Positions 1-51,595 of a DNA stretch of 51,595 nucleotides are shown here, piece by piece; the stretch's first letter is position 1; each line of letters starts with the position of its first letter. A model generated the notes under the pieces. It searched no databases and had not been told where the DNA came from. It saw only the letters and a list, made by a program, of their open reading frames with translations. The translations under genes and the position numbers were made by a program. The stretch comes from Gammaproteobacteria bacterium (GTDB lineage Bacteria > Pseudomonadota > Gammaproteobacteria > JAKDMP01): positions 1 through 51,595 of the forward strand of contig JALUYA010000025.1 of NCBI GenBank assembly GCA_027018875.1, written 5' to 3'.

Positions 1-126
1 TCAATAATGAAGTGTCTCATAACTCACTCTATGGGTGACTTATTTGGAATCGCTATTTTAGCTAAAAAACACCATAAGTTACTGCTGATAATGCGTTTTC
101 ATGGTAGTTTAAATCACGGATTCAGG
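1..126 (-). mobile_element. Insertion sequence end (partial, runs off window)
   Basis: This AT-rich piece has a very different composition from the GC-rich gene beside it. Its inner border is the 19-mer TTTAAATCACGGATTCAGG at 108-126, which recurs as a perfect inverted copy at 51469-51487. Immediately past base 126 the sequence becomes decarboxylase coding sequence with no N-terminus, as expected of an insertion boundary. On the minus strand an ATG at 20-18 opens a reading frame (MRHFII...) that leaves the window and might be the start of the transposase. The interior differs from the interior at the right edge, so the two edges would be opposite ends of the element. The family cannot be assigned from so little sequence. 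Confidence 0.6.
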
Positions 127-127
127 T

Positions 128-1237
128 CCCAATAACCATGCACTCGACGGCGGCCGGGCCAGTTCGCAGATGGAAAAAGAGGCGGTGGCCGCACTGGCTC
201 ATATGCTGGGATGGAAAATCCACCTTGGGCATTTGACCGGTGGCGGCACCCTGGCCAACCTCGAAGCCTTGTGGCTGGCGCGTGAACTCGGCGGCGGGCG
301 GCGGCGGGTGCTGGCCTCGCGCGAGGCGCATTACACCCACGCCCGGATGAGCGCCGTGCTGGGAATGGACTTCCTCCCGATCGAGGTGGATCGGAACGGG
401 CGCATGGATCCTGCCGCCCTGGCGCGTAAGCTTGACGAAGATGTCGCCTGTGTCGTGGCCACGCTGGGAACGACGGCTCAGGGCGCGGTGGATCCGCTCG
501 CCGAGATCCTCCCCTTGGCGCGACAAGTCGGTGCATGGGTGCATGGGGATGCCGCCTACGGCGGCTACTTCAAACTGGTGGCCACACAGTATCCCACCCT
601 GGCGCAGGATTTCGCCGCCATCGTGGACTGCGACTCGGTGGCTATCGATCCGCACAAGCATGGATTGCAACCCTATGGCTGTGGCGCCGTGTTGTTTCGG
701 GACCCAACCGTGGGCCGAGTTTATCGCCACGATTCCCCCTATACTTATTTCAGCTCCGAAGATCTGCATCTCGGCGAGATCAGCCTCGAGTGTTCCCGGC
801 CGGGTGCCGCCGCCGTGGCCCTGTGGGCGACCCAGCGCCTCTTGCCGCTCACACCGGAAGGGGAATTCGCCCAGGGACTACGGGCAGGATTGGCGGCGGC
901 GGCCGGGCTGTATCACTGGGTACGGGAGAGCGAGGATTTCGTGGCGCTCGCGCCGCCGACCTTGGATATCGTCGTGTTTGGTGCCTCAATGGCGACCGCC
1001 AGCGCGGCTTCCGCGCGAGCCCGTGCAATACTTGCCGCGGCGGCCGCCAGGGATCTGCATTTGGCCCTGCTGCGCTTGCCGCGAGACTTGGCCGCAGCCT
1101 GGTGGCCGGGACTCGCCTGGGACGCCGAAGAGGTAACGGTGCTGCGGTGTTGCCTGCTCAAGCCGGCGCATCTTGCCTGGCTTGACGCGATCACTACCCG
1201 GTTGGGTGCGGCTGGCGAAGCCACCCGCACGGACTAA
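128..1237 (+). pseudogene. Group II PLP-dependent decarboxylase, 5' end removed by an insertion
   Basis: The protein belongs to the pyridoxal-phosphate decarboxylase family that includes aromatic amino acid, glutamate and aspartate decarboxylases. Family-like sequence is readable from base 128 (NNHALDGGRASSQMEKEAV), so the first in-frame ATG at 170 is not the true start. Numbered from that ATG, the Schiff-base lysine is K163 in DPHKHG, the cofactor aspartate is D127 in HGDAAYGG, and H55 in AHYTH is the usual ring-stacking histidine. The C-terminal part is intact through TGA/TAA at 1237. Roughly the first 100 residues expected for the family are missing at the IS boundary. The original substrate cannot be told. 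A shortened product from ATG 170 is possible but would lack the N-terminal segment that family members use for dimerisation. Confidence 0.8.
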
Positions 1238-1264
1238 CCGCCTTTCCGCACGGCACCCATCTCC

Positions 1265-1273
1265 TGCTATCAT
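1265..1273 (+). promoter_or_regulatory. Possible extended -10 element for sppA
   Basis: TGCTATCAT resembles an extended -10 (TGnTATAAT with one mismatch) and lies 28 bases before the ATG at 1302. No convincing -35 was seen. If it is real, an sppA start at 1272 would be too close to the transcription start, which favours the ATG at 1302. Confidence 0.3.
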
Positions 1274-1301
1274 GGCCCAGGTTCTCCTGGACAAAAGATC
1301 C

Positions 1302-3173
1302 ATGGCTCGACGCAAGGGGTTTCTGCGGTTTATCGGTGGTACGCTCAAGGGTATCGATATCACCCGGCGCGTGGTGATCGATCTCATTTTCATCGCCATC
1401 GTCATCGTGATTCTGGTGGTGGTATTTCGACCCAAGGCCCCCGTCCTTCCCGCGACTGCAGCGTTATATCTCAAGCCCCGGGGCATGCTGGTGGAACAGG
1501 TGCCGGATCGTCTGCGCCGAGCCCAGCAACGGCTGCTCGGGCGCCAACCATTCCCGGTGGTTCGCGTGCGCGACCTGATCAACGCACTCGATACCGCACG
1601 CACCGACCCGCGTATCCGTGCGGTCGTGCTGAATCTGAATGACTTTGTGGGCGGCGAACTGCCGCAACTTGCCCGCGTAAGCCGGGCGCTCAAGCAATTC
1701 GAGTCGAGCGGTAAGCCGGTGATTGCCTATGCCGCCAACTACGGCCAAGGAGCCTACTATCTCGCAGCCGTGGCAAACAAGACCTATCTCACCACTCAGC
1801 AGGGCCTGGTCGCGGTGTTAGGGCTTTCGGCCTATCGCAATTATTACAAGAATCTCCTCGATAAGCTCAAGGTGCAATGGCACGTGTTTCGGGTAGGCAA
1901 ATACAAATCCTTCGTCGAGCCGTTCACTCGCAATGGCATGTCACCGGCGGCAAAGCGGGAAAATACGGTTCTTCTCGATGCCCTGTGGAAGAACTACCTC
2001 GATCGGGTTGCCCGGGCACGTCACTTGCAGCCCGCGGACTTGGCCGGTTTCGTCAACCATCTGCCGGCTGCCCTGGCCGCAACCAACGGCAATGCCGCCG
2101 CGGCCGCCCGCCGGGCGGGCCTGATTACCGGAGTGCTGACCGTCCCGGAGATACGGGCCCAACTGACCAAGCTGGTCGGTGTGAATTCCGCCACCCGCAA
2201 CGGCTATAACCGGATTGGCCTGGCGGCCTATCTGGCGGCGCGCCAGCCCGCTGCGCGCCTGGCGAATCGTAGCTGGAATCAGGTGGCCATTATCGTCGCC
2301 CAGGGCGATATCGTACCCGGGGCCGCACCTCAGGGTACCGTGGGCTCACTCACCCTGACCCGGCTGATCGACCGCGCCGCACGGGATGAGCGGATCAAGG
2401 CCGTGGTGCTGGATGTCGACAGCCCGGGGGGCAGCGCACTGGCGGCCGACGAGATCTTGCATGCCGAGCTGAACCTGAAGCGGACGGGAAAGCCCCTGGT
2501 GGTTTCCATGTCCGGACTGGCTGCATCGGGAGGATACTGGATTTCCATGGCGGCAAACCGGATCTACGCCTCGGCGGGAACGATTACCGGCTCGATCGGT
2601 ATCTTTGCCATGTTCCCAACTTTCCAGCAAACCCTCGCCTGGGCCGGCATTCACCGCGACGGAGTAGAAACTTCCCCGCTGGCCGACTTCGGCGATCCTC
2701 TACGGGCAGTCTCACCGGATGCGGCCAAGGTTTTCCAACTCATCATCAAGCACGGCTATGCCGAATTCACCGGCAAGGTGGCCAAGTACCGGAATTTGCC
2801 GCTGAGCCATATCGATGCCATCGCCCAGGGGCGGGTATGGCCGGGTGTGGACGCCAAGCGCATCGGCCTGGTGGACGAAATCGGCGGCCTGGGTATGGCC
2901 GTTCGCACCGCGGCCAAGCTCGCCAAATTGCAACGCTATGGAGTTACCTATCTGGCGCCGCGCCTGAAGCCATATGATAAATTCCTGGTGGGGATGTCGC
3001 GCAACACCACGGCACAGATCATGCTAGGGCACCTGTTCGGCGGCAGTGACATCGGATCGATAAGCTTGATGGTTCGCCCGGCCCTAGCCGGAATCAAGCG
3101 GATTCTCACCTTGCGGGATCCCAACGGCATTTACGCCTACTGTTTTTGTGATGCCATAGCCGAGGTGAAGTGA
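1302..3173 (+). CDS. sppA: Signal peptide peptidase SppA, 67K type
   Basis: Membrane-bound serine protease that degrades cleaved signal peptides in the inner membrane. From ATG 1302 the product has 623 residues, close to the E. coli enzyme (618). A single N-terminal membrane helix covers about residues 27-42, followed by the two tandem SppA domains. The Ser-Lys dyad is visible: K202 in the GKYKSF segment of the first domain and S409 in ASGGYW of the second. The frame is open upstream to 1173 inside the decarboxylase gene. I chose 1302 because the sequence before it is not SppA-like and a possible -10 element lies just upstream. The next gene is convergent, so sppA is probably transcribed alone. 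Confidence 0.95.
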   Translation: MARRKGFLRFIGGTLKGIDITRRVVIDLIFIAIVIVILVVVFRPKAPVLPATAALYLKPRGMLVEQVPDRLRRAQQRLLGRQPFPVVRVRDLINALDTARTDPRIRAVVLNLNDFVGGELPQLARVSRALKQFESSGKPVIAYAANYGQGAYYLAAVANKTYLTTQQGLVAVLGLSAYRNYYKNLLDKLKVQWHVFRVGKYKSFVEPFTRNGMSPAAKRENTVLLDALWKNYLDRVARARHLQPADLAGFVNHLPAALAATNGNAAAAARRAGLITGVLTVPEIRAQLTKLVGVNSATRNGYNRIGLAAYLAARQPAARLANRSWNQVAIIVAQGDIVPGAAPQGTVGSLTLTRLIDRAARDERIKAVVLDVDSPGGSALAADEILHAELNLKRTGKPLVVSMSGLAASGGYWISMAANRIYASAGTITGSIGIFAMFPTFQQTLAWAGIHRDGVETSPLADFGDPLRAVSPDAAKVFQLIIKHGYAEFTGKVAKYRNLPLSHIDAIAQGRVWPGVDAKRIGLVDEIGGLGMAVRTAAKLAKLQRYGVTYLAPRLKPYDKFLVGMSRNTTAQIMLGHLFGGSDIGSISLMVRPALAGIKRILTLRDPNGIYAYCFCDAIAEVK

Positions 3174-3343
3174 CGCCGTGGTATTTTGTGGTGTCGAGGA
3201 CCACGTGGCACCCTGTGGATGGAACTCGGTTACGGCTGGTCACCCCTCGGTAACGCCACCCCGCGAACCAAGGCGGTGTCCGCCCGCGATTCAATTTACA
3301 GTAGTTTAGGTTGGGAATTTAAGACGCCGTCATTCAATCCAGA

Positions 3344-4411
<1,068 letters not shown>

Positions 4412-4473
4412 TGCCCATTTGCCGCACCGTGGTGCCTCTAAAATCCGGGTTCTCCACATGGGAAGTAGTTGGG

Positions 4474-4926
4474 CTACAAGCCTTCGGGACGAATCCGCTC
4501 GTATTCGCTCAGACGGGCACGGATACGTTCGGGCACGGATGCCGGCTTCTGGGTGTCAAAATCGAACCATACCAACACGGTCTTGGATTCGGCGACCACC
4601 TCCTTGGTATCGGCCAGGCAGATGATCTGCTCGAGCCCGAGACTGGTCCGGCCAACCCGAACCGTTCGAGTATAAACATCTACCGTACCGGGCCAATGCA
4701 ACTGGCGCCGGAACGCACAGGAAAGATCGGCAAGGATGATGTTCGCCCCTTCGGAACGAACCGTATCTGAATACGCCACAAGGGCATATTCGACCCGGGC
4801 GCTTTCGAGGTAACGGAAGAACTGGACATTGTTGATATGTCCGAATGCATCCATATCGCCCCAACGCAAGGCTTCACGGTGGCAATGACGATAGAGTTTG
4901 CGGGGATCATCAACTAGATCTGTCAT
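4474..4926 (-). CDS. Acyl-CoA thioesterase, hot-dog fold
   Basis: A 150-residue single-domain protein of the 4HBT/YbgC-like hot-dog family, which hydrolyses acyl-CoA thioesters in the cytosol. The signature WGDMDAFGHINN places the catalytic-type aspartate at D26 (also D24), with H30 and N32 of the usual D-x3-H-x-N pattern. The following FFRYLESAR is the family's long helix. It lies 135 bp downstream of priA on the same strand and could be read from priA or from its own promoter. The acyl substrate cannot be predicted. Confidence 0.85.
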   Translation of the reverse strand: MTDLVDDPRKLYRHCHREALRWGDMDAFGHINNVQFFRYLESARVEYALVAYSDTVRSEGANIILADLSCAFRRQLHWPGTVDVYTRTVRVGRTSLGLEQIICLADTKEVVAESKTVLVWFDFDTQKPASVPERIRARLSEYERIRPEGL

Positions 4927-5061
4927 GTAAGCCTGCTGATTTTGGATTAGCGTAATAGTGTAAGGATTTTGGAACCTCGGACCGTGGAGGGAAAGGGGTT
5001 GTGTATTTCCCGATCCGCCCCGCCCACAACCGGCAAGGCGGACTTTCCATGTGCGCCCATC

Positions 5062-7230
5062 TCAGCTCATCTCCATGGGGTCCACATCAAGCGATACCCG
5101 CACGCGGCGCGCTTCGGGCAGAGCTAGTATCCGAGCATAAGCCTGGTCGAGAACCCGCTGCAGAACCGCTCGGCGCGGTGATTCGAGCAACAATTGATAC
5201 CGGTATCGCCCGGCACGACGCAGTATAGGTGCCGAGGCCGGTCCCAAACAGCGTACTCCAGGCCGGTTCGACAACAACTCCGCCGCGGCCCGGAGAAACT
5301 CCTGCGGTGGTTCTTCCCGGCTGGCATCGGCTCGAATCAGGATCTGCGCCCCATACGGCGGGAGCCGGGCCGCCTTGCGCTCGCCCAGGGCCGTTTCGGC
5401 AAATCCCGCGTAGCCGCGTCGAAACAATTCCAGCAATAGGGGGTGTTCGGGCCACCGGGTCTGAATCAGCACCTCTCCCGGGGCTGTACGGCGCCCGGCG
5501 CGACCGGCCACCTGGACGATGAGCTGCGCCATGCGTTCCGTGGCACGGAAATCGGTCCCGTACAGTCCCTGATCGGCATTCACCACGGCCACCAGGGTTA
5601 AGTTCGCAAAATCATGCCCCTTGGCAAGCATCTGAGTTCCAACCAGAATGGGGGCGAGACCACTGGCCGCGATCTCGAGTAGTTCGGCCAACCGTCCCCG
5701 GCGGCGCGTGCTGTCCCGGTCGATACGCGCCAGAGCGAAACCCGGAAACTGCTCCGCAAGAACGGCTTCGAGCTGCTCCGTCCCCTTACCTATCGGGACC
5801 AGCTCGGGTTCCCCGCAACTCGGGCAAACCTCGGGTACCGCGCGCTCGGCACCGCAATGATGGCACACCAGCCGGGCTCGCTCCCGATGCCAGGTCAAGC
5901 GGACCGTGCACCATTGGCACTCGATCGGTGCGCCGCAAGCATGGCACAGAATTACCGGTGCGTAGCCGCGGCGATTGAGGAAAAATAGCACCTGGCCCCC
6001 CGCAGTCAAATGCTGCCGGGCCGTTTGGAGCAATTCGCCGGACAACCCGGCAGTGAGTCGCTTCTGACGCAGGTCCAGCACCCTGAGCCGGGGCGGCGGC
6101 GCCCCCGTGGCCCGGGCACCGAGGTGCAGCCGCCGATATCGCCCGCGGGCGACATTCGCCAGGCTTTCCAGCGACGGGGTGGCGGAGCCGAGGACCACGG
6201 GCACGTTCTCAAGTCGGGCCCGGTACACGGCAAGATCGCGGGCATGATAACGAAATCCATCCTGCTGTTTGAAGGAAAGATCATGCTCCTCGTCCACCAC
6301 GAACAGGCCGGGCCGGAGCAGCGGCAAAAACACGGCCGAGCGGGTCCCTACCACCACGCGCGCCGTTCCCGCAGCGGCTTCCTTCCATACCCGCAGTCGT
6401 TCACCGGCGGGCAACCCCGAGTGATAGGCCTCAAGTGACAGGCCGAGACCCGCCTCCAGGCGCGACAACAACTGGGGCGTCAAGGCTATTTCCGGCACCA
6501 GCACCAGTACCTGCCTGCCGCATTGCAAAACCTCGCGCATCGCCCCGATATAGACCTCGGTCTTACCGCTCCCGGTCACCCCATCGAGCAAAATGGAAGC
6601 ATAGCCCGACAATGCCTTGCGCAGAGATCCTACCGCGCTTCGCTGTTCCTCGTTGAACTCGACGGCGACAGTGGTCCGTGATACCCCCCCGGAGGGCACG
6701 GGTTCGATCACCCCGCGCGCTACGAGTCGCCGAAGCCGCCGCCGATCGGCCGGCTCCAGGCTCGCCACCAGAACCCCGGCGCTACCGGCCCGCCGCAACC
6801 GTTCAATCAATGCGTTCTGCCCCTGGCTTCGCGGCGAAAATCGACTTTCACTACAAAGGCGATACCACCGTGGCGGCGAAATCCGGTTCGGCTTTCCCTG
6901 GCGCATAACCGGTGGCAACACCGCCGCCAGCGCCTCTCCCGGTGGGTACCGATAATACCGGGCCGCCCAGGTGATAAATCCGAGCAAATTCTCGGGAATC
7001 AGCGGTGAATCATCCAGCACCTCAACGATACGCCGCAGCCGGGAATCCGCAAGATTGCTGGAGCCTGCGTATCCGGTAACCACGCCCACCACCCGGCGGT
7101 TCCCAAGTGGAACCCGCACCCGTGCGCCTACGGCCGGCTTGACGGAACTTCCGGCTCCGCACGAGAATAAATAATCGAGTGCTTCAGGAAAAGGAGCGGG
7201 TACCGCGACCTTGGCAATGCCCCGACTCAT
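5062..7230 (-). CDS. priA: Primosomal protein N' (replication restart helicase PriA)
   Basis: Superfamily 2 DNA helicase that recognises stalled forks and reloads the replisome. The product has 722 residues, a normal length. The N-terminal DNA-binding domain is followed by Walker A DGVTGSGKTE (K223), Walker B DEEH (313-316) and two zinc sites built by C429, C432, C438, C441, C456, C459, C469 and C472. The helicase C-terminal motif GQ-type region ends in VQVAGRAGR. The start ATG at 7230 is 20 bp after the pntB stop, so it is probably co-transcribed with the transhydrogenase genes even though the functions are unrelated. Confidence 0.97.
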   Translation of the reverse strand: MSRGIAKVAVPAPFPEALDYLFSCGAGSSVKPAVGARVRVPLGNRRVVGVVTGYAGSSNLADSRLRRIVEVLDDSPLIPENLLGFITWAARYYRYPPGEALAAVLPPVMRQGKPNRISPPRWYRLCSESRFSPRSQGQNALIERLRRAGSAGVLVASLEPADRRRLRRLVARGVIEPVPSGGVSRTTVAVEFNEEQRSAVGSLRKALSGYASILLDGVTGSGKTEVYIGAMREVLQCGRQVLVLVPEIALTPQLLSRLEAGLGLSLEAYHSGLPAGERLRVWKEAAAGTARVVVGTRSAVFLPLLRPGLFVVDEEHDLSFKQQDGFRYHARDLAVYRARLENVPVVLGSATPSLESLANVARGRYRRLHLGARATGAPPPRLRVLDLRQKRLTAGLSGELLQTARQHLTAGGQVLFFLNRRGYAPVILCHACGAPIECQWCTVRLTWHRERARLVCHHCGAERAVPEVCPSCGEPELVPIGKGTEQLEAVLAEQFPGFALARIDRDSTRRRGRLAELLEIAASGLAPILVGTQMLAKGHDFANLTLVAVVNADQGLYGTDFRATERMAQLIVQVAGRAGRRTAPGEVLIQTRWPEHPLLLELFRRGYAGFAETALGERKAARLPPYGAQILIRADASREEPPQEFLRAAAELLSNRPGVRCLGPASAPILRRAGRYRYQLLLESPRRAVLQRVLDQAYARILALPEARRVRVSLDVDPMEMS

Positions 7231-7250
7231 TGGGCCCTCTGCGGCGGCGC

Positions 7251-8621
7251 CTACAACATGGCCTTCACCGCCTGGATCAATGCGGCCACGCTTTGCTGGG
7301 CGTCACCGTAGAGCATGCGGGTATTGTCACGATAGAACAATTCGTTCTCGATTCCGGCGAACCCCCGCCCCTTGCCGCGCTTCATGACAATCACGTTTTC
7401 GGCCTTGTCGGCATTAAGAATCGGCATGCCATAGATGGGGCTGGACTTTTGGGTTCGCGCCGCCGGATTGACGACATCATTAGCGCCGATAACGACGGCC
7501 ACATCGGTATTACTGAATTCTTCGTTAATCTCATCGAGATCACCAATAATATCGTAGGGCACCCCGGCCTCGGCGAGCAGCACATTCATGTGCCCGGGCA
7601 TACGCCCGGCAACCGGGTGAATGGCGAAACGCACATCCACGCCGTGTTCGCGCAAAAGCTTGACCAGCTCCCAGAGCTTGTGCTGGGCTTGCGCGACGGC
7701 CATGCCATATCCCGGCACGATAAGAACCCGCTGGGCAAAGGCCAGCATCGCCCCGGCGTCATTGGCATTGATAGGCTTAAGACTGCCCTCGATGTCACCC
7801 CCGATTGCGGTCTCACCGAAGCCTGAAAACAGAATATTGCCGAGCGAGCGGTTCATCGCCCGTGCCATGAGGAATGTCAGCAGAGATCCCGCGGCACCGA
7901 CAATCATGCCGGCGATAATCATCGCCGGGTTACCGAGCACATACCCCTCAAAAGCCACCGCGAGTCCGGTCATTGCATTGTAAAGCGAAATCATTACCGG
8001 CATGTCGGCACCACCGACCGGCACCGTAACCAACACTCCAAGGGCCAGCACCAACAGGAAGAACACCAACAAAACACCGCTACCACCATAGATAATGGCC
8101 AGTGCGGCGAATAGCGAAACCACCAGCAGAGCAAGAAAATTAACGATATTCTGAGCCGGAAAACGTAGTGCCGTAAACCAGCCCTGGAGTTTCGCGAATG
8201 CAACCAGGCTGCCGGAAAATGATATTGCGCCGATTAACGCACCCACTACCGCGAGTACCGTCTGGCTGGGGCCATGGGTGCCGAGAATCAGCTCATGCGC
8301 CGCAATCGCACCCGCCGCGCCACCGCCCATGCCGTTGTAGAGCGCAACCATCTGCGGCATCGCCGTCATCGGTACCAGACGCCCTGAAACCCAGGCTATA
8401 ACCCCACCGAACGCGATGGCGATGAGAATAAGTGCCAGATTGATCCCGCCCCCCACCTCGGGCAGGAAAAAAGTCACGACTACCGCCAACAACATGCCGG
8501 CACCGGCGGCATAGAAACCCTGCCGGGCGCCCTTGGGCGAACTCATCCGCTTCAGCCCAATGATAAACAGAATCGAAGCGACCAAATAGGCCACCTGTAT
8601 CAGCCAGTAACCCAGTGACAT
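7251..8621 (-). CDS. pntB: NAD(P) transhydrogenase subunit beta
   Basis: Membrane subunit of the proton-translocating transhydrogenase that makes NADPH from NADH using the proton gradient. The 456 residues give a multi-helix membrane domain (about residues 1-265) and a soluble NADP(H)-binding domain III with VPGYGMAVAQAQ, the typical dinucleotide motif, and GANDVVNPAA. It is the last of three pnt genes and starts 23 bp after pntAB. Confidence 0.97.
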   Translation of the reverse strand: MSLGYWLIQVAYLVASILFIIGLKRMSSPKGARQGFYAAGAGMLLAVVVTFFLPEVGGGINLALILIAIAFGGVIAWVSGRLVPMTAMPQMVALYNGMGGGAAGAIAAHELILGTHGPSQTVLAVVGALIGAISFSGSLVAFAKLQGWFTALRFPAQNIVNFLALLVVSLFAALAIIYGGSGVLLVFFLLVLALGVLVTVPVGGADMPVMISLYNAMTGLAVAFEGYVLGNPAMIIAGMIVGAAGSLLTFLMARAMNRSLGNILFSGFGETAIGGDIEGSLKPINANDAGAMLAFAQRVLIVPGYGMAVAQAQHKLWELVKLLREHGVDVRFAIHPVAGRMPGHMNVLLAEAGVPYDIIGDLDEINEEFSNTDVAVVIGANDVVNPAARTQKSSPIYGMPILNADKAENVIVMKRGKGRGFAGIENELFYRDNTRMLYGDAQQSVAALIQAVKAML

Positions 8622-8644
8622 CTACCTTCCCCTCTTCAGATCGT

Positions 8645-8950
8645 TCAGCGCCCTCCGCGTCCGGCGGAATCGCGACTGGAATGAAACATGGCCAACATGC
8701 GCTCGGTGCTGACCCAGCCACCGACCACATTGGCCGTGGCAAGCACTACGGCGATAAACCCGATCGCCCGGCCCAGATTGCTCCCGGCCATTCCCAGCGT
8801 AATGATGGCACCGATCAGCACCGCCCCATGAATAAAATTCGATCCCGACATCAACGGGGTATGCAGAATGCTTGGTACCCGGGAAATAACTTCATAGCCG
8901 GTAAACGCGGCCAACATAAAGATATAAAAGGCAACAAATCCATAAGTCAT
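8645..8950 (-). CDS. pntAB: NAD(P) transhydrogenase subunit alpha, membrane part
   Basis: A 101-residue protein with three or four hydrophobic helices, equivalent to the C-terminal membrane part of one-piece PntA. The segment SRVPSILHTPLMSGSNFIHG is strongly conserved in the family. Its ATG overlaps the pntAA stop by four bases (ATGA, 8950-8947), which indicates translational coupling. It completes the proton channel together with PntB. Confidence 0.95.
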   Translation of the reverse strand: MTYGFVAFYIFMLAAFTGYEVISRVPSILHTPLMSGSNFIHGAVLIGAIITLGMAGSNLGRAIGFIAVVLATANVVGGWVSTERMLAMFHSSRDSAGRGGR

Positions 8951-10083
8951 GACGATCCCTCCTCCTCGGTCTGTGCCCCCGCGGATGCTTCGGCGTCCGG
9001 CAATGCGCCGCTTACCAGGCTGGCAATATAAATTTCATCCCCGGCGGGAATATTCAATGCACCATTTTTACCGAACCAAGGCGCAACGAAATTATAGCCG
9101 TTGCGGGCATACATCTCGCTGGCGTGATACGCCACTCCCGAGGCCGGATTGGTCGGACCAACCAGGGTAATGCCGGCATGAACCGTGGTCTTTCCGGGCT
9201 TGGTAAGTTCACAATTTCCACCACCCGATGCACCCAGATCGACGATAACCGCTCCCGGCGCCATAGACTCGACCATTGCCTTGGATATGATTCGCGGTGC
9301 GGGCCGGCCCGGAACCGACGCGGTTGTAATCAGCGCATTCGCCGTAGCCACATGCCGAGCGAGAATTTCCGCCTGCTGCGATTTTTCCTCCTCGGTCAAC
9401 TCACGCGCATAGCCTCCTTCGGCCTCGGCCCCGACTCCAGTGGCTATAAACCGTGCCCCCAAAGACTCGACCTGCTCCTTCGCCGCAGTGCGCACATCGT
9501 AAGCCTCGACCACTGCGCCCAGGCGGCGGATGGTGGCAATGGCCTGTAGCCCGGCAACACCCGTGCCGATCACCAACACCCGGGCGGGGCGAATAGTCCC
9601 CGCGGCGGTAGTCAGCATGGGCAAAAACCGGGGCAACGCCTCGGCGGCAAGCAATGCCGCCCGATAGCCCGCAGCCGTCGCCTGGGAAGAAAGCGCATCC
9701 ATCGACTGTGCCCGACTGATACGCGGCAGGCGCTCAAGGGCAAAGGCTCTCACCTGGGCCTTCTCATAGGCGTCCCGAGGAAAAGCGTCACTATCGGGGG
9801 CCAACAACCCAACCACCGCGGCACCGGGAGACAGGGCCGCAATCGATTCGCTCTCCACACCATGTATGGTGAGACACAACGATGCCTCTTCCCACGGCAT
9901 ATCGCGGGCTATTTTTGCCCCGGCTTCACGATAGGCGTCATCCGTGAATCCAGCCAATTTTCCCGCACCGGTCTCAACCACCACCTGCAACCCCGCCTGG
10001 AGGTAGGACTTGACCATAGCGGGTACCAGCGCCACTCGGCGCTCACCTGCCTGCCGCTCACGCGGCGCCAACACCATTGCCAT
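8947..10083 (-). CDS. pntAA: NAD(P) transhydrogenase subunit alpha, NAD-binding part
   Basis: Soluble NAD(H)-binding domain I of the transhydrogenase, 378 residues. The fold resembles alanine dehydrogenase: an N-terminal domain (RERQAGERRVALVP) and a Rossmann motif GTGVAGLQAIATIRRLGA followed by VEAYDVR. The acidic, Ala-rich C-terminus replaces the linker to the membrane part that is fused in E. coli PntA. AAGGAG lies five bases before the ATG at 10083. It is the first gene of the pntAA-pntAB-pntB group, with priA following closely. Confidence 0.96.
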   Translation of the reverse strand: MAMVLAPRERQAGERRVALVPAMVKSYLQAGLQVVVETGAGKLAGFTDDAYREAGAKIARDMPWEEASLCLTIHGVESESIAALSPGAAVVGLLAPDSDAFPRDAYEKAQVRAFALERLPRISRAQSMDALSSQATAAGYRAALLAAEALPRFLPMLTTAAGTIRPARVLVIGTGVAGLQAIATIRRLGAVVEAYDVRTAAKEQVESLGARFIATGVGAEAEGGYARELTEEEKSQQAEILARHVATANALITTASVPGRPAPRIISKAMVESMAPGAVIVDLGASGGGNCELTKPGKTTVHAGITLVGPTNPASGVAYHASEMYARNGYNFVAPWFGKNGALNIPAGDEIYIASLVSGALPDAEASAGAQTEEEGSS

Positions 10084-10251
10084 GCCGGCTCCTTTTTCCC
10101 CTTGTGCACGGACTATCCTAGCAAGTTTTCCCCCTTATGATCGATCTTTCCCCCTCAGTGCATGCATTCCTGGCATCTTGACATTGTCCTAAAGGGTCGG
10201 CACAGTGATATAAATTAAAGGGAAAATTGAGGTTAAAAGGCAGGAAAGCAG

Positions 10252-10842
10252 ATGGAACTCGGACAACAGGTTTTGCGCACGGATACGGCCGGTCTTCCCC
10301 TCGAATGGGTCGGTTACCAGGATGCTGTACGGCTTTACAGCCTGGGTCTTATTGCCTATACCCTGGGACAAACCCTATACCGGTTACATGGCGGCATCAA
10401 CGCCGCAACCGGAAAACGCTCGAAGCTGACCGTTCATTCCATCATTGCCACCTACGGCAAAAGTATCGCCGCAAGTCGTCTGGCCTCCGACTATGTCCCC
10501 CCGGTATCCAACTCGGCCCTGTTCAAGCGCGATGCCTATCTGTGCCTTTACTGCGGCCACTCCTTTATGGCCCGGGATCTGTCCCGAGACCATATTACCC
10601 CGGTCAGCCAGGGCGGCGCCGATGAATGGCGCAATCTGGCCACTGCCTGTCACCGGTGCAACAATCACAAGGCCGGGCAAACGCCGGAGCAGGCCAACCT
10701 GCAATTGATCGCCGTGCCATTTACTCCAAGCTATGCCGAATATATTTACCTGAAGGGGAAACGAATTCTTGCCGATCAAATGGAATTTCTCAAGGCTCAT
10801 TTTCCACGCTCCAGCCCGTTACTCGAACGCATCAACACATGA
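10252..10842 (+). CDS. HNH endonuclease family protein
   Basis: The 196-residue protein has a C-terminal HNH (beta-beta-alpha metal) nuclease fold with zinc-knuckle cysteines C98 and C101 (CLYCG), the catalytic DH pair D113/H114, N128, and the second knuckle C133/C136 (CHRC) followed by NNHK. The N-terminal 90 residues have no motif I recognise. AGGA lies about ten bases before the ATG. It stands alone between divergent pntAA and the hemolysin III gene, with no methylase or transposase near it. It may be a stand-alone housekeeping HNH protein rather than a restriction enzyme. The target is unknown. Confidence 0.85.
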   Translation: MELGQQVLRTDTAGLPLEWVGYQDAVRLYSLGLIAYTLGQTLYRLHGGINAATGKRSKLTVHSIIATYGKSIAASRLASDYVPPVSNSALFKRDAYLCLYCGHSFMARDLSRDHITPVSQGGADEWRNLATACHRCNNHKAGQTPEQANLQLIAVPFTPSYAEYIYLKGKRILADQMEFLKAHFPRSSPLLERINT

Positions 10843-10946
10843 GCTAAACGCCGGGCCCAGCGTCGCAATCGGGATAGGGCCGAATTCATCTTCCCGGAAA
10901 TTCAGGTCAAAAAATGTGACTGCCACGGTAATTTTATGTATTTATT

Positions 10947-10970
10947 CGAGGTTCACCGGTGCCAACCTCG
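10947..10970. repeat. Perfect 7-bp stem inverted repeat in an intergenic gap
   Basis: CGAGGTT and AACCTCG flank a 10-base centre that contains the palindrome CACCGGTG. It lies about 105 bp after the HNH gene stop. No T-run follows on either strand, so it is not a classical intrinsic terminator. A second weaker dyad, GTTGGTGCATCAAC, lies at 11045-11058. Otherwise the gap 10843-11101 shows no gene. Confidence 0.4.
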
Positions 10971-11101
10971 TCTAACCGCCACCCTCTAGGTCTTCCACCA
11001 TGCGCATGAAAGCCCTTTGCCCTGCTCCTCACCCATTACAATCTGTTGGTGCATCAACTGTTACGTCATGGTCAGATACCCGCCCCCCATCGAGCTAGAC
11101 C

Positions 11102-11764
11102 TTGCCTAATCCCGCCCCCACTGAACACTGCCCGATTTCGGGAGAAACCCGGACCGAAGAACGTTGGAATAGCCTGACACACCTGTTCGGGCTGCTGCTC
11201 GCCGTGGCGCTGGTGCCAACCCTGATCGTATTTGCCGCACTTAAGGGCCCGGCGCTGGCCGTCGTCTCGGTCTCCCTTTACGGCGCCGCCCTGATCGCGA
11301 CCTACCTGGCCTCCACCGTTTACCATGCCACCCGGCAGGTTGCGATCAAACGCTGGCTACAGCGCCTCGACCATGCCTCGATTTATCTCCTGATCGCCGG
11401 CACCTACGGCCCGTTCCTTCTCGTTGCATTGGGCGGAGGCTGGGGTTGGAGCCTGATGGGGGTCCTGTGGGGCACGGCCGCCCTCGGCGTCGGCTTCAAG
11501 CTCGTATTCGGTAACCGCTACGGGCGCCTATCCATGCTGGTTTACCTGATCATGGGCTGGAGCGGACTCGTGGCCATCTACCCGCTGATCATCTCGCTCC
11601 CACTCCCGACGCTGATCCTGGTTGTTGTCGGTGGGCTCGCCTATTCCATCGGCGCACTGTTTTACATGTGGAAATCGTTTCCGGCTAATCACGCCGTATG
11701 GCACCTGTTCTGCCTTGCCGGAAGCGCTTGCCAAGGGATCGCCATTTTTTTCGTAATCACCTGA
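11102..11764 (+). CDS. Hemolysin III / TrhA-family membrane protein
   Basis: A 220-residue inner-membrane protein with about seven transmembrane helices, belonging to the PAQR/hemolysin III superfamily. Family landmarks are STVYHAT after the second helix, RLDHASIYLLIAGTY, and HAVWHLF near the end. Together they provide the His and Asp residues thought to bind a metal. Bacterial members have been linked to membrane fluidity or energetics. The name hemolysin reflects one early report and should not be read as toxicity. The start is a TTG, the only plausible start before the first helix. The ribosome binding site is poor, so the exact start is uncertain. Confidence 0.85.
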   Translation: MPNPAPTEHCPISGETRTEERWNSLTHLFGLLLAVALVPTLIVFAALKGPALAVVSVSLYGAALIATYLASTVYHATRQVAIKRWLQRLDHASIYLLIAGTYGPFLLVALGGGWGWSLMGVLWGTAALGVGFKLVFGNRYGRLSMLVYLIMGWSGLVAIYPLIISLPLPTLILVVVGGLAYSIGALFYMWKSFPANHAVWHLFCLAGSACQGIAIFFVIT

Positions 11765-11771
11765 CCCGCGG

Positions 11772-11800
11772 TTTACGACACCGCTCAAGGGCGGTATAGT
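11772..11800 (+). promoter_or_regulatory. Candidate promoter giving a near-leaderless tetR mRNA
   Basis: TTTACG (11772-11777) and TATAGT (11795-11800) are 17 bp apart. The ATG follows only seven bases after the -10, so transcription would start at or next to the ATG. An ACCGC/GCGGT dyad (11780-11795) overlaps the spacer and the -10, a natural place for autorepression by the TetR product. Confidence 0.45.
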
Positions 11801-11807
11801 CATCAGT

Positions 11808-12461
11808 ATGAACGCCAATGAACGTATTCTTGACATGGCCGAACAATTGTTCGCCGAACGTGGCCCGGCGCGTACCTCGCTGCGCGCCATCACCGCTGCC
11901 GCGGAGGTCAACCTCGCCTCTGTGCATTACTATTTCGGCTCCAAGGCCGGCCTGATAAAAGCCGTTTTCGAACGCCGGATCAAGCCGATGAATGCCGAGC
12001 GTCTGCGCCGCCTGGAGCAACTCCATCAGCGTCACGGAGAGATCATTCCGCTCGAATCCCTTATCGAGGCCTTCATCGCCCCGGCATTGGGACTTTCCCG
12101 TGACCCCAAGCACGGTGGCGAGTACTTTATCCGCATTCTTGGGCGCACCTATACGGATCCCTCCAGTCCCCTTGAGGCCTACCTGCAAGAGCTGCATAAG
12201 GACGTCGCCGAGCGCTTCCGCACGGCCTTCCAGTCGGCACTGCCCCAACTGGACCATGATGAGCTGTACTGGCGCTTGCATTTCCTGGTCGGGACCCTTG
12301 CCTATTGCATGAGTGGTTCGGGGACCATGCGCCTAATCGCCAGTTCACGCCTACACAACGATACGGATACCCAACAGTTGGTTCACCGCCTTGCCGTGTT
12401 TCTGCGCGGGGGACTTACCGCGGCCACCGTCCCACACCCGGAGCAACCCCATGTCAGCTGA
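11808..12461 (+). CDS. TetR/AcrR-family transcriptional regulator
   Basis: The 217-residue protein has an N-terminal TetR helix-turn-helix (about residues 5-50, ending in the hallmark VHYYFGSKAGLI) and a helical ligand-binding C-terminal domain. The C-terminal segment with FIRILGRTYTDPSSP resembles PsrA-type regulators that sense long-chain fatty acids, but the ligand is inference only. The stop overlaps the next gene (DJ-1 family) by 11 bp, so the two are co-transcribed. No Shine-Dalgarno is visible, in keeping with the leaderless promoter layout. Confidence 0.88.
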   Translation: MNANERILDMAEQLFAERGPARTSLRAITAAAEVNLASVHYYFGSKAGLIKAVFERRIKPMNAERLRRLEQLHQRHGEIIPLESLIEAFIAPALGLSRDPKHGGEYFIRILGRTYTDPSSPLEAYLQELHKDVAERFRTAFQSALPQLDHDELYWRLHFLVGTLAYCMSGSGTMRLIASSRLHNDTDTQQLVHRLAVFLRGGLTAATVPHPEQPHVS

Positions 12462-13029
12462 GTCCGGCATGCCCCACCACCCCACGGCACTGGTTCCCTT
12501 GGCAACCGGATTCGAGGAAATCGAGGCCGTTACGCTGATCGACCTGCTGCGCCGCGGTGGATTCGAAGTGACCGTTGCCGGTCTGAGCGCCGGCTCGGTC
12601 ACCGGCGCGCATGGCCTTGCCGTGGTTCCCGATGCCAGCCTGACGATGATAGCCGAGCGCTCCTATACCCTGATCGCCTTACCCGGCGGCAGTGCCGGCG
12701 CCGATCGTCTCGCCTCCGATCAGCGCTTGCGTACCCTGCTCCAGCATGCGGTGGCCACCGGCTGCATCGTCGGTGCCATCTGCGCCGCCCCGCGGGTCCT
12801 GGCCCGCGCCGGCCTGCTTGACAAGCGCCGGGTTACCAGTTATCCCGGCGCCTTGGATAACATTGTGCCCGCCACCTGGATCTACTGTAACGATCCGGTG
12901 GTTATCGATGACCGCCTGGTTACCTCACGGGGTCCGGGTACCGCGATGGATTTTTCCCTCTCCCTGATTGAAATCACTCGAGGATTACGCCAACGGCGCC
13001 GTGTCGAATCCCTGTTAAAGCGCCCCTGA
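12451..13029 (+). CDS. DJ-1/YajL-family protein (deglycase / chaperone type)
   Basis: Class I glutamine amidotransferase-like protein of the DJ-1 family, 192 residues from ATG 12451. It has the nucleophile elbow cysteine in GAICAAP and the partner glutamate in FEEIEAV, both diagnostic. DJ-1 homologues act on methylglyoxal or glycated targets and in oxidative stress, but the exact activity is debated. I chose 12451 because GGAG stands nine bases upstream and the ORF before it is tetR in another frame. anmK follows after four bases. Confidence 0.88.
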   Translation: MSAESGMPHHPTALVPLATGFEEIEAVTLIDLLRRGGFEVTVAGLSAGSVTGAHGLAVVPDASLTMIAERSYTLIALPGGSAGADRLASDQRLRTLLQHAVATGCIVGAICAAPRVLARAGLLDKRRVTSYPGALDNIVPATWIYCNDPVVIDDRLVTSRGPGTAMDFSLSLIEITRGLRQRRRVESLLKRP

Positions 13030-13033
13030 TTTC

Positions 13034-14119
13034 ATGCCGGATCCACTCTACCTGGGGTTGATATCGGGCACCAGCCTAGACGGCATAGATGTCGCCCTGA
13101 TCCGGCGCCATGCCACAGGAATCGAGCTTCTCTCCGCCGCCACCGTGGCTTATCCGCCGCCCTTGCGCCAACGCCTGCTCATCGATCGGCATGAACGACC
13201 CCTCACGGCGCGGGAACTCGGATCTCTTGACGTCGCCGTCGGCAAAGCCTTTGGCGCCGCCGCCAACCATCTCCTTGCCGATTACAATCTTGCCCCCGCC
13301 GCCGTGCGGGCGATCGGCTCCCACGGGCAAACTATTTTGCATCATCCCGAGTTGGGCTTCAGCCTGCAGATCGGCGACCCAGCCCGTATCGCCCGCATCA
13401 CCGGCATTACTACCGTTGCCGATTTCCGCCGTGCCGATCTGGCCGCCGGCGGCGAAGGTGCACCGCTCGCCCCGGCGTTACACCGTTTCCTTTTTGGCGC
13501 CGATGAGTCTCGCGCGATACTCAATCTCGGCGGCATCGCCAATCTGACCTTACTCATCCCCGGGCAACCGGTTGTCGCCTTCGATGTCGGTCCGGCCAAC
13601 ACTCTGCTTGACGCCCTGGCACGGATCAGCACCGGCAATGGCTGCGACCGGGACGGCCGGCTTGCGGGCCGCGGACGCGTCGATTCAGATCTGCTGGGAC
13701 GATTACTTGATGACCCATGGTTCCGCCGCCCTCCCCCTAAAAGTACGGGCCCTGAATATTTCAACCTCCATTGGCTGCGAACCCATATGGCTAGCCGTAA
13801 AATCGCCGACCCGGACCTGGCCGCCACCCTGTGCGAATTGACTGCCGCCAGCGTGGCGGCAGCGCTCGTGCCACACCCCAAAGCCCTCTACTGTTGCGGC
13901 GGCGGAGTGCACAACCCGGTACTCATGCGCCGGCTGGCGGTTCATTTACCTGCCACAAAAGTTCTCTCCACCGCCGCATTGGGCTATGATCCAGACTATA
14001 TTGAAGCTATCTGCTTCGCCTGGCTTGCAGGAGAGCGCCTGAGCCTCACCCCCGCCAACCTTCCCGAAGTCACCGGGGCCGAAGGTTCAGCAGTGCTCGG
14101 CGCGGTCTACGTCGGGTAA
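13034..14119 (+). CDS. anmK: Anhydro-N-acetylmuramic acid kinase
   Basis: Cytosolic ASKHA-fold kinase that opens and phosphorylates 1,6-anhydro-MurNAc released during peptidoglycan turnover, giving MurNAc-6-phosphate for recycling. It has 361 residues. The N-terminal LGLISGTSLDGIDVAL is the family signature. AVRAIGSHGQTILHHP, NLGGIANLTLL and DVGPANTLLD are further conserved phosphate- and sugar-binding segments. It starts four bases after the DJ-1 gene and is followed by ppk1 after 26 bp. MurQ is not in this window. Confidence 0.96.
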   Translation: MPDPLYLGLISGTSLDGIDVALIRRHATGIELLSAATVAYPPPLRQRLLIDRHERPLTARELGSLDVAVGKAFGAAANHLLADYNLAPAAVRAIGSHGQTILHHPELGFSLQIGDPARIARITGITTVADFRRADLAAGGEGAPLAPALHRFLFGADESRAILNLGGIANLTLLIPGQPVVAFDVGPANTLLDALARISTGNGCDRDGRLAGRGRVDSDLLGRLLDDPWFRRPPPKSTGPEYFNLHWLRTHMASRKIADPDLAATLCELTAASVAAALVPHPKALYCCGGGVHNPVLMRRLAVHLPATKVLSTAALGYDPDYIEAICFAWLAGERLSLTPANLPEVTGAEGSAVLGAVYVG

Positions 14120-14145
14120 TCCTCAAAGCACTACAATTTCACCCA

Positions 14146-16245
14146 ATGAATCTTCCCCCGTCACCCCGGCCTCCGTTGCTCGATCGCGAGCTGAGCCAGC
14201 TTGCCTTCAACCGCCGTGTATTGGCACAGGCAAACGATCCCGAGGTGCCCTTGCTCGAGCGGCTGTACTTCTTGTGCATTACTGCAACCAATATGGATCA
14301 GTTTTTTGAGGTCCGGGTAGCGGGATTGAAACAACGCCTGGGGCTGGGCCTGGGCCTTGGTGTACTCGACAGCGGCCAGTCCCCTTCCCAGGTTCTGGTG
14401 CAGATCAGCAAGTATGCCCATTCCCTGGTTCGTGAACAATATCGTGTCCTCAACGAGGAGTTGATTCCGGCGCTTGAGGCGGAACGAATCCGCTTCCGCC
14501 GCAGAACCCTGTGGACCCCACCCATACACGAGTGGATTTCCCACTACTATGCATCCGATCTGGAGCCCGTCCTTTCACCGATCGGACACGATCCCACTCA
14601 CCCCTTTCCCCGCATTCTCAGCAAAAGCCTCAATTTCATCGTTTCCCTTGCCGGACGCGATGCCTTCGGCCGGGAAACCAGCTATGCGATCGTGCAGGCG
14701 CCGCGGGTGCTGCCACGCCTGGTCCATCTGCCCGCCGATCTGGCCGATACCGGCCCTTATGATTTCGTATTCTTGTCGTCGATCATCCACGCCCATGTCC
14801 AACAACTCTTCCCCGGCATGCGAGTACTGGGGTGTTTCCAGTTCCGGGTAACGCGCAACAGCGAGCTATACCTGGATGAAGACGACATGGACGACATCTC
14901 CAAAGCCCTGCGGCTTGAGCTTGGCACCCGCGGCTATGGGGCTACGGTTCGCCTCGAAGTGGCTTCACATTGTCCGCGGGAACAGGTCCGGTTCCTGCTC
15001 ACCCAGTTCGAACTGGAAGAACAGGATCTGTATCGGGTTGATGGCCCGGTGAATCTCGGCCGGCTTTCCGCGCTGCTCGACCTGGTCGAACGCCCCGAGT
15101 TGAAGTGGCCTCCCATGACCCCCTCGATCCCCTTGCGCCTCGGCGATGGAGTCGACTATTTCGCGGCGATTCGCCAACGTGACATCCTGTTGCACCATCC
15201 CTACGAGTCCTTCGCTCCCGTTCTCGAGCTGTTGCGCCAGGCGGCGCATGATCCTTGCGTGCTGGCGATCAAGCAGACGCTCTACCGTACCGCCCCCCCC
15301 TCGGCCGTCGTTGATCTGCTGGTTGAAGCCGCGCTTGCAAGCAAGGAAGTGACGGTAATCATCGAGTTGCGGGCCCGCTTCGACGAAGCGGAAAATATCG
15401 AACTTGCCACGCGACTGCAGGAAGCCGGCGCCCACGTGGTTTACGGTGTCGTCGGTTACAAGATCCACGCCAAGATGTTGATGATTGTGCGCCGAGAAAA
15501 TGGGGAACTGCGCCGCTATGTACACCTCGGTACTGGGAATTACCATCCGGATACCACCCGCCTGTATGCCGATTACGGCTTGTTCAGTGCCGATCGGGCG
15601 ATGGGGGAAGACGTACACCGGCTATTCCTGTCGCTCACCGGGCTAGGCCATGTATCCCGTCCGACCAAACTGCTGGATGCCCCCTTCTCTTTACGCGACG
15701 GCCTGCTGCAATTGATCGCCGACGAAGCGCGTGCGGTGCGCCATGGCCGTAAATCCCGGATCATCATCAAGGCCAATAGCCTGACCGAACCCGGGATGAT
15801 CCAGGCGCTCTATGAGGCCAGCCAGGCCGGGGTGAAAATATCGCTCATCATCCGTGGCATGTGTACTTTGCGCCCGGGAGTAAAGGGGCTTTCGGAAAAC
15901 ATCCACGTACGCTCGATTATCGGGCGTTTCCTGGAACACAGTCGAGTGTACTACTTCCATCATGACGGAAAACCGCTGCTCTATCTCTCCAGCGCCGACC
16001 CTATGGAACGAAACCTGCTACACCGCGTTGAGGTGGCATTCCCGGTCGAGGCCCCCGCGCTGCGTCGGCGCATCCGCCGCGAACTTACCCTTTTTTTACG
16101 CGATAACCGCCAAGCCTGGGCATTGGGCCCCGACGGAGCCTACCGCACGGTGCGTCCTCGCGGTGCCATTGTGCGTCGGGCACAACAGCAATTGCTCTGG
16201 AACCTTTCCCGACCCCCCGCTCAGCTCAAGCAAAATCCAGGCTGA
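14146..16245 (+). CDS. ppk1: Polyphosphate kinase 1
   Basis: Reversibly polymerises the ATP gamma-phosphate into inorganic polyphosphate. The length of 699 residues is normal. The N-terminal LDRELSQLAFNRRVLAQA is typical. The two active-site histidines of the PLD-like C-terminal domains are in YKIHAKMLMI and LEHSRVYYFHHDG. The gene ends convergently with ppx, and the two coding regions overlap by 20 bp at their 3' ends, so polyP-making and polyP-degrading genes face each other. Confidence 0.97.
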   Translation: MNLPPSPRPPLLDRELSQLAFNRRVLAQANDPEVPLLERLYFLCITATNMDQFFEVRVAGLKQRLGLGLGLGVLDSGQSPSQVLVQISKYAHSLVREQYRVLNEELIPALEAERIRFRRRTLWTPPIHEWISHYYASDLEPVLSPIGHDPTHPFPRILSKSLNFIVSLAGRDAFGRETSYAIVQAPRVLPRLVHLPADLADTGPYDFVFLSSIIHAHVQQLFPGMRVLGCFQFRVTRNSELYLDEDDMDDISKALRLELGTRGYGATVRLEVASHCPREQVRFLLTQFELEEQDLYRVDGPVNLGRLSALLDLVERPELKWPPMTPSIPLRLGDGVDYFAAIRQRDILLHHPYESFAPVLELLRQAAHDPCVLAIKQTLYRTAPPSAVVDLLVEAALASKEVTVIIELRARFDEAENIELATRLQEAGAHVVYGVVGYKIHAKMLMIVRRENGELRRYVHLGTGNYHPDTTRLYADYGLFSADRAMGEDVHRLFLSLTGLGHVSRPTKLLDAPFSLRDGLLQLIADEARAVRHGRKSRIIIKANSLTEPGMIQALYEASQAGVKISLIIRGMCTLRPGVKGLSENIHVRSIIGRFLEHSRVYYFHHDGKPLLYLSSADPMERNLLHRVEVAFPVEAPALRRRIRRELTLFLRDNRQAWALGPDGAYRTVRPRGAIVRRAQQQLLWNLSRPPAQLKQNPG

Positions 16246-17728
16246 ATCCGGCCTGGAGGAGAAACTGTTTTTCCCGCGCCAGGTCGGCCGCAGACAAGGG
16301 GTGTGCCGACAACCAGCCGGGGGAGAAAAGCAGGTGAATTTGATTTCCGTCGGCCCGGGCCTTCAGATCCAGGTGCCCGTCTCCCGTGCGCGATCGGTTC
16401 AACAGCACCGCCAGGCGAAGAATGATCGCCAGCCGACGACTCGAACAATACCAAGACCGGGCACGTACCTGAAAGTCCGTGTCGGGATACGGTTTGCGTT
16501 GCGCTCGGATCAACCAGGCGAGCCAGCGCTGCTCTTCCCGGGAAAACCCCGGCATATCGGCATTTTCCACCAGGTAGGCTCCGTGGCGGTGGTATCCCGA
16601 ATGAGCAACGGCCAGACCCAGCTCATGCAGCCGCGCCGCCCAGTCCAGAAACCGCATATCTTCACGCTCGGCCCCGGTCCATTCCTTCCCCAGGGCGGCA
16701 TGCACTACCGCAGCCGTATTCGCAACCCGCGCGCCCTGTGCCACATCCGTATGAAACCGCAAGGCCATCTGCCGCACGCTGGCCTCACGTAGATCCTCTT
16801 TATCGAGCCGGCCCACCAAGTCCAACAACAGGCCCTCGCGCAGTGCGCCGTCGGCAATTTGCATCCTCTCCAGGCCGAACAGTTCGAAAACGGCCGCGAG
16901 AATGACGACGCTACCGGCAAAAATAGGTCGGTGCCTGGCCGCCAATCCCGGCAGATGCACCTCCCCGATCTGTTTGGCTTCCACCAGCCGCCGCTGAATA
17001 ACCTCGAACGTGGCCTTGTCGATCCCCCCGGGAGTTCCCCCGAGTCGCTCGGCCACCGATGCCACCGAGCGAATGCCGCCGGATGCGCCAATGGCCTCGT
17101 CCCAGCCGATCCGGACCAGGCGAACGGCCAACGGCTCGAGCCGGCGCAACACCTCGAGCCGGGCCGCCGCAAATGCCCCTGTATTCAGGCTTCCGGCAGC
17201 AAAATAGCGCTCGGTCAGGGCAACGCACCCCGCCCCAGTACTCGCCAATTCGCACGTCTCGAAACCTCTGCCTAAAATGAATTCGGTGCTGCCCCCGCCA
17301 ATATCGACTACGAGCCGTCGTCCTGCCCGGGGGGGAAGGCTATAGGCCACACCCGCATAGATCAAGCGGGCCTCCTCGGTACCGGAAATAACATGGATTG
17401 GATGGCCCAGCACCCGCTCGGCTCGCAGCAAAAATTCACGGGCATTGCCGGCCTCGCGCAACGCGCTGGTTCCTACCGCCCGTACCGACTGCGGATTGAG
17501 GGCACTCAACCGTTCCCTGAAACAATGTAAACAGCCTAGCGCACGTTCACTCGCAGCCGGATCCAGGCAGGATCCCTCCCGCAGCCCGGCCCCGAGCCGC
17601 ACCATCTCGCGCAACCGATCGAGGATCACCAATCCATCGGGGCGCAGCCGGGCAATAATCATGTGAAAACTGTTGGACCCAAGATCCAGCGCTGCGAGAG
17701 TCGCCTCCCCCGTGAATGCCTTCTTCAC
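16226..17728 (-). CDS. ppx: Exopolyphosphatase (Ppx/GppA family)
   Basis: Removes terminal phosphates from polyphosphate, or hydrolyses pppGpp in the GppA branch. Phosphate-binding motifs LAALDLGSNSFHM and DIGGGSTEFILG are present, and an HD-like C-terminal domain follows. I place the start at GTG 17728, giving 500 residues. This GTG overlaps the sixA stop as GTGA, and DLGSNSFHM begins 15 residues later, as in relatives. The frame continues open upstream but reads only shadow sequence. The opposing ppk1 supports Ppx over GppA, without proof. Confidence 0.92.
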   Translation of the reverse strand: MKKAFTGEATLAALDLGSNSFHMIIARLRPDGLVILDRLREMVRLGAGLREGSCLDPAASERALGCLHCFRERLSALNPQSVRAVGTSALREAGNAREFLLRAERVLGHPIHVISGTEEARLIYAGVAYSLPPRAGRRLVVDIGGGSTEFILGRGFETCELASTGAGCVALTERYFAAGSLNTGAFAAARLEVLRRLEPLAVRLVRIGWDEAIGASGGIRSVASVAERLGGTPGGIDKATFEVIQRRLVEAKQIGEVHLPGLAARHRPIFAGSVVILAAVFELFGLERMQIADGALREGLLLDLVGRLDKEDLREASVRQMALRFHTDVAQGARVANTAAVVHAALGKEWTGAEREDMRFLDWAARLHELGLAVAHSGYHRHGAYLVENADMPGFSREEQRWLAWLIRAQRKPYPDTDFQVRARSWYCSSRRLAIILRLAVLLNRSRTGDGHLDLKARADGNQIHLLFSPGWLSAHPLSAADLAREKQFLLQAGFSLDFA

Positions 17729-18243
17729 GCCATTATTCGGCTCAGGCCGCTGCCAAGACGCACCAGGGCCTCGAGGGGGTACAGCGCTTCGATTCGCCCC
17801 CGGTATCCCGATCCCAACTCCAGAATACATGCCGTTCCCGGGCCGAGCCGAACAACCTCCCGGGAAGTGCCAGCAGTGATCCAGCCGAGCAGTCCCGACA
17901 AATCGGGTTCGTGCCCCACGATCATCACCGGTGCCGCTCCCCATAGCGGTTCCAGCTCGGATAAGAGCCGTCCCCGGTCAAATCCGGGGGTCAATGCAGA
18001 GGTCACTACGGGGGGACGAACCCGGCCAAAAGCGCGGGCTAAAATTGCCGCCGTTTCACCAGCACGCACCAAGGGACTGGTCAAAATATTCTCCGGAGGC
18101 GGCAACACCCAGGCCAGTGTCTCGGCTCCGGCCTGCATTTGACGATAGCCGGGTGCGGTCAACCGCCGCGCGGCATCATCTACACCACCCGGATTTTCCG
18201 CTGGCGCATGGCGCACGACGATCAGACGCGACCGGATACTCAC
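17725..18243 (-). CDS. sixA: Phosphohistidine phosphatase SixA-like
   Basis: Histidine phosphatase superfamily protein of 172 residues from GTG 18243. The catalytic RH is in LIVVRHAPAE, the second arginine in TSPLVRAGETA, and the second histidine in IVGHEPDLS. Family members dephosphorylate phosphohistidine on ArcB HPt or PTS NPr, but the partner here is unknown. The GTG start lies nine bases after the erpA stop. The stop overlaps the ppx GTG by four bases, so translation is coupled. Confidence 0.85.
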   Translation of the reverse strand: MSIRSRLIVVRHAPAENPGGVDDAARRLTAPGYRQMQAGAETLAWVLPPPENILTSPLVRAGETAAILARAFGRVRPPVVTSALTPGFDRGRLLSELEPLWGAAPVMIVGHEPDLSGLLGWITAGTSREVVRLGPGTACILELGSGYRGRIEALYPLEALVRLGSGLSRIMA

Positions 18244-18251
18244 TTGCCCCG

Positions 18252-18608
18252 TCAAGCCGTGAAGGAAGATCCGCAACCACAAGTGGTTACTGCGTTCGGA
18301 TTGCGGATAATAAACCGCTCCCCCCGGATATCTTCCGCATAATCCACTTCGGCCCCTTCGAGATACGCCAAGCTCATAGGATCCACAATAACCGTCACCC
18401 CATTTTGCTGGATAACCTCATCGCCCTTTTTGACCTCCTCCTCGAGACCGAAACCATACTGGAACCCCGAACAACCGCCACCCGAAATGTGGACGCGCAG
18501 CTTGAGTGCGGAATTGCCCTCTTCTTTTATCAAATCACGAATCCGTGCGGCCGCCGCCCGACTCAGCCTCAATCCGGATTCCTTTGCAACAGGCGTTTGA
18601 TCGGCCAC
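18252..18608 (-). CDS. erpA: Iron-sulfur cluster insertion protein ErpA
   Basis: A-type carrier that delivers Fe-S clusters to apoproteins, 118 residues, GTG start. The three cluster cysteines are C46 (GGGCSGF) and C110/C112 (TCGCGSSF). The motifs [11 protein letters not shown] and YGFGLEE fit the ErpA/IscA group. No isc or suf genes are near, which fits stand-alone ErpA. It lies between the bactofilin gene (17 bp upstream) and sixA on the same strand. Confidence 0.92.
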
Positions 18609-18625
18609 CAGCTCTATTCTCTCTC

Positions 18626-19060
18626 TTATCTGTCGATTACAGTTTCATCCTCCCCAACCTGCAAACGCCCACCGCGATGTTCAAGCGCAAGGGGTTCCGC
18701 ATTGCGGGGACGATGTACCAACTTTCCATTGACCTGTGCCCCGGGCGCCATTTCCAGGGTATGGTAGTAGACATTGCCCTGAACCCGGGCCTCCGCGCCC
18801 AAAATCAGCTGCTCGCTGGCATGAATATCGCCTTCCACCGCGCCGCTGACCATGACTGTGGCCACCCGAATTTCCCCGACGACATTTCCTTCCTCGCTTA
18901 CATGCAGGCGGGATGATGCATCGGCGCCGGACAGATTCCCTTCAACTCGACCCACTAAATGCAGGCCCCCGCTAAAGTTGATATCCCCCGTGACGGTCGT
19001 TCCCTGGCCGATCAGGGTTTCAATCGATCCCCCTTTGCGATTGCCGCCTTTCCATGCCAT
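18626..19060 (-). CDS. Bactofilin (polymer-forming cytoskeletal protein)
   Basis: A 144-residue protein with the bactofilin beta-helix core (about residues 12-110): [20 protein letters not shown], then repeated glycine-hydrophobic turns such as [14 protein letters not shown] and [15 protein letters not shown]. Bactofilins polymerise without nucleotide and organise cell shape or peptidoglycan hydrolases at the inner membrane. The N-terminus has a short basic membrane-proximal stretch. The gene follows the coiled-coil membrane protein gene by 21 bp and precedes erpA. Confidence 0.9.
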
Positions 19061-19081
19061 ATAGCCAATTCTCCTGTGCCA

Positions 19082-19810
19082 TCAACTGCGGAAAACATGC
19101 CAATTATAGGTGCTGCTGGTGCGGCGCCCATCCCGAAGATCGATCCATATCGTGACCGTATGGGGCTCGAACCCACGGGGCAAGTGCAGCGTCCCCGCTA
19201 AATTACTGAAATAGCGTAACGTAAAGTGCATTTTCTCGTCCCCGCCTCCTCCCAAGCGGGCCAGGTTCAACTTTACACGTCGCCCATTACGCGTCCCGTT
19301 CAGATCCAGCCGCCAGACGCCCCGAAGCGGGGTGGCGGATCTATCTTCCTTGGCCCGTACCAGCACGATCTGGAAACGATACTCGCGCCGGTTCCCCGTT
19401 GCCAGCACTTGCAGCCCGGCAATACGCACGGGTGCGACATCGGTTCCGGGAGTAAGAATTCCCTGATAGAATGCAAGCTTCTGCTGCAACTCCGCTACCT
19501 GTCGTTGCTGGAGAATCAGGGTTTTCTGAACCGCCTTGGCACTCTGGTTCGCCAGTTGCAACGCATGTTCGAGAAAGGCATCACGGGCTTCAAGCGCCGC
19601 GTTCTTGCGAGTTTTATCGGCCAGCACCCGGTTGAGCCGGGTTATGGTCTTCGCACTGACAAACCGCAGATACCCTCCCCGGCGTTCCCCCAGCAGGTAG
19701 GCGGTGGTCAACCCCCCCGCGATCATCAGGAGAACCAGCACCGCATAGATCCAGCGCCGATAGGGCGATTCATGGCGTACGACCAGGCGACGATCCCTTC
19801 TGCCTGGCAT
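19082..19810 (-). CDS. Single-pass coiled-coil membrane protein (DUF6776-like)
   Basis: Unknown function, 242 residues. A basic cytoplasmic N-terminus (about 1-18) is followed by one membrane helix (about residues 19-40) and a periplasmic coiled coil rich in Gln, Lys and Leu (about 55-115). A globular beta-rich C-terminal domain ends in TIWIDLRDGRRTSSTY. The order N-in helix, coiled coil, C-terminal domain resembles envelope scaffolding proteins. It sits directly upstream of the bactofilin gene, and this pairing is, as I recall, common in gammaproteobacteria, so a shared envelope role is plausible. The DUF name is from memory. Confidence 0.7.
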   Translation of the reverse strand: MPGRRDRRLVVRHESPYRRWIYAVLVLLMIAGGLTTAYLLGERRGGYLRFVSAKTITRLNRVLADKTRKNAALEARDAFLEHALQLANQSAKAVQKTLILQQRQVAELQQKLAFYQGILTPGTDVAPVRIAGLQVLATGNRREYRFQIVLVRAKEDRSATPLRGVWRLDLNGTRNGRRVKLNLARLGGGGDEKMHFTLRYFSNLAGTLHLPRGFEPHTVTIWIDLRDGRRTSSTYNWHVFRS

Positions 19811-19892
19811 TCCGTCTCCCCCGAGCAGGTATTCAAACTTGCATTTTTACACAAGCGGGTTCAATCTCGCTCGGTGCGGGCACGTTCGGCTT

Positions 19893-19898
19893 TATAAT
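19893..19898 (+). promoter_or_regulatory. Possible -10 for hemJ
   Basis: TATAAT, a perfect -10, lies 26 bases before the hemJ ATG in the gap between divergent genes. No good -35 at standard spacing. Confidence 0.4.
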
Positions 19899-19924
19899 TT
19901 GTGCCTCGCCGGGGGAATGCTCGC

Positions 19925-20338
19925 ATGCGCTGGATTATCGCCTTTCATATTGTCTTTATGGTGACCTGGTTCGCCGGCCTGTTCTACCTGCCGCGTCTGT
20001 TTATTTATCATCGCCCCCTGCCCGCCGGGGAAGAGGCTACGCATCTCGGCATCATGGAGCGTCGCCTCTTCCTGATCATGACTATCGGGATGACACTAAC
20101 TATTGGCCTGGGAATCTGGCTGGTGGCCGGATGGTTCTGGCCGTTGGCACGCTGGCTGGAGATAAAACTTGCGCTGGTCGGTCTGGTAGTGCTTTATCAT
20201 TTTTATTGTCTGTACCTGATCCGGCGTCTTGCCCATGGCGAATGCCCACACTCGGACCGCTTTCTGCGATGGTTTAACGAGCTGCCGGGATTGCTGCTGA
20301 TCCTTATCGTGATCCTTGCCGTCGTCCATCCCGCCTGA
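19925..20338 (+). CDS. hemJ: Protoporphyrinogen oxidase HemJ
   Basis: Inner-membrane heme-b protein of the CopD-like HemJ family that oxidises protoporphyrinogen IX, the step before ferrochelatase. The 137 residues form four helices. The N-terminal [20 protein letters not shown] carries the conserved histidine, and LEIKLALV carries the conserved lysine. I chose ATG 19925 because GGGGGA lies ten bases upstream and it places the helix at the N-terminus, while an upstream GTG at 19901 would add eight charged residues. hemH is at 37.9 kb. The 3' end overlaps rppH by 35 bp on the other strand. Confidence 0.9.
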
Positions 20339-20897
20339 TGCGATAAGGACTGCGGGGAGTGCGCCAATGCGGATCGCGCGTCTCCGGCGGTCGCGGTGGT
20401 ACCCCATTGGGAAAGGCCAGCGGAGCCAATTCCCTCAAGGCCCGGGCATATACCTTACGCTTGAAAAAAATGACATCACTCAGCGGATACCACCAATCGA
20501 CCCAGCGCCAACTGTCGAACTCCGGATGATCCACCGCATCCAGACGGATAATTGCTTCACTCGCCCGAAGGTGCAGCAAAAACCACACCTGCTTCTGGCC
20601 GATACAGCGAGGTTTGGCGTGCTTACGTTGATAGCGCAGGGGCAAACGGTAGCGCAGCCAACCATTGGTACGGCCAAGAATCGCAACATCTTCCAAAGTT
20701 ACCCCGATCTCCTCATACAGTTCGCGGGTCAGCGCGTCCCGCGCCGTTTCCCCCGCATCGATCCCACCTTGAGGGAACTGCCAGCCATGGTTTCTCATGC
20801 ACCGGGCCCACAATACATGTCCGTCTTCACGGGCAAGGATAATACCTACATTAGCGCGGAAGCCATCCTTGTCGATGGCCTCATCAATACACTCCAT
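20304..20897 (-). CDS. rppH: RNA pyrophosphohydrolase (Nudix)
   Basis: Removes pyrophosphate from 5'-triphosphate RNA to trigger RNase E decay, 197 residues. The Nudix box GX5EX7REUXEEXGU is complete at [33 protein letters not shown] near the N-terminus and WVDWWYPL are RppH hallmarks. The start is uncertain: ATG 20897 has a poor ribosome binding site and adds about seven residues before the usual IDKDG start. The Arg/Pro-rich tail extends beyond E. coli RppH (176) and is the part that overlaps hemJ. Confidence 0.9.
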
Positions 20898-20961
20898 GGC
20901 GCGGGGCTCGTACCTGAATGTCTGGCAGTATAAAACACCTTTGGGCCTGGAGCGGAACGGC

Positions 20962-21966
20962 ATGAAAACGGTACACCCGAACGCCTTGAATCGGCGTACC
21001 CTGATTATTCTTGCGATTCTCTCCTTCCTCGCAGTAGCCAGCGTGCTAGGCTCACTGTTTCTCGGCAGCGTCGGACTCTCCCCTGCAGTCGTCCTGCGGA
21101 CATTCGCTGGCCATGGATCATCGCTCGACTCGACCCTGGTGCTGGAGCTACGCCTACCCCGGGCCCTGGCCGCCTTCGCCACCGGCGGGCTGCTCGGTCT
21201 CGCCGGTGCCTTGATGCAAGTACTGCTGCGTAATCCGTTGGCCGATCCCTATATTTTGGGTGTCTCCGGCGGTGCCGCAGCGGGAGCACTGTTCGCTATC
21301 CTCGCGGGACTCGGTACGGTTTTTGCAACCGTAACCGGTTTTGGCGGTGCGTTGGCGACCATCGTCCTGGTATTCCTGCTTGGGCGTGGCCACGGTAGCT
21401 GGGCCCCCACCCGCCTGCTGCTGACCGGGGTCGTAATCGCAGCCGGCTGGGGCGCTGTCATCAGCCTGTTGCTGACCCTGAGCCCCGATGCCACCCTGCG
21501 CAGCATGCTCTTTTGGATCATGGGGGATCTGGCCTATCGTTCGGCCTGGAAACTGCCTCTTGCGGTACTCGTGGGCGCATTGCTGGCGAGTCTGCCACTG
21601 GCTCGCCAGCTCAATGTGCTGGCCCGGGGGGAATTGCGTGCCCGGGCGCTCGGGGTTCCGGTCGGAGCACTGGCGCTGTGGCTCTATGTCATGGCATCTA
21701 TGATGACCGCAGTGGCGGTAGTAGAGGCAGGAACCATCGGCTTTGTGGGGCTGATCGTGCCACACATGCTGCGTCTTGCCGGCGGCTCCGACCATCGCCT
21801 GGTATTGCCCGGTGCCGCACTCGGTGGCGGAGTCCTGTTAACGCTTGCCGATCTTATCGCCCGCATCGCCGCCGCCCCACGGGCACTCCCGGTCGGGGTA
21901 GTCACCGCCGCACTCGGCGTACCGCTGTTCCTCTATTTGCTGCTGCGTACCCGGGGCCGGGAATGA
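20962..21966 (+). CDS. FecCD/BtuC-family ABC transporter permease
   Basis: Inner-membrane permease for iron-chelate or cobalamin import, 334 residues with about nine or ten helices. [21 protein letters not shown] and [19 protein letters not shown] are conserved family signatures, and [15 protein letters not shown] contains the coupling region for the ATPase. I chose ATG 20962 because GGAGCGG stands upstream and the first helix follows. The next gene, an ATPase, starts inside the stop (ATGA). No substrate-binding protein gene or B12 riboswitch is visible nearby, so the substrate is unresolved. Confidence 0.9.
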
Positions 21967-22733
21967 CGCCGCTCCTGGAAACCAGCGGGCTAAGCATCTG
22001 CCGCGGCGGGCGGACCCTGATAACGGCACTTGATCTGGCCCTGGCGCCGGGAGAAATCATTGCTGTCGTAGGGCCCAATGGTGCCGGAAAATCTTCGCTT
22101 CTGGCGGCCCTCGCGGGCCTGCTGGAACCGCGGCGGGGCGAAATCCGGATCGAAGGCCTCCACCTGGCGGAGCTGCCTCGGAGGCAACTCGCCCGGCGCC
22201 TCGGCTTTCTGCCCCAGGAAACCGAGGATCTGTACCCTGCAAGCGTACTGGAAACCGTGTTGATCGGGCGCCACCCGCACATTGGTTTCTGGAGCTGGGA
22301 ATCGGCAAACGACTTATCTCGCGCCCGTTCCGCCCTGAGGCACACCGGGCTTAGTGAACTATCCACACGCCTGGTATCGACTCTTTCGGGCGGCGAGCGG
22401 CGCCGCCTTGCCATCGCCACCGTTCTGGCCCAGGCTCCCCGCATTTACATCCTCGACGAACCCTTCGAACCGCTCGATCTCGGCCACCAGGCACGGCTAT
22501 TCCGCCTACTCTCCCGCCTTGCCCAACGCCAAGGCTGCGGCATCCTTCTGAGCCTGCACGACCTGTCCCTGGCCGCACGTCACGCCGGGCGCATCCTGCT
22601 GCTCGACGGCCACAGCGAAGCCGTTCTGGGACGGGCGGACCAGATCCTCACTTCGGCCCGGCTGTCATACGCCTACGGCTGCAACATAGAGATGCTGGAA
22701 TGCGCGGGAAACCGGTTTTTCCTAGCGCGTTAA
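21963..22733 (+). CDS. ABC transporter ATP-binding protein (BtuD/FecE type)
   Basis: Cytoplasmic ATPase partner of the preceding permease, 256 residues from ATG 21963, which overlaps the permease stop by four bases. Walker A is VGPNGAGKSS, the signature is LSGGERRRLAIATVL, Walker B is IYILDEP, and the switch histidine is in LSLHDLS. The domain order fits metal-chelate importers. The coding frame is open far upstream, but that part is shadow of the permease gene. Confidence 0.92.
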   Translation: MTPLLETSGLSICRGGRTLITALDLALAPGEIIAVVGPNGAGKSSLLAALAGLLEPRRGEIRIEGLHLAELPRRQLARRLGFLPQETEDLYPASVLETVLIGRHPHIGFWSWESANDLSRARSALRHTGLSELSTRLVSTLSGGERRRLAIATVLAQAPRIYILDEPFEPLDLGHQARLFRLLSRLAQRQGCGILLSLHDLSLAARHAGRILLLDGHSEAVLGRADQILTSARLSYAYGCNIEMLECAGNRFFLAR

Positions 22734-22737
22734 CGCC

Positions 22738-23271
22738 TCAGGAATGGAGCTGATACCGCTCCATGCTGGCCAGAATCTCCTCCCGCGCCCGTTCAATGCC
22801 CATCCAGCCGTTCAGCTTCACCCATTTACCGGGTTCGAAGGCCTTGTACTGATTGAAAAAATGCTCGATCTGCTCCGCCAATCCACCGGGCAGATCCCGG
22901 ATCGATTGAACCTTGGAGTAAGCCGGATAGACCTCGTTTACCGGTACCGCCACGATTTTCGCATCCGGCCCATGCTCATCGGTCATTTCGAGTAGATCCA
23001 CCGGGCGAACACGGATCAGGCATCCATGAATCAAAGGCAGCGGCGTCACGACCAGGACATCCAGCGGATCGCCATCCTCGCACAGCGTTGCCGGAATCAA
23101 GCCGTAATTGGCGGGATATACCATCGAGGTGCTGAGAAACCGATCCACTTGAAGGGTACTGCTCTTTTTTTCAAGTTCATATTTGACCGGTGCCGCCTGT
23201 GCGGGAATTTCAATAATCGCGTTGATGTCTTCGGGGGGGTTGTCCCCGGCTTGCAGCGTTTTGAAGTCCAT
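22738..23271 (-). CDS. ppa: Inorganic pyrophosphatase, soluble family I
   Basis: Hydrolyses pyrophosphate, pulling biosynthetic reactions forward. The 177 residues match the bacterial hexameric enzyme. The metal-site motif DGDPLDVLV is present with upstream MVYPANYGLIPAT and downstream VNEVYPAYSK. It ends four bases from the convergent ABC ATPase stop. Confidence 0.97.
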   Translation of the reverse strand: MDFKTLQAGDNPPEDINAIIEIPAQAAPVKYELEKKSSTLQVDRFLSTSMVYPANYGLIPATLCEDGDPLDVLVVTPLPLIHGCLIRVRPVDLLEMTDEHGPDAKIVAVPVNEVYPAYSKVQSIRDLPGGLAEQIEHFFNQYKAFEPGKWVKLNGWMGIERAREEILASMERYQLHS

Positions 23272-23362
23272 GCTTGTGCCTGAAATGTAAACTATGGGTA
23301 ATTCTAACAGCTACGGCCGGGTTCCGTGTAATATGAAAGAGGTAACCAAAAGCGGATTATTC

Positions 23363-23809
23363 ATGTTCCGGAAACTAGGATTTATCGGGCTGCTGGGCGG
23401 CCTTGGACTGCTGTCCGGCTGTGCCCCCAAATCCGTCTCTCCCCCGCTGCAGAATCCGGCACCGGCCGCCACCGGGGCCGGTATGATTGTTCCGAATCCC
23501 AAGATCTCGTCCCGTATTGTGGCCATGTCGCGGCGGGTGCGCGCCACCCCCGGTGGCAGCGCGCGGGCCGGGCTGTCAACATTTTTCGTCCACGTCAATG
23601 CCGCTGGACAGATCCAGGTATACATCCGCGTCAAGGCGCTTGCGCCCGCACTACAGGCCCGGCTGCGCACGGCGGGGGCCAGCGGCATACGCCCCTCCGT
23701 GGCACTTGGCCTGTACCAGGCCTGGGCTACACCGGAGGCGATTCAACGCATCGCCGCTCTGCCCGAAGTCACCCGTATCACCCCGCCCGTTTATGGCATA
23801 ACCAAATAA
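23363..23809 (+). CDS. Lipoprotein resembling the propeptide of the adjacent protease
   Basis: A 148-residue predicted lipoprotein. The signal peptide ends in a lipobox LLSGC with C20 as the lipidation site, and residue 22 Pro/23 Lys do not suggest inner-membrane retention. Residues 73-147 align with residues 58-126 of the protease encoded next: AAGQIQVYI against AAGAVQVYI, GASGIR in both, QAW in both, then IAALPEVTRI against LAARPGVGRV and a final P-x-Y-x-I. The protein therefore looks like a free-standing protease prodomain without a catalytic domain. By analogy to subtilisin propeptides it could be an inhibitor or folding helper. I do not recognise a named family. An upstream ATG at 23333 would add ten residues. 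The protease ATG is 26 bp downstream. Confidence 0.75.
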   Translation: MFRKLGFIGLLGGLGLLSGCAPKSVSPPLQNPAPAATGAGMIVPNPKISSRIVAMSRRVRATPGGSARAGLSTFFVHVNAAGQIQVYIRVKALAPALQARLRTAGASGIRPSVALGLYQAWATPEAIQRIAALPEVTRITPPVYGITK

Positions 23810-23835
23810 CCCAGGTATTTTCAGGAGTCTCACCC

Positions 23836-26364
23836 ATGTACCGCATCGTCCGTCTTCTTGCCGCCCTCACGGCACTCACCCTCGCCGCCCCGGTATTCGC
23901 CGGATCGCTTTCACCGCAACTCGAAGCCCTGCTGCACCGGCCCGGGCTGGTTACCCTGGCACGGGCCCGGGCGAGCGCCGGAATCGTGCCGCAATCGCCG
24001 TTCACCCCCCGCATCGATGCCGCGGGGGCGGTGCAGGTATATATCCACTACCGGGGCCTGCCGCCAAGCCTTGCCGGATTGGGTGCCAGCGGAATCCGGA
24101 TCAGCCCACCTCTTGAAGTGGTGCAAGCCTGGGTCCCGATCGCCCAGCTGCAGGCCCTCGCCGCCCGCCCCGGAGTGGGCCGGGTGAGTATTCCAACCTA
24201 CGCCATCGTGCGCGGCGGATACACCCCCGCTCCGGTCCCCATGAGCGTGCCGAAAGGACTTTCCATCGACTCCCAGGCAATCACCGCCGAGCGCGTCAAG
24301 CCCTTGCATAATGCCGGTATCACAGGCTCGGCGAGCGTCAAGCTCGGAGTGATCTCCGACGGCATCGACGGCATCACCGAATCCCAGGGTGCGGGCTACC
24401 TGCCCCCCGGCGCGGTGGGTCCCAGCGGCGTGATCTACGCTCCCAGCGGCATGACCGGCTCCGGCGCGGAGGGGACCGCAATGCTCGAGGAGGTTCACGC
24501 CATGGCGCCCAAGACCACGCTGGGCTTTTGCGGGCCGGCTACCACCGTAGAGTTCCTTACCTGCTACACCGACTTCGTCAACTGGGGTGCATCGATTATC
24601 GTCGATGATCTCGGCTTCCCCGGCGCTTACATCTACAGTAATGCCTATACCACGAATTTCCTTAATGGCATTAGTAACTTCGCCAAGGCCCACCCGAATA
24701 TCAACCTGGTGACCGCGGCGGGCAACGACGCCCAGGATTATTTCCAGGGTTCATATCTCGCCGACACCAGCCCCAATATCATCAGCTTGCACCCGACCTA
24801 CACCGTACCCCCCACCACCGGCGGAACACCCGGGAGAAGCTATGGTTCGGCGATGGACTTCGGCCAAGCAGGGGGGGGCAAGAGCGATGCGCTCGAGCCG
24901 GTCACCATTGGCGCGGGTTGCTCCGGTGGCGGCTGCCAGTTGCTCGCCATTCTCACCTGGAACGATCCCGAAAGCGGCCCCTACGATGACCTGGATCTGT
25001 TCCTGGTGAAAAAGGACGGTACCGTGGTCACCTCGAGTACCTTCGATCAACAGAGTAACCCCAGCTATGCTCCCAACTCCGCCAGCTGGAATGCCCCCGG
25101 CGAGGTCCTGGCCTACACCAACAAGACCGGCAGCTCCCAGACGCTCTATCTCGGGGTGCTCTGCTATGCCTGCCCCGACGTGAACAACGCCAACTTCCGC
25201 TTCAAGCTCTATGGCAATCTCAACGGCGCCGGCAGCTTCCAATACCTCACCAGCGGTTCGATCGCTGGGCACGCGGGTCTGGCGGCGGAACTGAGCGCGG
25301 GGGCGGCACGCTCGACCGGCATCGGCGGCAACATCATGGCCCGGATGGAGCTATTCAGCGATACCGGTCCGTTCCTCTGGGGCGACTGGCAATCCGGTCT
25401 CACCAATACGCCAAAGCCTGATATCACCGGCATCGACGGCGTCACCGTGAGCGGTGCCGGCGGGTTTTCCTCTCTCTTTTCCGGCACTTCTGCGGCGGCA
25501 CCGAACATCGCCGCCGTGCTCGCCTTGCTGCGTGGCCAATGGCCGATCGGGGCGGCCAGCGCGAGCGGCTGGAATCAGATCGTGGCCACGACGGCCGATC
25601 CGGCGGCGCTGAGCAACTGCAGCAATGCGTCTCAGTGTGGGACAGGCCTGGTGAATGCCCAAGCCGCGGCGGCCAAGCTCGACGGCGGACCGACGGCAAG
25701 CATCACCTCACCCACCGCCCCCTCGGGTAAACCCGCGGCAATAAAACCCAAGCAGCCAATCACCTTCCAAGGGCAATGTAACTATACCGGCGGTTTCGGC
25801 CCCTTGAATTACCAGTGGAACTTCGGCTCCGGCGCTACCATCCCCCCCCCGCAAACCGTATCCAGCCCCACCCCGGTAACCTATACCACGGGCGGGATCT
25901 ACACGGTACGGTTCACCTGTTCCAGTCGGCTCGCTCCCGCCACCGCCAGCCTGGAGATTGCCGTGCAAGCCGCGGCATCGGCGAGCAATCTCAGCCTCTC
26001 TACCCCGGAAGGCCAGTCCGTATCGGGGCAATTTAGCGGCAGCGGCATCGGCGGAGAACAGGTAAGCTACGTGGCGCTCAGCCAGCCCACACATGGAACC
26101 TTAACCGTGAATACGACGAGCGGTACCTTTATCTACACGCCGAACACGGGCTTCAGCGGCACCGACAGTTTCACCTACCAGATTGATAACGGCGTCGAAC
26201 TCTCGAACCCGGCGACCGTATCGATTGCGGTCAATGCCACGGCACCGCCCCCGCCCTCCGGCGGTAGTGGCGGTGGCGGTGGCGGCGCGCTGGGCGGCCT
26301 TTCACTGGCCGGGTTGGCCCTGCTTGCCGGGTTGGGATTCGCCTTGCGCCGGCGCCGGGATTGA
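23836..26364 (+). CDS. Secreted S8-fold (subtilase) protease with Glu for His and GlyGly-CTERM tail
   Basis: The 842-residue precursor has a signal peptide (cleavage near A22) and a propeptide-like region (about 40-130). The subtilase domain (about 160-615) has D175 (VISDG), oxyanion N297 (AAGND) and nucleophile S552 (GTSAAAP). At the canonical HGT position it reads AEGTAMLEEVHAMAP, so E212 replaces the catalytic His. This resembles a subtilase branch with DEG at this site and recalls the Ser-Glu-Asp triad of sedolisins. A PKD-like domain (about 618-710), a cadherin-like/VCBS-type domain (about 718-800) and a tail with poly-Gly (809-817), a helix (818-837) and RRRRD follow. That tail fits GlyGly-CTERM proteins processed by rhombosortase for cell-surface or secreted release. 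AGGAG precedes the ATG. Confidence 0.88.
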   Translation: MYRIVRLLAALTALTLAAPVFAGSLSPQLEALLHRPGLVTLARARASAGIVPQSPFTPRIDAAGAVQVYIHYRGLPPSLAGLGASGIRISPPLEVVQAWVPIAQLQALAARPGVGRVSIPTYAIVRGGYTPAPVPMSVPKGLSIDSQAITAERVKPLHNAGITGSASVKLGVISDGIDGITESQGAGYLPPGAVGPSGVIYAPSGMTGSGAEGTAMLEEVHAMAPKTTLGFCGPATTVEFLTCYTDFVNWGASIIVDDLGFPGAYIYSNAYTTNFLNGISNFAKAHPNINLVTAAGNDAQDYFQGSYLADTSPNIISLHPTYTVPPTTGGTPGRSYGSAMDFGQAGGGKSDALEPVTIGAGCSGGGCQLLAILTWNDPESGPYDDLDLFLVKKDGTVVTSSTFDQQSNPSYAPNSASWNAPGEVLAYTNKTGSSQTLYLGVLCYACPDVNNANFRFKLYGNLNGAGSFQYLTSGSIAGHAGLAAELSAGAARSTGIGGNIMARMELFSDTGPFLWGDWQSGLTNTPKPDITGIDGVTVSGAGGFSSLFSGTSAAAPNIAAVLALLRGQWPIGAASASGWNQIVATTADPAALSNCSNASQCGTGLVNAQAAAAKLDGGPTASITSPTAPSGKPAAIKPKQPITFQGQCNYTGGFGPLNYQWNFGSGATIPPPQTVSSPTPVTYTTGGIYTVRFTCSSRLAPATASLEIAVQAAASASNLSLSTPEGQSVSGQFSGSGIGGEQVSYVALSQPTHGTLTVNTTSGTFIYTPNTGFSGTDSFTYQIDNGVELSNPATVSIAVNATAPPPPSGGSGGGGGGALGGLSLAGLALLAGLGFALRRRRD

Positions 26365-26427
26365 GCCGGGTGGCACATCAAGACATACGCCATTAGGATC
26401 GGCTAGCAGATCTTTTTCAGATGATCT

Positions 26428-27468
26428 TCAGGGGGAAGCCGCGGCAGCGGCTTCCCCGGCCTGACCGGCAAGGCACAGGACTTCGGTCCAGACCGACTCC
26501 ACGGTGATGCCGCGCAGACACGCCAAATGCCCGAGAGGACACTGGCGCGCAAAACAGGGGCTACACTCAAGCCCGAGATAAAGCACCACGGAGCGTCCCA
26601 GCGGAGGCGTGTAGGCGGGACTGCTCGATCCGTATAGCGCCACTACGGGGGTAGCAACCGCGGCGGCAATGTGCATCAGCCCCGAATCATTGCTGACCAT
26701 GACCCGCGTCGCGGCAATGAGGTCCACCGCCTCGACCAGGCGGGTCCGTCCGGTGAGATTGCTCGCCGCGGGCACCCGGGTGCGAATAATCTCACCCGCC
26801 TCCCGATCCGCCTTGCCGCCGAATATCCACACGCCCCAACCGGCTTGTACCGCCCGTTCGGCCAGGGCGGCGTAAGACTCGGCCGGCCAGCGCTTGGCCG
26901 GCCCATAGGCGGCCCCGGGGGCAAGGGCGAGCACCGGGCGGCGCGTCTCTAATCGCAGGCGGGAGAGTGCCGCCGCCTGTCCCCGTGAATCGACCCGCAA
27001 ACCCGGCCGGGGCAGAGGCCGCGGCAGATCCTCCCCCGGCTTTAGGGCCAAGGCGACGTAGCGTTCCGCCAATGCCCGGTGGGTGGAATCGAGGCGCCGC
27101 ATGGTGTTGATCAGGCCCCAACGATATTCCCCCCGGTAGCCGATGCGCCGCGGCACCCCGGCCAGGAACGGTACCAGAGCCGATTTCAGGGATCGCGGCA
27201 ACACGTAGGCACTGGCGTACCGTTCCGCACGCAACTGCCGGGCCAATCGCCACAGTCGTCCCAAGGGTAGTTCCCCGTGCCCGGCAGGAAGCTCGATCGC
27301 CCGCGATGCCCTGTCCAGCCGCACGACCAGGGCCAGCACCCATGCCGGCGCCAGAATGTCAATCCCGGCCGCAGGATAGCGCCGATGCAGATATTGCAGC
27401 AAAACATCGGTGATCACCAGATCACCGATCCAGCTTGGCCCGGCGATCAGGATCCGCCCGCTATGCAT
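26428..27468 (-). CDS. waaF: Lipopolysaccharide heptosyltransferase II
   Basis: GT9-family inner-core glycosyltransferase that adds the second heptose from ADP-heptose to lipid A-core, 346 residues. ILIAGPSWIGDLV at the N-terminus, LALAPGAAYGPAKRWP and VSNDSGLMHIAAAV are family signatures. The start ATG 27468 overlaps the hldD stop (TAATG). The frame is open a further 23 codons upstream but those are hldD shadow. The C-terminus is Ala-rich and its last codons fall in a perfect hairpin. hldD upstream makes the substrate. Confidence 0.92.
   Translation of the reverse strand: MHSGRILIAGPSWIGDLVITDVLLQYLHRRYPAAGIDILAPAWVLALVVRLDRASRAIELPAGHGELPLGRLWRLARQLRAERYASAYVLPRSLKSALVPFLAGVPRRIGYRGEYRWGLINTMRRLDSTHRALAERYVALALKPGEDLPRPLPRPGLRVDSRGQAAALSRLRLETRRPVLALAPGAAYGPAKRWPAESYAALAERAVQAGWGVWIFGGKADREAGEIIRTRVPAASNLTGRTRLVEAVDLIAATRVMVSNDSGLMHIAAAVATPVVALYGSSSPAYTPPLGRSVVLYLGLECSPCFARQCPLGHLACLRGITVESVWTEVLCLAGQAGEAAAAASP
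26432..26457. terminator. 11-bp perfect hairpin at the waaF 3' end, candidate bidirectional stop
   Basis: GGGGAAGCCGC and its exact complement flank a 4-base loop (26443-26446). It covers the last codons of waaF and lies 68 bp after the convergent protease stop, where an intrinsic terminator would be useful. A T-run (TTTTT) sits on the 5' rather than the 3' side on the plus strand, and none follows on the minus strand. Termination would need Rho or another factor, or the hairpin may protect the 3' ends of mRNA. Confidence 0.4.
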
Positions 27469-28415
27469 TACCGGTGTTCGAGTTCGTCGAGGTAAGCAGC
27501 GACTCCGGATTCCACCGAGCGAAACGGCACGTCGCAACCGACCCCCCGCAAGCGGGTAAGACTCGCCTCGGTAAAGCTCTGATATCTGCCCGCCAGATCC
27601 TCGGGAAAGGGAATGTACTCGATCCGGCCGTGACCATGATGGGCAATAACCGCCCGGGCCACGTCGTTGAAACTCTGGCTGCGCCCGGTGCCGACATTAT
27701 AAATTCCCGAGTGCCCTCCATGATCGAGGAACCAGAGGTTTACCGCCACCACGTCATCCACATAGACGAAATCACGCCGTTGCTCCCCGTCGCCATAGCC
27801 GTCGGTTCCGGCGAACAACCGGCAGCGGTCCGTGCACAAAATCTGTTGTTGAAAATGCCAGGCTACGCTCGCCATGCGCCCTTTGTGTTGCTCGCGGGGG
27901 CCATAGACGTTGAAGTAGCGAAACCCGGCCACCGGGGAACGAACCGCGGCCAGGCGCCGGCGCACATACCGGTCAAACAGGGTCTTGGAATAGCCATAAA
28001 GGTTGATGGGGTCCTCGTTTTCCGGCGCTTCCGCGAACCGTCGTCCCGCCCCGTACACCGCCGCCGAGGAGGCGTAGAAAAACGGAATTCCGCGGGCCAC
28101 GGCATATTCGAACAACGCCCGCGAGTAACGGTAATTGATCTCCATCATGTACTTGCCGTTCCACTCGGTGGTATCCGAGCAGGCCCCTTGGTGGAATATG
28201 GCCTCGATCCGGTTCTCCCCCAGGCGACCCCCTTCGATAAGTTCCAGAAACCGCTCGTAGTGCTCGTAATCGCGGATAGCGGCCGCGGCGATATTGGTGA
28301 ACTTGGTCCCGTCGGTCAGATCATCGACGACCAGGATGTCGGATACCCCCCGGGCATTGAGCGCATGGACAAGATTCGAGCCGATGAATCCGGCACCTCC
28401 GGTGACGATTATCAC
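27468..28415 (-). CDS. hldD: ADP-L-glycero-D-manno-heptose 6-epimerase
   Basis: Extended short-chain dehydrogenase with NADP that converts ADP-D,D-heptose to ADP-L,D-heptose for LPS core, 315 residues. The N-terminal IIVTGGAGFIGSNLVHAL is the Rossmann fingerprint. The catalytic lysine is in YGYSKTLFD, and FRYFNVYGPREQHKGRMAS is the HldD hallmark. It overlaps the preceding zinc-finger gene by four bases (ATGA) and the following waaF by a TAATG junction, forming a tightly coupled unit. Confidence 0.96.
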   Translation of the reverse strand: MIIVTGGAGFIGSNLVHALNARGVSDILVVDDLTDGTKFTNIAAAAIRDYEHYERFLELIEGGRLGENRIEAIFHQGACSDTTEWNGKYMMEINYRYSRALFEYAVARGIPFFYASSAAVYGAGRRFAEAPENEDPINLYGYSKTLFDRYVRRRLAAVRSPVAGFRYFNVYGPREQHKGRMASVAWHFQQQILCTDRCRLFAGTDGYGDGEQRRDFVYVDDVVAVNLWFLDHGGHSGIYNVGTGRSQSFNDVARAVIAHHGHGRIEYIPFPEDLAGRYQSFTEASLTRLRGVGCDVPFRSVESGVAAYLDELEHR

Positions 28416-28636
28416 GTGCCCGCCCGCGGGGTTTCCACCAACCGATACTCGGCGCTACAGTAGGGACAGCGCGCGTGATCCCCCGCCCGATACAAGGGAA
28501 TGTAGACCTGCGGGTGCGAATTCCACAGGCTCATTTCCGGCAATGGGCAATGCACCGGCAAGTCCGCCTGGCTTATCTCGTAACGCCGCGCTGCGTTGGG
28601 AACTTGTTTCCGCTGGGGATTCGGTCCCTGATACAT
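28412..28636 (-). CDS. Small zf-CHCC zinc-finger protein
   Basis: A 74-residue protein from ATG 28636. A Cys-His-Cys-Cys pattern is visible: CPLP, NSHPQVYI, then CPYC. This is the zf-CHCC fold related to the mitochondrial complex I subunit NDUFS6, but the role in bacteria is undefined. It lies 29 bp after glnE and overlaps hldD by four bases. The open frame extends upstream into glnE but without family resemblance. Confidence 0.8.
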   Translation of the reverse strand: MYQGPNPQRKQVPNAARRYEISQADLPVHCPLPEMSLWNSHPQVYIPLYRAGDHARCPYCSAEYRLVETPRAGT

Positions 28637-28665
28637 GGCAACAACCTCGACCTCGAAAACACAGA

Positions 28666-31347
28666 TTATATCGGTGATGGCGCACCGAATTGTGTCCGCC
28701 ACAGCACGGCGATGCGTTCCCGGGCCCACGCCGTCGCCGGTGCATCCTCGGCCAACCCAAGAACCCGTCGGTTGCGGTTCTCCCGCAAGAGTTCAAGTGC
28801 AGTCGCCAACTGGCTCGCCTGCGGGCGGATGCTCTGCGCCTGGAGCGCGCCCAACTGCGCGGAAAGCCGCGATGAGCAGCCCCTAGGTGGATGGGACTGA
28901 ATGGCGACAAGCACCCAGTACGCCGTGAGAAATTCTCCGTCTAGCAAGGCCGCGGTAAGGGGACTTTCCGGCGGTCCGCTCCGGGCTACTCGCGCCCGCA
29001 TCCCGGTGATGGCTTGGGCCAATTCGGCGGGGGGCACGGACCGAGCGAGCAGCGCCAGCCGCTCGCGGTGAAACCGCCGGGCAAGCCGCGGGCTACCGGC
29101 CACGGGCCGGGCCCGGAGCAATGCCTGGCGCTCCCAGAGCCAGGCATGCTCGCGTTGATAGCGGCACCAGGCATCGAACCGCGACAGCAACAGCCCAGCC
29201 GATCCCTCCGGCCGCAGCCGGGTATCGACCCGGTACAATGGCCCGGACGCGGTCGGCTGGATAAGCAAGGACAAGGCGCGTTGCGCGAGGCGCGCCAGGT
29301 ACACCCCGGGTTCCATGCCCGAATGCCCGTCCCCTGTAACCCGGTCATAGAGAAATACCAGGTCGAGGTCGGATTCGAGCCCCAGTTCCCGGCTACCCAG
29401 CTTGCCGTAGGCCAGAACCAGCAGCTCGTAGGACAGGCCCCCGACTCGGGCCCGCATCCTTGCCGCCGCAAGCTGTAATGCCGTCTTTACCGCCCCTTCC
29501 GCAAGCCGGGTCAGGTCCCGCTCCAGCGCTGATTCATTATAAGATCCATCTACCAGCGCAGCGGCAATTTTCAGCCGTTGGATTTCATTCACCTCGCGCA
29601 ATTCCAGGGCGGCGTCATCCTCTCCCGTCGGGTCTCCCGACCTCTTAAGCAAATGCCGGTATCGTCGCACCAAAACCGGTGCCGGCGCGGGGGCACTCAC
29701 CCGGGGATCGAGCAGCTCATCCAATGCCGCGGGGGCCGCCGCCAGCCGCTGCGCGATCCAGGCACTGCGCCCGACCAGGGTAACCAAACGCTCGAGTGCA
29801 GCGGGCCTTTCCACTAAAAGTGCCAGATAGACACTTCGGCGAAGCAACGCATACACCAGATCCAGCAGCCGTAACAACACCGCATCGGGCATGGAAAAAC
29901 CACTGACGCTTTCGATCAACAGAGGGATGAGCCGATTCAAGGCTCGGCGCCCCCGATCACTCATCAGCCGAACCCTGCGCGTCGCTCCGAATCGCGCGAG
30001 GCGTTCGGCCAGCCCCCGGGGGTCACGAAACCCCAGTTCTTGCAACGTCGCGATAGCCGCATCCGGCACCAGGCTGGTACCCCAAAGTTGCTCGACCCAG
30101 GAATGAAAGGGTTTTTTCGGTACCCCCAGTATGGCCTCGAACATCTCCTGCACTCCATCCTGATGGCGGGAACATTCACTCTGAAACATCACCCAATTTT
30201 TATACCCCAGGCTCACCGCCAGCCGTTCGCGTTCATTCCCGGCGGTTGGCAAGTGATGCACGGGGGCCAGCCGTTGCATTTGCAAACGGTTTTCCACCCG
30301 CCGCAGAAATTGATAGGCCCGGCTCAGCCGCTCGACCTCGGCGGCGTTCAGCAATCCGCAACGCCCGGCAGCAGCTAAGGCGGCGCGCAAATGGGAGCCG
30401 GAAAGTTCCGGACACCGCCCACCGCGAACCAACTGAAATGCCTGCACAATGAACTCAATCTCCCGTATTCCACCCGGCCCGCATTTGATGTTACCCGGGC
30501 GTGCGCCGGCCTCGAGTCCGATTTCGCGCTTCATTTCCCGTAGCGCATCGAGGGCGTGATAGTCCAGATAACGCCGGTAGATAAACGGCTCCAGGCGCTC
30601 CAGGAACTCCCGTCCCGGTGTGGCCAAGCCCGCTACCACGCGGGCCTTGATCCAGGCATAACGCTCCCACTCCCGCCCGTGATGCTGAAAGTAGGCCTCC
30701 ATTGCCCCGAGTCCCATAACCGGCGGTCCGGACTGGCCAAAAGGACGCAAGCGTAGATCAATTCGATACGGGGTTTTCAACCGCGCAAGAAATCGCCTGG
30801 CGCGGGCCACCTCGGCCGACATCCTGCCACTGTCCGCCCCGCAGACGCAACCAAGTACCAGGTCAAGGTCCGAGTAAAAATTTAATTCCCGTCCTCCCAG
30901 CTTACCCAATGCAAATACGACCAGGTGCGATTCTGCTTCGGCCGCAAGTGCCCGCTTTAGCATCTCCTGCGCCAAAGCGCTGGCCGCCACCAAACTCTCG
31001 CGTACCGGTGCCAGCGCACATAACTCGCGCAAGGCAATCACGCCGAGGCCAAGTTCGGCGGCCTCTCCCAGGCTCGGCACCGTAGTAAACAGTGCCGCCA
31101 AGATACCCCGATGCGGTGGCCCGGCTGCCCACTCGAGCAGTCTCCGGCGCATCCGGGGAGAGGCCCGTAGCAACACCCGGTAGAGAAAATCACTGTAGCC
31201 TAAAGCCGCCACCAATCTCTGTATGGTGAGCGACCCGTAGCCCTCGAGTTCCAGTTCCTCCAGCCGCGCCAGGCCGATTTCCTCCAAAGGGTTCAATTCC
31301 CGCCTCCCATCTCCCGCCAAGTTTTTGCGCCATGCCAACAAAACCAA
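28666..31347 (-). CDS. glnE: Glutamine synthetase adenylyltransferase / adenylyl-removing enzyme
   Basis: Bifunctional regulator that adenylylates and deadenylylates glutamine synthetase under control of PII. The product has 893 residues against 946 in E. coli, with the shortfall at the N-terminus. The two nucleotidyltransferase domains each show their Asp pair: LGGRELNFYSDLDLVLG (AR domain, N-terminal half) and LGSRELGLESDLDLVFLY (AT domain, C-terminal half). glnA, with a Tyr in the standard adenylylation context, is at 39-40 kb. It starts 47 bp after the nuclease gene and is followed closely by the zinc-finger gene. Confidence 0.95.
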   Translation of the reverse strand: MVLLAWRKNLAGDGRRELNPLEEIGLARLEELELEGYGSLTIQRLVAALGYSDFLYRVLLRASPRMRRRLLEWAAGPPHRGILAALFTTVPSLGEAAELGLGVIALRELCALAPVRESLVAASALAQEMLKRALAAEAESHLVVFALGKLGGRELNFYSDLDLVLGCVCGADSGRMSAEVARARRFLARLKTPYRIDLRLRPFGQSGPPVMGLGAMEAYFQHHGREWERYAWIKARVVAGLATPGREFLERLEPFIYRRYLDYHALDALREMKREIGLEAGARPGNIKCGPGGIREIEFIVQAFQLVRGGRCPELSGSHLRAALAAAGRCGLLNAAEVERLSRAYQFLRRVENRLQMQRLAPVHHLPTAGNERERLAVSLGYKNWVMFQSECSRHQDGVQEMFEAILGVPKKPFHSWVEQLWGTSLVPDAAIATLQELGFRDPRGLAERLARFGATRRVRLMSDRGRRALNRLIPLLIESVSGFSMPDAVLLRLLDLVYALLRRSVYLALLVERPAALERLVTLVGRSAWIAQRLAAAPAALDELLDPRVSAPAPAPVLVRRYRHLLKRSGDPTGEDDAALELREVNEIQRLKIAAALVDGSYNESALERDLTRLAEGAVKTALQLAAARMRARVGGLSYELLVLAYGKLGSRELGLESDLDLVFLYDRVTGDGHSGMEPGVYLARLAQRALSLLIQPTASGPLYRVDTRLRPEGSAGLLLSRFDAWCRYQREHAWLWERQALLRARPVAGSPRLARRFHRERLALLARSVPPAELAQAITGMRARVARSGPPESPLTAALLDGEFLTAYWVLVAIQSHPPRGCSSRLSAQLGALQAQSIRPQASQLATALELLRENRNRRVLGLAEDAPATAWARERIAVLWRTQFGAPSPI

Positions 31348-31394
31348 ACGCCCGGGGGCCGCCCCAGCATTTCATCGCCGGTGTGATAGAACCG

Positions 31395-33185
31395 TTATCG
31401 TTGTATTTTCCGATATCCACCAAGGACGACAATGACCGGATCGTGATCTGAAGCCCGGTATGCCGCCGCGGGGCCGTCACAGATGGGATGTCCCCGATAG
31501 CCGATAACGTCGGCTTCATCGGCATCGATATGCCAAACCCGGGCCGCTCGCAGCCAGGGAATCAACCCGGAATCGACAAAAATATAATCCAGCTCTCCCG
31601 CCCCCTGCGCATAGCTGGTGGTATAGCGGGCTCGCGGTGATATTCCCCCCGCTGCCAGGACATTGCTCCACCCGCCCACCCGCATGGCCCGGATCGCGGC
31701 CTCGTAAGGGTAGGCATTGAAATCGCCCAACACCAGGATACCGCCGCCGCCCACGCCGGTTGGATCCGTAGCTAGCCACCGGTTCAGCGCGGTGACGGCG
31801 GCAAGCCGGGCCCGAGCACAGTAGCCGGCTCCCGGGGGACCATCCAGGGCAGAACCGCAACGGCTCCGCTTGGAGCGAAGATGTACCACGGCGGCCGTGA
31901 GTATTCGCCCCGTGGAAATCTGCCGGAAACTCGCGGCCAGGACCGGCCGTTTGAGCCCGGCTTCCAGGGCCGGAGAGGCATCGTGCGTCAATTCGGCGAC
32001 CCGCCCGACCCGAACCAATTTTTGGGTGTTATAAACCAAGGCAACGGAAATCAAATCTGTCCCGAGCCGTTTTCCCGGGGGACGCACATAGCGGTAGATC
32101 GTGCCCGAGCCGGCGTTAAGTCCCGCCACCAGCTCGGCAATGGCGCTGCCCGGGCCATAGCCATTGTTCTCGATCTCTTCCAGCCCCGCTAGGGCCGGAT
32201 CGAGTTCGGTCAGGGCCATAATCAGCTTGGCGCGTTGACAGACAAACCCATGATAGGTTGCAGCACCCCGCTCGGTGGGAAACGCCGCGCCGACGAATGC
32301 ACGGTTGAAGAAGTTTTCTACATTGAAACTGATGATTCTCAAGCCGGAAGGCAGGTGCAATTGCGCCACGGTCCGGCGCCGATTTAAGCGCCGCTCGAGC
32401 ATAAACCCCAGGGGTTCGATCAGATTTCGGCCAAAGTCTCGGTGGACGATACCGCGCAGATTATCCACCACCTGACCCAGGCGCAAGGGCTCCCGGGCAT
32501 CGAACCGGTGTCCCGCTAACACTACGGGCCAGGGCTTCCCGATATAACTGCCGTCATTCAACCACACGGAGTGCCGGCGCACGGCAGCCTGCAGCCGTGC
32601 GATCCCCGGCCCGGGCCGAGTGATCGCGCCCGGCGCAAATACCCGGCCCGCCGCCGTCAGTCCGACCTCCGCGTAACGGCCAAAATCGTACAGGTCGCTC
32701 ACCGTCAACGGTTGGGTAAAGCGCACCCGCATCCCCTGCAGCCCCGACCAGCCGCCGCGGCGCTCAAGCGGCAAGGCCAGGGAAATCGCCGGGGGAAGTT
32801 CCGCCGTACCGCAGCGGCGAATCACCCGTGGATGGACGAGTTCGAGACTACCGTGAAAATCACGGGCCAGGGCGCGTAACGCCAGCACCTGCCCCGGCAT
32901 CGGTATCGATCCGCCGGTTGAGGAATAGACAAAGACGGCCTCCGAAGTCGCCGGGTTGTCGTCCCAGCCCGCCCGGGGTGCTTCGATGAAATAGCCCTTC
33001 AGTTGCGGAAAACGTCCGGTGACAATTCCGGCTACACGAACTCTTCGTGCCTTGGATACGGCCGCCAGGGAGGTCAGAGCATGCAGCGGAACCAGCCCGG
33101 AGACCGGGCATACGCCCGCCGCTGCCGGCCTCCCAACCAACCCCAGCAGGCCCCAAAGCAGGAAAACCCAGTGACCCTGTCGCAT
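31395..33185 (-). CDS. Secreted endonuclease/exonuclease/phosphatase-family nuclease (ExeM/NucH type)
   Basis: The 596-residue exported protein has an N-terminal signal peptide (about 1-23, ending RPAAAG), an OB-like ExeM-type region (about 45-270) and a C-terminal EEP nuclease domain. EEP motifs are ISFNVENFFN, LEEIENNG, VVHLRSKRSRCG, VLGDFNAYPYE, ELDYIFVDSG and YRASDHDPV, so both metal ligands and the catalytic His are present. It has no C-terminal membrane anchor or sorting tail. Relatives degrade extracellular DNA. Unexpectedly it begins six bases after the MCE-domain gene and so is probably part of the lipid-transport operon. Confidence 0.9.
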   Translation of the reverse strand: MRQGHWVFLLWGLLGLVGRPAAAGVCPVSGLVPLHALTSLAAVSKARRVRVAGIVTGRFPQLKGYFIEAPRAGWDDNPATSEAVFVYSSTGGSIPMPGQVLALRALARDFHGSLELVHPRVIRRCGTAELPPAISLALPLERRGGWSGLQGMRVRFTQPLTVSDLYDFGRYAEVGLTAAGRVFAPGAITRPGPGIARLQAAVRRHSVWLNDGSYIGKPWPVVLAGHRFDAREPLRLGQVVDNLRGIVHRDFGRNLIEPLGFMLERRLNRRRTVAQLHLPSGLRIISFNVENFFNRAFVGAAFPTERGAATYHGFVCQRAKLIMALTELDPALAGLEEIENNGYGPGSAIAELVAGLNAGSGTIYRYVRPPGKRLGTDLISVALVYNTQKLVRVGRVAELTHDASPALEAGLKRPVLAASFRQISTGRILTAAVVHLRSKRSRCGSALDGPPGAGYCARARLAAVTALNRWLATDPTGVGGGGILVLGDFNAYPYEAAIRAMRVGGWSNVLAAGGISPRARYTTSYAQGAGELDYIFVDSGLIPWLRAARVWHIDADEADVIGYRGHPICDGPAAAYRASDHDPVIVVLGGYRKIQR

Positions 33186-33191
33186 CCGTTC

Positions 33192-34109
33192 TCAGTCGGG
33201 CCGGGTTCCACCGGGCCGGCGCTCTCCTGGACCGGGTGGAGGCCGAGTCGGACCCAGGATAAGGCTTTGCGGTGACCGGTTCAATTGCTTGATCAGGGTT
33301 TGCAACTGTATGCCAAGTGTCCTCAAGCGCAGCAACAAGGCATTGATCTGGGGCACGGATTCCTGATTCAATCGGGTTCCGAGCATCGCCGCTGAATTCG
33401 CCGCCCTTCTAATAGCCCGGACGGGTTGCCCGGCCGCAACCACCAACCGGTTGGTGGTTGCCAGCAAGCGTCGACCCTGCTCCACCGCGGCGTCGGTACG
33501 CCGCAGTAGCGGCGGCAACCGCCGCAACACCGCCCCAGTCCGATCCTCCAGCGTCACCAGCTTGCGGCTCGCCCGCTCGATATACGCCAAGGAACGGGAA
33601 ATTGCCTGGGCATTTTTCCCGGAAACGAGGGTCTTCACTGCGGCCAATGTCTGCTTGACCTGGACGACAATTCCTCCGGCCTGTTGCATCAACCGCCCGA
33701 TCTCCCCGGGCTTCAACTCCAGCCGTGCCGGCCGTTTGTCACTGGTGTGTAAAACCGGGCCGGCGGCGCCCAAATGCAAGTCTATATTCTTGTTTCCGAT
33801 CAGCCCATTGGAACCCAGGGTCGCGTAACTGTTCCGGGTCAGGGGAAAACTCTTGTCCACCCGGATCAACACGTTGACGCGGCGATGAGTCTTCGCATCC
33901 AGCCTCACGTAGTTCACGCTGCCGACCTGAACCCCCTTGTAGACCACCGGCGAACCGGGACCCAGCCCGGCGACGCTGCCCTCAGACTCCAGCAGGTAGG
34001 GCACACGCGCCGCGCCCGGGGTCATCATCCACCAGGTAACAGCCGCCGCGCCAAGTCCAAATATGGCCAGGAAAATGATTGCGATTATGGCGTGAGAACG
34101 GTCTTCCAT
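33192..34109 (-). CDS. MCE/MlaD-family lipid-transport protein
   Basis: The 305-residue inner-membrane-anchored periplasmic protein has one N-terminal helix (about residues 8-28), then an MCE domain (about 37-120, with GSPVVYKGVQVGSVNYVRLD) that in MlaD forms the hexameric lipid tunnel. A long helical C-terminal part (about 130-285) carries Ala/Leu/Arg-rich heptads. It is third in the permease, ATPase, MCE order, 15 bp after the ATPase. The longer C-terminus differs from E. coli MlaD (183), so this is more likely a paralogous MCE system than the classical Mla one. Confidence 0.88.
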   Translation of the reverse strand: MEDRSHAIIAIIFLAIFGLGAAAVTWWMMTPGAARVPYLLESEGSVAGLGPGSPVVYKGVQVGSVNYVRLDAKTHRRVNVLIRVDKSFPLTRNSYATLGSNGLIGNKNIDLHLGAAGPVLHTSDKRPARLELKPGEIGRLMQQAGGIVVQVKQTLAAVKTLVSGKNAQAISRSLAYIERASRKLVTLEDRTGAVLRRLPPLLRRTDAAVEQGRRLLATTNRLVVAAGQPVRAIRRAANSAAMLGTRLNQESVPQINALLLRLRTLGIQLQTLIKQLNRSPQSLILGPTRPPPGPGERRPGGTRPD

Positions 34110-34124
34110 CGTGTTAGCCCCTGC

Positions 34125-34916
34125 TCAGTTCGGATACCGGTTACGCAACGCAGCACCCCGAGAACCCTCTAGCAACCGCTTGATGACCGGGTGGCTCGCG
34201 ACCTCGCCACCCATCATCTCTTCTATCGGTCCCTCGTAAATAATACGCTGTTCGGCCAGGACTGCCACCCGGTTTGCCAGGGCCGCCACCGACTCCAGGT
34301 CATGGCTGACCATCACAATACTGAGTCCCAACTCGCCATGAATATCGGCTAGCAGCTTATCCAGGTCGCGCGCGGTTACCGGGTCAAGCCCGGAAGTAGG
34401 CTCATCGAGGAACAACAGCTCGGCTTCTACCGCTAGTGCCCGCGCCAACGCTACGCGCTTGATCATGCCGCCGGACAACTCTGCCGGGCGCTTGTTGGCA
34501 TCCTCCGGCTGCATCCCGGTCATGGCCAGCTTGAGCATAACCAGGTCATGGATCAGGCGCTCATCGGCCGCCTCGCCAAGGGTTCTCAGCTCCCGCAGGG
34601 GAAAAGCGATATTGTTGTACACGGTAAACGCACTAAACAACGCGCCCTGCTGAAACAGCATGCCCCAGCGTTTCCTGAGAGCCCGCGCCTCGCGCCAATG
34701 CAGGTTATGAATATCCTTACCCAGTACCCGTACCGTCCCCGCGCTGGGCCGGCGTAACCCGGTGATTTCGTGAAGTAGCGTCGTCTTGCCCCCGCCGGTG
34801 GTACCGATGATTGCCAACACATCGCCACGATAGGCCGTCAGGTTGACGTCCCGGTGCACCACGGCCCTCCCAAAGCGGGTCTCCAACCCGCGTACCTCCA
34901 CCACGACCTCGCTCAT
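34125..34916 (-). CDS. ABC transporter ATP-binding protein, MlaF type
   Basis: ATPase that powers the MCE lipid transporter, 263 residues. Walker A is GTTGGGKTTL, the signature is LSGGMIKRVALARAL, Walker B is LLFLDEP with TSGLDPVTA, and the switch histidine is in MVSHDLES. The ATG overlaps the permease stop by four bases. Confidence 0.92.
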   Translation of the reverse strand: MSEVVVEVRGLETRFGRAVVHRDVNLTAYRGDVLAIIGTTGGGKTTLLHEITGLRRPSAGTVRVLGKDIHNLHWREARALRKRWGMLFQQGALFSAFTVYNNIAFPLRELRTLGEAADERLIHDLVMLKLAMTGMQPEDANKRPAELSGGMIKRVALARALAVEAELLFLDEPTSGLDPVTARDLDKLLADIHGELGLSIVMVSHDLESVAALANRVAVLAEQRIIYEGPIEEMMGGEVASHPVIKRLLEGSRGAALRNRYPN

Positions 34917-36034
34917 AACGCAACCCCGCTGGTCATGAATCCCGCAGCACTTTCAATTATTAAAATCAGGCTGAGGCCGACCACCACCGAGCGGGTTATG
35001 TGCCGCGTTAGTCCCTGGGTATCGGGCGGGGCGGTCAACCCATAGTAGGCGCTGGAGATGCCGATAAGAAACCCGAATATCGCTCCCTTGGTGATACCGA
35101 TAAAGAAATCATCCACCGGTACCGCCCCGGGAAACCACTTGAGCCACATCTGCCAAGTGACACCCAGTTGCGTTTCGGACAGGTAAACTCCGCCCAAGAT
35201 TCCCCAAAAGTCCGTCCATACCACCATAAGCGGCATCGCAATGGTCATACCAAGCACTTTGGGCATGACTACCCGCAGGGTGGGCGATACCCCGAAGGCA
35301 CGTAATGCATCGGTCTCCTCGGTGATCCGCATAGCCCCGATACCGGCCGTGGTAGAGCTACCGATCCGCCCCACCAGTACCAACGCCGCAATAAATGGCC
35401 CCAGTTCCCGGGTAAAAGCCAACCCCACGGCATTGATTACCTGCTGGTTAAGTCCAAACTGAACTAGATTCCCGGCAATTTCCCAAGTAAGCACCAAGCC
35501 AATGAGTACGCCGAGGAAGGCAAGAAGAAAAACCGACTGGGCGCCGGCACGAAAAATGGTTGCGGATAATTCGCGCAATGGAAACAGACGGGGATTTTCA
35601 ACACAGTGCCAAAGATCAACAAAGAACTGCCCGACCAGCAATAAAATTTCATAAAATTGATGCCCAAAGGCGGCAATGTTAGCGCCGAGCCGATGGAGCA
35701 ATTCCCCGGGACGAAGGAATGGTTTGGGGGGCGGGGGGCGCTGCAAACGAATCGCTTCGAGCCGCTCGAACCAGCTGGAGTGTCGCTCCAGCCCCGCGGC
35801 ATATTGCGGCCGCTTGCCACCCCAGACACGCCACAGAATCAGGGCTCCGCCGCTGTCGAGCCGCTCGACAGCGGTCAAATCCCAGATATCGTCCGCCGCA
35901 AAAACCAGCGCTTGCACTTGCTTCAGCGCCGAACATTGTGGATCCAACAGTACATAGAGTACCCATTCGCCACTCACGCGAATACGGCGGTGTCCCGCCT
36001 CTTGTGAAACCTCCAGTCGCGGCACAGATTTCAT
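34913..36034 (-). CDS. MlaE-type permease with N-terminal STAS domain
   Basis: Permease of an MCE lipid transporter, 373 residues. The first ~95 residues form a STAS-like domain (DDIWDLTAVERLDSGGALIL). The membrane domain (about 140-373) shows the MlaE segments GLVLTWEIAGNL, ELGPFIAALVLVGRIGSSTTAGIGAMR and ITKGAIFGFLIGISSAYYGL. In E. coli the STAS partner MlaB is a separate protein, so here it is built into the permease, as is known for other MCE permeases. It is the first gene of the operon with the ATPase, MCE protein and nuclease. Confidence 0.92.
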   Translation of the reverse strand: MKSVPRLEVSQEAGHRRIRVSGEWVLYVLLDPQCSALKQVQALVFAADDIWDLTAVERLDSGGALILWRVWGGKRPQYAAGLERHSSWFERLEAIRLQRPPPPKPFLRPGELLHRLGANIAAFGHQFYEILLLVGQFFVDLWHCVENPRLFPLRELSATIFRAGAQSVFLLAFLGVLIGLVLTWEIAGNLVQFGLNQQVINAVGLAFTRELGPFIAALVLVGRIGSSTTAGIGAMRITEETDALRAFGVSPTLRVVMPKVLGMTIAMPLMVVWTDFWGILGGVYLSETQLGVTWQMWLKWFPGAVPVDDFFIGITKGAIFGFLIGISSAYYGLTAPPDTQGLTRHITRSVVVGLSLILIIESAAGFMTSGVAL

Positions 36035-36064
36035 CTTAATGCTTATCCCGACAAAAACATTGCG

Positions 36065-36087
36065 AGTATAGGCTATTGGTCAACCAA
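36065..36087 (-). promoter_or_regulatory. Possible -10 and adjacent dyad upstream of the MCE operon
   Basis: The minus strand has TATACT at 36070-36065, 31 bases before the MlaE-type ATG, and a perfect dyad TTGGT-CA-ACCAA at 36076-36087 just upstream of it. No clear -35. The rest of the 270-bp gap (36035-36304) shows only a 10-bp palindrome TTAGGCCTAA at 36114-36123 and no gene. Confidence 0.3.
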
Positions 36088-36304
36088 CTTGAGCCTCCGA
36101 GAAGCTATCGGACTTAGGCCTAATCCACCGCCTTGGTGCGATAGCAGCTTCACTATTTTCCATTCCTCGTTGTGACAACTTATCATGCACCTCAAAATTG
36201 GAAATGTTTGACTCACTTTCCCGCTGTCCTGGCGCGGATCGCCCGAGCCCAACAGGCTCCTCGCTCCGTCTGCTAGACTCGCAGTGAAAGGATATGTTTC
36301 GCCC

Positions 36305-37855
36305 ATGCGCCACTTACAGTTCGAATCCTACGACCGCCTGGCCCTGCTTGGCATCATCGCACTAGCCACGATCGGGTTTGCCATCGGCCTTGGTAACCAC
36401 GGCCCTATTCCCTCCATGGAAACCCGTTTTGCAGTAGCCGTGCAACAAATGCTGCTACACCATCAGTGGTTGATACCCGAGAAAAACGGCCTGCCCTATA
36501 TCGAATATCCTCCCTTCTACTATTGGCTAAGTATGCTGCTCGCCAAGGCCGGGCTGCCGCTCCTGCCCGCAATTCGACTACCCAACCTGATTGCCCTGTG
36601 GATCTGGTTTGCCGCCGTTTATCGCCTGGGGCGGCGACTTGTTCCCGGCCTACCTCGCTGGCTGTTGCCCGCGGCCGCCCTGGTATCCCCTGCCGTTCTC
36701 TACAACTTCTTCGTTGCCCAGACCGACGGCTGGCTCGCCGCCGGCGTCACACTGGCGCTGCTCGGATATGTCAACGCACCGCAACCCCGACGTTTCCCCT
36801 GGCTGCTATGGGGCGGTACGGCACTGGCAGTGTTCGCTAAGGGACCGCTTGGGCTGGTTCTGGTGGTTCTCGCCATCGGCGGTGAGCGTCTCCTCGCCGT
36901 CGGCGTGGGAGCACTGGCCTGGAAAAAATTCCCACAAGCAATCTTGGCGCTACGCCCGTTACGCGGCACCGCCTTGGCCCTGGCCCCCCTGGCTGCCTGG
37001 TATCTTGCCTGCGGCCTGTTCGTCAGTTGGGATTTTGTCCGCGCGGCATTTGTCTATAACAATATCACCCGCTTTCTTGCCGGCGCTGGAGGGCACGACA
37101 ACCCCTGGTGGCTGTATGGGCAAACCATTTGGGGAGATTACTTCCCCTGGTCGCTCGCACTCCCCCTGGGGTTGATTCTGGCCATCCGGCGCCTGCGCCA
37201 ATTTTCGCCCCGTCTGCTCTTCGCCTGGAGCATAACCCTGATCATATTCTTTTCGCTTTCGGCTTCCAAGCAAAGCAAGTATCTGCTTCCCGCCGTCCCG
37301 GCCTTCACCGGGTTGGCACTGATGGCTCTCGCGTGGGTCTTCCGCCGCCATACGGCCGGGCTACACCGCACCATGGCGGTATGGATTGGGATCATTCTAC
37401 TGTTTTTTGGCGTAATTATCGCCACCTGGCTGCCCTTCGCCTCGGCGCATATCGATGACAACCATAGTTACGCCCAGCTTAAAGGCCGGGTGGCGGCAGC
37501 CCCGGGTCCCATCGTTATGTATGGCTGGCCGCGGTCACTTGTCTTGTGGCAATTGGGCGCGCCCATGCCCTGGTTCCGCGATTCCAGGTCGCTGTATGGC
37601 GCTATTCATTCCGGCAAACTTCGTGCCGGAGCTTACCTGTTGGTTCCCCATAGTGATCTGGCGCGCTATGGCGCCCGGGGAACCCAAATTTTGTCACCGG
37701 CACCGGCACCACCTTATCTCCGCTATATCACCTCTCTACATAGCAAGGGGGGATTCGAAGTCTATCGCGTGCTTGCCGGCGCGAAGCTGGCCCCCCTTCC
37801 GAAAACCCCCCTCCCCGCGCCACCGCGATGGTGGGATCGATTTGATACAGATTAG
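36305..37855 (+). CDS. GT39-family membrane glycosyltransferase (ArnT-like)
   Basis: Polytopic inner-membrane enzyme of the dolichyl-phosphate-mannose transferase superfamily (GT39/PMT_2), 516 residues. It uses an undecaprenyl-phosphate sugar donor, and ArnT itself adds aminoarabinose to lipid A. The first periplasmic loop has the acidic motif SMETRF followed by YIEYPPFYYW, and about ten or more helices follow. No arn genes lie nearby, so the sugar and acceptor are unknown. A GTG at 36284 would add seven residues. I chose ATG 36305, though both have weak ribosome binding sites. Confidence 0.85.
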   Translation: MRHLQFESYDRLALLGIIALATIGFAIGLGNHGPIPSMETRFAVAVQQMLLHHQWLIPEKNGLPYIEYPPFYYWLSMLLAKAGLPLLPAIRLPNLIALWIWFAAVYRLGRRLVPGLPRWLLPAAALVSPAVLYNFFVAQTDGWLAAGVTLALLGYVNAPQPRRFPWLLWGGTALAVFAKGPLGLVLVVLAIGGERLLAVGVGALAWKKFPQAILALRPLRGTALALAPLAAWYLACGLFVSWDFVRAAFVYNNITRFLAGAGGHDNPWWLYGQTIWGDYFPWSLALPLGLILAIRRLRQFSPRLLFAWSITLIIFFSLSASKQSKYLLPAVPAFTGLALMALAWVFRRHTAGLHRTMAVWIGIILLFFGVIIATWLPFASAHIDDNHSYAQLKGRVAAAPGPIVMYGWPRSLVLWQLGAPMPWFRDSRSLYGAIHSGKLRAGAYLLVPHSDLARYGARGTQILSPAPAPPYLRYITSLHSKGGFEVYRVLAGAKLAPLPKTPLPAPPRWWDRFDTD

Positions 37856-37884
37856 TCCAGCGCCCGGCTTTTCACCGGAGCATC

Positions 37885-39009
37885 CTATTGTTCAGCACCC
37901 TGGCGCTTAGCCCGGCGGACCCGCTCCCGGACCGCACGGTTTACCGCCGCGGCGCTGTAACTTGCCAAAGCCTCGGGCCATCCGCATGCCTCCCGTGCCA
38001 CCAGCTCGGCCAATAAACCCACATGGGAGGCATGGGAATTAAGTGCCGGAATATAGTCGAAGCGCACTCCTCCGGCACGCAGAAACACTTCGCGGTAACG
38101 GATGGCCACCTCTTCAAGAGTTTCCAGGCAATCCACCGCGAAGCCGGGGCAGATCGTACTCACCGATTTCACCCCACTATTCCCCCAGGCAACCAGAGTA
38201 GTATCGGTTGCCGGCTCCAGCCATCGAGTCCGTCCAAACCGGGATTGAAAGGCGATCGCCCAGGCCGCACGCGGCAGCACCAAAGATTCGGCTACCAGGC
38301 GAGCAGTAGCCTGGCATTGGCAATAGTAGGGATCCCCCGCCAATAGGGATGCACGGGGGGTCCCATGAAAGGAAAACAGTAGCCGCTCCGTCGTCCCATG
38401 CTTATCCCAATGGTGGCGCACGCTCTGGGCCAAAGCTGCGATATAACGCGGATGATCATGATAATGGTCCACAAACCGCAACCCAGGAACCCGCCGCATT
38501 TTCCCTATGGCGCCCGCCACGGCATCGAAGGCGGCACCGGTGCTTGACCCTGAATACTGGGGATACAAGGGGAGGGCCACAATGCGCTCGGCCCCCGCAT
38601 CGGAGAGAAGCCGCAGTGCGGTATCTATTCGGGGTTCGCCATAGCACATTCCTAACGCCACTGAAACCGGGCCTTCCAGCCGTACGGTCAGCGCCTTGCG
38701 CAGCCCCTGCTCCAGCGCCCGGCTATGAACCAACAGGGGCGATCCGGCCGGAGTCCAAACCGCTCGATAGGCACGGGCACTCCTGCGCGGACGAACTCGC
38801 AATACCACCCCGTGCACCAACGCCCGACGCCACAAGGGGCGCATTTCAATCACGCGCGGATCATTCAGAAATTCGGCTAGATAACGGCGCAACGCCCTAG
38901 GCGAAGCCGCTTTAGGGGTACCAAGATTGATTAACAGCACCCCAAGACGGGGGCATTGGTCATGGCAAAAGTCGTCCCGGCCTAGATACCCCCCCTTGAT
39001 CGAGCCCAT
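37885..39009 (-). CDS. hemH: Ferrochelatase
   Basis: Inserts ferrous iron into protoporphyrin IX, the last step of heme b synthesis. It has 374 residues, of usual length. The N-terminal VLLINLGTPKAAS, the central PLYPQYSGSSTGAAFD, the active-site histidine region LFSFHGTP, and CPGFAVDCLETLEEV with the C-terminal glutamates are all present. It lies 12 bp downstream of glnA on the same strand and so may be co-transcribed with it, although the functions are unrelated. Confidence 0.96.
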   Translation of the reverse strand: MGSIKGGYLGRDDFCHDQCPRLGVLLINLGTPKAASPRALRRYLAEFLNDPRVIEMRPLWRRALVHGVVLRVRPRRSARAYRAVWTPAGSPLLVHSRALEQGLRKALTVRLEGPVSVALGMCYGEPRIDTALRLLSDAGAERIVALPLYPQYSGSSTGAAFDAVAGAIGKMRRVPGLRFVDHYHDHPRYIAALAQSVRHHWDKHGTTERLLFSFHGTPRASLLAGDPYYCQCQATARLVAESLVLPRAAWAIAFQSRFGRTRWLEPATDTTLVAWGNSGVKSVSTICPGFAVDCLETLEEVAIRYREVFLRAGGVRFDYIPALNSHASHVGLLAELVAREACGWPEALASYSAAAVNRAVRERVRRAKRQGAEQ

Positions 39010-39021
39010 TGCCCCCCCGAA

Positions 39022-40431
39022 TCAGAGGCTGTAATAAAGATCGAACTCGATCGGATGGGTGGTCATACGCAAACGCTGCACATCCTGCTCCTTGAGCCGG
39101 ATATAGGCATCGATTGCCGAATCGCTAAAGACGCCGCCCACGGTTAAAAACTCACGATCATTGTTGAGCGCCGCGAGTGATTCCTCCAGCGAATAGGCAA
39201 CCTCGGGAATATCCTGGGATACTTCCGGAGGAAGATTGTATAAATCCTTATCCATCGCCTCACCGGGATGGCGCCGATTGAGGATGCCATCCAGGCCGGC
39301 GAGCAACAGCGCACTGAAGGCTAAATAGGGATTCGCCAGGCCATCCGGAAAACGGATTTCGATGCGTCGGCCCTTGGTGCTGGGCGCAAAGGGTACCCGA
39401 ATGGAAGCCGAGCGGTTCCGCACCGAATAGGCCAGTTTGACCGGGGCCTCGAAGCCCGGTACCAACCGTTTGTAGCTATTGGTGGCCGGATTAGTAAAAG
39501 CATTAAGCGCCCGGGCATGGCTAATGATCCCACCAATAAAATACAATGCCGTATCCGATAACCCCCCATACCCATCGCCAGCAAACAGATTCTCGCCTTT
39601 CTTCGCCAGCGAGAGATGCACGTGCATGCCATTCCCGTTGTCCCCCACCAGCGGCTTGGGCATAAAAGTTGCCGTTTTGCCGTGTTGCTGAGCAACATTC
39701 ATCACCACATATTTAACGATCTGGATCTCATCCGCCTTACGCACCAGCGAATTCATTCGCACCCCGATCTCGCATTGCCCGGCGGTGGCGACCTCATGAT
39801 GATGTACCTCGGGAACCAAGCCCATTTGATTCAACACACGACACATTTCCGAGCGTAGATCATGCAGTGTATCCACCGGCGGAACCGGAAAGTAACCACC
39901 TTTTATCGCCGGTCTATGACCAAAATTACCGTTGGGATAAATGCGTGCCGAATTCCAGTTCGCTTCCCGTGAATCCACTTGATAGAAAGCGCCGCTGATC
40001 GAGCTACCCCAGCGCACATCATCGAACACAAAGAACTCGTTTTCTGGACCGAACCAGGCGGTATCGGCAATCCCGCTAGAGAGCAGATAGGCTTCCGCAC
40101 GTTTGGCGATCGAGCGCGGATCCTGGTCGTAGCCTTCCAACGTGACCGGCTCCACCACATCACAACGTAAATTCAGCGTCGGGTCAACCGTGAACGGATC
40201 CACTACGGCCGTTGTGGCATCCGGCATCAAGACCATGTCGGATTCATTAATTTGTTTCCAGCCGGCGATTGAAGAACCATCAAAGGGTTTTCCCGCCTCG
40301 AAAAACCCGGAATCAACGATACCTGAACTTACGGTGACATGATGCTCCTTGCCGAGGGTGTCGGTAAACCGTAAATCAGCAAATGCAATCTCGCCCGTAG
40401 CGAATCGCTTGAGGATTTCATCAACAGTCAT
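39022..40431 (-). CDS. glnA: Glutamine synthetase, type I
   Basis: ATP-dependent ammonia assimilation. It has 469 residues, the same as E. coli GlnA. The motifs [39 protein letters not shown] and [12 protein letters not shown] are family signatures. The tyrosine in DLYNLPPEV (near residue 397) is the site adenylylated by GlnE, whose gene is present at 28.7-31.3 kb. glyQ is divergent, with a 170-bp gap. I found no convincing sigma-54 -24/-12 element or NtrC site in that gap by eye. Confidence 0.97.
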
Positions 40432-40565
40432 GTCGTTTTCTCCACTGAATGTAGCGGGTAATGCCGGCTCGGGCGCCGCCTCTGCATCTTCCTCGGAAGC
40501 CGCTGCTCGGAGCGATACGTCTGCTCCCGCCGCGCCAAGGGCCCACCCGGCATAGGCACTGCCGA

Positions 40566-40571
40566 TATACT
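40566..40571 (+). promoter_or_regulatory. Possible -10 of glyQ
   Basis: TATACT lies 30 bases before the glyQ ATG in the divergent glnA-glyQ gap. No matching -35 at 16-18 bp. Confidence 0.3.
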
Positions 40572-40601
40572 ATCGCCTTTATCAATTTTGCGCACGCTTG
40601 C

Positions 40602-41480
40602 ATGAATCAAGGCCGACCCCGAACCTTTCAAGAACTGATTTCCCGGCTGAAGCAGTATTGGTCGAAACAAGGTGCGGCCCTGCTTGAGCCTTATGATTTA
40701 CCTATGGGAGCGGCAACCTTTCATCCCGCCACCTTCTTGCGTGCACTGGGTCCCCGGCCTTGGCGGGGCGCTTTTCTTCAGCCTTGCCGCCGGCCCACGG
40801 ATGGCCGCTATGGGAAAAACCCCAACCGCGGACAACAGTACTTCCAATTCCAGGTAGTACTCAAACCATCACCCGAAGATATTCAAACCCGTTACCTGGG
40901 CTCTCTCGAAGCGCTGGGAGTGGATCTTTCAATCCATGAAATCCGCTTTGTTGAAGACGACTGGACATCGCCCACCCTGGGCGCCTGGGGGCTGGGGTGG
41001 GAAGTCTGGCTTAACGGGATGGAGATCAGTCAATTTACCTATTTTCAACAGGTTGGTGGACTGGAATGCCACCCCATCACCGGGGAAATAACCTATGGGC
41101 TGGAGCGCATCGCCATGTACCTCCAAGAGGTTGACAGCATGTATGATTTAATCTGGCATGAAACCGGTCAAGATGTGCTCCGCTACGGAGATCTGTACCT
41201 GCGGAATGAGTACGAACAGTCCCTTTACAACTTTGACCTGGCCGACATCCAGGCACTTTCCACCCGTTTTACAGCAGCCGAAATTTCCCACCGGAAACTG
41301 CTATCCGCAGGGGCTCTCATGCCAGCTTATGAATGTGTACTCGAGGCTTCTCACGTATTTAACCTGCTCGATTCCCGTCGCGCACTTTCCGTTACCGACC
41401 GCCAACGACGCATCCTTCAGGTACGCCGTATGGCCTCCGGTCTGGCCCGCGCCTGGATCGAGAGTGAGCCATCCATATGA
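40602..41480 (+). CDS. glyQ: Glycine-tRNA ligase alpha subunit
   Basis: Catalytic alpha subunit of the bacterial alpha2-beta2 glycyl-tRNA synthetase, 292 residues. It has [18 protein letters not shown] at the start and class II motifs such as [17 protein letters not shown] and [17 protein letters not shown] 40602 is chosen because [13 protein letters not shown] matches the normal family N-terminus. The open frame upstream is not conserved. The stop overlaps the glyS ATG (ATGA). Confidence 0.97.
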
Positions 41481-43579
41481 GTGAATTACCATCCCGGACC
41501 CTTCTGATCGAGATTGGTACCGAAGAATTACCCGCCGGAGCCCAACGGGCGCTGGCACAGGCACTCGCGAATGCCTTGGAATCCCTGTTACACAAGCAGC
41601 GGTTATCCGCGCGGAAGATCCAATACTACAGCACTCCCCGCCGCCTTGCCGTGCTGGCTTTTGATGTTCCCGCGACCCAACCCCAGCAACTCATCGAGCG
41701 GCGCGGGCCAAGCCTCGACATAGCCTTTGACAACAAGGGCCGAGCCACCGCGGCGGCGCTGGGCTTCGCACATTCCGCCGGTGTCGATGTCGCCGAGTTG
41801 CAAACTCTGCAAACCCCCGAAGGTGCTTGGTTGCAGCTGCATCGGGTGCAACCCGGCCTCCCGGCACTCGAGATCCTGTCCGCGCGATTACCGCGAATGT
41901 TGACTTCTCTGCCCTTACCGCGACGGATGCGATGGGGTGAAGAAAAGGCCGAGTTCTTACGCCCGGTTCGGTGGCTGGTTGCCCGCCTGGATAAGCAAAT
42001 TATTCCCTTTATGGCGTTTGGACTATCCAGTTCCGGCACCAGCTTCGGCCATCGGTTTCATCATCCCGGGCCGGTTGAATTGCCTGCCCTTACTAACTAC
42101 TCCGATGCCCTCCTGTCGGCCCGCGTCGTGGTGGATGCCGATGAGCGTGAACGGCGCATTCGCCAGAAGGTAACGGCTCTGGCCTCGGAACACGGTGCAA
42201 TCGCGGATGCTCCGGATCTGCTTTTCACCGAGATAACCGGCATGGTGGAATGGCCCAGCGTGCTTGAAGCAAGTTACGCACCCGAGTATCTGGCACTCCC
42301 AGAGCCGGTCTTAATCACCACCCTGGTCCACCATCAACGCTTCATCCCGCTTCGTGAAGCATCCACCCGCCGGTTGCTCCCTCGGTTTATCGCGGTACTC
42401 AACCTTGAAAGCCGCGAACCGGAACAGGTGCGCCATGGACTCGAACGCGTCGTCCGGCCACGATTGGAAGATGCCAGGTTCCATTACCAACGTGACCGAA
42501 AACGTAATTTTGAGACTTATTTTAAAGATCTTGGTGCCCTGACCTTTGCCCCCCACTTGGGATCCATGGCGGAAAAGTCTTTGCGCCTGGTTCGCATGGC
42601 TCCCCGGATTGCCAAGATCTTCTCTGTTGACACCGATCAACTTGAGCGCGCCGCGTACCTTTGCAAGTGCGATCTAGCCACTGGATTGGTGATCGAGTTT
42701 CCAGAACTTCAGGGAATTCTCGGTGGCCAATACGCAAGTGAAAGCGGTGAATCCAAAGCAGTTTCCGCGGCCATTTCCACGCAGTATTTACCGGCGGGTC
42801 CAAATGATCCTTTACCCGATACGCCCTGCGGTCTGGCCCTGGCTTTTGCCGACCGCCTCGATACATTGATCGGCGGCTTCGCGGCCGGTCTCGAGCCCAC
42901 TGCAACCAAAGATGCCTTTGGGTTACGCCGTGCCGCATTCGGCTTAATCCGCATCGCCGCCGACTCTGTTTCCTCCATCAACTTGGAACCTCTGCTGGAA
43001 GAGGCGGCCAAATTATACCCCCAGGAACTCGATACGCAAAATTCTGCGCCCGCCTTGCATGCATTTTTGGTTGAACGCTTGCGTAGCCTGTTGCTCGATC
43101 GCGGCGCAGCAGCCGATGTGGTTAATGCCGTACTTGCCGTAGCCCCCTTGGAACCCGCTGATGTGATGGCCCGGATCGAAGCCCTCACGGCACTGCGACG
43201 ACACCCGGAAATTATTGCCCTGGCCGCCGCTAACAAGCGTATAGCCAATATTCTTCGGCAGGCTCAAAGACACTCCTCCCCCATGGATTCCACGGCTCCC
43301 GCGGCCCCCCTCGAGTCGGCGGAGCAAACCCTGGAAACCGCACTGCAGCAAGCGAGCAAACAAATTGCCTCCAGCTTAAATGCAAGAGAATATCCGCAGG
43401 CATTAAATACACTTGTCAAGCTATACCAACCACTCAATGAATTTTTTGATTCAGTCTTGGTTATGGCTCCTGATCGATCTGTTCGCCATCGCAGATTGAA
43501 GTTACTTTCCCGTCTACAGACCCTGTTTCTCAGTATAGCGGATATTGGGAAATTGCAACAACCCACTATACCGACATGA
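41477..43579 (+). CDS. glyS: Glycine-tRNA ligase beta subunit
   Basis: Beta subunit involved in tRNA recognition, 700 residues (E. coli 689). [16 protein letters not shown] at the N-terminus, [11 protein letters not shown] in the middle and the C-terminal DALR-type anticodon domain are typical. It is translationally coupled to glyQ and overlaps the downstream GmhB-PlsC fusion gene by four bases (ATGA, 43576-43579). Confidence 0.97.
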
Positions 43580-44856
43580 AACTGATCGTCCTGGACCGCG
43601 ATGGTGTAATCAATAAGGATCGCCCGGACTACGTTAAATCCGTAGACGAATGGATCCCCATCCCGGGTAGCATTTCGGCGATGGCTCAGCTGACGCGCGC
43701 CGGTTTTGAAATTGTGATTGCAACTAATCAATCCGGTATTGGCCGGGGATTGTATTCTGCGGAAGCCGTGGCTGCAATTCATCGGCGCATCAGGCTGGAG
43801 GCGGCACAGCAAGGGGCAAGAATCGCCGGATTTTATATTTGCCCCCATGCGCCAAGCGCAGGCTGTAATTGCCGTAAACCCGCCCCTGGTCTGTTGCAGG
43901 CCATAGCCAGAGATCACCAGGTCAGCCCTCAAGAACTAATCTTTATTGGCGATAATACAAAGGATCTTGCGGCAGCCCGGGCCATCGGTGCACGCGGTAT
44001 CTTGGTTTTAACGGGCCATGGAGTTGAGTCTTTACACATCGAACGTGCGGCCGGGCGCGAACCTGAACATTATCCCGATCTTGCTACGGCTATAAACGCG
44101 CTTCCCGCCATTGTTCCTACCCGGACGAAGTTATTTATTCGCTCCCTTGCCTTCAATGTCTCTTATACAACCGCAATCATATTATATTCCATCCCGGTAC
44201 TACTTTCCCTACCTTTTGGAAGGCGACCCATAGAAATCATTACTCAAAATTATGGGCGGCTGCTATTCTGGATCATGAAAAAAATCATCCGCCTTGATTA
44301 TTTTATCAGCGGACAAAATAATCTCCCGCCCGGGGGCGGATATATTTTTGCTTGGAAGCATCAATCCACATGGGAGACTTTCATCCCCTTGGTATTGGTA
44401 CATAAGCTTACATATATCCTCAAGCGTGAACTTCTATGGATCCCCGTAGTTGGATGGGCTATTGCTCGATTAGGCGCCATTGGCATTAACCGCAGTAATC
44501 GCCACAAGGCTATCGCTAAAATTCTACGCCGGGGAAAGCATCTTCTGGCGCGGCATTATGTGATTATTTTATATCCAGAAGGGCATCGCACACCTCCCGG
44601 TACTACGCGCAGATATGGGCTATCCGGCGCCTTGTTGGCCAGGGAATGCAACGTTCCAATAATCCCGGTGGCGCATAATGCAGCGGATTTCTGGCCCCGC
44701 AAAAGTTTTATAAAACAACCCGGGACGGTACGGGTAATCATCGGCTTGCCGATTTCATCCTCCGGCCGCTCGGCGCAAGAGATCAGCCTGGAGGTTCAAC
44801 ACTGGATTGAACATAATATGAACGAGATCAGTCTAGGATATATGCGTCACAAATAA
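43576..44856 (+). CDS. Fusion: GmhB heptose bisphosphate phosphatase + PlsC-like acyltransferase
   Basis: One 426-residue reading frame carries two enzymes that are normally neighbours after glyS. Residues 1-178 form a HAD phosphatase of the GmhB type: D7 and D9 (LDRDG), TNQSG at 50-54, zinc ligands C89, H91, C97 and C99, then CRKPAPG and GDNTKD. It would make D-glycero-D-manno-heptose 1-phosphate for the ADP-heptose route that HldD and WaaF continue. Residues 185-426 form a 1-acylglycerol-3-phosphate acyltransferase: a hydrophobic helix (about 195-214), the catalytic HQSTWE (H262, E267 of an HX4E-type motif) and YPEGHR (334-338). Both domains look complete. No stop or new ribosome binding site separates them. 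The product would bring the phosphatase to the membrane. Confidence 0.85.
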   Translation: MKLIVLDRDGVINKDRPDYVKSVDEWIPIPGSISAMAQLTRAGFEIVIATNQSGIGRGLYSAEAVAAIHRRIRLEAAQQGARIAGFYICPHAPSAGCNCRKPAPGLLQAIARDHQVSPQELIFIGDNTKDLAAARAIGARGILVLTGHGVESLHIERAAGREPEHYPDLATAINALPAIVPTRTKLFIRSLAFNVSYTTAIILYSIPVLLSLPFGRRPIEIITQNYGRLLFWIMKKIIRLDYFISGQNNLPPGGGYIFAWKHQSTWETFIPLVLVHKLTYILKRELLWIPVVGWAIARLGAIGINRSNRHKAIAKILRRGKHLLARHYVIILYPEGHRTPPGTTRRYGLSGALLARECNVPIIPVAHNAADFWPRKSFIKQPGTVRVIIGLPISSSGRSAQEISLEVQHWIEHNMNEISLGYMRHK

Positions 44857-44892
44857 ATTAAATCCAATTATAACAATATGTTACTTAAGTAT

Positions 44893-47328
<2,436 letters not shown>

Positions 47329-47364
47329 CTATTATACCCTGCATAATAGAGATAGATCCCTTGC

Positions 47365-48450
47365 TTAACAAGCGACCATAATCACCTTCCCTGGTTCCAC
47401 GTGAAACCTTTTACAACCTTCCCATAACGGGAATTCACCTAACTCAGGGAGAAAAGATACCCAAATTTGACCCGCCACCCCGGAAAGAGCGCGCAAAGCT
47501 TGCCTCCAAGCCGTTCGATCCAGGTCAGCAACAAGGTCATCTAACAAAAGAATAGGCGCTCGGCCGGCTTCGGAAAGTAACTGGCACTGTGCCCGCCACA
47601 ACCACATACCAGCCAACTTCTGTTGTCCCCGGGATAAATTCCGAGCTTCCTTCCCTTCAACCATTAAAACCCAATCATCCAAGTGAGGGCCCGCAAGACT
47701 CTGCCCGAGTTTTTCCTCGCGTTTTCCTATATACTCCAACACCGAAAGAAGATCACTTCCCTGTTCCCAACCTTGCTTATATTGGATTTTCCCACCAGAG
47801 AAGATAGCCCGCCATTCCTCATGGGCAGAAAGAATTTGATTAATCCGTTCAACCTGCCTTACCCTAAACTGAGTAAGAATCTGCCCATATTCTGCCATTG
47901 CCACAGTCCAAGGGGATAATGCTGGCGAATTTACCCCGGTACGTAGCCCCCGGTTTCTCTGCCGGTGCGCCCGGCGCCACCGCCGCCATATCTGGATAAA
48001 AGAAGGTTCCACGTGAAACGCACCCCAATCCAAAAATTGACGTCGGTATGTAGGAGACGCTGAGATTAACTCATAGGACTTTGCGCCTAGATAAAGAGTT
48101 GGAAGAGATGTAATGATTTCAGCTACGGCAACTCCTATTTTTCCATCCACGTGCTGCAACCGCCGCGTAGACCGTAAAGAAAGTCCAAGCTGATGCAGCC
48201 TCTCACTTTGCGCCCAAATAAGAACTTGTGCTTCTTCCTCTCCCTGGGCTATCTGATCCAAAATTCGTCGCGTACGAAAACTCTTCCCGCGCAAAACCGT
48301 AAAAATCGCTTCAAGAATACTGGTTTTTCCAGCTCCATTAGATCCTTCCAAAAGCACCCATGCACATTCTCCTAGTTCCATCTGAAGATGTGTATGACAA
48401 CGGAAACGATCGATTTCCAACCGCTCTAATCGTGGCATGAGACCAGCCAC
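47365..48450 (-). CDS. recF: DNA replication and repair protein RecF
   Basis: SMC-like ATPase of RecFOR gap repair, 361 residues. Walker A LEGSNGAGKTSILEA, the signature LSRGQQKLAGMW and Walker B PILLLDDLVADLD are present. It starts 13 bp after the dnaN stop and ends 48 bp before gyrB. Confidence 0.95.
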   Translation of the reverse strand: MAGLMPRLERLEIDRFRCHTHLQMELGECAWVLLEGSNGAGKTSILEAIFTVLRGKSFRTRRILDQIAQGEEEAQVLIWAQSERLHQLGLSLRSTRRLQHVDGKIGVAVAEIITSLPTLYLGAKSYELISASPTYRRQFLDWGAFHVEPSFIQIWRRWRRAHRQRNRGLRTGVNSPALSPWTVAMAEYGQILTQFRVRQVERINQILSAHEEWRAIFSGGKIQYKQGWEQGSDLLSVLEYIGKREEKLGQSLAGPHLDDWVLMVEGKEARNLSRGQQKLAGMWLWRAQCQLLSEAGRAPILLLDDLVADLDRTAWRQALRALSGVAGQIWVSFLPELGEFPLWEGCKRFHVEPGKVIMVAC

Positions 48451-48463
48451 AAAAAAGTAAATA

Positions 48464-49570
48464 TCACAGCCGCATAGGCATAATCACATATAGTGATTTC
48501 GTTTTTCCGGATTCACGGACTAAAGCACTGGCATTGGCACCGGTAAAACCAAATTCAACCATCTCGGATTTGATTACCGATAACATATCCTGAAGATAAC
48601 CCGCATTAAAAGCGATAACCAACTTCTCCCCCTCATACTGTCCGGGGAAAGCCTCTTCCGCCTCTTCGTTTTCTGGATTATGTGCAAAAAGCCTTAATTC
48701 TTTTGTGTCAATCTCAAGCCGAACACCCCGGAATTCTTCATTTGCCAGGATAGAAACGCGAGTCAACGACTCATGAAAAGATGCCCGATCCACTCGAAGC
48801 TTCCGGGTGCTAGCTGCCGGGATAACTCGATTATAGTCAGGAAATTTTCCATCTATAAGTTTTGTTATCAAAACAATGGAATCCATCTGAAACCTGGCGT
48901 GGCTCTCTCCTACGGTAATATCCAAGCTCGTTTCAACCGCCCCCAAAAGGCGTTCTAACTCATTAATTGCCTTCCGCGGAAGGATTACGGCACGCTTCGA
49001 CTCAATACTTAATTCCGGCATAGCACATTCACTCAAGGCCAACCGATGACCATCGGTTCCCACGGCCCGCAGTAAATTACTTTCAACCTCTAAAAGAAGC
49101 CCGGTCAGATAATAACGGACATCTTGCTGTGCCATAGCAAAGGAAGTTTTCTTTAATAATTCCATAAAAATTTGTGCTGGAACCAAAAAATTAATTCCTT
49201 GATTTTTACCTTCAATACAAGGAAACTCATCTGCAGGAAGGGTGGATAAAACAAAGCGGCTACATCCAGATTCAAGGTACAACCTCTCGTTTTTAAACCT
49301 CAGCGTCAAGGTGCTTCCCTCCGGAAGTGCCTTACAAATATCCAATAATTTCCGTGCCGGAGAGGTTACCGTTCCCAAATCGATGACTTTACCATTTAGA
49401 TCGGCCGACATTTCTATTTCAAGATCCGTCGTGGTTAGCCGAAGTTCTGATTCGGATATTGTTTTAATACAAACATTAGCCAAGATAGCTAATGTTTGCC
49501 TCTTTTCAACAACTCCGATAATGCTCTGCAATGGACGTAATAAATCCTCTCTTAATAATTCAATATACAT
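48464..49570 (-). CDS. dnaN: DNA polymerase III beta subunit (sliding clamp)
   Basis: Ring-shaped processivity clamp, 368 residues (E. coli 366). LLRPLQSIIGVVEKRQTLAI at the N-terminus, KLIDGKFPDYNRVIP and the C-terminal YVIMPMRL are family hallmarks. It is separated from dnaA by a 175-bp gap with DnaA-box-like sites. Confidence 0.97.
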   Translation of the reverse strand: MYIELLREDLLRPLQSIIGVVEKRQTLAILANVCIKTISESELRLTTTDLEIEMSADLNGKVIDLGTVTSPARKLLDICKALPEGSTLTLRFKNERLYLESGCSRFVLSTLPADEFPCIEGKNQGINFLVPAQIFMELLKKTSFAMAQQDVRYYLTGLLLEVESNLLRAVGTDGHRLALSECAMPELSIESKRAVILPRKAINELERLLGAVETSLDITVGESHARFQMDSIVLITKLIDGKFPDYNRVIPAASTRKLRVDRASFHESLTRVSILANEEFRGVRLEIDTKELRLFAHNPENEEAEEAFPGQYEGEKLVIAFNAGYLQDMLSVIKSEMVEFGFTGANASALVRESGKTKSLYVIMPMRL

Positions 49571-49745
49571 AGTTACTCCTAATTACAGGCTTAGGGGATA
49601 AATGGTTAACCCCTGGTTTTGCTATTGATGACCATAACTTAGATACCAAGTTTTCCATTCACTTTCTCTGTGTACCCTGGGGATAATCTGTGAATATATT
49701 TCTAGGTTGTGAATTTTCCTCCAAAAGAACTCGTTTATTCACAGC
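49571..49745. other. Candidate oriC: DnaA-box cluster between dnaN and dnaA
   Basis: The gap is AT-rich. It has one consensus DnaA box TTATTCACA at 49735-49743 and near-matches TTATCCCCA (minus, 49678-49686), ATATTCACA (minus, 49689-49697) and TTATCCCCT (minus, 49593-49601), with TTATCCCGA at 49746-49754 over the dnaA stop. A 22-bp imperfect palindrome AGGGG-a-TAA-atgg-TTA-a-CCCCT lies at 49593-49614. In many bacteria the dnaA-dnaN gap is part of oriC. It is short for a full origin, so this may be one sub-region or only a dnaN regulatory region. The gap upstream of dnaA shows no boxes. Confidence 0.5.
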
Positions 49746-51086
49746 TTATCCCGAAAGTAATCGTAATAAGTTTTGATAGTCATCATCAATTTGAATGTCA
49801 CCGGAGCGAAGTTCTGCTATTTTTCGACATGCGTGTAAAACCGTACTATGATCCCTCCCTCCAAAGGCCGATCCAATTTCAGGGAGACTATGCCGTGTCA
49901 ACTCCTTGGATAGAGCCATAGCTATTTGTCGTGGTCGAGTGATGGACCTGCTCCTGCTCTTGGATGAAAGATCCGATGGACGAATTCTGAAGTAATTTGC
50001 TACGGTGCGCTGAATATTTTCTATGCTAACTAATTTTTGTTGAATTGCCAGAAGATCTTTTAGTGCCATACGCGCTAAATCAATGGATATGGGCCGCGAA
50101 GTGAAATGCGCCGTTGCTATGACGCGCCGAAGTGCCCCTTCGAGTTCACGGACATTAGATCTAATCCGTTGCGCTAGGAAGAAGGCAACAGTATCCGGCA
50201 GGGAAACGCCTTGTTGTTTGGCTTTTTGCTGGACGATCAATACCCGGGTTTCCAACTCGGGAGGCTCGATGGCAGCGATTAAACCCCATCCAAAACGGGA
50301 TTTAAGCCGCTCCTCCAAACCGGTGATTTCTTTTGGGTAACGGTCACTGGTTAGGATTATTTGATGTTGACCCTCGATCAATGTATTAAACGTATAAAAA
50401 AACTCTTCCTGTGATCTATCTTTATTGGCAAAAAACTGAATATCATCAATGAGGAGAGTATCAAGAGAGCGGTAATTACGTTTAAATTCATCAATTTTTC
50501 GTTGCTGTAATGCTTGAACCATCTCTCCTACAAAACGTTCGGCTTGGACATAGGCAATTCGGCGAGATGGATTTTCTTTAAGCATGTGATTGGCAATAGC
50601 CTGAATTAGATGAGTTTTTCCGAGTCCTACACCGCCATAGACAAATAAAGGATTATATTGTCCTCCTGGATGATCGGAAACCAACATGGCGGAGGCACGT
50701 GCCATTCGATTGGATGAACCCTCGATAAAGTTCTCGAACAGATTATTTGGGTTGATATGGTTTCCAAGCGGAGAAGAAGGGATACCAGAGGAAGACTTAA
50801 AAGTATTTGGCTGGTAGGCGGCCCCTGTTCCCAGAGCCAAGCTGAGCTTGAAATTTGGAGTAGGGGTCAATGATGACATAATATCTTGTATTCTAGGAAG
50901 AAAATGAAGTTGCACTTCCTTCATGACAAACCGGTTTGGAGCCAGGAGGCGTAAGTTGTCACCTTGGGCTTCGGCATGCAGGGGACGGAGCCATAGATTT
51001 AGGTCGCGCTCTGGACACTCCTCTTCCAGGAGTTGAAGACAGCGCTGCCATAGGCTCGTGATCATATTCGAAGGTTTTGGATTCAT
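49746..51086 (-). CDS. dnaA: Chromosomal replication initiator DnaA
   Basis: AAA+ initiator that opens oriC, 446 residues. Domain I is at the N-terminus, a short variable domain II is at about 85-105, Walker A is [18 protein letters not shown], Walker B is LLIDDIQFF, and the domain IV DNA-binding signature [16 protein letters not shown] is complete. The gene begins about 65-95 bp from transposon-derived sequence. The usual upstream rpmH-rnpA genes are absent in this window. Confidence 0.97.
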
Positions 51087-51162
51087 TGTGGGCTTTCCAG
51101 TTTAACGTGCATTATCGAATCTGTCAGCAGCCAGTCTTGTCTAATATGAAATGAGTCTGAAG

Positions 51163-51468
51163 GGAGGGTCGTATTTCCAACATGACACCCGCCAACGACG
51201 CCACTTCGAAAAGACCCGGTCCAAGCCTTCAAAGATTGGCGAACGTCGCAAACCCCGGCCCGATGGCTAACCTGGGTATATTCGCATTGATACGGTACAT
51301 CAAGGGGATTTGGACAAACACAAGGGGGTTTACCACATCAACGCCGTCGATGAGGTCACTCAATTCGAGGTCGTGTGTAGCGTCGGGAAAATCAGTGAGC
51401 ACTACCTCATCCCCGCCCTGGAGCAGCTACTGGCGTCAGTGCCGATGTTAAAAGTCCTATAAATGTCG
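51163..51468 (+). pseudogene. Remnant of an integrase-core (IS481-like) transposase
   Basis: One frame reads GERRKPRPDG-stop-PGYIRIDTVHQGD and continues through GVYHINAVDEVTQFEVVCSV and LIPALEQLLAS, matching the DDE integrase core common in IS481-type elements. The first catalytic Asp is in IRIDTV. A TAA at 51268-51270 replaces a likely CAA (Gln). The frame loses similarity after LLAS and stops at 51460-51462, before the second catalytic residue. It is therefore truncated at both ends and broken, and is overwritten at 51469 by another insertion sequence. Confidence 0.75.
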
Positions 51469-51595
51469 CCTGAATCCGTGATTTAAATTTATCAAAACGA
51501 CATCCCCGGCAAGCACTGCAATTTCATTGATCAGGAAATGGCTGAGCGCGAATGCGCAACGGCCTTGTGGAAAACAGGGTTTGTATTTTGATGAT
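51469..51595 (+). mobile_element. Insertion sequence end (partial, runs off window)
   Basis: It begins with CCTGAATCCGTGATTTAAA (51469-51487), the exact inverted copy of the 19-mer at 108-126. Beyond the repeat the sequence differs from the left-edge piece, so this is probably the other end of the same element type. No transposase is recognisable in the 108 bases that follow. The stretch 51087-51595 holds no intact gene. Confidence 0.6.

Follow-up and report, generated by a model that had tools for sequence, protein, structure and literature searches.

In the window, a 51,595-nucleotide stretch of gammaproteobacterial DNA, we found a lipoprotein gene whose product is homologous, in its C-terminal domain, to the prodomain of the subtilase-like protease encoded by the next gene (Table 1). 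Adjacent pairs of a free-standing prodomain gene and a protease gene were found at 11 loci in three families, f1, f119, and f155. The lipoprotein is probably a propeptide that acts in trans from an envelope anchor, inhibiting or chaperoning the downstream protease before its export.

Table 1 Features of the lipoprotein-protease gene pair in the window
Feature	Position	Strand	Basis
Lipoprotein with free-standing prodomain, 148 aa	23363..23809	+	ORF; homologous to the prodomain of the next gene; beside a protease in relatives too
Type II signal peptide with lipobox LLSG-Cys20, followed by Ala (and not Asp) at +2	23363..23422	+	Sequence inspection
Propeptide-like domain (residues 72-148; last residue, Lys148)	23576..23806	+	BLASTP, AF2, Foldseek, BPN' column
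26-bp intergenic stretch between lipoprotein and protease genes (same strand, two-gene unit)	23810..23835	.	
Glu-type subtilase-like protease, 842 aa	23836..26364	+	ORF; catalytic region related to S8
Cis prodomain, residues 54-126	23995..24213	+	BLASTP, prodomain profile
Catalytic region with internal beta-rich insert	24283..25698	+	Motif and profile comparison
Glu212, aligned by motif with the catalytic His of subtilisin; invariant in 23/23 relatives	24469..24471	+	Motif only
Ser552, catalytic serine of G-T-S-A-A-A-P; invariant in 23/23	25489..25491	+	Motif and profile
PKD and bacterial Ig/cadherin-like tail domains	25708..26226	+	Pfam
GlyGly-CTERM sorting tail (Gly-rich, hydrophobic stretch, RRRR)	26254..26361	+	Inspection

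The lipoprotein and its similarity to the protease prodomain

The initial annotation had pointed to motifs shared between the lipoprotein and the propeptide region of the protease 26 bp away, and this observation was confirmed over a somewhat wider segment. By BLASTP, residues 72-148 of the lipoprotein aligned with residues 54-126 of the protease with 32/77 identical positions (42%), 4 gap columns, 50.8 bits, and an E value of 3e-12. The motifs AAG-x-x-QVYI, GASGIR, QAW, and P-x-Y-x-I occur in the same order in both proteins, and the similarity extends to the final residue of the lipoprotein. A profile built from the protease prodomains alone (23 proteins) detected the window lipoprotein at an E value of 3.7e-20 (Z = 10000), giving the profile similarity that the initial annotation had expected, and it matched 12 further free-standing proteins, each at an E value of 1.2e-6 or lower. 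Judged by sequence, the similarity between the lipoprotein and the protease prodomain is far above chance. The lipoprotein matched no Pfam or NCBIfam family up to E = 1 and gave no PHROGs match, and the cis prodomain was likewise without a Pfam or NCBIfam family, save for one spurious weak NCBIfam match. A sequence-profile search of the PDB with the prodomain alone returned a chance match only, and the full-length profile gave a weak in-order alignment to the pro region of Tk-SP (7.7 bits).

The ORF of the window lipoprotein begins with the type II signal sequence MFRKLGFIGLLGGLGLLSGC. By inspection, a lipobox was present in 12 free-standing genes, i.e., that of the window and 11 relatives, the lipoproteins of genomes G330 and G119 having an atypical one (C-A-G-C); the envelope anchoring proposed earlier recurs across the relatives. 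No Asp was found at position +2 after the lipobox Cys among the ten lipoproteins of f1 and f119. Because this residue is not Asp, sorting to the outer membrane would be expected from the +2 rule of E. coli.

An AF2 run with a five-row alignment modeled the lipoprotein domain mostly at a pLDDT above 90, with strands at residues 84-90, 107-112, 117-122, and 136-140 and helices at 95-103 and 124-131. The resulting order of elements in the model, b-a-b-b-a-b, is that of subtilisin propeptides. When the model was compared with the PDB by Foldseek, the best target-normalized TM scores among the matches listed were those of the S8 propeptides 2z58_B (Tk-subtilisin; TM 0.75, rmsd 2.4) and 1spb_P (BPN'; TM 0.72, rmsd 2.1), and pro-subtilisin E (3whi_B) was matched with a probability of 1.00 and an rmsd of 1.7 over 58 columns. 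Chains of CspB and the PAM protease were also among the matches listed. The Foldseek E values were not significant (best, 0.03) because the fold, which is ferredoxin-like, is small and common. The model and its S8 propeptide matches thus agree with the S8-prodomain-like fold anticipated in the initial annotation.

In most of the f1 and f119 lipoproteins, the C-terminus falls on or close to the position corresponding to the end of a cleaved propeptide: the ten proteins have 0, 1 (seven proteins), 4, or 7 residues beyond the equivalent of Lys148. In the cis copies, Lys or Arg is frequent in this column and is followed by a linker into the catalytic domain. A profile alignment with BPN', whose propeptide sequence was verified against 1spb and 3whi, places the Lys/Arg column at the last propeptide residue (P1), although the alignment is weak (P = 0.022 local, 0.16 global). 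Pro142 is invariant in 10/10 trans and 23/23 cis copies, Tyr144 is found in all cis and 8/10 trans copies, and the tail is a coil in the AF2 model. A conserved coil tail ending at P1 is what a propeptide that binds the substrate cleft needs. The f155 lipoproteins extend approximately 8 residues past the P1-like position, and three C-terminally anchored free-standing proteins likewise extend past it.

A subtilase-like protease with Glu at the motif of the catalytic His

The protease ORF begins with a signal peptide, followed by the cis prodomain. The initial annotation had called the product an S8-fold protease; its catalytic region is indeed related to S8, but it is not an ordinary subtilisin, its His motif being EGTAM. 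Both the motif of the catalytic Ser and the C-terminal half of the fold are present, which supports S8 membership. PF00082 matched 12/13 protease members (best E value, 4.6e-19), the window protease itself scoring 21.7 bits against a cut-off of 21.8, and the protease profile matched S8 structures in the PDB at 6.5e-16. Where S8 enzymes have HGTH, the window protease has E-G-T-A-M, and its Asp motif reads S-D in place of D-S/T, shifted by one. The standard Asp-His-Ser triad was not found by motif comparison across the 23 relatives, all of which also share Asn297, Asp257, and Asp258 (23/23). By these comparisons the protease is related to S8 but lacks the standard triad; with another residue in place of the catalytic His and a shifted Asp motif, its activity is putative. 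The profile alignment of the catalytic domain with BPN' was reliable for the C-terminal part only because of the insert, and the Glu-for-His call therefore rests on the motif. An AF2 model of the protease from a 3-sequence alignment reached a pLDDT of 35. In sedolisins (S53), a single helix carries a Glu and, four residues from it, an Asp, and the oxyanion hole contains an Asp; we rejected this family on motifs, as the residue four positions after Glu212 is Met and the oxyanion Asn of AGN is retained.

The E-G-T-A-M motif and the shifted Asp motif define a subgroup of Glu-type subtilases that includes the window protease (24469-24471) and those of loci L007-L009, L029-L036, and L064-L077. We found no description of the catalytic mechanism of this subgroup in the open literature. 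The genome of the window (G000) encodes a second Glu-type GlyGly-CTERM protease on another contig, C2 (L009, 6424-8736, minus strand), which has a prodomain of the same family and no free-standing partner nearby. Among viral contigs, one distant Glu-type protease was detected, with no partner seen beside it. It is a 1,544-aa subtilase-like protein (L077, 4680-9314, plus strand) with a C-terminal sorting domain apparently of the type IX style, and the IMG/VR contig that encodes it, labeled "viral," may be bacterial DNA rather than viral.

Rhombosortase (TIGR03902) scored above the cut-off in 7/7 genomes tested, that of the window included, and in 0/14 controls, and GspD of the type II secretion system was present in 4/4 genomes tested. 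With the tail in the protein and the enzyme in the genome, the window protease has the features of a GlyGly-CTERM/rhombosortase substrate. The partner proteases have Glu at the catalytic-His motif and GlyGly-CTERM tails.

Recurrence and evolution of the gene pair

The initial annotation had asked for the gene pair to be sought in relatives, and it proved to be conserved there. In all 11 adjacent pairs the free-standing prodomain gene lies upstream of the related protease gene, with gaps of -4 to +46 bp, and in some of them the start and stop overlap. The order to which the window belongs was sampled by two genomes, the window's own and G001 (JAKDMP010000064.1, "MAG: Gammaproteobacteria bacterium"). 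The latter has the same pair, with a gap of 46 bp, adjoining the same inorganic-pyrophosphatase-like and ABC-ATPase-like genes as in the window, and a scan of genome contigs with the lipoprotein pair found the G001 locus only.

Family f119, the sole family sampled of its order, was represented by nine genomes, with prodomain matches in 9/9 and a free-standing lipoprotein in 8/9; the free-standing prodomain protein of G374 is anchored C-terminally. The lipoprotein gene lies directly upstream of the protease gene in G234, G370, G371, G372, and G373, and in G369 the contig ends before its downstream neighbor can be read. In G330 and G119, it lies approximately 3.5 kb downstream of the protease gene, with other genes between them in G330, and a second free-standing copy, which has a C-terminal GlyGly-like sorting anchor and no lipobox, lies 13 bp upstream of a different protease gene. 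A C-terminal sorting anchor thus takes the place of the lipobox in three f119 proteins (G330, G119, and G374), and no protease was placed beside that of G374. Free-standing prodomain proteins with the C-terminal GlyGly-like anchor are encoded at L029 (6116-6811), L030 (2480-3796), and L071 (73-1044), each on the minus strand, and such proteins are possible non-enzyme substrates of rhombosortase. Between the protease and the lipoprotein of G330 (L067, 5138-9077, minus strand) lie AmgK/MurU-like cell-wall recycling genes and a gene for a small membrane protein; the protease-lipoprotein spacing in G119 (L068) is similar.

The f155 pairs came to light when the regions on either side of further Glu-type proteases of the class were inspected. 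In G265 and G155, the end of the lipoprotein gene overlaps the start of the protease gene by one base, and the G265 lipoprotein is 45% identical to the cis prodomain of the neighboring protease over 51 aa (E = 2e-8). A third f155 genome, G361, has a related protease, for which no free-standing partner was found. Proteases matching the catalytic profile occurred in 25/369 sampled genomes of the class (about 7%) and 5/398 of the phylum sample, and the prodomain family in 9/369 and 1/398, respectively; the module is rare.

The free-standing genes are under purifying selection, with dN/dS values of 0.20-0.44 between related genes. In the protease tree, three clades have a partner in all of their members, and the remaining proteases have none. 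A clade joining the window protease with the C-terminal-anchor pair of G330 and G119 had a support of 96/97, and the tree required 3 changes of the lipoprotein label. On the prodomain sequences, the AU test rejected neither a single origin of all lipoproteins (p = 0.505) nor a single origin shared by every free-standing copy (p = 0.194). The duplication of the neighboring prodomain that the initial annotation inferred may be the origin of the lipoprotein, the prodomain tree speaking neither for nor against it. Because the copy is kept while the anchor differs within the 96/97 clade, the anchoring itself appears to be selected. The selection on these genes, the way in which partner presence follows the protease clades, the tight adjacency in 11 loci with its start/stop overlaps, and the invariant Pro of the tail make it very unlikely that the prodomain copy is functionally unlinked to the neighboring protease, as a passive duplicate or a binder of another protease would be, even though such a copy would suit the distant lipoprotein genes of G330 and G119 and the partnerless protease of G361.

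A putative trans-acting propeptide

As a trans-acting propeptide, the lipoprotein would be exported by Sec and, once lipidated, retained on the periplasmic face of the outer membrane. Its pI is 11.9 and that of the protease catalytic region 4.6, and with these complementary charges the basic domain would bind the acidic catalytic domain. The tail, P-x-Y-G-I-T-K, would occupy the substrate cleft, its terminal basic residue filling the S1 site; a processed subtilisin propeptide places its tail in the same way. The protease would be kept folded and inactive in the periplasm, and type II secretion and rhombosortase sorting would then carry it to the cell surface. The presence of the cis prodomain runs counter to a trans-propeptide role, as a second copy is dispensable in principle. 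Because the protease keeps its own prodomain, temporary inhibition or safekeeping is the most likely main role, with help in folding second, and is favored over an essential foldase role.

The alternative in which the lipoprotein is a dedicated membrane-anchored steric chaperone, needed for folding in type II secretion and inhibitory as a by-product only, seems unlikely to us. Propeptides in general act as foldases, and both type II secretion and the GlyGly-CTERM tail are present. Known foldases of this kind, Lif/LipB and CpaB, resemble the lipoprotein in being membrane-anchored chaperones that are encoded by an adjacent gene and act on a type II secretion effector in the periplasm (PMC4713064). 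However, they have an N-terminal transmembrane anchor instead of a lipid, their clients are lipases and a metalloprotease, and CpaB has an SRPBCC domain. Against this alternative, the window protease retains a full cis prodomain, whereas the client ASP of the Aeromonas chaperone ORF2 is propeptide-deficient, according to the title of a reference cited in PMC5638518, and sister proteases of the same architecture in the same genomes lack a partner.

It is more doubtful still that the lipoprotein serves as a tether or docking factor gripping the mature protease at the outer membrane, as proposed for dentilisin and PrcB of Treponema denticola. In favor of a tether, anchoring is conserved across different kinds of anchor, a lipid in f1, f119, and f155 and a C-terminal GlyGly-like anchor in three proteins of f119, and PrcB, a small lipoprotein encoded upstream of a subtilase (PrcB-PrcA-PrtP), is a precedent, interacting with the dentilisin subtilase and being required for its presence (PMC8167434). 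PrcB is stated to lack homologs other than in oral Treponema, no likeness to a propeptide is reported for it, and PrtP is itself acylated. Against a tether, the window protease has its own surface-anchoring GlyGly-CTERM tail, and in Vibrio such a tail, rhombosortase, and type II secretion together put VesB on the cell surface, where the tail and rhombosortase hold it (PMC6219818).

The statement of the initial annotation that no described system has this pairing was too strong, given the precedents of SUB1-ProM, ASP-ORF2, dentilisin PrcB, and Bti. SUB1 of Plasmodium is a conventional His-type subtilase, unlike the window protease. Stand-alone propeptide-like inhibitors are known in eukaryotes, and SUB1-ProM, a stand-alone, MEROPS I9-like propeptide protein with its gene beside subtilase genes, is a potent inhibitor of its cognate subtilase (PMC6993865). 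It shares with the lipoprotein the free-standing propeptide fold and the gene position, but it is eukaryotic, secreted, and without a lipid anchor. ORF2 is a soluble protein which, like the lipoprotein, is bacterial, encoded by an adjacent gene, and ends in Lys; compared by description, it differs in that its gene lies downstream and its client has no propeptide. In A. sobria, the C-terminal Lys of ORF2 lies at the catalytic center of ASP, which it inhibits with an IC50 of 84 nM, and ORF2 is an external chaperone needed for ASP maturation, acting as a temporary inhibitor and folding factor (PMC5638518). The Bti inhibitors of Bacteroides C10 proteases and Spi of SpeB are similar in having genes transcriptionally coupled to that of the protease, and some Bti are predicted lipoproteins (PMC3462683); their targets are cysteine proteases, and Bti are staphostatin-like. 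In the open-access literature, we came across no lipid-anchored homologue of a propeptide that is paired with a subtilase. The combination of a lipid anchor, homology to the prodomain of the neighbor, and a Glu-type GlyGly-CTERM subtilase is in none of the known systems compared, a novelty that is provisional because the literature search was limited to open-access papers.

A propeptide usually works a single time, in cis, before it is destroyed. Here, a propeptide copy is now a separate membrane-anchored protein whose gene shares an operon with that of its protease in three bacterial families. If the lipoprotein binds as predicted, it would reveal how a protease bound for the cell surface can be kept inactive while still in the periplasm, would extend the membrane-anchored chaperones of type II secretion by a class based on propeptides, and would allow propeptide function in cis and in trans to be compared in a natural system. 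Because the partner proteases have Glu for His, the pairs would also be useful for studying how propeptides are matched to unusual catalytic sites. More tentatively, envelope-anchored trans propeptides might form a regulatory module that recurs with the rhombosortase-sorted Glu-type subtilases of Gammaproteobacteria, having arisen more than once and with lipid and C-terminal anchors interchanged, and would serve as periplasmic safety catches for surface proteases.
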